Source: Aureimonas sp. AU22 (GTDB lineage Bacteria; Pseudomonadota; Alphaproteobacteria; Rhizobiales; Rhizobiaceae). From it: 58,348 bases of DNA. Below, in pieces: positions 1 to 58,348 of this stretch. The stretch spans positions 1 through 58,348 of the forward strand of contig NZ_BBWJ01000053.1 in the NCBI RefSeq assembly GCF_001463745.1. The letters are read 5' to 3'. The first letter of the stretch is position 1. Every line of letters starts with the position of its first letter. Both the position numbers and the translations under genes were made by a program. A model generated the notes under the pieces. It did no database searches, was not told where the DNA came from, and worked only from the letters and a program-made list of their open reading frames with translations.

Positions 1-1
1 G

Positions 2-157
2 GCGGGCGCGCCCGTCGCCCGCCTCTGGCTGCTTTATCTCGCCGGCTGTGCCCTCGCCTTCGAGCGCGGCACGGTGATGATCAACCAGACCCTCGTGTCC
101 AAGCGCGACAAGGGCCCGTCCGGCCTGCCGCCGACGCGGGCCGACCTCTACGCCTGA
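2..157 (+). CDS. C-terminal end of a cyclopropane-fatty-acyl-phospholipid synthase-like SAM methyltransferase (partial)
   Basis: An open frame enters from the left edge and ends at TGA 155-157, giving the last 51 residues of a protein. The segment LWLLYLAGCALAFERG followed by a short basic tail resembles the final helix of CFA synthase-type methyltransferases, where an L-Y-L-A-G-x-A-x-x-F motif precedes the C-terminus. Those enzymes use S-adenosylmethionine to methylenate unsaturated membrane phospholipids. The catalytic core lies outside the window, so the family call rests on the tail only. The gene converges on the DUF1003 gene and the two 3' ends overlap by about 10 bp. Another methyltransferase of the same fold is possible. 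Confidence 0.55.
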   Translation, partial: AGAPVARLWLLYLAGCALAFERGTVMINQTLVSKRDKGPSGLPPTRADLYA

Positions 158-630
158 TAGCCCACCGCGCCCGGCACGCCGTCGGGCGCGGCACCCACCG
201 CCGCCACGAGGACGCGCATGTCCTCGCGCAGGGCGGCGAGTTCGTCCGAGAGTGCCAGGATCTGCATCTCGGCGCGGGTGTTGGTCTCGTAGTCGAGCCG
301 CGCCTCGAGGCGATCCTTCGCGGCCTGCCGGTTCTGGCTCATCATGATGATCGGCGCCTGCAGCGCCGCCAGCATGGAGAGCATCAGGTTGAGGAAGATG
401 AAGGGGAAGGGATCGAAGGCATTGGCCGCCAGGATCCAGACGTTGAGAAGCACCCACGCGGCCAGGAAGACCGCGAAGCCGATGATGAAACTCCAGGAAC
501 CGCCGATCGATGCGACGCGGTCGGCCAGGCGCTCGCCGAAGGTCATGCCTTCGGTGAACACCTCGTGGGGATCCCGGGTGGTGGTGGTCCGGCGCAGACG
601 GCCGGCGACGTAACGGATTGCCGCGTTCAT
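148..630 (-). CDS. DUF1003 family inner-membrane protein
   Basis: This 160-residue protein has the DUF1003 layout: a GERLADRVASIGGSWSFII lead-in, a first membrane helix (FAVFLAAWVLLNVW), an FDPFPFIFLNL turn, a second helix, and the signature QAPIIMMSQNRQAAKDR followed by a charged, probably coiled-coil cytoplasmic tail. The ATG at 630 is chosen because AGGTGAG sits just upstream; the frame is open further but has no conserved sequence there. Function is unknown for the family; members are membrane proteins of about this size. It converges with the methyltransferase fragment. Confidence 0.85.
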   Translation of the reverse strand: MNAAIRYVAGRLRRTTTTRDPHEVFTEGMTFGERLADRVASIGGSWSFIIGFAVFLAAWVLLNVWILAANAFDPFPFIFLNLMLSMLAALQAPIIMMSQNRQAAKDRLEARLDYETNTRAEMQILALSDELAALREDMRVLVAAVGAAPDGVPGAVGYQA

Positions 631-904
631 GGGCTCACCTATGGGGACGACCGGCCGCTCGTGCGGTGGTCGCTCCGGTGAGCCGACGGGATCAGCTCCG
701 GCGCGACCGCGCGAGCGGCCCGGTCGATCGACTGAGATCGTTGCTGGACATGATCCTTCTCGGGATCGGCTGATGATTGGGACTAGCCGGAGGCTCACGA
801 GGGATATGCGCCTCGTGACCCCCGCGGTCAAGGCCACGTGATCGGCGGGGCCGCATCGGGTCTCGAAAGACTGCGCGGCCACTTGCCGGCGCCACGTCGC
901 CGAT
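631..904. other. Intergenic stretch upstream of the DUF1003 gene
   Basis: Between the DUF1003 start and the hairpin at 905-942 I see no conserved gene. The frames open here have no recognisable start context or family similarity. The stretch presumably carries the DUF1003 promoter, but no clear -35/-10 pair stands out. Confidence 0.4.
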
Positions 905-942
905 GAAAAAAAGGCCGCCTTCCCTCCCGGGAAAGCGGCCTT
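905..942 (-). terminator. Intrinsic terminator of the 25-codon small gene
   Basis: AAGGCCGC (911-918) and GCGGCCTT (935-942) form an 8-bp stem. On the minus strand the stem is followed by a U-rich run (the A-run at 905-912 on the plus strand). It lies about 60 bp past the stop of the small minus-strand ORF and would end its transcript at about 200 nt. Confidence 0.75.
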
Positions 943-1002
943 CCGTGATCTTTGCCATGCCGGCCGGTCCGATGCGGACTCTAGCCAGAGGGCACGGGAT
1001 CG

Positions 1003-1080
1003 TCAGATGCGAGAAGAAGGCTGCCCCTTCACCATCGTCAGAACCATAGACCCGGCCGACATAGGATAACCACTCGACAT
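1003..1080 (-). CDS. Small protein of 25 residues with a near-perfect Shine-Dalgarno
   Basis: A 25-codon ORF (begins MSSGYPMSAG, ends GQPSSRI) starts at ATG 1080. It is preceded at optimal spacing by GAAAGGAGGTGATC, which is complementary to essentially the whole 16S rRNA 3' tail. A promoter-like pair (TTGCGG, 17 bp, CATACT; 1118-1146) lies upstream and a hairpin terminator (905-942) downstream, so a full small transcription unit is visible. The peptide is rich in Ser, Gly and Met, has no obvious membrane helix and matches no family I know. It is divergent from the HD-GYP gene. Translation is inferred, not shown. Confidence 0.55.
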   Translation of the reverse strand: MSSGYPMSAGSMVLTMVKGQPSSRI

Positions 1081-1083
1081 CGG

Positions 1084-1096
1084 ATCACCTCCTTTC
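1084..1096 (-). promoter_or_regulatory. Full-length Shine-Dalgarno of the 25-codon gene
   Basis: The plus strand reads ATCACCTCCTTTC, the same as the conserved 16S rRNA 3' end. On the minus strand this is GAAAGGAGGTGAT, about 7 nt before the ATG at 1080. It is the strongest ribosome-binding site noticed in the window. Confidence 0.8.
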
Positions 1097-1117
1097 GCTT
1101 CGTTGAACACGAGGGAA

Positions 1118-1146
1118 AGTATGGGATGGGCGGTTGCGGCCCGCAA
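1118..1146 (-). promoter_or_regulatory. Sigma-70-type promoter for the 25-codon gene
   Basis: On the minus strand TTGCGG (1146-1141) and CATACT (1123-1118) are separated by 17 bp, predicting a start near 1110 and a leader of about 30 nt before the small ORF. The match to the rhizobial CTTGAC-N17-CTATAT pattern is moderate. Confidence 0.45.
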
Positions 1147-1263
1147 GGGGGTGGGGAGCGGCAATTCGTCAGGGACGCAACGGATCGCGCGGCAAACTCT
1201 CGCCCGCAACGCCCTTTTAAAGCCTTCGCCGGCATTCTACCGTCGGGGAAAGGGGGATGGCGG

Positions 1264-2232
1264 ATGCTGCTGCGGATCGAGCGCCGTGAGGTCAGGATCG
1301 GCATGTATGTCGAGGAGGTCGAGGGCGCCTGGATCGATATTCCGCTTTGGTTCAGAAGCCGCAGGATCGACGACGCGGCGACGCTGGCGAAGATGCGCGA
1401 CAGCCGCGTCGCTTCGCTGCTGATCGACCTCGACAAGGGCATCGGCCCCGTCGGCGACATGGGCTCGCCCCGCGGCCGGGCGACCCTCCCCGCACCCCAC
1501 TCGGCGCTTCTTCACGCCGACGTCGCGAAGGCGCAGCAGACGTTGCGCCGGACGAATTCGGCGATGCGCGGCATCGTCGCGTCGATCCGCGGGGGCGGCT
1601 CCGTCGATCCGGCGCTGGCGCGCGCCGTGGTCGACGAGGTGGCCGTCGCCATGCGCCACCGGCCCCGCGCGCTCCTCGGCATCACCCGGCTGAAGTCCAA
1701 GGACGAATATACCTTTCTCCATTCGGTGGCGGTCTGCGCCCTGATGACGCATTTCGGGCGGTTCCTGCGCCTCGATCCCGATGTCGTCCAGCAGCTCGGC
1801 CTCGCCGGCCTCCTGCACGACATCGGAAAGGTGCTGCTGCCGACCGAGATCCTCGGCAAGGCGGGAACGCTCAGCGAGGAGGAGGCCCTGATCGTGCGGG
1901 CGCATCCGACGGAAGGCTTCCGGATGCTGCAGCGACAGGACGTGCCGGACTTGGTGCGCGACGTGTGCCTGCACCACCACGAGCGGATGGACGGCGGCGG
2001 ATACCCGGATGGGCTGGCCGGCGACCAGCTCTCGCAGGCGGTGCGCATCGCCGCGATCTGCGACGTCTACGACGCCGTGACCTCGGTCCGCCCCTACAAG
2101 GAAGCTTGGTCGGCGAAGACCGCCTATAGCCGGATGTGGCGATGGGAGGGCCATTTCGACCCCGTCCTGCTCGGCCGGTTCTTCGTCAGCATCGGCGTCA
2201 CAAACCGGACGACGCGCCCTCCCTCGGCTTGA
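1264..2232 (+). CDS. HD-GYP domain cyclic-di-GMP phosphodiesterase
   Basis: The 322-residue protein begins with a DUF3391-type region (RREVRIGMYVEEVEGAWID...) typical of stand-alone HD-GYP proteins. The metal-binding HD pair (HDIGK) is at about residues 185-186, and the signature HHERMDGGGYPDGL starts near residue 238, followed by RIAAICDVYDAVTSVRPYK. HD and GYP residues are all intact, so hydrolysis of c-di-GMP is predicted, in the cytoplasm. ATG 1264 is chosen because the conserved N-terminus starts there and a G-rich purine stretch precedes it; the frame is open upstream. A second c-di-GMP phosphodiesterase (EAL type) lies at 50.7 kb. The C-terminus is short after the domain. Confidence 0.88.
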   Translation: MLLRIERREVRIGMYVEEVEGAWIDIPLWFRSRRIDDAATLAKMRDSRVASLLIDLDKGIGPVGDMGSPRGRATLPAPHSALLHADVAKAQQTLRRTNSAMRGIVASIRGGGSVDPALARAVVDEVAVAMRHRPRALLGITRLKSKDEYTFLHSVAVCALMTHFGRFLRLDPDVVQQLGLAGLLHDIGKVLLPTEILGKAGTLSEEEALIVRAHPTEGFRMLQRQDVPDLVRDVCLHHHERMDGGGYPDGLAGDQLSQAVRIAAICDVYDAVTSVRPYKEAWSAKTAYSRMWRWEGHFDPVLLGRFFVSIGVTNRTTRPPSA

Positions 2233-2241
2233 GAGCGCGGA

Positions 2242-2260
2242 CATCCCCGACAGGGGGATG
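2242..2260. terminator. Hairpin between convergent HD-GYP and acs genes
   Basis: CATCCCC and GGGGATG form a 7-bp stem with a 5-nt loop between the two converging stop codons. There is no U-run, so it may act only as an mRNA-end stabiliser. Confidence 0.35.
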
Positions 2261-2275
2261 CCCGCCCCCGGCCGA

Positions 2276-4225
2276 TCAGCCCTTGCGGTTCTGCCGGTTC
2301 TCGATCAGCTCATCCACGACCCCGGGATCGGCGAGCGTCGAGGTGTCGCCGAGCGCGGAGAATTCGTCCTCGGCGATCTTGCGCAGGATCCGGCGCATGA
2401 TCTTGCCCGAACGGGTCTTCGGCAGGCCCGGCGCCCACTGGATCTTGTCCGGCGAGGCGATCGGGCCGATCTCGCCCCGCACATGGGCGACGAGTTCCTT
2501 CCTCAGCTCGTCCGTCGGTGTCTCGCCCTCCATCAGCGTGACGTAGCAGTAGATGCCCTGCCCCTTCAGGTCGTGCGGGTAGCCGACCACCGCGGCTTCG
2601 GCGACCTTGGGATGCGAGACCAGCGCCGATTCCACCTCGGCCGTGCCCATGCGGTGCCCCGACACGTTGATCACGTCGTCGACGCGGCCGGTGATCCACC
2701 AGTAGCCGTCCGCATCGCGCCGCGCGCCGTCTCCGGTGAAGTACTTGCCGGGATAGGTCGAGAAATAGGTCTGCTCGAAGCGCGCGTGGTCGCCGTAGAC
2801 CGTGCGCATCTGGCCGGGCCAGCTGTCGGCGATGCACAGGTTGCCGTCGGCCGCCCCCTCCAGCACCTTTCCTTCGGTGTCGACGAGTTCCGGCCGCACG
2901 CCGAAGAAGGGCTTGGTCGCCGAGCCGGGCTTCAGCGCCACCGCGCCCGGCAGCGGCGAGATCAGGATGCCGCCGGTCTCGGTCTGCCACCACGTGTCGA
3001 CGATCGCGCAGCGCTCCTCGCCGACGACGGTGTAGTACCAGTTCCAGGCCTCCGGGTTGATCGGCTCGCCGACCGAGCCGAGGAGCCGGATCGATTGGCG
3101 CGAGGATTTCGTCACGAAACCGTCGCCCGCGCCCATCAGCGCGCGGATGGCGGTCGGCGCGGTGTAGAAGATGTTGACCTGGTGCTTGTCGACCACCTGC
3201 CACATGCGCCCGGCGTCGGGATAGTTCGGCACCCCCTCGAACATCAGCGTCGTCGCGCCGTTGGCGAGCGGCCCGTAGACGGTGTAGCTGTGGCCCGTCA
3301 CCCAGCCGACGTCCGCCGTGCACCAGAACACCTCGCCGGGTCGGTAGTCGAAGACGTATTGATGCGTCATCGAGGCCCAGACGAGATAGCCGCCGGTGGT
3401 GTGGAGGACGCCCTTCGGCTTGCCGGTGCTCCCCGAGGTGTAGAGGATGAAGAGCGGGTCCTCTGCGCTCATCTCGGCGGGCGCGCACTCGGCCGACACC
3501 GTCTCGCGCGCTTCGTGCCACCAGTGGTCGCGGCCCTCTTCCATGGCGACATCGGCCCCGGTGCGGCGCACCACGAGCACCTTCTCCACCGTGTGGCCGG
3601 CCTTGGCCGATATGCCGAGCGCCTTGTCGGCATTGGCCTTCAAGGGCACGCGGCGTCCGGCGCGCAGGCCCTCGTCGGCCGTCACCAGGACCTTCGAGGA
3701 CGAATCCTCCATCCGCCCGCCGAGCGCGTCGGGCGAGAAGCCGCCGAAGACCACGGAATGGATGGCGCCGATCCGGGCGCAGGCGAGCATCGCCACCGCG
3801 GCTTCCGGGATCATCGGCATGTAGATCGAGACGCGGTCGCCCCGCTCGACGCCGAGGTCCTTCAGGACATTAGCCATGCGGCAGACGTCTGCATGCAGCT
3901 CGCGATAGGAGATGCGACGCGAATCGGCGGGATCGTCGCCTTCCCAGATGATCGCGGTCTGGTCGCCCCGCGTCGCGAGATGCCGATCGAGGCAGTTGGC
4001 CGAGAGGTTGAGCGTGCCGTCCTCGAACCACTGGATCGAAACGGCGCCGGGCTCGAACGAGGTGTTCTTCACCTTCGTGAAGGGTCGGATCCAGTCGAGC
4101 CGCGCCCCGTGCTCGCGCCAGAAGCCCTCCGGGTCGGAGACGCTCGCGCCGTACCAGGCCTCGTAGGTGGCCTCGGTGATCTGCGTGCCGGCCTTCCAGG
4201 CATCCTTGACGGCGATCGTGGTCAT
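2276..4225 (-). CDS. acs: Acetyl-CoA synthetase (AMP-forming)
   Basis: Converts acetate, ATP and CoA to acetyl-CoA, AMP and PPi. The 649-residue protein has the full adenylate-forming set: P-loop [64 protein letters not shown], and the C-terminal [12 protein letters not shown] in which Lys608 matches the lysine acetylated by Pat-type enzymes in other bacteria. The length matches the family (about 650). ATG 4225 has GGGAGGAGA upstream. Single gene, convergent with the HD-GYP gene. Propionyl-CoA synthetase is less likely given the length and the acetate-type WWQTETG motif. Confidence 0.95.
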
Positions 4226-4337
4226 GTCTGTCTCCTCCCTCGGCATTTCGCGCCGGCGCCGCTCCCCGCGGCGCGGAAGCGAAACTAGAACGGCTCGCGG
4301 GCGGAGAAAACCGTCGTGCGCCAGAAAACGGCGGGGT

Positions 4338-5408
4338 CTAGCCGGCCTTGTCCGGCTCCACCGGGCCGCCGAGCACGTCCTCGACATAGAGTTCCTGCAC
4401 CAGGGTCATCAGCGCCGCCACCACCGGAACCGCCAGCACGAAGCCGAGGATGCCGAACAGGAGGCCGAAGATCACCTGCGCGGACATGGTGAGGGCGGGC
4501 GGCAGCGCCGTCGTGTAGCGCTGGGCGATGGGCTGGGCGATGTTGCTCTCGATGCCCTGGAGAACGATGTAGAGCCCGAGCGCATAGAGCGCCATGTCGA
4601 CCCCCTGCGCCAACGCGGCCAGAACGATGATGACGCCGGCGACGAAAGCCCCGAGCGTCGGCACGAAGGCCAGAAGTCCCGCCTGCAGCGCCAGGAGGAA
4701 GGCGTTGTTGACGCCGATCGCCCACAGCCCGACCCAGGAGACCGAGAAGATCAGCGCCATCGAGACGGCGTCGCCCGCCACCCACATCAGGAGCGAGTGG
4801 GCGCTCTTGTCGAGCACCTCTCCGATCCGCGCCCGCTTCTCCTTGGGGAACAGCGACACGATGCCGTTGCGGTAGAGCCGGGGCTGCCAGGAGACGAAGA
4901 TCGCCAGGAACAGGACGATGAAGAAGTTGCCGAGGCCCCCCAGCGCGCCGAACAGGGCGCGCCCGGCCGAGGACACGAAGCCGGACGGATCGGGCAGCAG
5001 CGACTGGAGATCGCCCGAGCCGATCTCCTTCTCGACCGGCAGGCCCATCTGGCTGAGCGAGGTCATGAGCTGGTCCGCCTGGTTGCGCACGCCGGCGAGG
5101 ACGTCGTTGAACTGCTGCACCAGCGTCACCCCGCCCCAGGCGACGGGCGCGATGATCAGGGCGAAGGTCAGGAGATAGACGAGGCCGAGAGCCGCCATGC
5201 GGGGCAGGCCGAGGCGCTGGAGAAGCCGCGCCAGCCCGCAGAAGATCGCCGCGATCAGGAGGCCGGCGAAGATCAGGAAGAAGGCCGAGGACGCCCAGGC
5301 GAAGACCACCACGGTGAGGATCATGCCGAGCACGATCGCCGCCATCGTCACCGTCCGGTAGGCGAGGCGCGTGGGGACGGCGGCGGGATGGGGGGCGAGA
5401 TCGCTCAC
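4338..5408 (-). CDS. AI-2E family transporter (PerM/YdiK-like permease)
   Basis: A 356-residue polytopic protein. Hydrophobic segments include [40 protein letters not shown], a long central soluble stretch (about residues 100-150), and a C-terminal block [21 protein letters not shown] typical of the AI-2E exporter family. Members export small molecules and a few have assigned substrates; none can be assigned here. The start is placed at GTG 5408 because family members start just before the first helix; the frame is open further upstream without conservation, so the start is uncertain. Same strand as yggS but with 337 bp between them. Confidence 0.85.
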
Positions 5409-5745
5409 GGCGTATCCATTCTCGAAAACGAAAGGGGTGCTTGCGGGCCCGGCACCCGGGCAGCCGCGCAACGGTCCGCCGAGCCTATGCGGCGGCATAT
5501 ATGGCGATCGGCACCATCGGGAACCGACGAAGTCCCCGCCTGTCTCTCCCCGCCGAAAGGTGCCGCGTCGCGCTGCCGCTCCCTGCCCTGCCGCTCCGTC
5601 TCGCCAACCGGAGGATTGCGCCCCAGGGGGGCGATCGCTGCCGGGCGAAGATGTCTCCGGCGACGCCGATGCCCCATCGCCGCTCGTCACCCGCCGCGAT
5701 GCGCCCGACGGCTCAAGGCCTCGTCGCCCCTTCCGTGCCCGACCC
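5409..5745. other. Intergenic stretch between yggS and the AI-2E permease gene
   Basis: GC-rich 337 bp that should carry the yggS 3' end and the permease promoter. I see no conserved ORF, convincing terminator or promoter pair here. Confidence 0.4.
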
Positions 5746-6414
5746 TCACCCGCGCGAGCCGAAGATCGCCGAGCCGACGCGCACGCTCGTGGCGCCGAAG
5801 GGAATGGCGCGCTCGAAGTCGCCCGACATGCCCATGGAGAGCTTCTCCACCCCCGCCTCGCCCGCGATCTTGCCGAGAAGCGCGAAATAGGGGCCGGGAT
5901 GCTCGCCCACCGGCGGAATGCACATCAGCCCCTCGATGGCGAGCCCATGCTCCTCGCGGCAGCGGGCGACGAACGCGGCCGCCTCGCGCAGCGGAATGCC
6001 GGCCTTCTGCGCCTCCTCGCCGATATCGACCTGGACATAGAGGCGCGGCCGGCGGTTCTGGCGCGCCATCTCTTTGGCGATCTCGCGGGCGATCTTGTCG
6101 CGGTCCACCGTCTCGATCACGTCGAACAGCGCCACCGCCTCGGCCGTCTTGTTGGACTGGAGCGGACCGATGAGATGGAGCTCGACGCCGGCGAACTCGG
6201 CCCGCAGCTCCGGCCATTTCCCCGCCGCCTCCTGCACCCGGTTCTCGCCGAAGATGCGCTGCCCGGCTTCGAGCACCGGGCGGATCTCGTGGGCGTCGAA
6301 GGTCTTCGACACGGCGACGAGCTCGACCGAGCCCGCAGGGCGGTCGGCATCACCTTCCGCGGCACGGATGCGAGCGCGGATATCCCGGAGGCGGTCGACG
6401 GCGGTGTCGCTCAT
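5746..6414 (-). CDS. yggS: YggS family pyridoxal-phosphate homeostasis protein
   Basis: The 222-residue protein has the PLPBP hallmarks: VELVAVSKTFD with the PLP-binding lysine near residue 35, RIFGENRVQEAAGKW, LHLIGPLQSNKT, GLMCIPPVG, and the C-terminal phosphate-binding LSMGMSGDFERAI plus SVRVGSAIFGSR. It binds PLP without known catalysis and buffers free PLP in the cytoplasm. ATG 6414 is chosen since MSDTAVDRLR begins the conserved domain. Its start lies only 8 bp from the plus-strand promoter of the candidate small RNA at 6458. Confidence 0.93.
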   Translation of the reverse strand: MSDTAVDRLRDIRARIRAAEGDADRPAGSVELVAVSKTFDAHEIRPVLEAGQRIFGENRVQEAAGKWPELRAEFAGVELHLIGPLQSNKTAEAVALFDVIETVDRDKIAREIAKEMARQNRRPRLYVQVDIGEEAQKAGIPLREAAAFVARCREEHGLAIEGLMCIPPVGEHPGPYFALLGKIAGEAGVEKLSMGMSGDFERAIPFGATSVRVGSAIFGSRG

Positions 6415-6421
6415 GGCATTC

Positions 6422-6451
6422 CTTGAAGGCAAGACGGTTTGAAGCTATTTT
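6422..6451 (+). promoter_or_regulatory. Sigma-70-type promoter of the candidate small RNA
   Basis: CTTGAAG (6422-6428), 17 bp, TATTTT (6446-6451) fits the rhizobial CTTGAC-N17-CTATAT pattern well and predicts a start near 6458, immediately before the first hairpin. Confidence 0.6.
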
Positions 6452-6457
6452 GAGGAG

Positions 6458-6546
6458 TGGGTGCCGGAGCGCTAACTCCGACACCCGTCGCCTTAGGTGA
6501 GAAGTTGGACCCGGAGAACGACCGACCAGCCGCTCCGGGTCCTTTT
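6458..6546 (+). ncRNA. Candidate small RNA of about 89 nt, two hairpins ending in an intrinsic terminator
   Basis: Downstream of the promoter at 6422-6451 is a first hairpin (GGGTGcCGGAG / CTCCGaCACCC, 6459-6486, one mismatch), a single-stranded linker of 20 nt, then a perfect 10-bp stem (GGACCCGGAG 6507-6516 / CTCCGGGTCC 6533-6542) followed by TTTT. No plausible ORF lies between promoter and terminator on this strand. The layout resembles trans-acting or antisense bacterial sRNAs. It lies between yggS and leuS and overlaps a 29-codon minus-strand ORF. I cannot assign it to a named sRNA family. Confidence 0.55.
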
Positions 6547-6582
6547 CACCTCAAGCGTGACGCTCAGCGGAATCATCCACAT
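6493..6582 (-). CDS. Possible 29-residue small protein antisense to the candidate small RNA
   Basis: An ORF of 29 codons (starts MWMIPLSVTLEVKRTR, ends VQLLT) begins at ATG 6582 with AAGGAGTG 7 nt upstream. Hydrophobic and polar residues alternate, with three Arg and one Lys, suggesting beta-strand character rather than a membrane helix. It overlaps the terminator half of the plus-strand RNA candidate. No family is recognised. The 10-bp stem lies within the ORF, so either the ORF or the RNA could be accidental. Confidence 0.4.
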   Translation of the reverse strand: MWMIPLSVTLEVKRTRSGWSVVLRVQLLT

Positions 6583-6726
6583 CGCTTCACTCCTTCGGAC
6601 GGCAAAGCCGATGCCTCGGCCGCGGTGGCTCATCCTCCGCGGCGGCGTGGGCTGGTCTCACGCGTCTGCTTCTGCCGTCCGATGGCCGTTTATGCGGCGG
6701 CGCGCCAAGCTTGTGAAGGCGGACAT

Positions 6727-6742
6727 AAGTCAATATTGACTT
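6727..6742. promoter_or_regulatory. Perfect 16-bp palindrome upstream of leuS
   Basis: AAGTCAATATTGACTT is a perfect inverted repeat in an otherwise GC-rich gap, 63 bp before the leuS start. It is a plausible dimeric-regulator operator; each half also contains a TTGACT that could serve as a -35 element in either direction, but no convincing -10 follows. Confidence 0.4.
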
Positions 6743-6805
6743 GGGCAATCGGCGCTTCGCGCCCCCTCGCCCGCCCGCGTCCCGCTTACGAGAATCCCGT
6801 CCGCA

Positions 6806-9418
6806 ATGGCCATCGAACGATACAATCCGCGCTCTTCCGAACCCCGCTGGCAGGAGGCTTGGGAACAGGCGAAGCTCTTCGAGACGGACACGGATGCCGG
6901 CGGCGAGGCCTACTACGTCCTCGAGATGTTCCCCTACCCGTCCGGGCGCATCCACATGGGCCACGTGCGCAACTACGCGATGGGCGACGTCGTCGCGCGC
7001 TACAAGCGGGCCATGGGCTTCAACGTGCTGCATCCGATGGGCTGGGACGCGTTCGGCATGCCGGCCGAGAACGCGGCGATGCAGAACAAGGTCCATCCGC
7101 GCGACTGGACCTATCAGAACATCGCGACGATGCGCGGCCAGCTGAAGTCGATGGGCCTGTCGCTCGACTGGTCGCGGGAATTCGCGACCTGCGACGTCGA
7201 ATACTACGCGCAACAGCAGGCGCTCTTCCTCGACATGCTGGACAAGGGCCTCGCCTATCGCCGCAAGTCCAAGGTCAACTGGGACCCGGTCGACCAGACC
7301 GTGCTCGCCAACGAGCAGGTGATCGACGGGCGCGGCTGGCGCTCGGGCGCTGAAGTTCAGCAACGCGAGCTGACGCAGTGGTTCTTCCGCATCACCCAGT
7401 TCGCCGACGACCTCCTCCAGGCGCTCGATGCCCTGCCCGGCTGGCCGGAAAAGGTGCGCCTCATGCAGCGCAACTGGATCGGCAAGTCGGAAGGGCTGTC
7501 GCTGCGCTGGGCGCTCGCTGAGCCGGCGGGCGGGATCGGTGAGGTCGAGGTCTTCACGACGCGGCCCGACACCTTGTTCGGCGCCAGCTTCCTGGCCATC
7601 GCGGCCGACCATCCGCTGGCTCGTGCCGCTGCCGAAACGAATGCGGATCTCAACGGTTTCATCGACGAGCTGAAGCGTGGCGGCACCTCCGCGGCCGAGA
7701 TCGAAACCGCCGAGAAGCGCGGCATGGATACGGGCCTTCGCGCCGTGCATCCGCTCGATCCCAACTGGACCGTTCCGGTCTATGTCGCGAACTTCGTGCT
7801 GATGGACTACGGCACGGGCGCCATCTTCGGCTGCCCCGCGCACGACCAGCGCGACCTCGATTTCGCGCGCAAGTACGCCCTGCCGGTGACGCCGGTCGTC
7901 CTGCCGGACGACATGGACGCCGCCGCGTTCTCCGTCGGCGATACGGCCCACGACGGCGAAGGCCGCCTCTTCAACTCGCGCTTCCTCGACGGCATGACGC
8001 CGGACGAGGGCTTCGAGGCGGTGGCCGCCCGTCTCACCGCCGAGAGCCTCGGCAATCGCCCGGTGGCCGAACGGCGGGTCAACTTCCGCCTGCGCGACTG
8101 GGGCGTGTCGCGTCAGCGCTACTGGGGCTGCCCGATCCCGGTGCTCCATTGCGAGGCCTGCGGCACGGTGCCGGAGGCTCGAGAGAACCTCCCCGTCCGC
8201 CTGCCCGACGACATCGACTTCGACAAGCCCGGCAACCCGCTCGACCGTCATCCGACCTGGCGCCACGCCACCTGCCCGCAATGCGGCGGGCCCGCGCTGC
8301 GCGAGACGGACACGATGGACACGTTCGTCGACAGTTCCTGGTACTTCGCGCGCTTCACCAGCCCGCACGCGCCGGAGCCGACCGTGCCCGCCATCGCCGA
8401 CCGCTGGCTGCCGGTGGACCAGTATATCGGCGGCATCGAACACGCGATCCTGCATCTTCTCTACTCGCGCTTCTTCACGCGGGCGATGCGCGAGACCGGT
8501 CACCTCAACCTCGACGAGCCGTTCAAGGGCCTGTTCACGCAGGGCATGGTGGTGCACGAGACCTATCGCGACGGGCGCGAATGGGTGCCGCCCGCCGATG
8601 TCGCGATCGAGGAGACGGACGGCGTGCGCACGGCACGGCGCCTGTCCACCGGCGCGGACATCACCATCGGCGGCATCGAGAAGATGTCGAAGTCGAAGCG
8701 GAACGTCGTCGATCCCGACGACATCATCGGCTCGCTCGGCGCCGACACCGCGCGCTGGTTCATGCTCTCCGACTCGCCCCCCGAGCGCGACGTGATCTGG
8801 ACCGAGGCCGGCGCCGAGGGCGCGCATCGCTTCGTGCAGCGCGTCTGGCGGCTCGTCGCGGAAACCGCCGAGACGCTCGACCGGCTGGGCACGGGGCTCG
8901 GCGAGACCAGCGACGCCGCCACGGCCGTCCGCCGCGCCGCCCATCGCACCGCGGCCGGCGTCGGCGACGACATCGAGCGCCTCGCCTTCAACAAGGCCGT
9001 CGCCCGGCTCTACGAGCTCGTCAACACGCTGTCCGCCGCCTTCAACGAGGCGGCGCTTGAGGGCGACGCGTCCTTGCGCGAGGCGGCGCGCGAGAGCCTG
9101 TCGATCCTCGTGCGGCTCGTCGCGCCGATGATGCCGCATCTGGCGGAGGAATGCTGGCGGGCGCTGGGGCAGACGGGTCTGTGCGCCAGCGCGCCCTGGC
9201 CGAAGGCCGACGCGGCGCTGCTCGTGAACGACGAGATCACGCTGCCGGTCCAGATCAACGGCAAGAAGCGCGGCGACATCACCGTCTCCGCGAAGGCCGA
9301 GAAGGCCGAGGTGGAAGCCGCCGTGCTGGCGCTGCCCTTCGTGGCGGAGGCTCTGAACGGCGCGGCGCCCAAGCGCCTCGTCGTGGTTCCGGGAAGGATC
9401 GTCAATGTCGTCGCCTAA
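6806..9418 (+). CDS. leuS: Leucyl-tRNA synthetase
   Basis: An 870-residue class Ia synthetase charging tRNA-Leu. HIGH-type motif HMGH lies at about residues 49-52 ([18 protein letters not shown]). The editing (CP1) domain includes [12 protein letters not shown] and [35 protein letters not shown] and [16 protein letters not shown] follow, then KMSKS at about residues 626-630 and a C-terminal anticodon-binding domain ending in INGKKRGDI. Length and motif order match bacterial LeuRS. First gene of a leuS-lptE-holA operon: lptE starts inside its last codons. Confidence 0.97.
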
Positions 9419-9965
9419 CCGCCTCCTCGTTCTCGCAGCCGCTCTCGCGCTGGCGGGCTGCACCGCCGGCCCGCTCTACGGCACGACTTCGGTCGATCCG
9501 GCGACGGGCGCGCGCTCCTCGGTGCTCACCGAGCTGCGCGGCCGCATCGCGCTGACCCCGGCCCAGACCCGAACGGCGCAGGTCTTCCGCAACGCGATGC
9601 TCTACAAGCTGAACGGCGCGACGCCGGTATCGGCCCCGCTCTACGAGCTGCGCTACACCGTTTCGGCCACCGACCAGATCGCCGCCGTCGAGGCCGGCAC
9701 CGGCACGCCCAGCGCCGCGCTCTACCGCATGACGGTGGACTACGAGCTCATCCGCACCGCCGACCTGAAATCGCTCGCCAGGGGCCAGCGCTTCGCGACC
9801 GTGCCCTACGACCGCACCAGCCAGCTCTTCGCCGCCAGCCGCGCCGTCGTCGACGCACGCGACCAGGCGGGCGAGACGGTGGCCGAACGGGTGCTCGGCG
9901 CCGTCGCGCCGGTGATCCAGCGCGAAGCGTTCACGGACCCGGCCCCCGTCGTCTCCAAGAACTGA
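9405..9965 (+). CDS. lptE: LPS assembly lipoprotein LptE
   Basis: A 186-residue lipoprotein precursor: N-terminal hydrophobic segment and lipobox LALAGC with the acylated Cys at residue 19, followed by GPLYG, typical of LptE. LptE plugs the LptD barrel in the outer membrane and is needed for LPS insertion. The start overlaps leuS by 14 bp, implying translational coupling, and the position between leuS and holA is conserved in many proteobacteria. Sequence conservation in this family is low, so the call leans on lipobox, size and context. Confidence 0.88.
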
Positions 9966-9978
9966 CGGGGCCGGCAGC

Positions 9979-11025
9979 TTGGCGCAGAAGAAGGCGCACG
10001 AGGTCGACGCGTTCCTGTCGCGGCCCGACACGTCCTTTCCGGTGATCCTGCTCTACGGCCCCGATCCCGGTCTCGTGTCGGAGCGTGCCGAGACGATCGC
10101 CAGACTGTCGGGCGTCGCCGGCGACGACCCTTTCTCGAACGTCGTGCTGCAGGCCGACGATCTCGAGCGCGACATCGGGCGCCTCTTCGACGAGGCCCGC
10201 ACCGTCTCGCTCTTCGGCGGCCGTCGGCTCCTGCGCATCAAGGGGGCCGGCAACGGGCGCAACCTCGCCGACGCCGTCGCCGATCTCGCCGCCGCGCCCC
10301 CACCGGACTGCATCGTGGTGATCGAGGCGGGCGACCTCAAGAAGAGCGCTCCCTTGCGCACTCAGGTCGAGCGCGGCCGCGCCGCTATGGCCTTGCCCTG
10401 CTACCAGGACGAGGACAAGGCGCTCGACCGGATGATCGACGAGGAACTGGCGCAAGGCCGCCTCACGATCGACCGCTCGACGCGCGAGGCGCTGCGTGCC
10501 CGGCTCGGCGCCGACCGGCTGGCCTCGCGCGGCGAGGTGCGAAAGCTCTGCCTCTATGCGCTCGGCAAGGGACAGATCACGGAAGACGACGTCGAGGCGA
10601 TCGTCGGCGACGTGTCGGCCGAGACGGTCGACGAGGCGGTGGACGCGGCGGCGAGCGGCGAGGTGAGGCGTCTGCCCGAACTCATCGGCCGGCTGGTCTC
10701 GTCGGGCACCTCCACCTTCCAGCTCCACGGCGCGCTCCTGCGCTTCTTCCAGGGGCTGCAGGTCATGCGCGGCGAGGTCGAGGCCAAGGGCACGCCGATC
10801 TCCGCCGTGGTGGAGCGCCGTCGCCCGCATTTCCGCCGCCGTCCGGCGCTCGAGGCCGCGCTCGGGGCCTGGGACGGGGCAGGGGTGGCCGGCGTCCTGC
10901 GACGCCTCGAACACGACATCCTCCTGTCGCGGCGCGAGAGTGCGCTCGCGGTGACGGTGATGCGCCGCAGCCTCATCGAGATCGGCGTCGAGGCGGCGAG
11001 GCGGCGCGCCCGCGCCCGCCGCTGA
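9979..11025 (+). CDS. holA: DNA polymerase III delta subunit
   Basis: The 348-residue clamp-loader delta subunit, which opens the beta clamp. It starts at TTG 9979 with the MAQKKAHEVDAFL opening typical of rhizobial HolA. The AAA+-like N-terminal region contains LLYGPDPGLVSERAE, which lacks a functional Walker A as expected for delta, and the C-terminal collar domain follows (STFQLHGALLRFFQGL). It lies 13 bp after lptE, in the same operon. No ATG fits the conserved N-terminus. Confidence 0.92.
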   Translation: MAQKKAHEVDAFLSRPDTSFPVILLYGPDPGLVSERAETIARLSGVAGDDPFSNVVLQADDLERDIGRLFDEARTVSLFGGRRLLRIKGAGNGRNLADAVADLAAAPPPDCIVVIEAGDLKKSAPLRTQVERGRAAMALPCYQDEDKALDRMIDEELAQGRLTIDRSTREALRARLGADRLASRGEVRKLCLYALGKGQITEDDVEAIVGDVSAETVDEAVDAAASGEVRRLPELIGRLVSSGTSTFQLHGALLRFFQGLQVMRGEVEAKGTPISAVVERRRPHFRRRPALEAALGAWDGAGVAGVLRRLEHDILLSRRESALAVTVMRRSLIEIGVEAARRRARARR

Positions 11026-11058
11026 CGCCTTTCGCAGGCTTTCGACCCCCCGGTCGGC

Positions 11059-11129
11059 GGAATATGCTCAAACGACTTCAAAACAACGCAAATGCTGCGA
11101 CCGCCGCGCCATCGGATATGCTTTAACGA
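11059..11129 (+). repeat. Direct repeat upstream of the aldo/keto reductase gene
   Basis: GGAATATGCTCAAACGA (11059-11075) and GGATATGCTTTAACGA (11114-11129) are near copies spaced by about 55 bp in the holA-AKR gap. They could be operator half-sites or promoter duplications. Confidence 0.3.
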
Positions 11130-11183
11130 GCGGGAGGGTCCGGCAGGAGGGTCGTCCCTCGTCGCGAACAGGGGGACACTTTC

Positions 11184-12227
11184 ATGGAATACCGCACGCT
11201 CGGACGCTCTGGACTGAAGGTCTCGGCGCTCACCATGGGGACGATGACGTTCGGCGGCCAAGGCGTCTTCGGCAGCGTCGGCGCGACGGGCGCCGAAGAG
11301 GCGAGGGGCCTGATCCACCTCTGCCTCGACGCCGGCATCAACCTGATCGACACCGCCAACATGTATTCGAACGGCCTGTCGGAGGAGATCATCGGCGAGG
11401 TACTCGCTGGCGACCGCCCGAACGACGTCCTTCTTGCCTCCAAGGTGCGCATGCGCGTCGGCGAGGGGCCAAACGACGAGGGCCTGTCGCGCCATCACGT
11501 CATCCGCGAATGCGAGCGCTCGCTGAAGCGCCTGCGGACCGACGTCATCGACATCTACTACTGCCACGAATGGGACGGCACGACGCCGCTGGAAGAAACG
11601 ATCGCAGCGCTCGACACGCTCGTCACCCAAGGCAAGATCCGCTACATCGGCTGCTCCAACTACGCGGCCTGGCAGGTGATGAAGGGGCTCGGGATTTCCG
11701 ACCTCCACCACCACCCCCGCTTCATCACGCAGCAGATCCACTACACGCTAGAAGCGCGCGAGGCGGAGTACGAGCTTCTGCCGCTGTCGGTCGACCAGGG
11801 CCTCGGCGTCCTCGTCTGGAGCCCGCTCGCCGGCGGCCTCCTCTCGGGCAAGCACCGCCGCGGCCAAAGCGCGGAGGGCTCGCGCCTCACCGCCGGCTGG
11901 ACCGAACCGCCGATCCGCGACGAGGATCGGCTCTGGCGCATCGTCGACGTCCTGGTCGCCATCGGCGAGGGGAGGGGGGTTTCGGCGGCGCAGGTCGCGC
12001 TCGCCTGGCTGCTCGGCCGCCCGGCCGTCGCCTCGCTGGTGATCGGCGGGCGCCGCGAGGACCAGTTCCGCGACAACATCGCCGCCGCGTCCCTCAAGCT
12101 CACGGACGAGGAAAGCCAGCGTCTCGACGAGGTCAGCCGCCCGCCGGTGCTCTATCCCTACTGGCACCAGTACAACACGGCGCGCGACCGCTTCGGTCCG
12201 GCCGACCGCGTGATCGACCACGGCTGA
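11184..12227 (+). CDS. Aldo/keto reductase
   Basis: A 347-residue NADPH-dependent oxidoreductase of the (beta/alpha)8 AKR family. The catalytic tetrad is visible: Asp and Tyr in DTANMYSNGLSEE, Lys in LLASKVRM and His in IYYCHEWDG. MEYRTLGRSGLKVSALTMGTM at the N-terminus and VIGGRREDQFRDN near the C-terminus (cofactor site) are typical of the YhdN/AKR11-13 group. Substrate unknown. It stands alone, 158 bp from holA, with a direct repeat in its upstream region. Confidence 0.9.
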   Translation: MEYRTLGRSGLKVSALTMGTMTFGGQGVFGSVGATGAEEARGLIHLCLDAGINLIDTANMYSNGLSEEIIGEVLAGDRPNDVLLASKVRMRVGEGPNDEGLSRHHVIRECERSLKRLRTDVIDIYYCHEWDGTTPLEETIAALDTLVTQGKIRYIGCSNYAAWQVMKGLGISDLHHHPRFITQQIHYTLEAREAEYELLPLSVDQGLGVLVWSPLAGGLLSGKHRRGQSAEGSRLTAGWTEPPIRDEDRLWRIVDVLVAIGEGRGVSAAQVALAWLLGRPAVASLVIGGRREDQFRDNIAAASLKLTDEESQRLDEVSRPPVLYPYWHQYNTARDRFGPADRVIDHG

Positions 12228-12280
12228 CGCCGCCGGGCGCCGGCCGGTCCGGCGCCCGCTTGCCCCAGGAGACACAGTCC

Positions 12281-12694
12281 ATGCGTTCTGCTTACGCCTT
12301 TGCCGCTCTCGCCGCACTCATCGCCCTCGGCGCGCCCGCTGCCGCGGAGGAGGTCGACTGCACCGACCCGCAGACCCAGACCCTTCTGAACCTCTGCGCG
12401 GCTGCGGATCACGACGCCGCCGACGAACGGCTCAACCCTCTCTATGCGAAAGTTCGCGAACGTCTTGCCGGTGACGAGCGGAAGCTCGGTCTCCTGCGTG
12501 ATGCGCAGCGTGCCTGGATCGGTTATCGCGACGCCGAATGCGCCTTCCAGGCGTCGACCGTGGAGGGCGGAAGTGCCCAGCCGATGGTCGCATCGCAGTG
12601 CCTCGCCGATCAGACGACGCGGCGCGCCGCCGATCTTGACGCCTATCTCGCCTGCGAGGAAGGCGATCTCGCCTGTCCTCTTCCGCCGCAATAA
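12281..12694 (+). CDS. Secreted LprI-like (DUF1311) protein
   Basis: A 137-residue precursor with a Sec signal peptide (AFAALAALIALGAPAAA, cleavage after about residue 22). The mature part carries the DUF1311/LprI pattern: DCTDPQTQTLLNLCAAAD, then LRDAQRAWIGYRDAEC and a later SQCLADQTTRRAADL, with paired cysteines for disulfides. Some family members inhibit lysozyme, but function here is only inferred. ATG 12281 is preceded by CAGGAGA. It converges on parB with only 6 bp between the stops. Confidence 0.8.
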   Translation: MRSAYAFAALAALIALGAPAAAEEVDCTDPQTQTLLNLCAAADHDAADERLNPLYAKVRERLAGDERKLGLLRDAQRAWIGYRDAECAFQASTVEGGSAQPMVASQCLADQTTRRAADLDAYLACEEGDLACPLPPQ

Positions 12695-12700
12695 GCCGGC

Positions 12701-13675
12701 TTACAGGTTGCGAATTCGCGGCCCCGTCTCCGCCGCTGCATTCCCGCCCGCCTGCAGCAGGCGGCAGACGGCATCGAGCTGGTCGAGATCGCGGAAGGTC
12801 AGTTGCAGCGTTCCGCCCTGCCCGGCCATGTCGATCGCGACCGGCATGCCCAGCGTGCTCGTCAGAAGATCCGCCAGCGCCCGGGCGTCCGACGCTTCCG
12901 GAGCGGCCGGGGCGAAGGGCGTGCGGCGGCGCGGCGCGGTCTTCGGGGCGGCGGGGGCTTGCGGGCCGCGCGCGAGGCTTTCCGCCTCACGCACGCTGAG
13001 GCCCTCGTCCACGATGCGGCGGGCAAACGTCTCGGGATCGTCCTGCGCGACTGCCGTGCGCGCGGCGCCCGCCGACAGTTCGCCCCGCTGCACCATTTCC
13101 TTGACGCTGTCGGGAAGCTTCAGGAGGCGCAGGGTGTTGGCGACGTGGCTGCGGCTTTTCCCGACGACGTCGGCAAGGTCGGCCTGCGTGTAGCCGTGCT
13201 CGGCGATCAGCATCTCGTAGCCCATCGCCTCTTCGATCGGATCGAGGTCGGCGCGCTGGACGTTCTCGATGATCGCGATCTCAAGCGATTGCCGGTCGGA
13301 GATGTCGCGCAGGACGACTGGCACGTCCTTGAGCTCGGCCGCCTTGGCCGCACGCCAGCGCCGTTCGCCGGCCACGATCTCGAAACCGGATACGCCTTCG
13401 ACCTTGCGCACCAGGATCGGCTGGACGACGCCGTGCTGGCGCACGGAGGCGGTCAGCTCGTTCAGATCCGTCTCGTCGAAATGACGGCGCGGGTTCTTCG
13501 GGTTCGGCCGAAGTTCGGCCGCGGCGACGCGGCGCTCGCCGACCTGCACCTCGCGCGCCATGGCGGGGCCGGGAAAGGGCGTGCCGGCCCGCGAGGGCAG
13601 GGACGCGGACGCCGATCCGCCGATGAGGGACGCGAGTCCGCGACCCAACCTCTGGCGTCCCTTGTCCTCGTTCAT
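12701..13675 (-). CDS. parB: Chromosome-partitioning protein ParB
   Basis: A 324-residue centromere-binding CTP-dependent clamp. The N-terminal LGRGLASLIGG motif is the ParA-interacting end. The ParB/Srx CTP-binding domain includes LRPNPKNPRRHFDETDL and GERRWRAAK, and the HTH region (TQADLADVVGKSRSHVANTLRLL) reads parS. A variable Ala/Pro-rich linker and a dimerisation tail follow. ATG 13675 has AGGAGA upstream. It follows parA by 76 bp. A perfect parS lies 1.5 kb away inside rsmG, plus degenerate sites on the right side of the origin. Confidence 0.96.
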   Translation of the reverse strand: MNEDKGRQRLGRGLASLIGGSASASLPSRAGTPFPGPAMAREVQVGERRVAAAELRPNPKNPRRHFDETDLNELTASVRQHGVVQPILVRKVEGVSGFEIVAGERRWRAAKAAELKDVPVVLRDISDRQSLEIAIIENVQRADLDPIEEAMGYEMLIAEHGYTQADLADVVGKSRSHVANTLRLLKLPDSVKEMVQRGELSAGAARTAVAQDDPETFARRIVDEGLSVREAESLARGPQAPAAPKTAPRRRTPFAPAAPEASDARALADLLTSTLGMPVAIDMAGQGGTLQLTFRDLDQLDAVCRLLQAGGNAAAETGPRIRNL

Positions 13676-13751
13676 GCCGGTCTCCTGAATATGGTGGGCA
13701 TCGCGGCCCTTTGCGGCGGTTGCCCGCCCTTCGTGTTCGGTGGTGCCGCGG

Positions 13752-14561
13752 TCAGGCCGCAGCCAGATCGCGTTCGCGCTGGATGACCTCGGACGCCAGA
13801 CGGATGTAGGCCTGACTGCCCGGACACTTCATGTCGTAGAGGATCGCCGGCTTGCCGAAGCTCGGCGCTTCCGACACGCGCACGTTGCGCGGAATGATGG
13901 TCTCGTAGACATGGTCGCCCATGTAGGAGCGGACGTCGCGCACCACCTGGCTCGCCAGGTTGTTGCGCCCGTCGAACATGGTGAGGACGATACCGTGCAG
14001 CGACAGTGCCGGGTTGAGGGTGTCGCGCACCTGCTCGACGGTCTCGAGAAGCTGGCTGAGGCCCTCGAGCGCGAAGAACTCGCATTGCAGCGGCACCAGG
14101 ATCGCATCGGCGGCCGCCATGGCGTTGACGGTCAGAAGGTTCAGCGAGGGCGGGCAATCCACGAGGACGAAGTCGAAGCGCGCCGTTTCCTCAACGTGGA
14201 AATGCAGGGCGTCGCGTAGCCGGTAGGCGCGGCTGGCGGCGCCCGAGATCTCCATCTCCACTCCGAGGAGATCCATGGTCGAGGGAACCACCCAGAGATT
14301 GGGAACCGCGGTTTCCATCGCGGCCTCGGTGACCGAGGCGCTTTCCACGAGGACGTCGTAGGACGAGACGGCCCGGTCCTCGCGATCGATGCCGAGGCCC
14401 GTCGAGGCGTTGCCCTGGGGATCGAGGTCGATCAGCAGCGTGCGCTTGCCGATCGCCGCCAGCGCCGTCGCAAGGTTGATCGCCGTCGTGGTCTTGCCGA
14501 CGCCGCCCTTTTGGTTCGCAACCGTAATGACGCGCATGCGCGGGACGGAAAGCGTGTCCAT
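13752..14561 (-). CDS. parA: Chromosome-partitioning ATPase ParA
   Basis: A 269-residue deviant-Walker ATPase that positions the ParB-parS complex. VANQKGGVGKTTTAINLA contains the signature lysines; LLIDLDPQGNASTGLG (Walker A') and FDFVLVDCPPSLNLLTVNA (Walker B) follow. ATG 14561 is used; a second Met at residue 9 directly before VITVANQKGG is an alternative start. Order rsmG-parA-parB on the minus strand is standard near alphaproteobacterial origins. Confidence 0.96.
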   Translation of the reverse strand: MDTLSVPRMRVITVANQKGGVGKTTTAINLATALAAIGKRTLLIDLDPQGNASTGLGIDREDRAVSSYDVLVESASVTEAAMETAVPNLWVVPSTMDLLGVEMEISGAASRAYRLRDALHFHVEETARFDFVLVDCPPSLNLLTVNAMAAADAILVPLQCEFFALEGLSQLLETVEQVRDTLNPALSLHGIVLTMFDGRNNLASQVVRDVRSYMGDHVYETIIPRNVRVSEAPSFGKPAILYDMKCPGSQAYIRLASEVIQRERDLAAA

Positions 14562-14630
14562 GTCTCAACTCCACCCGGATTTTTGTCAGGGCCGGGCCCA
14601 TGTCGTCGGTTGCCGTCCACGCCTTCGGCG

Positions 14631-15365
14631 TCAGGTGCGGCGCTCCAGCGAGCGGATCTCCAGGAGCACCGAGCCGTCTTCAACCGGCGAGGGATGCTTT
14701 ACCATGTCGAATTGCCAATGGGCAGCGGCCCCTGCAATTTCGCTCTCATGCGCGCGGCCCTTCAGGAACCAGTAGGTCGTATCCGGACCGGCATGGGGCG
14801 CAACCAGAGCGAAGAGATCGTCGAGCGATGCGAGCGCCCGCGCGCTGATCGCCTCGACGCTGGCGAGAACTTCGCCGCAGTCCTCGATTCGGCTGGCGTG
14901 GATCGTGGCGGGAAGCGCGAGTTCGCGGGCGACCGTTCGCAGGAACGCCGCCTTCTTGGCATTGCTCTCGACGAGATGCACCGCCGCCCCGTCCCGCTCC
15001 GCCAGGAGAATCGCGAGGATCAGCCCCGGCAGACCGGCACCGGAGCCAAGATCGGCCCAACGTGCCGCGCTTTTCGCCTTCGCGCCGAGAACCAGCCCGT
15101 CTTCCACATGCCGGGTCCATAGCTCGGGAATGGTCGAGGGCGAGACAAGGTTGATGCTCTTCTGCCATGTGCGCAGTAGCGCCACATAAGCGTCGAGCCG
15201 CTCCACTGTTTCACGTGAAACAGCGTGACGCGACAGCACCAGCGCCCGCTCCTCCTGCAGCTTCGCCTCCGTCGCCGCCTTGCCCATCTTCGGCTTCGGA
15301 GCCGGTGGCTTCACAAGGGAAGGCTTGGCCGGCGGCGCGCCGCGGCGATCACGCGGCGCGGGCAA
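14631..15365 (-). CDS. rsmG: 16S rRNA (guanine527-N7)-methyltransferase
   Basis: A 244-residue SAM methyltransferase acting on the 530 loop of 16S rRNA (formerly gidB). The SAM-binding motif [18 protein letters not shown] and [15 protein letters not shown] are clear. The frame opens at TTG 15365, overlapping mnmG by 17 bp; ATG 15287 ([10 protein letters not shown]) would give a more typical length of 218 residues, so the start is uncertain and the Pro/Lys-rich leader may not be translated. Codons for V-S-R-E-T contain a perfect parS site (15207-15222), a dual-use arrangement known from other bacteria. Confidence 0.93.
15207..15222. promoter_or_regulatory. parS: parS site, perfect consensus
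   Basis: TGTTTCACGTGAAACA matches the 16-bp chromosomal parS consensus at all positions. It lies inside rsmG, about 8 kb left of the putative origin and 1.5 kb from parB. Confidence 0.93.
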
Positions 15366-17232
15366 GATCTTGCTTTCGAAGCGCGACGAGAAGGAGGGCG
15401 AGGGCGGTCGGGGTCATGCCGTCGATGCGTTCGGCCTCGGCAAGGCTCGCCGGCCGTCGCTCCACGAGCTTCTGCCGCAGTTCGTTGGACAGGCCCTTGA
15501 TCCCCGCGAAGTCGAAGCCCGCCGGGAAATGCCGCGCCTCGTCGCGTTTCAGCTGAGCCTGATCGCGGCGCTGGCGCTCCAAATAGACGTCGTAGCCCGC
15601 CTCGATCTCGATCCGCTCGCGAACCGATCCCGGCATGGCGCAGAGTTCCGGCCAGACGGCGACGAGGTCGCGGAAGCCGATGTCGGCATGCGACAGGAGA
15701 AGCCAGGCCGAGCGGGTGCGCCCGTCCTGGTTGACGGGGAGGCCCTTGCGTGCCGCCTCGCTGCTCGTGAGGCTCAAGGCTTCGAGCTGCGCGCGGGCTC
15801 GATCCAACGCCGCCTCGCTGGCGGCGAAGGCTTCAACGCGCTCCGGCTCGGCAAGGCCCCATTCGATCGCCAGCAGCGTCAGGCGCCGGTCGGCATTGTC
15901 GGCGCGCAGGGACAGGCGGAACTCGGCACGGCTGGTGAACATGCGGTAGGGCTCGGTAACCCCAGTGCGCGTGAGGTCGTCCACCATGACGCCGAGATAG
16001 GCATCGGAGCGATCGATCACCACGGGTTCGCTCCCGCCCGCCCGGCGCGCCGCGTTGAGGCCGGCGAGCAGACCTTGCGCGGCCGCCTCCTCGTAGCCCG
16101 TCGTGCCGTTGATCTGTCCGGCGAGAAACAGGCCGGCCGCCGCCCGCACTTCCAGCGAACGCGTCAACTCGCGGGGATCGACATGGTCGTACTCGATCGC
16201 ATAGCCGGGCTTCAGGATCGACACGCGTTCGAGGCCCGGCAGCGAGCGGAGGAACGCCTCCTGGACGTCGGCGGGAAGCGAGGTGGACAGCCCGTTCGGA
16301 TAGACCGTCGGATCGTCCAGCCCTTCCGGCTCCAGGAAGACCTGGTGCCCGTCGCGATCGCCGAACTTGACGATCTTGTCCTCGATCGACGGGCAGTAGC
16401 GCGGCCCGACCCCCTCGATCTCGCCGGAGTAGAGTGCCGAGCGATGAAGGTTGTCGCGGATGATGCGATGGGTCTCGGGCGTGGTGCGCGTGATGCCGCA
16501 GTCGATCTGCGGATTGTCGATGCGGGTCGTGAGGTACGAGAAGGCGTAGGGCTCGGCGTCCGGTCCCTGGCGGTCGAGCCCGGCCCAGTCGATCGTCGTG
16601 CCGTCGAGACGCGCGGGCGTGCCGGTCTTCAGGCGGCCGAGCCGAAGCCCCAGCCTGCGGAGCGTCCCGGACAGGCCGAGCGAGGGCTTCTCGTCGACGC
16701 GGCCCGCCGGAATCTTGGTCGTGCCGATGTGGATGAGACCGTTGAGGAAGGTACCGGTCGTGAGAACCGCGGCGCCGCAGCGGATGCGGCGGCCATCCTC
16801 CAGCACCACGGCGCGGACCCGGTTGCCCCCGTCGAGTTCCAGGTCGAAGGCGTCGCCCTCGATCACGGCGAGGCCGCCCTGTGCGCGCACCGCCGCCTGC
16901 ACCGCCGCCTTGTAGAGCTTGCGGTCGGCCTGGGTGCGCGGTCCCCGCACGGCCGGGCCCTTGCGCCGATTGAGGAGGCGAAACTGGATTCCGCCCTGGT
17001 CTGCGGCCCGGCCCATGACCCCGCCGAGCGCGTCGATCTCGCGCACGAGATGGCCCTTGCCGATGCCCCCGATCGCTGGGTTGCAGCTCATCGCGCCGAC
17101 CGTGGCGAAGGCATGGGTGAGAAGGATCGTCGCAGCGCCCGCGCGCGCTGCCGCGCAGGCCGCTTCCACGCCCGCATGGCCGCCGCCGATCACCACGACG
17201 TCGGCGGAAGATTGCGCTGGAGACTGTGTCAT
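15349..17232 (-). CDS. mnmG: tRNA uridine-5-carboxymethylaminomethyl modification enzyme MnmG
   Basis: A 627-residue FAD protein (formerly gidA) which with MnmE makes (c)mnm5-uridine at the tRNA wobble position. Dinucleotide-binding motif [21 protein letters not shown] is at residues 13-33, then [33 protein letters not shown], and [12 protein letters not shown]. The C-terminal helical domain for MnmE binding is present. ATG 17232 is chosen because the FAD fold starts there; the frame continues upstream without similarity. It overlaps rsmG and lies 58 bp after mnmE. Confidence 0.97.
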
Positions 17233-17290
17233 GGGACAAGGGTTAAGCCGCACGCGGGCATGCCTGTCAACGCGTCGCGCGCGACACGCT

Positions 17291-18601
17291 TCACTTGCCG
17301 ATGCAGAACTCGCCGAAGATGACGCCGAGAAGGTCCTCGACGCCGGTGCGTCCCGTGAGCGCACCGAGGCGATCGGCGGCAAGGCGCAGCGTTTCCGCTG
17401 CGACCTCGGGCGGCTGGGATACGGGGTCGTAGCCGTCGAGAAAGGCAAGCGTCCCTGTGATGATCTCGCGATGACGCAGGCGCGCCGGAACCACGAGCGC
17501 CGGATCGCCCGCTGCCCCGCTTGCGGCCGCGAGGATCCGATCGACGAGGGCCGCAAGACCTTCGCCGGTCCTCGTCGACACGGCGAGATCAAACTTTGCC
17601 GGCAAACCTTCTGGGCCGAGATCGGCCTTCGTGCGCAGGCGCAGGACGGGCGCCGCAGCCTCCACCGCATCCGGCTCGTCGCCCGGCGCGACGAGATGCA
17701 GCACGAGATCGGCCTCGGTGAGGGCCTTGCGCGCCCGTTCGATGCCGATCGCCTCCACCACGTCGTCCAAGGCGCGAAGGCCCGCGGTGTCGGAAAGGCG
17801 CACGGGAATGCCGCCGAGGTCGAGTCGGGTCTCGACGACATCACGCGTCGTGCCGGGGATCGGCGAGACGATCGCGACCTCGCGTTCGGCCAGCGCGTTG
17901 AGGAGGCTGGACTTGCCGGCGTTCGGCGCCCCGGCGATCACGACGTGAAACCCGTCGCGCCAGATCTCGCCGCGCCGCGCGGCCGACAGGCTCGCCCGCA
18001 TCTCCGCGGCGAGCGCGGCGACCTCGCCGGAGACGCTCGCGGCCACGTCGTCGTCGACGTCGCCCTCGTCGGAGAAGTCGAACGCGGCTTCGATCAGGGC
18101 GCGGGCGCGAAGCAGGCGACGCATCCAGCCGTCGGCGACGACCCGCAGGCCGCCCTCGGCCTGCGCGAGCGCCTGGGCCCGCTGGCCCTCCGTCTCGGCA
18201 GCCAGGAGATCGGCGAGCCCCTCGGCCTCGGTGAGATCGATCCGGCCGTTCTCGAAGGCGCGGCGGGTGAATTCGCCCGGCCCCGCCAGCCGGATCGCAG
18301 GAAGCGTCGTGAGGGCCTGGAGCATGGCGGCCGCAACCGCCCTGCCGCCGTGGATGTGGAACTCGGCGAGATCCTCGCCGGAGACGGAATGGGGCGCCGG
18401 AAAGAACAGGAGGAGCCCGCGGTCGATCGCCTGGCCATCGGCGGTCCGGAAGGTGCGCAGGCTGGCTCGGCGCGCCTCGGGTACGCCACCGGCGAGGGTC
18501 TCCATAGCCAGCCGCGCCGCCGGTCCGCTGACGCGCAGCACCGCGATGCCGGCGGGGAGGGCGCCCGAGGAGAGCGCCGCGATCGTCTCGTCGGTGCTCA
18601 C
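17291..18601 (-). CDS. mnmE: tRNA modification GTPase MnmE
   Basis: A 436-residue GTPase partner of MnmG (formerly trmE). The N-terminal folate-binding domain is followed by a helical region holding an inserted G domain with [14 protein letters not shown] (P-loop), PGTTRD (switch) and DTAGLR. The C-terminal FCIGK carries the conserved cysteine. Its start overlaps the stop of the YbaK-like gene by 4 bp. The potassium-activated GTPase acts in the cytoplasm. Confidence 0.97.
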
Positions 18602-19083
18602 CGGACCGCGATCACCTCGGCATCGCAGGCGATGCGCAAGGCGTCCGGCACCGTCTCGAAGACGTGGAAGGGCGTGCCCGCCGCCGCCCAGACGAAGGGG
18701 AACTGGAGGAGGTCGCGGTCCATGAAGGTGCGCAGCGGCGCCGGGGCGCCGAGCGGCGCGACGCCGCCGATCGCAAAGCCCGTGGCGTCCCGCACGAAGT
18801 CTGCATCCGCCCGCCCCAGGGCCTCGCCGATCACGGCTCCCGCCGCTGTCTCGTCCACCCGGTTGGCGCCCGATACGAGGAGAAGGTAGGCGGTCCCGGT
18901 TTCCCGGCCTCTGAAGACGAGGCTTTTCACGATCTGTCCGACCGCGACCGACACCGCCGCCGCCGCTTCTTCCGCCGTGCGGGCGATTGTCCGGGTCTCC
19001 ACCACGCGGATCGGAAGGCTCTTGGCGAGCGCCGCGATCTCGACGCGGCGCACGGCATCGGGTCGGGAAGGACGGTCGGACAT
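18598..19083 (-). CDS. YbaK/EbsC family aminoacyl-tRNA deacylase-like protein
   Basis: A 161-residue YbaK/ProX-fold protein. VGQIVKSLVFRG, with the conserved catalytic-type lysine, and DFVRDATGFAIGGVAPLG define the family; members hydrolyse mischarged tRNAs such as Cys- or Ala-tRNA-Pro. ATG 19083 is preferred because GGAG precedes it at good spacing; a Met 4 codons upstream is an alternative. It overlaps mnmE (ATGA-type junction), so the two are probably co-translated. Specific substrate unknown. Confidence 0.88.
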   Translation of the reverse strand: MSDRPSRPDAVRRVEIAALAKSLPIRVVETRTIARTAEEAAAAVSVAVGQIVKSLVFRGRETGTAYLLLVSGANRVDETAAGAVIGEALGRADADFVRDATGFAIGGVAPLGAPAPLRTFMDRDLLQFPFVWAAAGTPFHVFETVPDALRIACDAEVIAVR

Positions 19084-19144
19084 GAAGGGCTCCATCGACG
19101 GGACTGGCCCCAGCCTCTAGCGCATCGGCGCCGCGCCGCCCACG

Positions 19145-19175
19145 AAAAAGGCCGCCGTGTCGCCACGGCGGCCCT
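19145..19175 (-). terminator. Intrinsic terminator downstream of rho
   Basis: GGCCGCCGTG / CACGGCGGCC, a perfect 10-bp stem with a TCGC tetraloop, followed on the minus strand by TTTTT (A-run 19145-19149). It lies 28 bp past the rho stop. Confidence 0.85.
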
Positions 19176-19202
19176 TGGAATACGCGTCGGGAGCGATCGC
19201 CC

Positions 19203-20468
<1,266 letters not shown>

Positions 20469-20680
20469 GGGAAAGGCTCCAACCCCATCCGGACTTTGGC
20501 AGTCACGCGGCACGGGGGCGTAAAACAGACGGGGAAAACGGTCAGGCCGGAACGATGATGGTGGATGTTCGGCTGAAGGGGCGGGACGGCAGGCATGGCC
20601 GCGTCGCGCCGGAGGCGGGATACGCGATCAGTCTATAGTGGGCCGGAAGCACTTTCGCAAGCGGGGGAGGCCACGCGGCG

Positions 20681-21232
20681 TCAGCTGCCGCCGCGGATCG
20701 TGCCCGCCGCTAGGCCGAGCTGGCGCAGGGCGTCGTCCTGGACGGCTTCCGGCGCCTCTTCGACCGAGACGCGCACCCCGTCCTCGTCGGCACCCAGGGG
20801 CTCGAAATCGGCAAATTGCGAGGCGAGGAGGGAGGGCGGCATGTAATGCCCCTTCCGCTTCTCCATCCGCTGCCGGATCACCGCCTCGTCGGCCGTCAGC
20901 TCCACGAAGCGCACCCGCGCATCCGCCCCGCGCAGTACGTCGCGATAGCGCCGCTTCAGCGCCGAGCAGGTGATCACCGTGGACTCTCCCGCCTCCGCCT
21001 TCGACGAGATCCAGTCGCGGATCGCGGCAAGCCAGGGCGCTCGGTCCTCGTCGCCCAGGGGAATGCCGGCCGACATCTTGTCGATGTTGCGCTTGGGGTG
21101 AAACTCGTCGGCTTCCGCGAACGTCCAGCCCAGGCGCGCGGCCAGTCCCTTGGCCGTGGTCGTCTTGCCGGTGCCCGACGGACCCATGACGACGAGGCAG
21201 ACGGGACGGGCTGGCGATGCGGCTTGCGACAA
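20681..21232 (-). CDS. Gluconokinase (GntK/IdnK type)
   Basis: A 183-residue P-loop kinase phosphorylating D-gluconate to 6-phosphogluconate. VVMGPSGTGKTTTAKGLA (Walker A), EADEFHPKRNIDKMSAGIPLGDEDRAPWL (substrate site) and VITCSALKRRYRDVLRG are hallmarks of the family. The apparent start is TTG 21232 with GGAG 8 nt upstream; no ATG precedes the P-loop at a sensible distance. No gluconate transporter or edd/eda is nearby. It lies 66 bp after hemJ on the same strand, possibly co-transcribed. Confidence 0.92.
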   Translation of the reverse strand: MSQAASPARPVCLVVMGPSGTGKTTTAKGLAARLGWTFAEADEFHPKRNIDKMSAGIPLGDEDRAPWLAAIRDWISSKAEAGESTVITCSALKRRYRDVLRGADARVRFVELTADEAVIRQRMEKRKGHYMPPSLLASQFADFEPLGADEDGVRVSVEEAPEAVQDDALRQLGLAAGTIRGGS

Positions 21233-21298
21233 GAACTCGGCTCCGGCGAGAAACGATCCGCGTAAGATCGCCCCGCCGGCGCCAAAGGCAAGCCGCGG

Positions 21299-21826
21299 TC
21301 AGAAGGGCTTCACGACCACCAGGATCACGATCACCACGAGAAGCAGCGCCGGCACCTCGTTCACCACGCGCCAGTGCCGGCTCGTCTTGGTGATCTCGTC
21401 GCGCTCCAGCCGCTTGCGCGACGCCGAAAGATACCCGTGCACGCCCGACAGGAGCACCACGAACAGGAGCTTGGCATGCAGCCAGCCGCCCCGGAACGCG
21501 AAGACCTCGATCGCCAGCCACAGGCCCGCCACCCAGGTCACGATCATCGCGGGGTTGATGATGCCGCGCATCAGGCGCCGCTCCATCACCTTGAAGGTCT
21601 CGGCCTCGCGCGAGCCCACCCCCGCCTCGGTGTGGTAGACGAACAGCCGCGGCAGGTAGAGCATCCCCGCCATCCAGGAGATCACCGCCAGGATGTGCAG
21701 GCTCTTCACCCAGAGCTGAGCCTCCAACGGCACGAGACCGAACAAGACCACCGCCAGCACCGCGCCGCCGGCCAGCGAATAGAGCAGCGAACGGTCCTTC
21801 TGGGCAGGCTTCGGCTGAACGGTCAT
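21299..21826 (-). CDS. hemJ: Protoporphyrinogen IX oxidase HemJ
   Basis: A 175-residue membrane protein with about four helices: SLLYSLAGGAVLAVVLFGLV, LHILAVISWMAGMLYLPRLFVYH (conserved His and Arg/Lys positions), PAMIVTWVAGLWLAIEV and a C-terminal PALLLVVIVILVVV. The family oxidises protoporphyrinogen IX in bacteria lacking HemG/HemY and binds haem. The rho-hemJ-hemE neighbourhood is typical of alphaproteobacteria. ATG 21826 starts the conserved domain. Confidence 0.92.
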   Translation of the reverse strand: MTVQPKPAQKDRSLLYSLAGGAVLAVVLFGLVPLEAQLWVKSLHILAVISWMAGMLYLPRLFVYHTEAGVGSREAETFKVMERRLMRGIINPAMIVTWVAGLWLAIEVFAFRGGWLHAKLLFVVLLSGVHGYLSASRKRLERDEITKTSRHWRVVNEVPALLLVVIVILVVVKPF

Positions 21827-21893
21827 GGCATCCTCCGGACGATCGCCCCCCTGCCTAGTCGAGAACCGCTCCAAACGGAAGCGGCGGGGGTGA

Positions 21894-22074
21894 AGACCGG
21901 GGCGCTGCCCCAGACCCCGCCAGGAGACATGATGTCCCCTGGACCCCTCGCTTGTTGCGTTGTGTCCGAAGTTCAGGGGGCCGCTGGCCCTCCTGAACTT
22001 CGGAAAGGTCTCAAAACGAAGCAGGGGTTCGGGGACGTCAGGCCCCGAGCGGGGATCGGGGCGGCAGCCCCGCC
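21894..22074 (+). repeat. Structured intergenic repeat, copy A
   Basis: A 181-bp element between hemJ and hemE with three modules: a 5' block with a CATGATG-centred near-palindrome (21921-21941), a central hairpin (21965-22004; arms TCCGAAGTTCAGG and CCTGAACTTCGGA around GGGCCGCTGGCCC), and a 3' block ending GGGGCGGCAGCCCCGCC. Copy B at 48252-48433 is the same element in inverted orientation but with different hairpin arms. It lies just downstream of hemE on the minus strand and could double as a terminator or mRNA-end structure. Confidence 0.8.
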
Positions 22075-22076
22075 TT

Positions 22077-23099
22077 TCACCCCCGCCGCACCCGTTCGAT
22101 CAGGTGCTCGACATGGGCGATCGGCGCGTCCGGAGTGATGCCGTGGCCGAGGTTGAAGACCAGCGGGCCGCCGCCGAGGTGCTGGAGGATGGCGTCGATA
22201 CCCTCGTCGAGGGCCCGGCCGCCGGCGATGAGGCGCAAGGGGTCGAGATTGCCCTGGACGGGCCCGGTCTTCTGGAGTTCGGCGGCGAAGCGGAAGGGGA
22301 CGGACCAGTCGAGGCCGACGGCGTCGACGCCGGTCCCGGCGCGGTAGGCGGGCAGGAGGGGACCGGCGCCCTTCGGGAAGCCGATGATGCGGGCACCCGG
22401 CACGCTCGCGCGCACGCGCTCGACGATGCGGCGGGTCGGCCCGATCGAGAAGCGCTCGAAGCTCAGCTCGTCGAGGACGCCGGCCCAGGAATCGAAGATC
22501 TGGACGCAGTCGGCACCGGCCTGGAGCTGGCGGACGAGGTAGTCCGCGCTCATCTCGGCGAGGAGGGCGAGGAGTTCGTCCATCGCCTCCGGGTGCTGGT
22601 AGCCGAACCGGCGGGCAGGGGCCTGGTCGGGCGTGCCGTGGCCGGCGATCATGTAGGTGGCCACCGTCCAGGGCGCGCCGCAGAAGCCGATGAGGGTGGT
22701 CTCATCAGGCAGTTCGGCGCGCAGGCGGGCGACGGTGGCGATCACGGGCGCGAGGTGGGTCTCCGCATTGCCGGGGTCGAGGTTCGCGATCTCGTGCGGG
22801 GCGATCGGATCCATCTGCGGCCCTTCGCCTTGCACGAAGCGCACGTTGCGGCGGAGCGCGTCGGGGATCACGAGGATGTCGGAGAACAGGATCGAGGCGT
22901 CGAAGCCGAAGCGGCGGATCGGCTGCAGCGTGACCTCGGTGGCGAGATCGGGATTGTAGCAGAGGTCGAGGAAGCCGCCGGCGCGCGCGCGGGTCTCGCG
23001 ATATTCGGGAAGATAGCGGCCGGCCTGGCGCATCAGCCAGATGGGAGGCGGATACACGGTCTCGCCGGCGAGGACGCGCATCAGCTTACGCTCGTGCAT
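22077..23099 (-). CDS. hemE: Uroporphyrinogen III decarboxylase
   Basis: A 340-residue (beta/alpha)8 enzyme that decarboxylates the four acetates of uroporphyrinogen III to give coproporphyrinogen [19 protein letters not shown] (substrate-binding Arg and the N-terminal signature), [11 protein letters not shown] with the catalytic Asp, [13 protein letters not shown] and [12 protein letters not shown] are all present. ATG 23099 ([10 protein letters not shown]) is chosen; the frame extends into the origin region without similarity. It is the first leftward gene beside the putative origin, as in Caulobacter and rhizobia. Confidence 0.97.
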
Positions 23100-23240
23100 G
23101 GAACACCTTTCGCGGCCGGAGGGCCGTGGGGGAGGGATGCCCGGCGTCCAGCCTCGCGTCCAGTCCTTTTCGAAGCCGGCGTGCGGAAGGCGCCGGTGAT
23201 CGATCAGATAGACGCTGAGGGTTTTCCCGTCCGCCCCTCT

Positions 23241-23283
23241 TAGAAAAGAAATCCATGAATCTAAGATTCTGATTCTATGAGTC
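23241..23283. promoter_or_regulatory. AT-rich core with four GANTC methylation sites
   Basis: The most AT-rich stretch noticed in the window contains GAATC (23257), GATTC (23265), GATTC (23271) and GAGTC (23279) within 27 bp. It is a candidate duplex-unwinding element under CcrM-type methylation. Confidence 0.55.
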
Positions 23284-23470
23284 GGTGGATCATGGGAATT
23301 CACAGAACCCGTCCGCGGCGGCGCAAAACGACGGGCGAAACGGCGTTCACCCGTGCGGCCAAAAAGCGGCAGCGGCGTCAATCATTTGGGCGGGATCGTG
23401 TCGGGAAGGGGCGGGTTCGCGTCCCCGCAATTCACAAACGCCGGGCCACAGGCCGGTCGCTTCCATGAAC

Positions 23471-23479
23471 TGTGGATGA
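23471..23479 (-). promoter_or_regulatory. DnaA-box-like 9-mer
   Basis: TGTGGATGA on the plus strand reads TCATCCACA on the minus strand, one mismatch from TTATCCACA. It is the best single DnaA-box candidate in the hemE-maf gap. Confidence 0.5.
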
Positions 23480-23705
23480 CGGCGGAGTTTTCAAAAGGGC
23501 AGAAATCGCTTGGAGGCGCCGGGCCCCGCCCGTCCCCTGATTCCCACAAGGGCGCCGGAATCACGGGGGTGGCGCTCGCATCCGCTTGCGCTGCTCCCGA
23601 GAATCGAGTCCGCCCGATGCCGGGGCTTCCCGCCTTTCGCTGGCTCTAATAGACAATGCGAACTTGAACAAAGATTTAAGGACGCGCGGCAAGGCGCGGG
23701 AAAGG

Positions 23706-24311
23706 ATGATCGCGATGGGAGGACTGGTCCTCGCCTCGGGAAGCCGTCACCGTCAGGCGCTGCTCGCCGCGGCCGGCATCGATGCGCAGAGCGATCCCTC
23801 GACCCTCGACGAGCGTCTGGTGGAGGCGCCGCTGAAGGAGACGGGCGCGACGCCGGACGAGGTCGCGCTCGTGCTGGCGGAGGCCAAGGCGGTCGATGTC
23901 TCCGAGCGCCGGCCGGGCATGCTGGTGATCGGCGCGGACCAGGTCCTGTCGGTGGACGACGAGATCCTGCACAAGCCGGCCGACATGGAAGCCGCGCGCC
24001 GCACGCTCCTGAAGCTGTCGGGCCGGACCCATCATCTCGATAGCGCCGTGGTGCTGGCGCGGGACGGGGAGGCGGTCTGGCGTCATGTCTCGCGCGCCTC
24101 CATCACCTTCCGCACCCTCACGCCGGCGGAGATCGGCCGCTATCTCGCGGCGGCCGGCGACGCGGTGCTGACCAGCGTCGGCGCCTATCAGGTCGAAGGG
24201 CGGGGCTTGCAGCTGATGGAGCGGATCGAGGGCGACCTCTTCACCGTCATCGGCCTGCCGATGCTGCCCCTGATCGCGGAGCTGCGAGCCCGGGGCGCGC
24301 TGGATGACTGA
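23706..24311 (+). CDS. maf: Maf-like nucleoside triphosphate pyrophosphatase
   Basis: A 201-residue Maf/Ham1-superfamily protein. [20 protein letters not shown] is the N-terminal Maf signature, and [18 protein letters not shown] and [21 protein letters not shown] (the catalytic segment) follow. Members hydrolyse non-canonical or regular NTPs (dTTP, UTP, m7GTP), with possible roles in cell-division arrest. ATG 23706 with GGAAAGG upstream is chosen; MGGLVL three codons on is an alternative. First rightward gene next to the origin; its last codons overlap aroE by 8 bp. Confidence 0.93.
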
Positions 24312-25140
24312 CGCTCCGAAGGCTTTCGTCACCGGCTGGCCGATCAGCCATTCCCGCTCGCCGCTGATCCACGGCACCTGGCTGCGCGAGCTGGGGCTCG
24401 CCGGCTCCTACGAGAAGATCGCGGTGCCGCCGGACGCCTTCGCGCGCTTTCTGGGCGGCCTGCGGGCGGACGGCTTCGTCGGCGGCAACGTCACCATTCC
24501 TCACAAGGAAGCGGCCTTTGCGGCCTGCGCGCGGCGCGACGCGGCGGCCGAGGCGATCGGGGCGGTGAACACGCTGTGGTTCGAGGGCGATGCGCTGACG
24601 GGAAGCAACACCGACGCCTACGGGTTTTCCGCCAATCTCGACGAGCGCTTGAGCGGCTGGCGCGAGGCCGAAACGGCGGTGGTGCTGGGAGCCGGCGGCG
24701 CGGCGCGCGCCGTGGTGCATGCGCTCAAGGCGGCCGGCGTCGCTGATGTCACGATCCTCAACCGGACGCGCGAGCGGGCCGAGCGGCTGGCGGATGCGTT
24801 CGGTGCGGAGGCCGGCGGGGAGGGCGAATTCGAGGCGCTCGCTCCCCGCTTCGATCTCGTCGTCAACACCCGGCCGGCCGATCCGGACGGGCTGGCGCCG
24901 GCCGACGTGCGTGCGATCGAGGCGCTGCCGGAGGGCGCGCTCGTCACCGACATCGTCTATGTGCCGCTGGAAACGCCGCTTCTGGCGGCGGCGGCCGCGC
25001 GCGGGCTGCGCACAGCCGACGGGCTCGGCATGCTGCTCCATCAGGCGGTGCCCGGCTTCGAGCGCTGGTTCGGCCGGCGACCCGCCGTCGGCGAGGCGTT
25101 GCGCGCGGCGGTGATCCGCGACATCGCGGGCGGATCGTGA
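24304..25140 (+). CDS. aroE: Shikimate dehydrogenase
   Basis: A 278-residue NADP-dependent enzyme of aromatic amino acid synthesis, reducing 3-dehydroshikimate. Shikimate-site motif [14 protein letters not shown], catalytic lysine in [19 protein letters not shown], and the Rossmann glycines [15 protein letters not shown] with [10 protein letters not shown] (NADP-binding) are present. It overlaps maf and coaE, forming a tightly coupled maf-aroE-coaE-dnaQ group as in other alphaproteobacteria. Confidence 0.96.
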
Positions 25141-25733
25141 AGATCCTCGGCCTTACCGGCTCCATCGGCATGGGCAAGTCGACCACGGCCGCGATGTTCG
25201 AGGCGCTCGGCGTGCCGGTCCATTCCGCCGACGCCGCGGTCCATCGTCTCTATGCCGGCCGCGCCGCGCCGCTCGTGGAAGCGCGGTTTCCCGGCACGGT
25301 GCGGGACGGCGTGGTGGATCGCGCCGCGCTCGGCTCGCGCGTGCTCGGCCAGCCCGCAGCGCTCGCCGACCTCGAGGCGATCGTCCACCCGCTGGTGCGC
25401 GCGGAGGAGACGGCGTTCCTCGATGCCGCGCGGGCCGACGGCGCTGCGCTCGCCGTCCTCGACATTCCGCTTCTCTTCGAGACCGGCGGCGAGGCCCGGG
25501 TGGACACGGTCCTCGTGGTCACCGCGCCGCCGGAGGTGCAACGCGCCCGCGTCCTCGCGCGGCCGGGCATGACGGAGGCGAAGTTCGCCGGGATCCTCGC
25601 CAGCCAGATGCCGGATGCGGAGAAACGCGCGCGCGCCGATTACGTGATCTACACCGGCGAAGGACTAGATGCCGCGCGCCGGGCCGTCGCCGCCATCGTC
25701 GCGGACCTCGGGGAGGATCGTCCGGAGACTTGA
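25137..25733 (+). CDS. coaE: Dephospho-CoA kinase
   Basis: A 198-residue P-loop kinase for the last step of CoA synthesis. [17 protein letters not shown] (Walker A) sits at the N-terminus, followed by [31 protein letters not shown] and the lid [32 protein letters not shown]. It starts with GTG whose last bases form the aroE stop (GTGA overlap). CoaA for the first step lies at 42.9 kb. Confidence 0.95.
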
Positions 25734-25790
25734 GGCTTGCGTCGTCCGGCCGCCTGTCCGACATGGAAGGGAAGATGTAGGGGAACGGCC

Positions 25791-26498
25791 ATGCGCGAGA
25801 TCGTCTTCGATACGGAAACCACCGGTCTCGACTTCGCGGAAGACCGCGTCATCGAGATCGGCGGCATCGAACTCTGGAACCACATCCCGACGGGGCGCGA
25901 GTTCCACTGCTTCATCCGACCGCAGGGACGCAAGGTCGATCCCGGCGCCTTCGACATCCACGGCATCTCCGACGACTTCCTGCGGGACAAGCCGGTCTTC
26001 GCCGAAGTCGTGGACGATGTCCTCGCCTTCTTCGACGACGCCCGCCTCGTTGCGCACAACGGCACGTTCGACATGCGCTTCATCAACGCGGAACTCGCAC
26101 GCCTGGAGCGTCCGCCGATCCCGACCGAGCGCCTGATCGACACGCTGACCATGGCGCGGCGCAAGTTCCCGATGGCGCCGGCGACCCTCGACGCGCTCTG
26201 CTCGCGCTTCTCGATCGACACCTCGAAGCGCGACAAGCACGGGGCGCTGGTCGATTCCGAGCTCCTCGCGCAGGTCTATATCGAACTGATCGGCGGCCGG
26301 CAGTCGGCGCTCAAGCTGGTGACCGAGGACGAGGCGCGCACCGGCGAAGGGGGCGAGGGCGGTGCCCGGGCCTTGCCGCCGCGCCCCGTGCCGCTGCCCT
26401 CGCGCCTGACCGCCGCCGAAGTCGAGGCGCATCGCGCCTTCGTGGCAGGGCTCGGAGATGCGGCGCTTTGGCAGCGGGTCGAGGGTTTCGAAAACTGA
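25791..26498 (+). CDS. dnaQ: DNA polymerase III epsilon subunit (3'-5' proofreading exonuclease)
   Basis: A 235-residue DEDDh exonuclease. Exo I is VFDTETTGLDF, Exo II HNGTFDMRFINAEL, Exo III HGALVDSELLAQVY with catalytic His and Asp. A flexible C-terminal extension (after about residue 175) should bind the alpha subunit. ATG 25791 starts MREIVFDTETTG; the frame upstream is not conserved. It follows coaE by 57 bp. Confidence 0.95.
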   Translation: MREIVFDTETTGLDFAEDRVIEIGGIELWNHIPTGREFHCFIRPQGRKVDPGAFDIHGISDDFLRDKPVFAEVVDDVLAFFDDARLVAHNGTFDMRFINAELARLERPPIPTERLIDTLTMARRKFPMAPATLDALCSRFSIDTSKRDKHGALVDSELLAQVYIELIGGRQSALKLVTEDEARTGEGGEGGARALPPRPVPLPSRLTAAEVEAHRAFVAGLGDAALWQRVEGFEN

Positions 26499-26546
26499 CA
26501 CCGACTCACCTGTTCAAGGGGCGTCCGAGCTTCTAGAAGCCCGGGC

Positions 26547-27434
26547 ATGGACGCGCCCCTTCTCCCGCTTCGCCATTTCCTCCTCGGCCTTGCGGTGGTG
26601 GCCGTCTGGGGCACCAATTTCGTGGTGATCCACGAGGGGCTGCAGCATCTGCCGCCGCTTCTCTTCGCCGCCCTGCGGTTCCTGTTCGCCGCGCTGCCCG
26701 GCATCCTCCTGTTCCCCCGGCCGCGTGTGCGCTGGCGCCTTCTCGCCGCCTACGGGCTGCTGATCGGCACGGGCCAGTTCGGCCTCCTGTTCATCGCCAT
26801 GAACGGGCAGATCTCGCCCGGCATCGCGTCGCTGGTGATCCAGTCCCAGGTCTTCTTCACCATCGCGCTCGCCATGCGCCTGTCGGGCGAGACGGTGCGA
26901 CCCTACCAGTGGGCGGCGCTGGGCCTGGGGATGGCGGGGCTTCTCGTCATCCTGACCCACACGGACGGCTCGACGACGCCGCTCGGCCTCGGCCTCGTGG
27001 TCGTCGCCGCCCTGTCCTGGGCGAGCGGCAACATCGTGGCGCGGGCAAGCCGCGTCACCGACATGCTGCCCTTCGTGATCTGGGGCAGCGTCTTCTCCGC
27101 CCCGCCGCTCTTCGCCCTGAGCTTCGCGCTGGAGGGCTGGGACGCGATCCGGGCAGGGCTTGCGAACGCCGACGCTCTCACCTGGGGCGCCGTCCTCTGG
27201 CAGACGGTCGGCAACACCATGTTCGGCTACGCCGCCTGGGGCTGGCTCCTGTCGCGCCATCCGGCGGCGCTCGTCACCCCGATGGCGCTCCTCGTGCCGC
27301 TCTTCGGCATGGGCGCCTCGACGCTGCTTCTCGGCGAGCCCTTGCCGTTCTGGAAGATCGGCGCGGCGCTCCTCGTGATGTCGGGCCTCGTGCTCGGCCT
27401 TCTCTACCCGCGCTGGCAGGCCCGCCGGGCCTGA
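26547..27434 (+). CDS. EamA/DMT family permease
   Basis: A 295-residue membrane protein of two EamA repeats, about ten helices: FLLGLAVVAVWGTNFVVIHEGL at the start, and LGLGLVVVAALSWASGNIVARA beginning the second repeat near residue 145. The WGTNFVV motif and the G-rich helix ends are typical of drug/metabolite transporters, some of which export amino acids (RhtA-like) or purines. Substrate unknown. It is followed by a symmetric terminator shared with secB. Confidence 0.88.
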   Translation: MDAPLLPLRHFLLGLAVVAVWGTNFVVIHEGLQHLPPLLFAALRFLFAALPGILLFPRPRVRWRLLAAYGLLIGTGQFGLLFIAMNGQISPGIASLVIQSQVFFTIALAMRLSGETVRPYQWAALGLGMAGLLVILTHTDGSTTPLGLGLVVVAALSWASGNIVARASRVTDMLPFVIWGSVFSAPPLFALSFALEGWDAIRAGLANADALTWGAVLWQTVGNTMFGYAAWGWLLSRHPAALVTPMALLVPLFGMGASTLLLGEPLPFWKIGAALLVMSGLVLGLLYPRWQARRA

Positions 27435-27438
27435 CGCG

Positions 27439-27473
27439 AAAAGGGCGCCGCCGATCCCTCGGGGCGCCCTTTT
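27439..27473. terminator. Bidirectional terminator between the EamA gene and secB
   Basis: AAAAGGGCGCC (27439-27449) and GGCGCCCTTTT (27463-27473) form a perfect 11-bp stem with A/T ends on both sides, serving the two convergent genes. Confidence 0.85.
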
Positions 27474-27494
27474 CTCATCATTGGATGGGTACGG

Positions 27495-28007
27495 TCAGAC
27501 CGTCGGCTGTACCTGCGCCTTGGCCCGTTCCTCGGCGAGGCGCTGGGTGAACAGGGCGGCGAAGTCGATCGGGTCGATCATCAGCGGCGGGAAGCCGGCG
27601 TTGCGTGTGACGTCGGCGACGATCTGGCGCGCGAAGGGGAAGATCAAGCGCGGGCACTCGATGAAGAGGACCGGGAGCATGTGCTCCTGCGGGAATCCTT
27701 CGAGGCGGAACACGCCGCCATATTCGAGTTCCACGTGAAACAGCGTGTCGGCCCCCTCGCCGGCGCGCGCGTTCAGCGTCAGGCGCACGTCGTATTCGTG
27801 CTCGGCACCCTGGACCGGGTTGGCACCGACATTGACGCCGATGTTGATGCCCGGCGCGCGCGCCTGGCCGCGCAGCGATCCCGGCGCGCCGGGGCTCTCG
27901 AAGGAGAGGTCCTTGATGTACTGGGCAAGGATGTTGAGCGAGGGCTGGGCCCCCTGGCTCGCACCGTTGGCGCCGTTCGCGCCGTTGGTCTGGTCGATCT
28001 GGGACAT
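27495..28007 (-). CDS. secB: Protein-export chaperone SecB
   Basis: A 170-residue tetrameric chaperone keeping preproteins unfolded for SecA. After a low-complexity N-terminus rich in Asn, Gly and Ala it has [16 protein letters not shown], the canonical SecB opening, then [13 protein letters not shown] and [34 protein letters not shown] 28007 has GAGGAG upstream. A parS-like sequence (27727-27742) covers the FHVEL codons. Length is slightly above the usual 150-160 because of the N-terminal tail. Confidence 0.96.
27727..27742. promoter_or_regulatory. parS: parS-like site, 14 of 16
   Basis: AGTTCCACGTGAAACA differs from the parS consensus at positions 1 and 5. It lies within secB, about 4.5 kb right of the putative origin. 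It could be a weak ParB site or simply F-H-V codons. Confidence 0.5.
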
Positions 28008-28127
28008 CGGGGCTCCTCGGGCGCGTCGCGGCGCCCCTTCCAAGATGGCGGCTTCAGCAGCCGCGGCTCGCGGCCGCAGCTATCACGGGGTCGGGGTTTG
28101 AAACAAGCGCAAGGCGGTCCCGGACGC

Positions 28128-28655
28128 TCAGTGAAGCGTGCGCGGTCCGCGGTCCGCCGGGTCGTCGTCGCGCCCGTCGATCGCCTTCCACGGACTGGCG
28201 CCGTCGCCGTCGCGGCGCTGGAAGTCGCCGCCCTGGAGATCGATCACCTCGGGGCCCGGTCGGCGATACGGCGCGTCGCGGCGTCCGGTCGGCCCGACCA
28301 CGACGATCCGCGAGCGAAGGCGGTGCCAGACGAAGTCGCGCACGGGGGGCAGGAACAGGAGAAGGCCGAAGACGTCGGTGACGAAGCCGGGCAGGATCAG
28401 GAGGATACCGGCCAGCGCAATCATCGCGCCATGCACGATCTCGCGCTCGGGGACGCGGCCCGCCCGCGCCTCGGCCTGCGCCGCGCGCAGGGTCGACAGG
28501 GTCTGGCGCTTCAGAAGCGCCGCGCCGAGCACGATCGCGGCGATCACGAGCGCGAGGGTCGGCCACACGCCGATCTCGCCGCCCACCCAGATGAAGACGC
28601 CGATCTCGACGAGCGGCAGCGCCAGAAGCGCGAGGGGGATGAGGATCAGCGGCAT
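28128..28655 (-). CDS. fxsA: FxsA family membrane protein
   Basis: A 175-residue protein with FxsA features: N-terminal helix LILIPLALLALPLVEIGVFIWVG, a second (WPTLALVIAAIVLGAALLKRQ), and GAMIALAGILLILPGFVTDVFGLLLFLPPVR with the family LPGFxTD signature, then a charged Arg-rich tail of about 55 residues. E. coli FxsA modulates phage exclusion; the general role is unknown. ATG 28655 precedes the first helix. It sits between secB and the divergent timA-like gene as in rhizobia. Confidence 0.9.
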   Translation of the reverse strand: MPLILIPLALLALPLVEIGVFIWVGGEIGVWPTLALVIAAIVLGAALLKRQTLSTLRAAQAEARAGRVPEREIVHGAMIALAGILLILPGFVTDVFGLLLFLPPVRDFVWHRLRSRIVVVGPTGRRDAPYRRPGPEVIDLQGGDFQRRDGDGASPWKAIDGRDDDPADRGPRTLH

Positions 28656-28730
28656 TCGCGAACTCTTCGAGTCTCCGGTCCAGCGGGACGATCCCGCCGG
28701 GCACCCAACATAGGACGCGGAAGCGTGAAT

Positions 28731-28759
28731 TTGAATGCGCGGGGTCATGCCTCTATATG
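28731..28759 (+). promoter_or_regulatory. Sigma-70-type promoter of the timA-mltA-smr operon
   Basis: TTGAAT (28731-28736), 17 bp, TATATG (28754-28759; with CTATAT in register at 28753-28758) matches the alphaproteobacterial consensus. The predicted start near 28766 lies 13 nt before TTG 28779 and 40 nt before ATG 28806. Confidence 0.65.
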
Positions 28760-28805
28760 ATGCGGACATAACCATCGCTTGATCTTCGGGACACACGGCA
28801 TCTTC

Positions 28806-29498
28806 ATGGGCTTCGGGACGATCTTCTTTATCGTGGTGGCGGCGATCGTCCTGTACCAGCTGCGCTCCGTGCTCGGCCGGCGGACCGGAAGCGAGCGTCC
28901 GCCGTTCGATCCCTATTCCCGCCCGACCGACGGTCCGGCGCCCGCGCAGGGCAACGTGGTCACCTTGCCCTCGCGCCGCGTCAACCCGGACGAGACGGCC
29001 GCCTCCCCCTACGAGGCGATCGACAAGGTCGCGGTGCCCGGCACCCCGGCGAACGAGGGCCTTCGCCGGATCCGGGATGCCGATCCGAGCTTTGCGGTCG
29101 ACACGTTCGTCGAGGGCGCCAAGACCGCCTACGAGATGATCGTCACCGCCTTTGCCGACGGCGATCGCAAGCTTCTGCAGAACCTCCTGTCGCCCGAGGT
29201 GTACCAGGGCTTCGATGCCTCCATCACCGAGCGCGAGCGTCGGGGCGAGCGGCTGCAGTCCTCGTTCGTCGGCATCAACGAGGCGACGGTCACCGGTGCC
29301 GAGCTGAAGGATCGCGAGGCGCTGGTGACGGTGCGCATCGTCTCGCAGCTCATTTCCGCGACGCTGAAGGCCGACGGCACCGTGGCGGACGGCGATCCCG
29401 AGACCGTGGTCGAGGTGATCGACGTCTGGACCTTCGCCCGCGACACGCGCTCGCGCGATCCGAACTGGCGCCTGGTGGAAACCGAGTCCGAGGACTGA
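28806..29498 (+). CDS. Tim44/TimA-like membrane-anchored protein
   Basis: A 230-residue protein with one N-terminal helix (GTIFFIVVAAIVLYQL), the RSVLGRRTGSERPPFDPY motif characteristic of alphaproteobacterial TimA, a linker, and a C-terminal Tim44/MRPL45 domain (FVEGAKTAYEMIVTAFADGDRKLL...). It probably acts at the inner membrane; a protein-translocation role is suggested only by analogy with mitochondrial Tim44. ATG 28806 is preferred; TTG 28779 would add nine residues. First gene of an operon with mltA, smr and an XRE regulator. Confidence 0.9.
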   Translation: MGFGTIFFIVVAAIVLYQLRSVLGRRTGSERPPFDPYSRPTDGPAPAQGNVVTLPSRRVNPDETAASPYEAIDKVAVPGTPANEGLRRIRDADPSFAVDTFVEGAKTAYEMIVTAFADGDRKLLQNLLSPEVYQGFDASITERERRGERLQSSFVGINEATVTGAELKDREALVTVRIVSQLISATLKADGTVADGDPETVVEVIDVWTFARDTRSRDPNWRLVETESED

Positions 29499-29515
29499 CC
29501 TCCAGGCCGAGATCC

Positions 29516-30643
29516 ATGTCCGCGCCCACCGCTGAATCTCCGGCGTCGAAGGAAGGTTTGAGCTTCGCGCCGCTCCGCTTCGCCGACCTGCCCGCCTGGG
29601 GCCGCGCCGATCACCGGCCGGCCCTTTTCGCGTTCCGCCGCTCCGCGCCGGCGATCGTCGGCTCCGCCGTGCCGCCGTCGCCCTCCGGCTTGTCGCCCTC
29701 CGATTTCGCCGTGGCAGCCCGTGCGGCGCTGGACGATGCGGGCGAGCCGACGGCGCACGAGGCGCGCGCCTTCTTCGAGCACTTCTTCCGTCCCGCCGCG
29801 ATCCTCGAAGGCGGCACCCCGGCGCCCGGCTTCGTCACCGGCTACTACGAGCCCGAGCTTCCGGCCTCGCGCACGCCCACGGCCCGCTTCCGCGTTCCCC
29901 TCTACGGCCGGCCGGACGACCTCGTTTCGGTGGAGGAGGGCGAGAGCGTCGAGGGGCTGGAGGGTGGTGCGCGCTTTGCCATGGCGGGACCGGCGGGACG
30001 CCCCGTCGCCTATCCCGACCGGGCGGCGATCGAGGCGGGGCACCTTGCGGGACGGGGGCTGGAAATCGCCTACCTCGAAAGCCCCGTCGACGCCTTCTTC
30101 GTCCATGTCCAGGGCTCGGCCCGGCTCCGCCTGCCGGACGGCGAGACGATGCGCGTCGGCTATGCCGCCAAGAACGGCCATCGCTTCACCGCGATCGGCC
30201 GCGTCCTTGTGCAAGGTGGGGAACTGCCGCTCGAGGGGGCGGACATGGACGGCATCCGCCGCTGGCTGGCGGCGCATCCGGATCGCACGCAAGCGCTTCT
30301 GCCGCAGAACCGCTCCTTCATCTTCTTCCGCGAGGTCGCGGTGGAGCCGGGCGCCGGGCCGATCGGCGGGGCCGGCGTCCCGCTGACGCCGCTCGGCTCG
30401 CTCGCCGTGGATGCGAGCCTCCATGCCTACGGCATGCCGGTCTTCGTGGACGCGCCGAGCCTCGTCATCGCCGGCGCGCCGTTCGGGCGGTTGCTGATCG
30501 CGCAGGACACGGGATCGGCGATCCTCGGCTCCGCGCGCGGCGACATCTTCGTCGGTTCCGGCGAGGAAGCGGGCCGCATCGCCGGGGCGATCCGCCACGA
30601 GGCGCGCTTCCTCGCGCTGCTGCCGAAGGATGTCCGGCGGTGA
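29516..30643 (+). CDS. mltA: Membrane-bound lytic transglycosylase A family protein
   Basis: A 375-residue MltA-domain protein cleaving peptidoglycan glycan strands to 1,6-anhydro products. GFVTGYYEPELPASRTP starts the domain, VDAFFVHVQGSARLRLPDG and YAAKNGH follow, and the C-terminal 3D domain has LIAQDTGSAILGSARGDIFVGSG with conserved aspartates. Unlike E. coli MltA, no signal peptide or lipobox is visible at the N-terminus, so its route to the periplasm is unclear. It follows timA by 17 bp and overlaps smr (GTGA). Confidence 0.92.
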   Translation: MSAPTAESPASKEGLSFAPLRFADLPAWGRADHRPALFAFRRSAPAIVGSAVPPSPSGLSPSDFAVAARAALDDAGEPTAHEARAFFEHFFRPAAILEGGTPAPGFVTGYYEPELPASRTPTARFRVPLYGRPDDLVSVEEGESVEGLEGGARFAMAGPAGRPVAYPDRAAIEAGHLAGRGLEIAYLESPVDAFFVHVQGSARLRLPDGETMRVGYAAKNGHRFTAIGRVLVQGGELPLEGADMDGIRRWLAAHPDRTQALLPQNRSFIFFREVAVEPGAGPIGGAGVPLTPLGSLAVDASLHAYGMPVFVDAPSLVIAGAPFGRLLIAQDTGSAILGSARGDIFVGSGEEAGRIAGAIRHEARFLALLPKDVRR

Positions 30644-31182
30644 GGCGCCGGCGCGACCTGTCGGGCGAGGAGCGCCGCCTCTGGGCGAGCGTCGCGCGTT
30701 CCGCCGTGCCGCTTGCGGGAAAGGCGACGCCGGAGCTTCCGCCGGAGCCCGAAGCCCCGCCGGCGCCCGCCAAAGCCGAACCGCCGAAGGTCGGCGGCCT
30801 CGCGGCAGCCTTTCCGGCCACGGTCCGCCCGCGCGCCGCCCCTGCGGCGCCCGCCCTTCAGCCCATCGACCGGCCGGTGCGGCGCAAGATCGGCAAGGGC
30901 CGGATCGAGCTGGAGGACCGGATCGACCTCCACGGCTGGACGGAGGCCGTCGCGCACGGCGCGCTTCTGCACTTCCTGCGCTCCGCCAAGGCGCGGGGCC
31001 TGCGCCATGTCCTCGTGATAACCGGGCGGGGCGCCTCGTTCGGCTCGACGGGGAGCCTCAAGCGCGCGCTGCCGCACTGGTTCTCGACCCCCGACTTCCG
31101 CACCCTCGTGTCGGGCTACGACCAGGCCGAGCGCGGCCATGGCGGCGAGGGTGCGTTCTACGTGCGGATGCGCAGGCGATGA
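30640..31182 (+). CDS. Smr domain protein
   Basis: A 180-residue protein: basic N-terminus, Pro/Ala-rich linker (about residues 25-75), then an Smr domain with the hallmark RIDLHGWTEAVAHGAL, VLVITGRGASFGSTGSLKRALPHWF and a final GGEGAFYVRMRR. Smr domains are nucleases or nucleic-acid-binding modules related to the MutS2 C-terminus. GTG start overlaps the mltA stop, and its own stop overlaps the next ATG, giving coupled translation. Confidence 0.9.
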   Translation: MRRRRDLSGEERRLWASVARSAVPLAGKATPELPPEPEAPPAPAKAEPPKVGGLAAAFPATVRPRAAPAAPALQPIDRPVRRKIGKGRIELEDRIDLHGWTEAVAHGALLHFLRSAKARGLRHVLVITGRGASFGSTGSLKRALPHWFSTPDFRTLVSGYDQAERGHGGEGAFYVRMRRR

Positions 31183-31577
31183 CGCCGTTCGGGCTCCGGG
31201 TGCGCACGCTGCGCGCCGAGCGCGGCATCACGCAAGGGCAGATGGCGCAGGCGCTCGGCGTCTCGGCGGCCTATCTCTCGGCGCTGGAGCACGGCAAGCG
31301 CGGCCGCCCGACCTGGTCGATGCTCCAGCGCATCATCGGCTATCTCAACGTGATCTGGGACGACGCCGAAGAGCTGGAGCGCCTGGCCGAGCTGTCCCAT
31401 CCCAAGGTGGTCCTCGAAACCGGAGCCTTGAGCCCCGAGGCGACGGCCTTCGCCAATCGTCTCGCCGAGACCCTGCCGCTTCTGGCCGCGGCCGACATCG
31501 CCGCGCTGGACACACTGTTGCAGGAAGCTGCGGCCCGGGCGGAATCCACGGAGCGCGCCCGGCGCCGGCGCCCCTGA
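31179..31577 (+). CDS. XRE family transcriptional regulator
   Basis: A 132-residue protein with an N-terminal helix-turn-helix (RAERGITQGQMAQALGVSAAYLSALEHGKRGRP) and an alpha-helical C-terminus. The HTH closely resembles HipB/Cro-type domains. It overlaps smr by 4 bp (ATGA) at the end of the timA-mltA-smr operon, a conserved rhizobial arrangement. Target genes unknown; it may autoregulate the operon. Confidence 0.88.
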   Translation: MTPFGLRVRTLRAERGITQGQMAQALGVSAAYLSALEHGKRGRPTWSMLQRIIGYLNVIWDDAEELERLAELSHPKVVLETGALSPEATAFANRLAETLPLLAAADIAALDTLLQEAAARAESTERARRRRP

Positions 31578-31580
31578 CCG

Positions 31581-32522
31581 TCAGGGGAAGATCGCCTCGA
31601 GGTCGTCGATCTTCTCGTTCACCAGCCAGCCGTAGTAATTCTCCTCCGGCAGGCGGCCGGCCCCCGTCCGGTTGGCGGCGGCGAGCGTCTGCGCACGGCC
31701 AAACGGGTCGCCGACGTTGTAGAGCGTCGCCACGACGCCCGGGTTGGGGGAGATGTCGAAGCCCGCGATGTCGCGATAGGCATCGATCGAGGTGCGGATC
31801 ACGGCGGCCATGTAGGCGAGCGTCTGATCGGGGTCCATGATCGCGGCATAGACCTCGCCGGCGTCGCGCATGTCGAGCTTCCGATAGCCCGAGACCCGGT
31901 GCACTATGTCGGAGACCGAGAGCGCCGTCAGCGGGTTGAGCTGGCCAAGGCCGAAGGTCTGCCCGGCATAGAAGGGCTGGAAGAACACCACGCCGAAGCG
32001 GTTGTCGGGATAGGTCGTCCCGTCCACCGTCCGGCCGCGGAACCGTTTGTCGAACACCGCCTCGCGGCAGGCCCAGAGCCGCGCGTCGCCGCGCGCATCG
32101 GTGCAGGCGGCGAACTCCGGCCGGGCGACGAAGTCGGCCACCGCTTGCCCGCGATAGCGGAAATCGACGCCGGACGTGAGGTAGGATGCCGCCTTGACGT
32201 AGTAGGTCTGCAGCCGGTCCATCGCGTCGACATTGTAGGTGTGCTCGCCGACCAAGGCCCCCGCGATGTGGATCGGCCGGATGCCGTAGGCGCGCGCCGC
32301 CTTGCGGATCTTGTCCTGAAGCGCGGTGTTGTCGGCGAGGAGCGCGTGGATCTTCTCGTACTTCGCCTCGAACGAGGAGCGGGTCGCCTTCGTGCGCGAG
32401 CGCGAGCCGCCGGGAATGTCCGGCTGCTCGGCATGGCGGTTGCCGGGCGGCACGCGTGTCTGCGCCACCGCCGGCTGAACGGCGAGGCAGGCGAGGACGA
32501 GGAGGCTTGCGATACGGATCAT
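31581..32522 (-). CDS. DUF1402 family periplasmic protein
   Basis: A 313-residue precursor with signal peptide (IASLLVLACLAVQPAVAQ, cleavage near residue 21). The mature part contains IHIAGALVGEHTYNVDAMDRLQTYYVKA and FGLGQLNPLTALSVSDIVHRVSGY, the DUF1402 core; the GQLNP and E-H-T-Y motifs loosely recall lytic-transglycosylase folds, but catalysis is unproven. Found mainly in Hyphomicrobiales. It converges on the XRE gene with 3 bp between the stops. Confidence 0.88.
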   Translation of the reverse strand: MIRIASLLVLACLAVQPAVAQTRVPPGNRHAEQPDIPGGSRSRTKATRSSFEAKYEKIHALLADNTALQDKIRKAARAYGIRPIHIAGALVGEHTYNVDAMDRLQTYYVKAASYLTSGVDFRYRGQAVADFVARPEFAACTDARGDARLWACREAVFDKRFRGRTVDGTTYPDNRFGVVFFQPFYAGQTFGLGQLNPLTALSVSDIVHRVSGYRKLDMRDAGEVYAAIMDPDQTLAYMAAVIRTSIDAYRDIAGFDISPNPGVVATLYNVGDPFGRAQTLAAANRTGAGRLPEENYYGWLVNEKIDDLEAIFP

Positions 32523-32677
32523 GACCGGCTCTACGGGACGATGCCAAGCGTTCCGCTAGCCCATCATGGCCGGGCGCGGGAAGCCTTTTCTGCCGAGATG
32601 CGCAGGGAACGCCGCTTGTGCGACCAAAGAATCACAACTGTCCCGGTCGCGAAATGCGCACGGCAGCGGCGATGCCG

Positions 32678-32693
32678 TGCTTCACGTGAAACA
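32678..32693. promoter_or_regulatory. parS: parS-like site, 15 of 16
   Basis: TGCTTCACGTGAAACA differs from consensus only at position 3. It lies between the DUF1402 and Lrp genes, about 9.4 kb right of the putative origin, so coding constraint does not explain it. Confidence 0.8.
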
Positions 32694-32708
32694 TCGAGCC
32701 CTTGGCGA

Positions 32709-33170
32709 TCAGGCGTATCGGGTGGGCAGCGCCACGTCCGATTTCACCGTCTCCATCGAGATATAGGCGGATACGTCGAACAGTTCGACGCGCGAGACGA
32801 GCCGCTTGTAGATCGTGTCGTAGTGCTCGACGTCGGGCAGTACGACCTTGAGGATGTAGTCGAAATTGCCGGTCAGCCTGTGCACCTCCACGATCTCCGG
32901 GATCGCCGCGAGCGCCGCTCGGAACTCGTCCAGCCAGGTGCCCGAATGGCGCGAGGTCTTCACGATCACGAAGACCGTGGTCGGCAGGTTGATCCGCTTG
33001 CGGTCCACCAGCGCCACGCGGCGCTTGAGATAGCCCTCGTCGCGCAGGCGCTGGATGCGGCGCGAACAGGCGGACGCGGACAGGGACGCGCGTTCGGCGA
33101 GTTCCTGCACCGGGCGGTCGGCGTCGTCCTGGAGAAGATCGAGGAGAAGGCGGTCGCGGTCGTCGAGCAT
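32709..33170 (-). CDS. Lrp/AsnC family transcriptional regulator
   Basis: A 153-residue regulator: N-terminal winged HTH ([41 protein letters not shown]) and a C-terminal RAM/AsnC ligand domain ([26 protein letters not shown]) that usually binds an amino acid. ATG 33170 starts the conserved domain. It is divergent from an amino-acid racemase gene, so regulation of that gene is a reasonable inference. Confidence 0.93.
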
Positions 33171-33340
33171 GAAGACAGAATGCGCCGTTTGTATTCCTCG
33201 CGCAATGGATACGCGTGAAAGATCGTCATCATGCATGCCAGAAGCGTTTATCGTTCAGCGTGGGCCGAACTATGCGTGTCGTTTGCGCGGGTTGCGCGCT
33301 AGGCTCTGCGTCATCGAACTGGAGCGCACGGGAGAACGGA

Positions 33341-34066
33341 ATGAAGCGGATCGGGCTGATCGGGGGCATGAGCTGGGAATCCACCGCCGTCTACTACCGC
33401 CTGCTCAACGAGGCGGTGCGCAAGGCCGGCGGTCCCCTGGATTCGGCCGACATCCTCCTTCATTCGCTGAACTTCTCGCAAGTCGTCGCGCTGCAGAAGG
33501 CCGGCCGCTGGGATCTGGCCGCAGCCAAGCTCGCCGACAGCGCCCGGCGCCTGGAGCGGGCGGGCGCCGACTGCGTCCTCATCTGCACCAACACGATGCA
33601 TCTCGTCTCCGCCGAGGTGGCCGGCGCAGTGTCGATCCCCTTGATCGACATCATCGCCGAGACGGGCGCGGCCCTGCGGACGGCGGGTGCAAAACGTCCG
33701 CTGCTCCTGGCCACCCGCTACACGATGGAGCACGGCTTCTACGCCGACCGGCTGGAGCAGGCGGCGGGCTTGCGTCCCGTCGTGCCGAACGCCGCCGACC
33801 GCGAGACCGTGCACCGCGTGATCTTCGAGGAGCTCTGTGCCGGCCGCGTGCTCGAGGCTTCCCGGCGCGAGCTCATGGCCATCGTCGAGCGCGGCGTGGC
33901 GGCCGGCGCGGACGCGGTGATCCTCGGCTGCACCGAGATCGTCCTGTCGCTCGACCCGGACGCCCTGCCTGTGGCGGGCTTCGATTCCACCGCGATCCAC
34001 GCCGCCGCTGCCGCGCGCTTCGCACGGACGGCCGGAGACCAGCTTCGCGAACGCATGGTGGCGTAA
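33341..34066 (+). CDS. Aspartate/glutamate racemase family protein
   Basis: A 241-residue cofactor-independent racemase. MKRIGLIGGMSWESTAVYY is the typical YgeA/RacD N-terminus; the two catalytic cysteines lie in VLICTNTMH and VILGCTEIVL. The enzyme interconverts L- and D-aspartate or glutamate (broad-specificity in YgeA). ATG 33341 is preceded by GGAGAACGG. Divergent from the Lrp gene. Confidence 0.9.
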   Translation: MKRIGLIGGMSWESTAVYYRLLNEAVRKAGGPLDSADILLHSLNFSQVVALQKAGRWDLAAAKLADSARRLERAGADCVLICTNTMHLVSAEVAGAVSIPLIDIIAETGAALRTAGAKRPLLLATRYTMEHGFYADRLEQAAGLRPVVPNAADRETVHRVIFEELCAGRVLEASRRELMAIVERGVAAGADAVILGCTEIVLSLDPDALPVAGFDSTAIHAAAAARFARTAGDQLRERMVA

Positions 34067-34115
34067 ACGTCGGAGCTTCGACCCCCACCGGCCGAACGCC
34101 TGCAGGACCGCCACC

Positions 34116-34907
34116 ATGTGCCGCCTTCTCGCCTATCTCGGAACGCCGCTCTTCCTCGAAGACCTCCTGATCCGTCCGGAGGGCTCGCTGGTCTCGCAGT
34201 CCCTGGCGGCGCGCGAAGCGCGAACGGTGGTCAACGGCGACGGCTGCGGCCTCGGCTGGTACGGCGAGCGGCCGGAACCCGGCCTCTATCGCGGCGTCCT
34301 TCCCGCCTGGTCGGACGCCAACCTCGCCTCGCTCTGCCGGCAGATCCGCTCGGGACTGTTTCTGGCGCATGTGCGCGCGGCGACCTCGGGGGGCGTCTCC
34401 ACCGCCAACTGCCATCCGTTCGCGTTGGGCTCGCGCCTCTTCATGCACAACGGCCAGATCGGCGACTATACGCGGGTGCGCCGGCAGGTCGAGGGCATGA
34501 TCCCCGACGCCGCCTATGCCGCCCGCACCGGCACCTGCGACAGCGAGGCCCTGTTCCTGGCCGCTCTGGCGCACGGGCTGGAGGAGGACCCGGCCGGCGC
34601 CTTCGCCCGGACGCTCCGGGCGATCGAGGCCCTGAAAGGCCCCGGCGCCGAGCCGACGCGCTTTGCCGCCGTGCATTCAGACGGCGAGCGCCTCTTCGCC
34701 TTCCGCTGGGCGAGCGACGGCCAGCCGCCCTCCCTCTATTCGCGCTACGACGCCGGCGGCGTGATGATCGCTTCGGAGCCCTGCGGCGCCGATCCCGCGG
34801 CCTGGGTCGCCATGCCGTCGGGGAGCCTTCTGGAGGCCGGTCCCGGCGGTGCCTGGCTGCGCGCCTTCGAGGTGGACGCGAGCGTCGTCACGCGCCGCGC
34901 CGCCTGA
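34116..34907 (+). CDS. Class II glutamine amidotransferase
   Basis: A 263-residue Ntn-type glutaminase domain protein. The nucleophile is Cys2 (MCRLLAYLG), with GDGCGLGWYGE, FLAHVRAATSGGVSTANCHPFALG and FMHNGQIGDYTRVRR forming the glutamine site. It resembles stand-alone YafJ/EgtC-like amidotransferases. No ergothioneine genes are nearby, so EgtC is not claimed. Its amide acceptor is unknown. Confidence 0.88.
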   Translation: MCRLLAYLGTPLFLEDLLIRPEGSLVSQSLAAREARTVVNGDGCGLGWYGERPEPGLYRGVLPAWSDANLASLCRQIRSGLFLAHVRAATSGGVSTANCHPFALGSRLFMHNGQIGDYTRVRRQVEGMIPDAAYAARTGTCDSEALFLAALAHGLEEDPAGAFARTLRAIEALKGPGAEPTRFAAVHSDGERLFAFRWASDGQPPSLYSRYDAGGVMIASEPCGADPAAWVAMPSGSLLEAGPGGAWLRAFEVDASVVTRRAA

Positions 34908-35074
34908 CCCGCGCCCCCGTCGCCGGCGTGTCCCGCCTCTCGCCATCATATTGACGCGGCGATCGTTTCGGCTTCGCTGGAACGATTATCGCCTTTGTTG
35001 ACCCGTCCCCTGTTGGTCTCCGCCGCAAACAGGTGTAATGGCGGGTACGCCTCAAGAGATCGGCAGGTTTCCCG

Positions 35075-36919
35075 ATGCCCCATTACCGTTCCCGCACCAC
35101 CACGCATGGCCGCAACATGGCCGGAGCCCGCGGCCTGTGGCGCGCGACCGGCATGAAGGACGAGGATTTCGGCAAGCCGATCATCGCCGTCGTCAACTCC
35201 TTCACCCAGTTCGTGCCCGGCCACGTCCACCTCAAGGATCTCGGCCAGCTCGTGGCGCGTGAGATCGAGGCGGCCGGCGGCGTCGCCAAGGAGTTCAACA
35301 CGATCGCGGTCGACGACGGCATCGCGATGGGCCACGACGGCATGCTCTATTCGCTGCCGAGCCGCGAGATCATCGCGGACTCGGTGGAGTACATGGTCAA
35401 CGCGCACTGCGCCGACGCCATGGTCTGCATCTCCAACTGCGACAAGATCACGCCCGGCATGCTGATGGCGGCGCTGCGCCTCAACATTCCCGTCGTCTTC
35501 GTCTCGGGCGGCCCGATGGAGGCCGGCAAGGTCAAGCTCAGCGACGGCAAGATCCATGCGCTCGACCTCGTCGACGCCATGGTGGCGGCCGCCGACGACC
35601 GGATGTCGGACGAAGACGTGCAGGTGATCGAGCGTTCGGCCTGCCCGACCTGCGGATCGTGCTCGGGGATGTTCACCGCCAATTCGATGAACTGCCTGAC
35701 CGAAGCCCTCGGCCTGTCGCTGCCCGGCAACGGCTCGACGCTCGCCACCCATGCCGACCGCGAGGACCTGTTCCTCGAGGCCGGGCAGCGCATCGTCTCG
35801 CTCGCCAAGCGCTACTACGAGGGTGAGGACGAGACGGCCCTGCCGCGCACCATCGCCACGAAGGCCGCGTTCGAGAACGCCATGGCGCTCGATATCGCCA
35901 TGGGCGGTTCCACCAACACCGTTCTGCATATTCTCGCGGCCGCGCACGAGGCCGAGGTCGACTTCACCATGGCCGACATCGACCGCATGTCGCGCCGGGT
36001 GCCGTGCCTGTCCAAGGTCGCGCCGGCCAAAGCCGACGTCCATATGGAGGACGTCCACCGCGCCGGCGGCATCATGGCGATCCTCGGCGAACTCGGCCGG
36101 GCCGGCCTTCTCAACCTCGACGTGCCGACCGTTCACACCGCGACGATGCGCGAAGCGATCGCCAAATGGGACATTGCGACCAGCAAGGACCCGAGGGCGC
36201 TCAAGCTCTTCAGCGCGGCGCCCGGCGGCGTGCCCACCCAGGTCGCCTTCAGCCAGAACGCCCGCTGGAAGGAACTCGACACCGACCGCGCGGGCGGCGT
36301 CATCCGCGACCGCGAACACGCCTTCAGCCAAGACGGCGGGCTCGCGGTGCTCTTCGGCAACCTCGCCGAAGACGGCTGCATCGTGAAGACCGCGGGCGTC
36401 GACGAGAGCATCCTCCGGTTCTCGGGGAAGGCGCGCGTCTTCGAGAGCCAGGACGCCTCCGTGAAGGCGATCCTCTCGGGCGAGGTGCATCCGGGCGACG
36501 TGGTGCTGATCCGCTACGAGGGCCCGCGCGGCGGCCCCGGCATGCAGGAAATGCTCTATCCGACGAGCTACCTGAAGTCGAAGGGCCTCGGAAAGGCCTG
36601 CGCCCTCGTCACCGACGGGCGCTTCTCCGGCGGCTCCTCAGGCCTCTCGATCGGCCACGTCTCGCCGGAGGCGGCCGAAGGCGGTCTGATCGCGCTGGTG
36701 CACGAGGGCGACCCGATCGAGATCGACATTCCGAACCGCTCGATCCATCTGGCGGTGGACGATGCCGAGATCGCGCGCCGCCGCGGCGAGATGGCCGAGC
36801 GCGGGGCGCAGGCCTTCAAGCCGACCGAGGTGCGCAAGCGCAAGATCACGACGGCGCTGCGCGCCTACGCCTCGATGACCACCAGCGCCGCCCGCGGCGC
36901 CGTGCGCCAGGTCGACTGA
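35075..36919 (+). CDS. ilvD: Dihydroxy-acid dehydratase
   Basis: A 614-residue Fe-S dehydratase of branched-chain amino acid synthesis. [20 protein letters not shown] opens the protein; cluster cysteines occur in [12 protein letters not shown] and [19 protein letters not shown]; the C-terminal [23 protein letters not shown] holds the active-site serine. Length matches E. coli IlvD (616). It ends at a bidirectional hairpin terminator. The 167 bp upstream hold no recognisable attenuator. Confidence 0.97.
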
Positions 36920-36944
36920 GCGGGGTCCGCCCGGTCTTCGATTG

Positions 36945-36979
36945 AAAAGGGCGTCGGTCGGCAGACCGGCGCCCTTTTT
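36945..36979. terminator. Bidirectional terminator between ilvD and the HxlR gene
   Basis: AAAAGGGCGTCGGTC and GACCGGCGCCCTTTTT pair over about 15 bp (one G-T) around a short GGCA loop, with A- and T-runs on the two sides. Confidence 0.85.
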
Positions 36980-36982
36980 CGT

Positions 36983-37384
36983 TCAGCGTGCGTCGAAGCG
37001 CGTGCGCGCGGCGTCCACGGTCTCGAGGTTCTCTTCCGCCCAGAGCCAGACCCCGCAGAAGGCCGCCCCGAGGCTGAGGCCGAGCGGGGTCAGGCGGTAG
37101 TCCACGTGGGGCGGCACCACGGGATGGACGGTGCGAGACACCAGCCCGTTGCGCTCCATCGCCCGAAGGGTCTGCGTCAGCATCTTCTGGCTGATCGTGC
37201 CGATGCGCCGCGACAGCTCGGTGAAGCGAAGCGTTCCGGCCGCGTCGAGCTCTTCCAGGATCAGAAGCGTCCATTTGTCGGCGACCGCGCCGATCAGGTC
37301 GTTGACGAGGGCCTCGACGCGCGGATCGACGACGGGCGAGGGGGCCTCGCAGGCTGCGGAGACGTTTGATGGCGATGCCGTCAT
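36983..37384 (-). CDS. HxlR family transcriptional regulator
   Basis: A 133-residue winged-helix protein: VADKWTLLILEELDAAGTLRFTELSRRIGTISQKMLTQTLRAMERNGLVSR is the HxlR/MarR-like core, and VDYRLTPLGLSL the wing. ATG 37384 with GAAGGAGAG upstream is chosen. Divergent from an SDR gene 110 bp away, which it probably regulates. Confidence 0.93.
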   Translation of the reverse strand: MTASPSNVSAACEAPSPVVDPRVEALVNDLIGAVADKWTLLILEELDAAGTLRFTELSRRIGTISQKMLTQTLRAMERNGLVSRTVHPVVPPHVDYRLTPLGLSLGAAFCGVWLWAEENLETVDAARTRFDAR

Positions 37385-37494
37385 GCCGACGCTCTCCTTC
37401 GGGTGCGTATCATTCTTCCCGGTGCCTTCTTCCCAACGGAAAGCATGGCGGCCCATATGCCGGGCTCCCGAGGGAAAACAAAGGGTCGACCCCC

Positions 37495-38259
37495 ATGAAG
37501 ACGAGCGGCAACACCATTCTCATCTCAGGTGGAACGGGCGGCATCGGGCGCGAACTCGCGCTGCGCTGGCATGCGGCCGGCAACAAGGTGATCGTCGCCG
37601 GACGGCGGCGCGAGCACCTGGATGCGATCGCGGCCGAGCACCCGGGCATCGAGGGCCATGTCCTCGACGTCGAAAGCGCGGACGACGTCCGGCGCTTCGC
37701 CAGCAACGTTCTCGCCCGGCATCCGACGATCAACGTCCTCGTCAACAATGCCGGGATCATGCGCTTCGAGGACGTCACCGCTGCGCGCGACCTCGGCGAC
37801 GCCGAGGCGACGATCACCACCAACCTTCTCGGGCCGATCCGCCTGACCGATGCCTTCATCGAGCATCTGTCGGCACAGCCGGGCGCCGCGATCGTCAACG
37901 TCACGTCGGGTCTCGCCTTCGTGCCGCTGGTGGCGACCCCCACCTACAACGCGACGAAGGCCGCGATCCATTCCTACACGGTGAGCCTGCGCGAGGCCCT
38001 CAAGGGCAAGGTGGAGGTCATCGAACTCGCGCCTCCGGGCGTCCAGACGGCGCTGACGCCGGGACAGGAAAACCGGCCGGGCTACATGCCGCTGGCCGAT
38101 TTCATCGACGAGGTGATGGCGCTGTTCGCGCAAGCGCCGACGCCGCCGGAAATCCTCGTCGAGCGCGTTCGCCCGCTGCGCTACGCCGAGCGCGAGAACC
38201 GGTTCGACGCCGCGCTCGCGCAGCTCAACGAGATGGCGCGCAAGGCCCGCGAGGGTTGA
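37495..38259 (+). CDS. Short-chain dehydrogenase/reductase (DltE-like)
   Basis: A 254-residue NAD(P)-dependent oxidoreductase. TILISGGTGGIGRELAL (cofactor glycines), VLVNNAGIMRFED, and the catalytic Ser-Tyr-Lys in NVTSGLAFVPLVATPTYNATKAAIHSYT are intact. The IMRFED and GLAFVP segments match the DltE/YciK-like subgroup. Substrate unknown. Controlled most likely by the divergent HxlR regulator. Confidence 0.92.
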   Translation: MKTSGNTILISGGTGGIGRELALRWHAAGNKVIVAGRRREHLDAIAAEHPGIEGHVLDVESADDVRRFASNVLARHPTINVLVNNAGIMRFEDVTAARDLGDAEATITTNLLGPIRLTDAFIEHLSAQPGAAIVNVTSGLAFVPLVATPTYNATKAAIHSYTVSLREALKGKVEVIELAPPGVQTALTPGQENRPGYMPLADFIDEVMALFAQAPTPPEILVERVRPLRYAERENRFDAALAQLNEMARKAREG

Positions 38260-38314
38260 GGGTCGGAGGAAGGACGGGGCCGGGCGGCGATCGCGCCCGG
38301 CCTTAGCGCCTCGA

Positions 38315-39625
38315 TCAGAGGATGTAGCGCGACAGGTCCGTGTTGCCGGCGATGCCGTCGAGGACGCGGCGCACGTAGTCGCCGTCCACCTTGTAGCTCT
38401 GCCCGCCGCGGTCCGGCGCCTCGAAGGAGATGTCGTCGAGCACCCGCTCCATCACCGTCTGGAGGCGGCGGGCGCCGATGTTCTCGACCGAGCCGTTGAG
38501 CGCGACCGCGACGTCGGCGATCGCGTCGACCGCGTCGTCGGTGATCTCGAGATCGACGTTCTCGGTCTTCAGGAGCGCCACGTACTGCTTCAGCAGCGAG
38601 GCCTCCGTCTCCGTCAGGATGCGGCGGAAGTCGTCGCGGTCGAGCGCGCGCAGCTCGACGCGGATCGGCAGGCGCCCTTGCAGCTCCGGCAGGAGGTCGG
38701 AGGGCTTCGACACGTGGAAGGCGCCGCTCGCGATGAAGAGGATGTGATCGGTCTTCACCGGCCCGTGCTTGGTGGCGACCGTCGTGCCTTCCACCAGCGG
38801 CAGGAGGTCGCGCTGGACGCCCTCGCGGCTGACGCCCGCGCCGCCCCGCGCCTCGCCGTTGTTGGCGACCTTGTCGATCTCGTCGAGGAAGACGATGCCG
38901 TTGTTCTCGACCGCCTTGATCGCGTCCGCCACCAGCGCCTCGGTGTCGAGGAGCTTGTCGGACTCCTCGTTGATGAGGAGCGCGTAGGACTCCTTCACCG
39001 TGGTGCGGCGCGACTTGGTGCGCCCGCCCATGGCCTTGCCGAACATTTCCGAGAGATTGAGGACGCCGATATTGGCGCCCGGCATGCCGGGAATGTCCAT
39101 GCCGCCCATCGGGTTGGACGTGTCGGCCACCTCGACGTCGATCTCCTTGTCGTCGAGTTCGCCGGCGCGCAGGCGCTTGCGGAAACTGTCGCGCGTCGCC
39201 GGCGAGGCGGTCTTGCCGACGAGGGCGTCGAGCACGCGGTCCTCGGCGCCGGCATGGGCCTTGGCGCGCACCTCCTCGCGGCGCTTCTCGCGCGTCAGGC
39301 CGATGCCGATCTCCACGAGGTCGCGGATGATCTGCTCGACGTCGCGCCCGACATAGCCGACCTCGGTGAACTTGGTGGCCTCGACCTTGATGAAGGGCGC
39401 ACCGGCGAGCTTGGCGAGGCGGCGCGAGATCTCGGTCTTGCCGACGCCCGTCGGCCCGATCATCAGGATGTTCTTCGGGCTCACCTCCTCGCGGAGCGAC
39501 CCGTCGAGCTGCTGGCGACGCCAGCGGTTGCGCAGGGCGACGGCCACGGCGCGCTTGGCGTCCTTCTGGCCGATGATGTGGCGGTCCAGTTCGGACACGA
39601 TCTCGCGAGGGGAAAAGTCGGTCAT
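38315..39625 (-). CDS. hslU: ATP-dependent protease ATPase subunit HslU
   Basis: A 436-residue AAA+ unfoldase of the HslUV protease. [31 protein letters not shown], Walker [12 protein letters not shown], pore loop GYVGRDVE, Walker [12 protein letters not shown], and the C-terminal NTDLSRYIL, which docks into HslV, are all present. ATG 39625 is used. Its partner hslV lies 9 kb away on the other strand, which is unusual because the two are normally adjacent. Confidence 0.97.
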
Positions 39626-39877
39626 GGACGTGAAAAGTCTCGAGATATGCGGCCCCCGGCCGGATGCCGCGGGCTTGGCGCCGCCCGGACATGGGAATGC
39701 GCGACGCCTCCCGCCAGAGGGGGCCGGTTTGCGGTCCAGCGCCCGGCTCGGAAAAACAAGGCGGGATGGGGGTCGTTTCGAGGCCGCTTCGCGGTAGGAT
39801 AGAGAACGCAGGTTCGCCGCGTCGCGAATCGCCATCCTGACCCGGCCGCCCGCGCCACGTCCTTGGAAAGGATCGCC
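39626..39877. other. hslU-luxR intergenic region
   Basis: This region should carry the hslU promoter (minus strand) and the luxR promoter (plus). I could not find a convincing heat-shock promoter before hslU. A short leader ORF follows at 39878. Confidence 0.4.
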
Positions 39878-39931
39878 ATGACCGTTCCCCCAACGCTCCT
39901 GTCGTCGGTGTCGGCCGCGTCCGGCGCATGA
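39878..39931 (+). CDS. 17-codon leader ORF coupled to luxR
   Basis: The ORF ([10 protein letters not shown] and onward to Ala17) starts at ATG 39878 with GGAAAGGATCGCC directly upstream, a better ribosome site than the luxR start has. Its TGA overlaps the luxR ATG (ATGA at 39928-39931), so translation of luxR would be coupled to it. No family similarity; a role as leader peptide is inference. Confidence 0.45.
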
Positions 39932-40650
39932 ACCGTCCGCAGGTCAGCCTGACGGGTCGCCTGGAGCGGCCCTGGACGGAAGCGGCGCTTCGCCGGGCGG
40001 TCGGCGAGATCGCCGATGCCGCGGGCTTCGACCGGTTCGCCCTGATGACGATCCCCTCGACGGACGAGGCGGGCGCGGAGATGCGACCGATCCTGTCGAA
40101 CTGGGAGGACGAGTTCCGAAGCGGTTTCGAGCGCCTCGGCCTCCATCGCTTCTCGCCCGCGGTGCGGGCGCTGATCGGCGGTTCGCTGCCCTTCGTCTGG
40201 GATGCGGAATTCGTCTACGGGTTCGATCCGGACGATCCGGCGGGCTCGTCGCCGCAGGGCCGGTTCCTGGCCGCCCACGGGTGCCTGTCGGGCGCCTACT
40301 GCCCGGTGCACGGCATTTCGGGCTCCACCGGCGTCCTCGCCGTGGCGGGGTCCCGCGCCGCGGTCGACGAGGCGGAGGCGGACGGGCTGCAGCTCCTCGC
40401 CTTCGCCGCCTTCGGCGTCCTGGCGGCGTGCCGCTACGAGGAGAACCGGCGCAACAATCCGCTGACGGGCCGCGAGCGCGACTGCCTGAAGCTCGCCATG
40501 CTGGGCAAGACCTCCTCCGAGATCGGCACGATCCTGAAGCTCTCCGAGCACACGATCTCGCAGTACCTCACCTCGGCGACGCGCAAGCTCGACGCGTCCA
40601 ACCGCACCCATGCGGTGGCGCTGGCCGCCCAGCTCGGCTACCTCTCGTGA
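39928..40650 (+). CDS. LuxR family regulator with autoinducer-type N-terminal domain
   Basis: A 240-residue protein: an N-terminal ligand domain of the autoinducer-binding fold (about residues 20-165) and a C-terminal GerE/LuxR HTH ([53 protein letters not shown]). No luxI-type synthase lies in the window, so it is an orphan here. By eye, the Trp, Tyr and Asp positions that bind acyl-homoserine lactone in TraR are Phe, Phe and Ser, so its ligand may differ. Coupled to an upstream leader ORF and to alkB downstream by 4-bp overlaps. Confidence 0.88.
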
Positions 40651-41267
40651 GCCCGCCGGGCGCGCTGCCGCCCGGGCTCCGCCACCACCCCGGGCGGCTC
40701 GACGCGGCCGCGCAGGGCGCGCTTCTGGCCGAGATCCGTGCGGCGACGGCAGAGGCTCCGCTCTACCGGCCCGCGATGCCGGGAACGGGCAGGCCGTTTT
40801 CCGTGCGGATGACCAATTGCGGATCGCTCGGCTGGGTGGCGGACAAGGCGGGCTACCGCTACCAGCCCTTCCACCCCGAGACCGGCCGCCCCTGGCCGGC
40901 GATCCCGGCGATGCTTCTCGACCTCTGGCGCGAGCTTGCGGACCACCCGCACGCGCCCGAGGCCTGCCTTGTCAACTTCTACGAGCCCACCGCGCGCATG
41001 GGGCTGCATCAGGACAAGGACGAGGACGATCTCGCCGCGCCCGTCCTGTCCGTCTCGCTCGGCGACGAGGCGCTGTTTCGCTTCGGGGGAACGACGCGAG
41101 GCGGGCCGACGCGCTCGCTGCGCTTGTCGTCCGGCGACGTCCTCGTGCTCGGAGGGGCGAGCCGGCTCGTCTTCCACGGCGTGGACCGGATCTATCCGGG
41201 AACCTCGACGCTCCTGAAAGGGGAGGGCCGCATCAACCTCACGCTTCGGCGGGTGACGCGGCCCTGA
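40647..41267 (+). CDS. alkB: Alpha-ketoglutarate-dependent dioxygenase AlkB
   Basis: A 206-residue Fe(II)/2-oxoglutarate enzyme that directly reverses N1-methyl-adenine and N3-methyl-cytosine damage. Metal ligands are visible as LHQDKDEDDL (His, Asp) and RLVFHGVDRIYPGTS (second His); the 2-oxoglutarate Arg is in RINLTLRR. NFYEPTARMGLHQDKDE is the family signature. GTG start at 40647 overlaps the luxR stop, suggesting co-expression. Convergent with the OpgG/D-like gene. Confidence 0.93.
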   Translation: MSPPGALPPGLRHHPGRLDAAAQGALLAEIRAATAEAPLYRPAMPGTGRPFSVRMTNCGSLGWVADKAGYRYQPFHPETGRPWPAIPAMLLDLWRELADHPHAPEACLVNFYEPTARMGLHQDKDEDDLAAPVLSVSLGDEALFRFGGTTRGGPTRSLRLSSGDVLVLGGASRLVFHGVDRIYPGTSTLLKGEGRINLTLRRVTRP

Positions 41268-41280
41268 AGGTTCAAGCGCC

Positions 41281-42843
41281 TCAGGCGCCCATGGAAACGG
41301 GCAGGAACTGGTAGGCCCAGGTTTCGGTCAGCACCGTGTCGCCCTGGCGCATGTAGAGGCGCAGCTCCACCGGGTCGCTGCCCTCGGCCGTCAGGTCGAA
41401 GGTGACGCGCCAGGCGGTGCCGACCTTGACGGAATAGCAGTCCACCTTGCCGACCGTGCCGCGCGAGGCCGAGGCGATGGCCTCGACGCCCTTGGCCTCG
41501 CGGTCGAGGGCGGCGACCAGCCCGCCGTCGAAGTCCACCACGATCTTGGTGACGCCCGCCGGGCGAGGCTGGCCGGCGATGCCGCCGCGCCCCAGCCGCG
41601 TCGCCACGACCTTGCCGACGTCGCCGGGATAGGGCTCGCGGTTGGACCAGTGAAGGACATAGTCGAGCGCGATCGCATCGCCCTTGGCGACGGGCTTCGA
41701 CGAAAGCCAGTAGGCGGCGATGTTGTCGTGGATCTCGTCGTCGGTCGGGATCTCGACGAGCTGCACCATGCCCGCACCCCAGTCGCCCTTCGGCTCCACC
41801 CACACGCTCGCGCGCTTTTCGTAGAAGACGCCGTCGTCTTCGTAGTTGGCGAAGTCGCGGTCGCGCTGCAGAAGGCCGAAGCCGCGCGGGGTCTGGTCGG
41901 AGAAGCTCGACGTCATCACCCGCGGCGGATTGTTGAGCGGACGCCAGATGCGCTCGCCGGTGCCCGTCCACAAGGCGAGGCCGTCGGAATCGTGCACCTC
42001 CGGCCGCCAGTCGATGCGCCGCTGCTTGTCGGTCTCGGAATACCAGTACATCGAGGTGAGCGCGGCGATGCCGAACCGCTCGATGGCGTGGCGCGCGAAA
42101 TAGCGGGACTGGATGTCCATCACGATCGGGCCGCCCTTCCGGATGTCCATGCGCAGGACACCGGCGACGCGGGGGCTGTTGAGAAGGCAGGTGATGACGA
42201 GGCGCCCCTCCGCCGAGGGCTCCAGGAAGAAGTCGGTGAAGCGCGGGAACTCTTCGGGCGTCGGCATGGCGACGTCGATCGCGAGCGCTCTGGCCGACAT
42301 GCCGAACTGGTTGTCCTCGCCGGACGTGCGGAAATAGGCGGCCCCGAGGAACGCGATCCAGTCGGCGTCCGAGCCCGGCTCGAGGACGCGGAAGCCGGCG
42401 AAGCCGATGTCGTCGGGCAGTTCCTTGGCCGGCGAGTCCGACGGGATCGTGAAGAGGTTGGGATCGTAGCGGAGCGTGCGCGCCTGGCCACCCTCCACCA
42501 CATGGATGCCGACCGGCAGCTTGAAGTAGCGTCCGAGATGGAAGAAGCGGATCGGCGCCTTGCCGTCGTTCAGCTCCAGCGTCTCACTCTTCTTGTACTG
42601 GATGCGCCAGTGCTGGTCGAAGTCGATGCGCTCGAGCACGTCACCGGAGCGCGGCACCTCCGGCACGTAGGGACTGGCGGCGAGCGCGCGGGCGCGCTCC
42701 ACCAGCCGATCGAAGGAGAAGGGCTCCGGCGCGCCGAACTGGAGGAGGTCTCCGTCGGCGGCCAGGGCGCCGCGCGTGGCGCCCGCCAATCCGAGGGCGG
42801 CAAGGCCCATCATCCATTCGCGTCGGTTGAGGTCGATCGTCAT
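41281..42843 (-). CDS. Periplasmic glucan biosynthesis protein (OpgG/OpgD family)
   Basis: A 520-residue MdoG-domain protein for osmoregulated periplasmic glucan synthesis. The N-terminus NRREWMMGLAALGLAGATRGALA is a twin-arginine (Tat) signal, as in OpgD. Domain landmarks include FDQHWRIQYKK, FHLGRYFKLPV, FFLEPSAEGRLVITCLLNSPRVAGVLRMDI, and the WRPLNNPPRVMTSSFSDQTPRGFGLLQRDRDFANYED core. Tat signal favours OpgD over OpgG. No opgH is in the window. ATG 42843 begins MTIDLNRR. Confidence 0.9.
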   Translation of the reverse strand: MTIDLNRREWMMGLAALGLAGATRGALAADGDLLQFGAPEPFSFDRLVERARALAASPYVPEVPRSGDVLERIDFDQHWRIQYKKSETLELNDGKAPIRFFHLGRYFKLPVGIHVVEGGQARTLRYDPNLFTIPSDSPAKELPDDIGFAGFRVLEPGSDADWIAFLGAAYFRTSGEDNQFGMSARALAIDVAMPTPEEFPRFTDFFLEPSAEGRLVITCLLNSPRVAGVLRMDIRKGGPIVMDIQSRYFARHAIERFGIAALTSMYWYSETDKQRRIDWRPEVHDSDGLALWTGTGERIWRPLNNPPRVMTSSFSDQTPRGFGLLQRDRDFANYEDDGVFYEKRASVWVEPKGDWGAGMVQLVEIPTDDEIHDNIAAYWLSSKPVAKGDAIALDYVLHWSNREPYPGDVGKVVATRLGRGGIAGQPRPAGVTKIVVDFDGGLVAALDREAKGVEAIASASRGTVGKVDCYSVKVGTAWRVTFDLTAEGSDPVELRLYMRQGDTVLTETWAYQFLPVSMGA

Positions 42844-42933
42844 CCGCGTCCTGTGTCCCTGTTCGAAGCCGCGCGGGGAGTTGGGCCGTGCGGGGGCGAA
42901 TGTCAACTGCGCGGCACGCCGGGACGGAGTCCG

Positions 42934-43896
42934 TCAGATCTTGCGCAGCGCCACCTGCTCCACCAGGTGATCGCCGCCCTTGCGCAGGATCAGGTCGGCC
43001 CGGGGTCGGGTCGGCTGGATGTTCTCGTAGAGGTTCTTCGCGTTGATCGTCGCCCAGAGCCGCTCGGCGACCTCGAGGGCTTCGTCTTCCGAGATCTTGG
43101 AGTAGCGGTGGAAGAACGACGTCTCCTCGCGGAACGCCGTCTCGCGCAGGCGCATGAAGCGCGAGATGTACCAGCGGTGGAGGTCGCGCTCGTCCGCGTC
43201 GATATAGATCGAATGGTCGAAGAAGTCGGAGACGAAGGGTACGAACTTGCCGTCGCGCGGCATCTCGCGCGTCTGGAGGACGTTCAGCCCCTCGAAGATC
43301 AGGATGTCGGGCTGGTCGACCTCGATCCGGTCGCCCGGCAGGACGTCATAGAAGAAGTGCGAATAGACCGGCGCCGTCACGTGGCGCGCGCCGGCCTTGA
43401 TGTCGGACAGGAAGCGCAGGATGGCCGCGACGTCATAGCTCTCGGGAAAGCCCTTGCGCTGCATCAGTCCTTCGCGTTCCAGGACGGCGTTCGGATAGAG
43501 GAAGCCGTCGGTGGTCACGAGATCGACCTTGGGCGTTCCGGGCCAGCGCGCCAGAAGCTCCTTCAGGATACGGGCGGTCGTCGATTTCCCGGCCGCGACC
43601 GAGCCGGCGATCCCGATGATGAAGGGCGTCTTCATCTGATCGGAGCCGCGCAGGAAGCGCTTGCGCTGGCGAAACAGCGCCTGGCTGGATTCGACATGCG
43701 CATACAGGAGCCGGGAGACCGCAAGATAGATGCGCTCGACCTCGTCGAGGTCGATCGTGTCGCCGAGCGAGCGAAGGCGCCGGACCTCGTCCGCCGTGAG
43801 CGTCAGCGCCTCGCGACCACGGAACGTCGCCCACTCCGCAGCGGAAAAGAAGTGGTAGGGCGAGAGGGTGGAGGGCACGAGCTGGTCCATCGCCAA
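42934..43896 (-). CDS. coaA: Pantothenate kinase, type I
   Basis: A 320-residue kinase for the first step of CoA synthesis. [17 protein letters not shown] (P-loop), [36 protein letters not shown] and [11 protein letters not shown] are typical of bacterial CoaA. It lies 5 bp after hisE, at the end of the his cluster, as in rhizobia. CoaA is feedback-inhibited by CoA in the family. Confidence 0.96.
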
Positions 43897-43901
43897 GCGC
43901 C

Positions 43902-44222
43902 TCAGGTTCCCCGCGGCCGGGCGGCTTTTTCCTCCAGGCCGGTGCGCGCGGTGCGCGACTGCAGCTCGGCCATCACGTCGGCGAGCGGAATCCCACGCAG
44001 GTGGAGGAGCACGAGAAGGTGGTAGAGGAGATCGGCCGCCTCGCCCTTGAGGGCGGCCTCGTCCTCGCTCAGCGCCGCGATCACCGTCTCCACCGCCTCC
44101 TCGCCGAGCTTCTGGGCGACCTTGCCGATCCCCCGCCGCGCGAGCTTGGCGGTGTAGGAGTTGGCGTCGTCGGATGCCGCGCGCTCCGCGACGATCGCTT
44201 CGAGTTGCGAGAGATCGAACAT
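43902..44222 (-). CDS. hisE: Phosphoribosyl-ATP pyrophosphatase
   Basis: A 106-residue MazG-like all-alpha protein for the second step of histidine synthesis. [26 protein letters not shown] with metal-binding acidic pairs, and [16 protein letters not shown], are the HisE core. ATG 44222 ([11 protein letters not shown]) fits the family length. It lies 13 bp after hisF and 5 bp before coaA. hisI, which catalyses the next step, is not in the window. Confidence 0.95.
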
Positions 44223-44235
44223 GGGCGTGGAGCTT

Positions 44236-45045
44236 TCAGGACGGAACGGGGACAAACGACGAACGGGCGCCGTCGAGCCGCATCGGGATGCCGGCGTCGG
44301 CCATGTGGCGCTTGGCCTCGCCGATCGTGTGGGTGCCGAAATGGAAGATCGAGGCGGCGAGCACCGCCGTCGCGCCGCCCTCGCGGACGCCGGCGACGAG
44401 GTGATCGAGAGTGCCGACGCCTCCGGACGCGATGACGGGCACCGGCACGGCGTCGGCAACAGTGCGCGTCAGCCCGAGATCGAAGCCCGCCTTGGTGCCG
44501 TCGCGGTCCATGGAGGTGAGAAGGATCTCGCCGGCGCCGAGCGCCACGACGCGCCGGGCGAACGCCACCGCGTCGATGCCCGTCGCCTGCCGCCCGCCAT
44601 GGGTGAAGATCTCCCAGCGTCCGGCCTCGCCGTCGGGCGACACGCGCTTGGCGTCGATCGCGACCACGATGCACTGGTTGCCGAACTTGTCGGCGGCCTC
44701 GGCCACGAATTCGGGGCGCTTCACGGCGGCCGTGTTGATCGACACCTTGTCGGCGCCGGCGAGCAGCAGCCGGCGGATGTCGGCGACCTCGCGCACGCCG
44801 CCACCCACGGTCACCGGCATGAAGCAGGCCTCGGCGGTGCGTGCCACGACGTCGAAGATCGTCTCGCGGTTGTCGGAGGAGGCGGTGATGTCGAGGAAGC
44901 AGAGCTCGTCCGCGCCCGCCGCGTCATAGGCACGCGCCGCCTCGACGGGGTCGCCCGCGTCCACCAGCCCTTCGAAATTGACGCCCTTGACCACGCGACC
45001 GTCCTTGACGTCGAGGCAGGGGATGATGCGCGCCTTGAGGGTCAC
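44236..45045 (-). CDS. hisF: Imidazole glycerol phosphate synthase cyclase subunit
   Basis: A 269-residue (beta/alpha)8 cyclase. [18 protein letters not shown] with catalytic Asp, [25 protein letters not shown] with the second Asp region, and [13 protein letters not shown] are present. It starts at GTG 45045 (V-T-L-K-A-R-I-I), which matches the universal MTLKAR opening; ATG 45069 would add eight residues. It works as a heterodimer with HisH. A Uma2 gene separates it from hisA. Confidence 0.95.
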
Positions 45046-45098
45046 CTGGAAGCCGTCTCCGTTCCGCATACCGGCGGATCGGGCCGGTCGTGCCGAGC

Positions 45099-45656
45099 TT
45101 ATGCGATGCCGCGATAAAGGTCCGCAAGGGGAAGGCACAAGCCGAACCCCTGAAGCGTCACGCTTTCCTCAGCCCCGACCACCATCTCGGGCGAGCCGAA
45201 GGCGCCATCCTCGCCCCGCGCCCAGAGCCAGACGCGCGGCTCGTCCTGCGACAGGACGAGGTAATGCAGGAGCGAGGGGAGGGCGGTGTAGTCACGCACC
45301 TTCTCCCCGAAGTCCCGCGCCATGGACGACGGCGACAGGATTTCGGCGACGAAGACCGGCGCATGAGCGACGAGGTCCTGTCCGCCACCGCCGGTCTGAT
45401 CGACATAGACATCGGGAAAGCGAACCCCGTCCGGCGTGCGCACGCCGAAGTCCGCCGCACCGACTTCGTAGCGCTCGGCGTCCAGCGTTCGCGCCAGAAA
45501 CACGGTAAGCGCCGTCGTCAGCTTCGCGTGGTTGCGCGAAACGTTGACCATCATGTCGATCACCTTCCCCCGTACGAACTCCCGCTTGCCGTCGAGCCCT
45601 TCAAAGGCCCGCAGGAAGTCGTCCGCCGTTCGGATAGGAGGCAACTGGATGTTCAT
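45099..45656 (-). CDS. Uma2 family (DUF820) putative endonuclease
   Basis: A 185-residue PD-(D/E)xK-fold protein. [13 protein letters not shown] (Asp), [34 protein letters not shown] (Glu, the SPS turn and Lys) and the C-terminal PLADLYRGI are the Uma2 signature. Members are very abundant in cyanobacteria and scattered in other bacteria; biological role unresolved. It sits inside the his cluster between hisA (62 bp) and hisF (53 bp), same strand, an unusual place that suggests insertion. Catalytic residues look intact. Confidence 0.88.
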
Positions 45657-45702
45657 GGCGTCAATCTAGTCTCTCGGCGCCCCGCTGCAAAGATCGCGAA
45701 AG

Positions 45703-45718
45703 CGACTCACGTGAAACA
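45703..45718. promoter_or_regulatory. parS: Degenerate parS-like site, 13 of 16
   Basis: CGACTCACGTGAAACA matches the right half of parS perfectly but has three mismatches in the left half. It is intergenic, directly beside the hisA stop. ParB binding here would be weak at best. Confidence 0.4.
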
Positions 45719-46453
45719 TCAGCCCCGCAAGCGGGCCAGTGCCTCCGCGGGATCGATGCGCCCGTCGTAAAGCGCACGGCCCGAGATCGCACCTTCCAGA
45801 AGCGCTGCATCCGGCGCGGCGAGGCGCTCGATGTCGGCCATCGAGGCCAGGCCCCCGGAGGCGATCACGGGGATGCGCACGGCCTCGGCGAGCGCGATCG
45901 TGGCGTCCCAGTTGATGCCGGCCAGAATGCCGTCGCGGTCGATGTCGGTGTAGATGATCGCCGCGACGCCTGCGTCCTCGAAGCGATGGGCGAGATCCTC
46001 GGCGGTGAGTTCGGAAGCTTCGGCCCAGCCCTCCACCGCGACCCGGCCGCCCTTGGCATCGATGCCGACCGCGATCTGGCCCGGAAAGCGCTTGGCCGCC
46101 TCGCGCACGAGCTCAGGGTCGCGCACCGCGACCGTGCCGAGGATGACGCGCGAAAGGCCCGCACCGAGCCAGCGCTCGACATCCGTCAGGGTGCGGATGC
46201 CGCCGCCGAGCTGGACCTTCATGCTGGTTCCCACGGCGACGACGATGGCTTCCACGGCCGCTGCGTTCACCGCCCGGCCCTCAAAGGCGCCGTTGAGATC
46301 GACGACGTGGAGATGCGTGAAACCTTGGCTCTCGAACGCGCGGGCCTGCGCGGCGGGGTCGGCATTGTAGACCGTCGCCTCCTCCATCAGCCCGAGCTTG
46401 AGGCGCACGCACGCGCCGTCCTTGAGGTCGATCGCGGGAAACAGGATGGGCAT
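45719..46453 (-). CDS. hisA: ProFAR isomerase (phosphoribosylformimino-AICAR isomerase)
   Basis: A 244-residue (beta/alpha)8 isomerase. [16 protein letters not shown] with catalytic Asp, [38 protein letters not shown] with the second Asp, and [13 protein letters not shown] match HisA. ATG 46453 shares its A with the hisH stop region, so hisH and hisA are directly abutted. Confidence 0.96.
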
Positions 46454-47106
46454 CAGGGCTTCCAGCGCAGGAAGTTGGCGATGAGGGCGAGACCGAGCGT
46501 CTGGCTCTTCTCGGGGTGGAACTGCGTGCCGGCCTTGTTGCCGGAGGCGACGATCGCCGTCACCGGCCCGCCGTAGTCCGCAGTCGCCAGAACCTCTTCC
46601 GGCCGTCGCGGCACGAGATGGTAGGAATGGACGAAATAGGCATGGAGGCCCGTCTCGCCGGTCGCGATGCCGTCGAGGAGCGGGTGGGCGTGTTTCACGT
46701 GAATCGTGTTCCAGCCCATCTGCGGGATCTTCAGCGCGGGGTCGCTCGGGACGATCGGCTCGACGTCGCCGCCGATCCAGCCAAGGCCTTGGCTGATCGT
46801 CTTCTCCAGTCCGCGCTCGGCCATCAGCTGCATGCCGACGCAGATGCCGAGGAACGGGCGGCCCCGCTCTTCCACCGCCTCGCGCAGCGCCTCCAGAAGG
46901 CCGGGCGCCTCGTCGAGGCCGCGACGGCAATCGGCAAAGGCGCCGACGCCGGGCAGCACCAGCCGGTCGGCCGCACGGATCTCCGCGGGATCGTCGGTGA
47001 CGAGGATGCGGCTGTCGTCGTCCGCCTCACGCGCGGCACGCTCGAAGGCCTTGGCGGCCGAGCGCAGATTGCCCGAGCCGTAGTCGATGATGGCAACGCT
47101 CGGCAT
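46453..47106 (-). CDS. hisH: Imidazole glycerol phosphate synthase glutaminase subunit
   Basis: A 217-residue class I glutamine amidotransferase supplying ammonia to HisF. Catalytic triad: Cys in [13 protein letters not shown], His and Glu in [32 protein letters not shown] and [14 protein letters not shown] are typical; the latter codons contain a parS-like sequence. ATG 47106 is used. It directly follows the DUF2628 gene. Confidence 0.96.
46691..46706. promoter_or_regulatory. parS: parS-like site, 14 of 16
   Basis: TGTTTCACGTGAATCG lies inside hisH, with mismatches only at positions 14 and 16. It encodes I-H-V-K-H on the minus strand. About 23 kb from the putative origin. Confidence 0.5.
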
Positions 47107-47567
47107 CAGGAGGCGCTCCGAAGGTCGAACAGGGATTGGCCGGGGCGCAGGGCAGGGCGTGGAGCGCCGACCATGGCGCGGCCGGCATCGGGGGTTGGCG
47201 CGATCTCGACCTCGCCGGCGAAATACAGGAGCTCGGCGTCTTGCTCGTCCCGCGCCCAAACCGCGCCCGCCTCGTGCCAGCCGGCTCGGCAAAGACGGCG
47301 CGCCAGAAGGCTCGGCCCCTCCAGCGCGACGAGAAGGCCGATCGTGAGCGAAAGGAGAGCCGCCACCGGCACGCCGCTCTCGGGCGCCGCGACCTTCACC
47401 AGCACCTCGGCCAGAAACGCCGCCACCGCCGGGAGCCAGAGCCGATGGCGCAGCAGCCAGAGGCTCGGCACCACCAGCGCCCAGGGGCGAAACCCGTCGC
47501 GCAGGAACCGTGCGCCGTCCGTCCGCCCTTCCGCGCCCGGCGGCTCGAAGATGCGGTATCGTCTCAC
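47106..47567 (-). CDS. DUF2628 family membrane protein
   Basis: A 153-residue protein with the short N-terminal R-Y-R-I-F-E-P motif, [39 protein letters not shown] and a further helix ([13 protein letters not shown]), matching DUF2628. It starts at GTG 47567, which overlaps the hisB TGA (GTGA). DUF2628 genes between hisB and hisH are a recurring rhizobial feature; function unknown. Confidence 0.85.
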
Positions 47568-48172
47568 GCCAGCATGCCCTTGGTGGACGGCACGAGGTCG
47601 GCCTGGCGCGGATCGATCGACAGCGCCTCGCCGAGCACCCGCGCCACCGCCTTGAAGCAGGTCTCCGCGATGTGGTGCGCGTTCTCGCCGTAGAGCGTCT
47701 CGATGTGCAGCGTCAGCCCGGCATTCACGGCGAAGGCCTGGAAGAACTCGCGCACCAGCTGCGTGTCGAACGTGCCGATCTTCTCGGTGGGAAAGCGCGT
47801 CCGGAACACCAGGAAGGGCCGTCCCGAGACGTCCACCGCCGCACGCGTCAGGCACTCGTCCATCGCCAGATCCAGCGACGCATAGCGCCGGATGCCCCGC
47901 CGCTCGCCCATGGCCTTGCGGATCGCCTGGCCGAGCGCGATGCCGACATCCTCCACCGTGTGGTGATCGTCGATGTGATAGTCGCCCTTGGCCTCGACGC
48001 GGATGTCGATCAGCGAATGGCGCGCCAGGTGATCCAGCATGTGATCGAAGAAACCGACGCCGGTCGCGACATCCGCCCGGCCCTGGCCGTCCAGATCGAC
48101 GCGCACCCGGATCTGCGTCTCCTTCGTCGCCCGATCCACCGACGCATCCCGCCGTCCCGCCGTCTCGCCCAT
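47564..48172 (-). CDS. hisB: Imidazoleglycerol-phosphate dehydratase
   Basis: A 202-residue single-function HisB. The metal-binding motifs [31 protein letters not shown] and [15 protein letters not shown] are intact; the E. coli-type phosphatase domain is absent, as usual outside enterics. ATG 48172 precedes the conserved region; the frame extends further upstream through the repeat without similarity. First gene of the leftward his cluster, divergent from hslV. Confidence 0.96.
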
Positions 48173-48251
48173 TGTCGTCCGTCCTCGCTCGTTCCGCCGC
48201 TTCATATAGAAGCGCGGGGACGACGCCAACCGAGGGCGGAGGCGATGGGAT

Positions 48252-48433
48252 GGCGGGGCTGCCGCCCCGAGCCCCGCTCGGGAAGGAATTCCCGAACCCT
48301 TCTTCTCGTTCGGGACCATTTCCATGATCGGGGAGGGCCGCTGGCCCTCCCCGATCATGGACACGCCTCGAATGAGGAGGGGTCCAGGGGACATCATGTC
48401 CCCTGGCGGGGTCCGGGGGCAGCGCCCCTGTCT
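48252..48433 (-). repeat. Structured intergenic repeat, copy B (inverted relative to copy A)
   Basis: A 182-bp element in the hisB-hslV divergent gap. Read on the minus strand it aligns with copy A at 21894-22074 along its whole length: the GGGGCGCTGCCCC block, the GGGGACATGATGTCCCC palindrome, a central hairpin and the GGGGCGGCAGCCCCGCC end. The central hairpin (48321-48361) keeps the GGGCC-GGCCC core but has different arms (TCCATGATCGGGG and its complement). It lies between two promoters rather than at a gene end. Confidence 0.8.
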
Positions 48434-48446
48434 TCCGCCGCCCGCG

Positions 48447-48478
48447 CCCTTGTTGGCACCGCCTTGGCGCTCCCATAT
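48447..48478 (+). promoter_or_regulatory. Candidate heat-shock (RpoH) promoter of hslV
   Basis: CCCTTGTT (48447-48454) and CCATAT (48473-48478) are spaced 18 bp, close to the alphaproteobacterial RpoH pattern (CNCTTGAA, 16-17 bp, CCANAT). The predicted start is about 24 nt before the hslV ATG. hslV is a classical heat-shock gene. Confidence 0.5.
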
Positions 48479-48508
48479 GGGGCGCGGAACGAACGAGGAC
48501 TGAACGAG

Positions 48509-49069
48509 ATGATGGACCAGCACGACCCGGCGAAGATGTACGGGACGACGATCGTCACGGTGCGCAAGGGCGGCAAGGTGGTGATTGCGGGCGACGGGCA
48601 GGTGTCGCTGGGCAACACGGTGATGAAGGGCAATGCCAAGAAGGTCCGGCGCATCGGCAAGGACGGGAAGGTGATTGCCGGATTTGCGGGCGCGACGGCG
48701 GATGCGTTCACGCTTCTGGAGCGGCTTGAGGCCAAGCTCGAGCAGTATCCCGACCAGCTGATGCGCGCCTGCGTGGAACTGGCGAAGGACTGGCGCACGG
48801 ACCGGTATCTGCGCCGGCTCGAGGCGATGATGATCGTGGCCGACGCCAAGGTGACGCTGACGCTGACGGGCAACGGCGACGTCCTCGAGCCGGAGGACGG
48901 CGTGATCGCGATCGGCTCGGGCGGCAACTACGCTCTGGCGGCGGCGCGCGCGCTGGCGGAGACGGATTTCCCGGCCGAGGAGATCGCCCGGCGCGCCATG
49001 CGCATCGCGGCGGAGATCTGCATCTACACCAACGACAACGTCATCCTGGAAAGCCTCGACGCGGCGTGA
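48509..49069 (+). CDS. hslV: ATP-dependent protease subunit HslV
   Basis: A 186-residue proteasome-like peptidase. [26 protein letters not shown] places the N-terminal nucleophile Thr after a processed leader; [33 protein letters not shown] and [14 protein letters not shown] are typical. ATG 48509 is followed by a second ATG at 48512, either of which could initiate. It is not adjacent to hslU, which lies at 38.3-39.6 kb on the opposite strand. Confidence 0.96.
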
Positions 49070-49127
49070 GCGCCGCGCGGGCCGCGGTTGCGCCGCTCCC
49101 TGGCCGGGAGCGGAGGCGTGATCCATC

Positions 49128-49949
49128 TTGACGCCGATGGACGCCGCAACCGCTTCGACCGACCAGCCGCCGCCGCCGGGGCGCTTTGCGCGCTTCCGGC
49201 GCCGGCTCGACTTCCTCTACCACGCCGACCATCCGACGGCGGTGCGCTTCCAGAGCTGGGTGGCGATCGTCGATCTCGTGATCATCGCCTTCTTCGTGCT
49301 GGCGCCGGTGCTGCAGGAGAAGCGCTACTTCCTGTGGCTGGACTATTCGCTGGCGGCGCTCCTGGCGCTCGACTTCGCCACGCGCGCGCTCGCGGCCCCC
49401 AGTCTCAAGTCTTGGGCGAAGCGGCCGGTGATCTGGGTCGATGCCCTGGTCCTCCTGACGCTGCTTCTGCCGGCGATGTTCTTCAACCTCGGCTTCCTGC
49501 GGATCCTGCGGCTGTGGACCCTGTCGCGCAAGGACGTGCTTTGGCGCTCGCTGCGCCGCCGGGGGCTGCAGGCATGGGAGGAGGCGGGGCGGGCGGTGAT
49601 CAACCTCCTCACCTGCCTGTTCCTGGCGACCGGCTTCATCTACACGGCGTTCGTTGCCGAGGGGTCGGGCATCGAGGGCTATGTCGACGCCCTCTATTTC
49701 ACCGTCGCCACGATGACGACCACCGGGTTCGGCGACGTGACGCTGCCGGGGCCGGCGGGCAAGCTGACGTCCGTCGTCATCATGATCGTCGGGATCTCGC
49801 TCTTCGTGCGCCTCGCCCAGACGGTGTTTCGCCCCTACAAGGTGTCCTTCCGCTGCCCGGCCTGCGCGCTGGAGCGCCACGAGCCGGACGCCGTGCACTG
49901 CAAGGCCTGCGGCCACATCCTGGCGATCCCCGACGAGGGCAGCGACTGA
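49128..49949 (+). CDS. Potassium-channel-like protein with a C-terminal zinc ribbon
   Basis: A 273-residue protein of about six helices: an S1-S4-like region (residues 40-140, with [23 protein letters not shown] carrying basic residues) and a pore module [20 protein letters not shown], where TTGFGD corresponds to the K+ selectivity filter TVGYGD. The tail has CPAC and CKAC pairs about 15 residues apart, a predicted zinc ribbon. Start taken at TTG 49128 with GGAGG 12 nt upstream; ATG 49137 is equally possible. K+ selectivity and gating are inferred. Confidence 0.85.
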
Positions 49950-50031
49950 CCCGCCGCGTCGGCGCCGCGTGCAACCTCGGGGCGCGGGTCGGCGTTGAGG
50001 GCTCGATTTGGATGTCCGAAGGAGAGTTTCC

Positions 50032-50388
50032 ATGCGCCGTCTCGTCGCCCTCGCGGGTCTTGCCACCCTGATCGCCACCCCCGTGCTCGCACAGACCACC
50101 ACCACTACGATCGTGACGCAGGAACCGGCACCGGCGGCCGTCGTCGCCGTTCCCGCCCCCGCTCCCGCCGCCGTGGTCGCCGTGCCGGCTCCGGTGCGCA
50201 CCTATGTGACGCAGCAGAGCATTCCGTCGGTCACCTACGAGCGCCAGATCGTGGTCGGCGAGCCGCTGCCGCAGGCCGTGGAGTACCACGTCATCCCCGA
50301 CAACGACGGCTATGCCTATGCGGTGGTCAACGGACAGCGGGTGATCGTGGACCCGCAGACGCGCAGCGTGATCGAGGTCTACGACTAA
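50032..50388 (+). CDS. DUF1236 family secreted protein
   Basis: A 118-residue precursor: signal peptide (LVALAGLATLIATPVLAQ, cleavage near residue 20), a Thr-rich and Ala/Pro/Val-rich linker containing a repeated AVVAVPAPAPA unit (residues 35-55), and a DUF1236 domain (VVGEPLPQAVEYHVIPDNDGYAYAVVNGQRVIVDPQTRSVIEVY). ATG 50032 has GAAGGAGAG upstream. Envelope role unknown. A heat-shock-like promoter and terminator follow in the next 200 bp. Confidence 0.85.
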   Translation: MRRLVALAGLATLIATPVLAQTTTTTIVTQEPAPAAVVAVPAPAPAAVVAVPAPVRTYVTQQSIPSVTYERQIVVGEPLPQAVEYHVIPDNDGYAYAVVNGQRVIVDPQTRSVIEVYD

Positions 50389-50410
50389 GATCGTAACGGT
50401 TTCAGATGGT

Positions 50411-50441
50411 CTCTTGAAACCGCCGGGAGCGTTTCCCATCT
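50411..50441 (+). promoter_or_regulatory. RpoH-like promoter with no obvious gene downstream
   Basis: CTCTTGAA (50411-50418) matches CNCTTGAA at all fixed positions; after 17 bp comes CCATCT (50436-50441), one mismatch from CCANAT. Predicted start is near 50448. Confidence 0.5.
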
Positions 50442-50447
50442 CATGAT

Positions 50448-50592
50448 CAGGCGGCGCGTCCCGGTTTCGGTCGAAGCGCTGCCGAGACGTCCGGCCTTTC
50501 GTCCGACCACGGATGTACTGGCGAGGTGTGAGGCCGGATTGCCATTTCGCAGAATGGACGCGGAGCCGTCGGGAACCCCCCGGCGGCTTTTT
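50448..50592 (+). ncRNA. Candidate heat-induced small RNA of about 145 nt
   Basis: The segment runs from the RpoH-like promoter to a strong terminator at 50565-50592. It includes an internal hairpin CCATT-AATGG. Frames open here run through the terminator and match no family, so an untranslated RNA is the simpler reading. It could alternatively be the 3' part of the DUF1236 transcript. No known family is recognised. Confidence 0.4.
50565..50592 (+). terminator. Intrinsic terminator upstream of the GAF-EAL gene
   Basis: GCCGTCGGG (50565-50573) and CCCGGCGGC (50579-50587) form a 9-bp stem with one G-T pair and a short loop, followed by TTTTT. Confidence 0.8.
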
Positions 50593-50711
50593 CGTGTCTG
50601 GATGCGGGGTTTGCAGTCCACGCTTCGCATCCGGGCTTGCGCATGCCTGCAACCTTACCGATAAGTCATATAACCTTCAGAAGAATTTGCGCGGCGGACC
50701 GGCTTCCCTTC

Positions 50712-51962
50712 ATGCAGCGTGCGGCAGAGTCACCCCCGCCTGACAGCCTCAACGACATTCGCGCCATGCTCCGCCTCGTGCGGCAGAACCTCGGGCTCGA
50801 CGTCGCCTTCATCGGCGAATTCGTCGGCGACCGGCGTATCTTCCGCCATGTCGACGCCGCCGTCCCCGGCCTGGTGCGCGAGGGGGAAGCCGACCTCCTG
50901 GAGGAAAGCTACTGCGCGCGCGTGGTGGACGGACGGCTGCCGGAACTGATCCCCGACACCGCCGGGGTGGCGGAGGCGCAGCGCATGCCCGCCACCCGCG
51001 CCTTGCCGGTCGGCGCCCATCTCAGCGTGCCCATCCGCCTGTCGAACGGCATGGTCTACGGCACCTTCTGCTGCTTCGGCCATTCGCCGGACCATTCGCT
51101 CAACGCGCGCGACCTCGCCATGCTGCGCACCTTCGCGGGCCTCGTCGCACAGCGCATCGACCGCGACCTGCAGACCGAGAGCCTGCGGGTCGCCAGGCGC
51201 GCGCGCATCCGGCAGCTTCTCGACCGAGGCGGCCCGGCGATCGTGTTCCAGCCCGTCTTCCTTCTCGACGGGCTTCGCCCGATTGGCTCGGAAGCGCTGT
51301 CCCGCTTTCCCGACGACCCGCACCGGCCGATCGAGGCGTGGTTCTCCGATGCCGCCGAGGCCGGCCTCGGCGTCGAACTGGAGCACCGGGCGATCGGCAA
51401 CGCGCTGGACGCCTACGCTGCGATCTGGGCCCGTCATCGCGTGCAGCTCGGGGTCAACGCCTCGCCCGCCGCGATCCTCGATCCGCACTTCGCCCGCCTC
51501 TTCGATGCCGCCCCCGCCGACCGGGTCGTCCTGGAGCTGACCGAGCACGAGCGGATCGACGACTACGGGGAACTCGTGGCCGCGCTGGCGCCGCTTCGCG
51601 CCCGGGGCGTGCGCATCGCGGTGGACGACGTGGGCGCCGGCTATGCCAGCATGAGCCATATCGTGGCCATCCGGCCCGACATCATCAAGCTCGACCGCGG
51701 CATCGTGCGAGGCCTCGACGCCGATCCGATGCGCGCGGCGCTGGCGACCGCGCTGACCGGCTTCGCCGCCCAGTGCGGCTGCAAGGTGGTGGCCGAGGGC
51801 GTCGAGACGCCGGGCGAACTGGCGCTTCTCGCCGGGCTCAAGGTGCAGGCGCTCCAGGGCTTTCTTCTCGGACGCCCGATGGATGTGTCGGCGTTCGAGG
51901 CCCTCCTGGCGCCGGGCGGGGTCCCTGCCGCGCCCGTGCGAAGCGCCGTCCCGGTCGATTGA
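50712..51962 (+). CDS. GAF-EAL domain cyclic-di-GMP phosphodiesterase
   Basis: A protein of about 416 residues. The N-terminal GAF-like sensor (about residues 15-160) contains HLSVPIRLSNGMVYGTFCCFGH. The EAL domain follows with GSEALSRFP, GVNASPAAI, VLELTEHERIDD, IAVDDVGAGYASMSHIVAIRPDIIKLDR and KVVAEGVET; all metal and catalytic positions appear intact. Hydrolysis of c-di-GMP to pGpG is predicted, tuned by the GAF. The start is uncertain: ATG 50643 would add 23 residues; neither start has a good ribosome site. It is 100 bp upstream of the polyol dehydrogenase. Confidence 0.9.
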   Translation: MQRAAESPPPDSLNDIRAMLRLVRQNLGLDVAFIGEFVGDRRIFRHVDAAVPGLVREGEADLLEESYCARVVDGRLPELIPDTAGVAEAQRMPATRALPVGAHLSVPIRLSNGMVYGTFCCFGHSPDHSLNARDLAMLRTFAGLVAQRIDRDLQTESLRVARRARIRQLLDRGGPAIVFQPVFLLDGLRPIGSEALSRFPDDPHRPIEAWFSDAAEAGLGVELEHRAIGNALDAYAAIWARHRVQLGVNASPAAILDPHFARLFDAAPADRVVLELTEHERIDDYGELVAALAPLRARGVRIAVDDVGAGYASMSHIVAIRPDIIKLDRGIVRGLDADPMRAALATALTGFAAQCGCKVVAEGVETPGELALLAGLKVQALQGFLLGRPMDVSAFEALLAPGGVPAAPVRSAVPVD

Positions 51963-52062
51963 CAGCGCCGGGCGCGGCGTCGAAGAAACAGGGAGCCGTC
52001 TGCGGGCGCCGGGTATCCGGTTCGCCCGCGCATCCGCCCCCGCTCGTGCCAAGGCTTCGCCC

Positions 52063-53538
52063 GTGATCCAGCGCCTGTCCTCCGTCGCCCTTCCCACCCT
52101 GCCGGCCGACGTGGTGCGGCCCCGGTTCGATCGCGGCGCCGCGCGCATCGGGATCGTGCATCTCGGCCTCGGCGCCTTCCATCGCGCCCACCAGGCGGTG
52201 GCGACCGAAGCCGTGCTGGCAGGGGGCGACCTCCAATGGGGCATTGCCGGCGTCTCCCTGCGCAGCCCCGACACGCGCGATGCCCTCCAGCCCCAGGACG
52301 GGCTCTACACGGTGGCGGTGCGCTCAGGGAGCGGCGACCGGCTGGAGGTCATCGGCGCCATCCTCACCCAGCTGGTGGCCCCCGAGGATCCGGAGGCGGT
52401 GCTGGCGCTGATGGCGGCGCCCGCGACCCGCATCGTCTCGCTGACCGTCACGGAAAAGGGCTACTGCCACAACCCGGCGACCGGCGAGCTCGACCGCGAC
52501 CATCCCGACATCGTCCACGACCTCGCCAACAGCCACGCGCCGCGATCGGTGCCCGGCTTCCTGGTGGAGGCACTTCGGCGGCGGCGCGAGGCGGGCCTGC
52601 CGCCCTTCACGGTCCTGTCCTGCGACAACCTTCCCGCCAACGGCGCGACGGCGCGTCGCGTCGTGGCCGCCTTCGCCGAACTGCGCGACGACGCGCTCGG
52701 CAGCTTCGTCGCTCGGGAGGTTCCCTTCCCCTCCACCATGGTGGACCGGATCGTGCCGGCGACCACCGACGACGACCGGGCGCTGGTGGCCGAGCGGCTC
52801 GGGGTCGAGGACGCCTGGCCGGTGATGACCGAGCCGTTCCGGCAGTGGGTCATCGAGGACCACTTCGCCGACGGGCGGCCGGACTGGACGGCGGGCGGCG
52901 CGCGCTTCGTCGCCGACGTCGAGCCCTTCGAGCTGATGAAGCTGCGCCTTCTCAACGGCTCGCATTCGACGCTCGCCTATCTCGGCTATCTCGCCGGCCA
53001 CGAGACCGTGTCGGAGGCGATGGCCGACGCGCCCTTCGCCGACCTTCTCGCCGCGATGATGGAGCGCGAGATCGCGCCCACCCTGCCGCCCCTCTTCGGC
53101 TTCGACCTCGCCGCCTACCGCGCCGAGCTTCTCCAGCGCTTCCGCAACCCGGCCCTTCGCCATCGCACCTGGCAGATCGCCATGGACGGCTCGCAGAAGG
53201 TGCCCCAGCGCCTGCTGGGCACGATCCGCGACCGGCTGAAGGCGGGCGAGCCCTTCGAGCGTCTGGCGCTCGGGCTCGCCGGCTGGATCCGCTATGTGGG
53301 GGGGCGCGACGAGCGCGGCGGGGCGATCGACGTGCGCGATCCGATGGCCGCTCGGCTGCGCGCGCTCAGCGACGGGGCGGGCGAGGACCCCGAGCGCCTC
53401 GCGGACGCCTTCCTGTCGGTCCGCGAGGTGTTCGGCGACGACCTCGCCGGGGACCTGCGCTTGCGCCGGACGGTGGCACAGGCGCTCGCGCGGCTGATCA
53501 CGGTCGGCTCGGCCGCGGCGGTCGCCGAGCGCGTCTAA
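52063..53538 (+). CDS. Mannitol dehydrogenase family oxidoreductase
   Basis: A 491-residue polyol-specific long-chain dehydrogenase. NAD-binding IVHLGLGAFHRAHQAVATEA, then VSLTVTEKGYCHNP, FTVLSCDNLPANG, and the catalytic KLRLLNGSHSTLAYLGYLAG with Lys, Asn and His. Family members oxidise mannitol, arabinitol or reduce fructuronate/tagaturonate; mannitol 2-dehydrogenase is the nearest by length. GTG 52063 is chosen as the conserved region begins soon after. No sugar transporter is adjacent, so the substrate is open. Confidence 0.9.
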   Translation: MIQRLSSVALPTLPADVVRPRFDRGAARIGIVHLGLGAFHRAHQAVATEAVLAGGDLQWGIAGVSLRSPDTRDALQPQDGLYTVAVRSGSGDRLEVIGAILTQLVAPEDPEAVLALMAAPATRIVSLTVTEKGYCHNPATGELDRDHPDIVHDLANSHAPRSVPGFLVEALRRRREAGLPPFTVLSCDNLPANGATARRVVAAFAELRDDALGSFVAREVPFPSTMVDRIVPATTDDDRALVAERLGVEDAWPVMTEPFRQWVIEDHFADGRPDWTAGGARFVADVEPFELMKLRLLNGSHSTLAYLGYLAGHETVSEAMADAPFADLLAAMMEREIAPTLPPLFGFDLAAYRAELLQRFRNPALRHRTWQIAMDGSQKVPQRLLGTIRDRLKAGEPFERLALGLAGWIRYVGGRDERGGAIDVRDPMAARLRALSDGAGEDPERLADAFLSVREVFGDDLAGDLRLRRTVAQALARLITVGSAAAVAERV

Positions 53539-53718
53539 CGCGCCGGGGCGAGGCCCCTGGCCCGCCATCCGCCAGGGGGAACCCGACGTCGACGGAACGT
53601 TCACCCTGTCGAGGCGCGGGCACACGCTAAGGCGTTGCGCCGCCGGACCGGCTTGGCTAGTCAAGAGGGTGCGGTTCCCTGCGGCCGCCGAGCGATCCGA
53701 CCTGCCGAGACGTAACCG

Positions 53719-55218
53719 ATGCGCGACACCACCGATCGGACCTCGTCCGGCAACGCCGAACTCGACCAGATCCTGAACGGCGGGCTGCCGTCGAACCGTC
53801 TCTACCTCATCGAGGGCGCGCCGGGCTCGGGCAAGACGACGCTCGCGCTGCGCTTCCTCCTGGATGGAGCGGAGCGGGGCGAGCGGGTCCTCTACATCAC
53901 GCTGTCGGAAACGCGCGCGGAGCTCCTGGCGGTCGCCGCCTCGCACGGGTTCGACCTCACAGGGATCGACATCTTCGAGCTTTCCTCCGCGGACGAGGTC
54001 CTGGGGGAGGGGCGCGAACAGTCGATCCTGCACTCCTGGGAAATGGAACTCGGCGGCACGATCCGCCTGATCCGGGACGAGGTGGAGCGCGTGCGTCCGA
54101 GCCGCGTCGTGTTCGACAGCCTGTCGGAGATGCGTCTCCTGGCGCAGGACGCGCTGCGCTTCCGCCGGCAGGTCCTGCAGCTCAAGCAGTTCTTCGCGCC
54201 GCGCGCCGCCACCGTCCTCCTGATCGACGACCTGACGTCCATAGAGGGACGCCACGATTCGCATCTCCATAGTCTGTGCCACGGCGTCGTCACCCTGGAG
54301 CGCCTGACGCTGGACTTCGGTGCCGCCCGCCGGCGCCTCCAGGTCCAGAAGCTGCGCGGCGTCGATTTCTTTGCCGGCTACCACGACTTCACGATCCGTC
54401 GCGGCGGGCTCGACGTCTATCCGCGCCTCATCGCCGCCCAGCACAACACCGCCTTCGTCGGAGATCCCATTCCGAGCGGCGTGCCCGAACTCGACGCGCT
54501 GGTGAACGGGGGGCCGCTTCGCGGCACCAGCACGCTGATCACCGGGCCGGCGGGCACCGGCAAGACCACCATCGCCCTGCAATATGTCGATGCCGCATGC
54601 CGCCGAGGCGAAGCCTGCACGATCTACGAATTCGACGAGCGCATCGGCACCATGATGGTGCGCGCGCTGGCCATGGGCCTCGACCTCCAGGCTCATCTCC
54701 GCAGCGGCCTTCTCAAGATCGTGCAGGCGGACCCGGCGGAGGTGTCGCCGGGCGAGTTCGCCTGGCGGGTGCGACGCGAGGTCGAGGAGCGCAACTGCCG
54801 CCTCCTCGTGATCGACAGCCTCAACGGTTATCTCGCCGCGATGCCGCAGGAGCAGCAGCTGATCCTGCAGATCCATGAACTCCTGTCCTATCTGAACCAG
54901 AAGGGCGTCGGCACGTTCTTGATCAATCCGCAGCAGGGGTTGGTGGGGACCATGTCGACCGGGATGCTCAACGTGTCGTATGTGGCCGACACCGTGTTCT
55001 TGATCCGCTTCTTCGAGGCGGGAGGCCGCATCCGCAAGGCGATCTCGGTTTTGAAGAACCGCGGCGGCCCGCACGAGGAGGCCATCCGCGAGCTTCGCAT
55101 CGACGGACGGGGCGTGCGCGTCGGCGAACCCCTGACGCGATTCCGGGGGATCCTGACCGGTACGCCCGAATATGTCGGCGAAACCGCACCGCTGATGGAA
55201 GATCGGACGGGTGCATAG
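53719..55218 (+). CDS. KaiC-like dual-domain RecA-family ATPase
   Basis: A 499-residue protein with two KaiC/RAD55 ATPase domains: Walker A GAPGSGKTT at about residues 33-41 (CI) and GPAGTGKTT at about 276-284 (CII), with Walker B-type VVFDSLSEM and LLVIDSLNGY. CII holds YEFDERIGTMM and, near the C-terminus, NVSYVADT. Aligned by eye with cyanobacterial KaiC, Ser420 matches phospho-site S431 while Tyr421 replaces T432. No kaiA or kaiB is in the window. The stop overlaps a hybrid histidine kinase by 8 bp, implying a signalling pair. A circadian role should not be assumed. Confidence 0.9.
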   Translation: MRDTTDRTSSGNAELDQILNGGLPSNRLYLIEGAPGSGKTTLALRFLLDGAERGERVLYITLSETRAELLAVAASHGFDLTGIDIFELSSADEVLGEGREQSILHSWEMELGGTIRLIRDEVERVRPSRVVFDSLSEMRLLAQDALRFRRQVLQLKQFFAPRAATVLLIDDLTSIEGRHDSHLHSLCHGVVTLERLTLDFGAARRRLQVQKLRGVDFFAGYHDFTIRRGGLDVYPRLIAAQHNTAFVGDPIPSGVPELDALVNGGPLRGTSTLITGPAGTGKTTIALQYVDAACRRGEACTIYEFDERIGTMMVRALAMGLDLQAHLRSGLLKIVQADPAEVSPGEFAWRVRREVEERNCRLLVIDSLNGYLAAMPQEQQLILQIHELLSYLNQKGVGTFLINPQQGLVGTMSTGMLNVSYVADTVFLIRFFEAGGRIRKAISVLKNRGGPHEEAIRELRIDGRGVRVGEPLTRFRGILTGTPEYVGETAPLMEDRTGA

Positions 55219-57295
55219 ACCAGCGGCGCATCGCTTCGAGGTCCTGATCTGCGCACCGTTCGGGCGCGACGCCGAAAGCGTCGGGTCGGTTCTGGCGCGC
55301 GACGGCTATCGCGCCTCGATCTTCCCCGACCTCGCCGCGCTCGGCGCGCGCGTGGAGACGGACGGCGGGGAATCCGTCGGGTTGATCCTTCTGACGGAGG
55401 AAGCGCTCGGTTTCGGCTTCGACATCCTGACGCGGGCCCTTCGCACCCAGCCCGACTGGTCCGACATTCCGATCATGGTGCTGGCGGCGCGGCGCACCGG
55501 GCGGGGCGATGCCATCGTCGGCTTGCGCCACCGCCTGCCGGACAGCGTCGCCAACGTGGTGATCCTGGAGCGCCCGCTCGGGATCGAGTCGCTGGTCAGC
55601 TCGGTGGCCACGTCGATGCTCGCGCGCCAGAAGCAGTTCGAGATGCGCGACCGCTTGCGCGAGCTGACCCTCAGCCGCGAAGCGCTCGCCGCTTCCGAGC
55701 GCGAGCTGCGTCTCGTCACCGATTCGCTTCCCGTCCTCATCGCCTTCGTCGATCGCGACCTCGTCTACCGTTTCGCCAACCGCGCCTACGAGGACTGGTT
55801 CGGACGGGGCACGGACGAGGTGATCGGACGCACCATTCCCGATGTCCTCGGCCCCGAGAACTTCGAGACGCGCCGCGCCGCGATCGCGCAGGCGCTCTCC
55901 GGCGAGTCGGTGCGCCTCGAAGTGCTGCTCACCATGCCCGGCCGGCCCGATCGGCTGACCGAGATCCGCTACCTGCCGCGCCGCGATGGGCGGGGGCAGG
56001 TCGACGGGTTCCACATCTTCGTCCTCGACATCACCGCCCACAAGCGCATGGAGAACGAGCTGCGCGAGGCCGCCGCCATGCTGGAGGCGCGCGTGGCCGA
56101 GCGAACCGAGGCGCTCTCCGCCGAAATGACGCGCCGGGAGGGCGTCGAGGAAGCGCTCCGCCAGTCGCAGAAGATGGAGGCGATCGGCCAGCTCACCGGC
56201 GGCATCGCGCACGACTTCAACAACATGCTGGCCGGTGTGATCGGCTCGCTCGACCTCATGCGTCGCCGGATCGAGAGCGGCGACGTGGAGGCGCTGGAGC
56301 GCTACCGCGTCAACGCCATGCAGGCGGCCCAGCGCGCCGCGACGCTGACCGCCCGCCTCCTTGCCTTCGGCCGTCGCCAGTCGCTGGACCTGAAGGCTCT
56401 CGACCTCAACGCGGTGGTGCAGGGGATGGAGGATCTCCTGCGGCGGACGCTCGGCGAGAACATCGCCATTCGCACCGTTCTGGCGCCCGAGCCGCTGGTG
56501 GCGCGAACCGACGTGAGCCAGCTCGAGAACTCGCTCCTGAACTTGGCCATCAACGCGCGTGACGCGATGCCCGAGGGCGGGCGGCTGACGATCACCGCAC
56601 GCGCGGCCACCGCGACGGAGGCCTCGGCCGCCGCGCGTGCCGGTCCCTTCGCGGTGCTGGAGGTCGCCGATACCGGATCGGGCATGTCGCAGGAAACGCT
56701 GGCCAAGGCCTTCGAGCCCTTCTTCACCACCAAGCCGATCGGCCAGGGCACCGGTCTCGGCCTGTCGCAGATCTACGGCTTCGCCCGCCAGTCCGGCGGC
56801 CATGTCGCGATCGAGAGCCGCGAGGGGGAGGGGACCACGATCCGCCTGCTGCTGCCGGCCGAAGGCGTGGAGGTGGCCGTGGACGCCGTGGCGCATTCCG
56901 GCGAGGCGCCGGCCGGCGAGGGCGAGACGGTGCTGGTGGTGGAGGACGAGGGTCTGGTGCGCATGCTGATCGTCGACGTGCTCGGCGACCTCGGCTACCA
57001 GCCGCTGGAGGCGGTGGACGCCGCCATGGCCCTGCCGATCCTGGAATCGGGCGCCCGCGTCGATCTCCTGGTCACCGACGTCGGCTTGCCCGGCATGAAC
57101 GGGCGCCAGCTCGCCGAGGTCGCGCGGCGGCTGCGGCCCGACCTCAAGATCCTGTTCGTCACCGGCTATGCGGAGTCGGCCTCCGTGCGCGGCGAGTTCC
57201 TGGGCGACGGCATGGACCTCATCGCCAAGCCGTTCGAATACGAGGCGCTGGGCGCCAAGGTCCGCGAGATGATCGTGGGGCAGCCGGCAGGCTGA
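55211..57295 (+). CDS. PAS-containing hybrid histidine kinase coupled to the KaiC-like gene
   Basis: A 694-residue protein. An N-terminal receiver-like domain (residues 8-140; VLICAPFGRDAESVGSVLARDG) lacks an obvious phospho-acceptor context, followed by a short coil, a PAS domain (about 165-280), a coil, HisKA with the phospho-His at about 334 (GGIAHDFNNMLAG), HATPase_c with N box LNLAINARDAM and GTGLGLS, and a C-terminal receiver with Asp at about 623 (LLVTDVGLPGMNGRQL). GTG 55211 starts inside the end of the KaiC-like gene. No transmembrane helix, so cytoplasmic. No separate output regulator is adjacent. Confidence 0.92.
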   Translation: MHRPAAHRFEVLICAPFGRDAESVGSVLARDGYRASIFPDLAALGARVETDGGESVGLILLTEEALGFGFDILTRALRTQPDWSDIPIMVLAARRTGRGDAIVGLRHRLPDSVANVVILERPLGIESLVSSVATSMLARQKQFEMRDRLRELTLSREALAASERELRLVTDSLPVLIAFVDRDLVYRFANRAYEDWFGRGTDEVIGRTIPDVLGPENFETRRAAIAQALSGESVRLEVLLTMPGRPDRLTEIRYLPRRDGRGQVDGFHIFVLDITAHKRMENELREAAAMLEARVAERTEALSAEMTRREGVEEALRQSQKMEAIGQLTGGIAHDFNNMLAGVIGSLDLMRRRIESGDVEALERYRVNAMQAAQRAATLTARLLAFGRRQSLDLKALDLNAVVQGMEDLLRRTLGENIAIRTVLAPEPLVARTDVSQLENSLLNLAINARDAMPEGGRLTITARAATATEASAAARAGPFAVLEVADTGSGMSQETLAKAFEPFFTTKPIGQGTGLGLSQIYGFARQSGGHVAIESREGEGTTIRLLLPAEGVEVAVDAVAHSGEAPAGEGETVLVVEDEGLVRMLIVDVLGDLGYQPLEAVDAAMALPILESGARVDLLVTDVGLPGMNGRQLAEVARRLRPDLKILFVTGYAESASVRGEFLGDGMDLIAKPFEYEALGAKVREMIVGQPAG

Positions 57296-57303
57296 GCGGG
57301 ACC

Positions 57304-57321
57304 GGGGAGCCTGGGCTCCCC
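57304..57321. terminator. Hairpin between the convergent kinase and lipoprotein genes
   Basis: GGGGAGC and GCTCCCC form a 7-bp stem with a 4-nt loop just past the kinase stop. There is no U-run; termination may need Rho. Confidence 0.4.
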
Positions 57322-57353
57322 AATCCGGACGCTCGCGCCGAAGCGCGACCCGG

Positions 57354-57731
57354 TCAGCAGTTGGCGGCGACCCCTTGCGCGTCGTTGGCGGCACGCGCGG
57401 TCTGGCAGGCGGCGTCGCGCGTCAGGTTGTTGAGACCCTGCTTGGCGGATTCGAGCGCCTCCCCGGTGGCCTGGCGGGCGCGCTCGAGAGCCGGAGCGGC
57501 CGCGTCGCGCGCTTCGTTCGCCGCCGCGCCGATCGCCTCGCCCGTTTCGCGCCCGGCCTGCCCGATCGCGTCCACGGCCTCGCGTGTCTGGCTGCGCGCC
57601 GTGTCCGCCGCGGAAGCGGCCGGCGCCGTCGTGGTGGTGGTGGTGGTGGCGGCGGGCGTCGAAGGGGCGTCGTCGCCACAGGCGGCCAACGCCAGCGTCG
57701 CGGCAAGGGCCCAGGGCGTCAGCTTGTTCAT
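57354..57731 (-). CDS. Small predicted lipoprotein with an Ala-rich helical body
   Basis: A 125-residue precursor: helix WALAATLALAAC with a lipobox LAAC (Cys18), then a Ser/Thr/Ala-rich linker including a run of seven Thr, and a body of regularly spaced Ala and charged residues (SQTREAVDAIGQAGRETGEA...) predicted as a long amphipathic helix, ending with two cysteines. ATG 57731 (MNKLTPWAL) is chosen. I do not recognise a family; an outer-membrane or periplasmic lipoprotein is likely. Confidence 0.7.
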   Translation of the reverse strand: MNKLTPWALAATLALAACGDDAPSTPAATTTTTTTAPAASAADTARSQTREAVDAIGQAGRETGEAIGAAANEARDAAAPALERARQATGEALESAKQGLNNLTRDAACQTARAANDAQGVAANC

Positions 57732-57977
57732 GTCGTCGATCCTCGTGTCGTGGCCGCTCGGGCCATGTCCCTGCCTCGGCAAGGTGCGGCGCTCGATCCA
57801 CGTTTCAAGAGACGGCTACCGCCCGCCAGCGGTCGCGGCCGCTTCGATCAGGGGTTTCAACGGGTTGTTCCGAAATCACGGACAATGCGGCGCTTCGCGC
57901 GCTCGATATGTTCACCATCCGTCCACCTTCGCCGGGTTAGGTCTTGGGCTCGGATCGAAACCAAGGGAAGCCCTGCG

Positions 57978-58348
57978 ATGACGAAGCGAAAGCCGCGATC
58001 GCGCAAGTCAGCCGCCGCCGCGTCGCCGCGTCGCCGGGTCGGGCCGCTGTGGTGGGGGGCGGGCCTCCTCGCGCTCGGCTGGATCGCTTTCGATGCCAAC
58101 CGCCCGATGGTGGAACGGCACCTGCCTGCGCTCGCCGTCCTGCGCCTGCCCTGGGAGGCTGCACCGGCACCCCCCGCGCGGCGCGTGGCCGCTTCCGAGC
58201 GCACCGCGGCGCCGCGACCGGCGTCTCCCCGACCTGCCGCCGCGCGCTCCAAGGAGGCCGAGCGCTCCGCCGAGCCGCGGCAGGCGGCGCTGCGCCCGCC
58301 GGCGCCCCCGATGAAACCCGGCGTCCCGGAGACGCGGCCGGCCCATCC
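57978..58348 (+). CDS. N-terminal part of a membrane-anchored, Pro/Ala-rich protein (partial)
   Basis: A frame opens at ATG 57978, preceded by AAGGGAAG, and runs off the right edge without a stop (123 codons seen). It begins with a basic cluster (MTKRKPRSRKS, then RRRV), has one hydrophobic helix (GPLWWGAGLLALGWIAF) and then a long stretch rich in Ala, Pro, Arg and Glu. The pattern suggests a single-pass inner-membrane protein, N-terminus inside, with a flexible periplasmic linker before a domain outside the window. Function not recognisable. Confidence 0.65.
   Translation, partial: MTKRKPRSRKSAAAASPRRRVGPLWWGAGLLALGWIAFDANRPMVERHLPALAVLRLPWEAAPAPPARRVAASERTAAPRPASPRPAAARSKEAERSAEPRQAALRPPAPPMKPGVPETRPAH

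What the first reader, a model, noticed from the sequence alone, without database searches (positions are those of the whole stretch)
23100..23705. Likely chromosomal replication origin between hemE and maf
Seen: a 606-bp non-coding gap flanked by outward-pointing housekeeping genes, with a 40-bp core of only 11 G/C bases, the inverted repeat GAATCT-A-AGATTC, one 8-of-9 DnaA box and weaker ones. Known: alphaproteobacterial origins (Caulobacter, rhizobia) lie beside hemE, with parAB nearby. Inference: this is oriC, and its DnaA boxes are mostly degenerate.
Basis: partly seen in the sequence, partly recalled or inferred. Interest (0 to 1): 0.75.

Follow-up and report, generated by a model that had tools for sequence, protein, structure and literature searches.

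The report
Chromosome replication origin beside hemE
This 606-base gap is very probably the place where an Aureimonas chromosome starts copying itself; it is the ordinary origin of its bacterial class, with one usual neighbouring gene missing and a DNA-methylation site at the point where the strands are expected to open.

Summary
In three single-contig Aureimonas genomes, chromosome-wide strand bias (KOPS, GC skew) switches at or within about 18 kb of this gap, not at dnaA, 0.25-1.04 Mb away. parAB and a perfect parS lie 8-10 kb to the left, two one-mismatch parS to the right. The gap holds the most A+T-rich 40 bases of the window. Beside them is an element kept in 97 of 97 hemE gaps from its nearest relatives (but not recognisable in most of 40 more distant ones): on the minus strand a weak DnaA box, a 6-base spacer and four DnaA-trios (TAG AAT CAG AAT), matching the published 'basal unwinding system'. 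Lineage features: the usual flanking gene PPSR/COG1806 is missing while the origin stayed; none of 29 PPSR-less gaps has a perfect DnaA box (41 of 68 with PPSR do); the spacer carries a CcrM site (GANTC) in 93 of 97. Published CcrM mutants mostly argue against a methylation switch. A new member of a known kind; function untested.

The parts
22077..23099 (-). hemE, uroporphyrinogen decarboxylase: left flank
   Evidence: NCBIfam TIGR01464, 396 bits over cut-off
23100..23705 (.). oriC: intergenic gap
   Evidence: DNA match at the hemE-maf gap in 21 of 21 genomes of the genus including its own, full length in 6, short blocks in 15, weakest E 0.002; chromosome strand switch at or near the equivalent gap in 3 relatives
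23238..23280 (.). A+T-rich core, probable duplex-unwinding element
   Evidence: lowest-GC 40-mers of the window, 11 of 40
23266..23277 (-). four DnaA-trios, TAG AAT CAG AAT read 5'-3' on the minus strand
   Evidence: all four central A in 97 of 97 gaps; the anchor motif used covers these positions; also visible in the alignment made without that anchor; sequence checked
23278..23283 (.). 6-base box-trio spacer with CcrM site GAGTC at 23279-23283
   Evidence: GAGTC 87 or GACTC 6 of 97 gaps; the 4 without are all Aureimonas loci, L096 and L099-L101
23284..23292 (-). DnaA box TGATCCACC, 2 mismatches to TTATCCACA, next to the trios
   Evidence: its ATCCACC part is conserved in 21 Aureimonas genomes, its first two bases are not
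23293..23301 (-). possible second, weak DnaA box GAATTCCCA (4 mismatches, counted by hand)
   Evidence: sequence; equivalent ATCC columns mostly conserved
23429..23436 (+). AATTCACA, also at 23297-23304; its TTCACA part is conserved in the genus
23471..23479 (-). best DnaA box TCATCCACA (1 mismatch); on the plus strand TGTGGA is conserved into Rhizobium and Brucella
23530..23551 (+). conserved block with TGATTCCCACAAGG, aligned with TATCAACAGG just before the probable PPSR start of relatives (start codon inferred)
   Evidence: 7 of 22 columns at least 95% identical
23583..23612 (+). CTTGC...GAATCGAGTCC block conserved in Aurantimonadaceae loci; possible maf promoter with two GANTC sites (inferred)
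   Evidence: 10 of 30 columns at least 95% identical; seen; no sigma-70 consensus match found
23706..24311 (+). maf-like gene: right flank
   Evidence: NF002690, 280 bits over cut-off
12701..13675 (-). parB
   Evidence: Pfam ParB_N, HTH_ParB, ParB_C
13752..14561 (-). parA
   Evidence: Pfam AAA_31, CbiA
15207..15222 (+). perfect parS TGTTTCACGTGAAACA
   Evidence: consensus recalled
27727..27742 (+). parS-like, 1 mismatch
32678..32693 (+). parS-like, 1 mismatch

Best explanation
The gap is the single DnaA-dependent chromosomal origin. DnaA would bind the box TGATCCACC at 23284-23292 (helped by the neighbouring weak box and the boxes to the right, chiefly 23471-23479), extend as an ATP-DnaA filament across the spacer onto the minus-strand trios at 23266-23277, and open the A+T-rich stretch 23238-23280 towards hemE. 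The helicase would load there and forks run both ways. ParB on the parS sites would then segregate the new origins. Shown: location of the strand switch in relatives, conservation and architecture. Inferred: DnaA binding, opening, initiation and singleness in this organism.
For: KOPS strand-bias fit on sampled stretches (164, 117 and 109 sites): best origin 18 kb from the gap in G003, 4 kb in G004, and a range including the gap in G006. Score with origin at the gap against at dnaA: 106 v 34, 95 v 59, 73 v 45 (best anywhere 112, 99, 77); Fisher p 1e-16, 4e-19, 5e-12 with the terminus fitted. GC skew agrees, more noisily. dnaA is at contig position about 1 in these genomes, 0.25-1.04 Mb away. 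The pattern CACNGANTCNNAGAANNAGAA with up to 1 mismatch occurs once in the whole own genome, exactly at the gap, and without mismatch at the gap in 17 of 21 genomes of the genus; elsewhere in those 21 genomes it has 2 one-mismatch hits, and the backward-read control has 1. Block I has 21 of 38 columns at least 95% identical, against 6 of 99 fourfold sites of hemE in the same 21 genomes. Core motif: at most 4 mismatches in 97 of 97 gaps of near relatives; 1 of 291 shuffled gaps reached 4. parABS nearby. Caulobacter and Rickettsia origins lie between hemE and COG1806 (PMC1914354, passages). BUS rule met: box at most 2 mismatches, spacer 0-16, at least 3 NAN trios (PMC8287927, passages).
Against: DnaA-box number alone is not above chance. 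The BUS rule alone is not specific: 4 of 38 boxes in the window have at least 3 trios, and one at 16728, in what looks by eye like mnmG, has 4 and a better box. In the own window KOPS orientation is clear only right of 23100 (10 + / 3 -), not left of it (6 + / 6 -). G003's best switch is about 18 kb left of the gap. Four of 21 genus genomes, G004 among them, lack the pattern at up to 1 mismatch because their spacer differs. In 40 more distant hemE gaps the core is matched only with 4-8 mismatches, the shuffle range being 4-9. No CtrA (TTAA-N7-TTAA) or strict IHF consensus site. The own genome is an 85-contig draft, so its own skew could not be tested.
Confidence: 0.94

Rival explanations
1. 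The gap is only a divergent promoter region for hemE and maf, and its conserved blocks are transcription-factor sites; the origin lies elsewhere within tens of kilobases.
For: The gap separates divergent genes, and block VII (23583-23612) looks promoter-like and is conserved. Strand-bias resolution is only about 5-20 kb.
Against: The blocks hold DnaA-box, spacer and trio order and persist where the flanking gene differs (PPSR or maf), so they do not follow the downstream gene. The block I pattern is unique in the own genome. The locus is in the position of known alphaproteobacterial origins.
Confidence: 0.04
2. The gap encodes a CcnA-like regulatory RNA, as at the Caulobacter origin, and that explains the conservation.
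For: In C. crescentus the ncRNA CcnA is transcribed from within the origin (PMC8959179, passages).
Against: No Rfam match at E up to 1 in 23000-23800; whether CcnA is in Rfam was not checked. The same paper says no clear CcnA homologue was detected in S. meliloti. It would add to, not replace, the origin.
Confidence: 0.03
3. The origin is at dnaA on another contig (C51).
For: dnaA is a frequent origin neighbour in bacteria (PMC10225481, passages); dnaA of this genome is on C51.
Against: No strand switch near dnaA in three single-contig relatives.
Confidence: 0.01

Closest known systems
Caulobacter crescentus Cori (hemE-COG1806)
   Same: Gap beside hemE, A+T-rich stretch, weak DnaA boxes, GANTC sites in the origin (passages in PMC1914354, PMC8959179, PMC3973325)
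   Different: COG1806/PPSR is absent here and maf is the neighbour; no CtrA sites found
Rhizobium, Brucella and Phyllobacterium hemE-PPSR origin gaps
   Same: Alignable blocks in the same order: trio-spacer-box, TGTGGA-type boxes, TATCAACAGG-type block
   Different: They keep PPSR, and 41 of 68 PPSR-bearing gaps hold a perfect TTATCCACA against 0 of 29 PPSR-less gaps; here the best box has one mismatch and the gap carries an additional right-hand block VII
Basal unwinding system (BUS) of Bacillus subtilis and others
   Same: DnaA box, short spacer, DnaA-trios; here beside an A+T-rich stretch
   Different: Boxes deviate more from TTATCCACA; the spacer contains a GANTC methylation site

Membership tests
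Alphaproteobacterial hemE-linked oriC | Intergenic region beside hemE | tested here: met
Alphaproteobacterial hemE-linked oriC | Chromosome-wide strand-bias switch at the gap | tested here: met
   met within about 18 kb in 3 of 3 single-contig relatives sampled; not testable in the own draft
Alphaproteobacterial hemE-linked oriC | A+T content above the genome's | tested here: met
   gap GC 0.624 v window 0.694; lowest 40-mer of the window
Alphaproteobacterial hemE-linked oriC | DnaA boxes | tested here: met
   one box at 1 mismatch, one at 2; number not above chance, conservation of their cores is seen
Alphaproteobacterial hemE-linked oriC | DnaA binding and autonomous replication | not testable with these tools
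   needs ChIP or footprinting and a replication assay
Caulobacter-type, CtrA-controlled Cori | COG1806/PPSR on the other side | tested here: not met
   PF03618 in 0 of 1 own genome; absent from the window's locus and 12 others of 81
Caulobacter-type, CtrA-controlled Cori | CtrA sites TTAA-N7-TTAA | tested here: not met
   none in the gap; so not filed as this subtype
Caulobacter-type, CtrA-controlled Cori | IHF site | tested here: inconclusive
   no strict consensus match; consensus recalled and degenerate
Basal unwinding system | DnaA box at most 2 mismatches, spacer 0-16, at least 3 NAN trios | tested here: met
   TGATCCACC, spacer 6, 4 trios; rule from PMC8287927; 4 of 38 window boxes pass it, so it is not specific
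Basal unwinding system | DnaA- and trio-dependent strand opening | not testable with these tools
   needs purified DnaA and a strand-separation assay

The most novel reading that the evidence does not exclude
In the lineage of Rhizobium, Brucella and Aurantimonas a CcrM site (GANTC) has been fixed inside the spacer between the trio-proximal DnaA box and the DnaA-trios. Its methylation state (hemimethylated just after the fork passes) would then modulate DnaA filament extension onto the trios: an alphaproteobacterial counterpart of Dam/SeqA control acting at the unwinding step.
Probability: 0.12. Interest if true: 0.65.

Novelty: new member of a known kind. Interest (0 to 1): 0.3.

Why it matters
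It places the origin of Aureimonas, a genus noted for plasmid-borne rRNA operons, and shows that the three single-contig relatives, numbered from dnaA, do not start at their origin. It shows a box-spacer-trio element conserved among near relatives from Aureimonas to Rhizobium and Brucella, and a natural case in which a classical origin-flanking gene is missing while the origin stayed. The methylation site in the spacer poses a specific, testable question about how alphaproteobacteria time origin opening.

Tried and rejected
Inverted repeat GAATCTAAGATTC as a functional element: rejected, the left half is not conserved. DnaA-box clustering as independent evidence: not above chance at 2 mismatches. 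GC skew inside the window: too noisy to place a switch. CtrA and IHF sites: none by consensus. Rfam: nothing. tRNA: none in the window. GANTC at the box-trio junction as a general feature: not supported for the rest of the order and class. Several show a box followed by A-centred triplets (read by eye, not scored). A simple CcrM switch of initiation: weakened by PMC3973325 (one section read: delta-ccrM Caulobacter has a DNA-content profile like wild type) and PMC11514494 (passages: CcrM depletion in Agrobacterium affects ori2, effect on ori1 counts insignificant). In its favour the same section of PMC3973325 recalls that CcrM over-expression gives extra chromosome copies. 16S search of the own genome found nothing, but the same search did not ring in the Caulobacter control either, so no conclusion. 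A DNA search with other intergenic regions as control was considered and not run; fourfold sites of hemE served as control.

Of these 80 loci, L041 and L075 had neither a maf nor a PPSR match and were left out, and L002 and L009 were removed as identical to L082 and L093; 76 were used, plus 21 genus genomes, giving 97. Core-motif mismatches were counted against a motif derived from the same sequences.

Full report
What was checked. The gap is real: 606 bp, GC 0.624 against 0.694 for the window, between hemE on the minus strand and a maf-like gene on the plus strand. The window is contig 53 of an 85-contig, 4.63-Mb genome. The genus is Aureimonas, judged from a 92%-identical hemE in Aureimonas sp. 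Leaf324, whose locus recurs as one of the 20 other genomes of the same genus (G009). The A+T-rich core is the lowest-GC 40-mer of the window.

Where the chromosome starts. The own genome is a draft, so I used relatives held as single contigs (G003, G004, G006), sampling 20 stretches of 20 kb each plus 200 kb around the gap. KOPS (GGGNAGGG, recalled consensus) and, more noisily, GC skew change sign near the hemE-maf gap and near the antipode. A two-breakpoint fit to KOPS puts the origin 18 kb left of the gap in G003, 4 kb right in G004, and across 250-275 kb in G006, where the gap is at 254.5 kb. Placing the origin at dnaA fits much worse (scores 34, 59 and 45 against 106, 95 and 73 at the gap). 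dnaA sits at contig position about 1 in these genomes. In the own window the right side is biased as expected (10 + / 3 -) and the left side is not (6 + / 6 -).

Conservation. The gap has a match in 21 of 21 genomes of the genus, its own included, at the hemE-maf gap (full length in 6, short blocks in 15, weakest E 0.002), and in 0 of 20 genomes outside the genus by BLAST. Alignment of the 21 shows short conserved blocks separated by variable DNA. Block I (23264-23301) has 21 of 38 columns at least 95% identical, against 6 of 99 fourfold-degenerate hemE sites and 0 of 101, 0 of 111 and 0 of 88 columns in three other parts of the gap. Several blocks align with the hemE-PPSR gaps of Rhizobium, Brucella, Hoeflea, Phyllobacterium and others (28 selected sequences).

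The unwinding element. Read on the minus strand, block I is TGATCCACC-GACTCA-TAG-AAT-CAG-AAT: a DnaA box with two mismatches, a 6-base spacer and four triplets with central A. In 97 hemE gaps of near relatives (29 without PPSR, 68 with) the core is present with at most 4 mismatches, and all four central A are present in 97 of 97. The motif was derived from these sequences, so the count is descriptive; the alignment, made without it, shows the same, and 1 of 291 shuffled gaps reached 4 mismatches. At up to one mismatch the pattern occurs once in the own genome; 4 of 21 genus genomes lack it because of a changed spacer. In 40 more distant gaps the core is not recognisable as such (4-8 mismatches). 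The element fits the published basal unwinding system (PMC8287927, abstract and passages), but that rule alone is weak: 4 of 38 window boxes pass with at least 3 trios. The A+T-rich stretch lies just beyond the trios, where that model predicts opening. No gap of the 29 without PPSR has a perfect TTATCCACA, against 41 of 68 with PPSR: the boxes have decayed in this branch.

Missing neighbour. In Caulobacter and Rickettsia the origin lies between hemE and COG1806 (PMC1914354, passages). COG1806/PPSR (PF03618, confirmed for the Rhizobium copy) was found in 68 of 81 loci L001-L081 and in 33 of 40 further order and class gaps, within 1.2 kb of hemE. It is absent from the own genome and from this locus in all Aureimonas, Aurantimonas, Jiella and Mangrovicella loci examined (their whole genomes were not searched). 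Where it is absent, 427-1069 bp still separate hemE and maf. The simplest inference is deletion of PPSR with the origin kept.

Methylation sites. The gap has 8 GANTC sites, the most in any 606-bp stretch of the window (mean 0.59; shuffles of the gap itself mean 3.37, P 0.016). The site in the box-trio spacer is GAGTC in 87 and GACTC in 6 of 97; the 4 without are Aureimonas loci L096 and L099-L101, perhaps one group (no tree made). The G/C exchange at the free N (L004 Mangrovicella, L006 Aurantimonas, L091 Aureimonas, L015 Hoeflea, L078 Aquamicrobium, L079 Corticibacterium) with GA and TC kept is what constraint for a methylation site would look like. The genome encodes a CcrM-type protein (N6_N4_Mtase plus RAMA) and GcrA. 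Against a switch: delta-ccrM Caulobacter has a DNA-content profile like wild type (PMC3973325, one section read), and CcrM effects in Agrobacterium fall on ori2 (PMC11514494, passages). For it: the same section of PMC3973325 recalls that CcrM over-expression gives extra chromosome copies. No held paper contains both 'GANTC' and 'DnaA-trio', nor 'oriC', 'DnaA-trio' and 'Rhizobiales' together; the library lacks most subscription papers, so this is not proof of novelty.

Segregation. parA and parB lie 8.5-10.4 kb left of the gap, with a perfect parS at 15207 and one-mismatch sites at 27727 and 32678 on the other side.

Verdict. A chromosomal origin of a known kind, located with high confidence by comparison; mechanism inferred from architecture.

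Noticed in passing
23583-23612: Block CTTGC...GAATCGAGTCC, conserved in Aurantimonadaceae loci, possibly the maf-aroE-coaE-dnaQ promoter that took over after PPSR loss, with two CcrM sites; the second varies GAGTC/GAATC with GA and TC kept.
   Followed up: partly
23100-23705 and 96 relatives: Perfect DnaA boxes are absent from 29 of 29 gaps without PPSR but present in 41 of 68 with PPSR; whether DnaA specificity changed in this branch was not examined.
   Followed up: partly
L072: A record titled Bacillus subtilis strain SK6B4 (JAHREI010000001.1) carries an alphaproteobacterial hemE-PPSR-maf locus: mislabelled or contaminated record.
   Followed up: no
whole genome G000: No 16S rRNA match in the draft; some Aureimonas carry their sole rRNA operon on a plasmid (PMC10645730, start of abstract in the listing), but the search also did not ring in the Caulobacter control.
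   Followed up: partly
20681-21874: A gluconokinase and hemJ lie between hemE and rho.
   Followed up: no
L023, L058: Two loci titled Rhizobiaceae MAG and Pararhizobium mangrovi also lack PPSR between hemE and maf, perhaps separate losses.
   Followed up: no
G084, G066, G058, G029, G078, G104, G118: Seven of 40 further order and class genomes show no PPSR in the 1.2 kb upstream of hemE.
   Followed up: no
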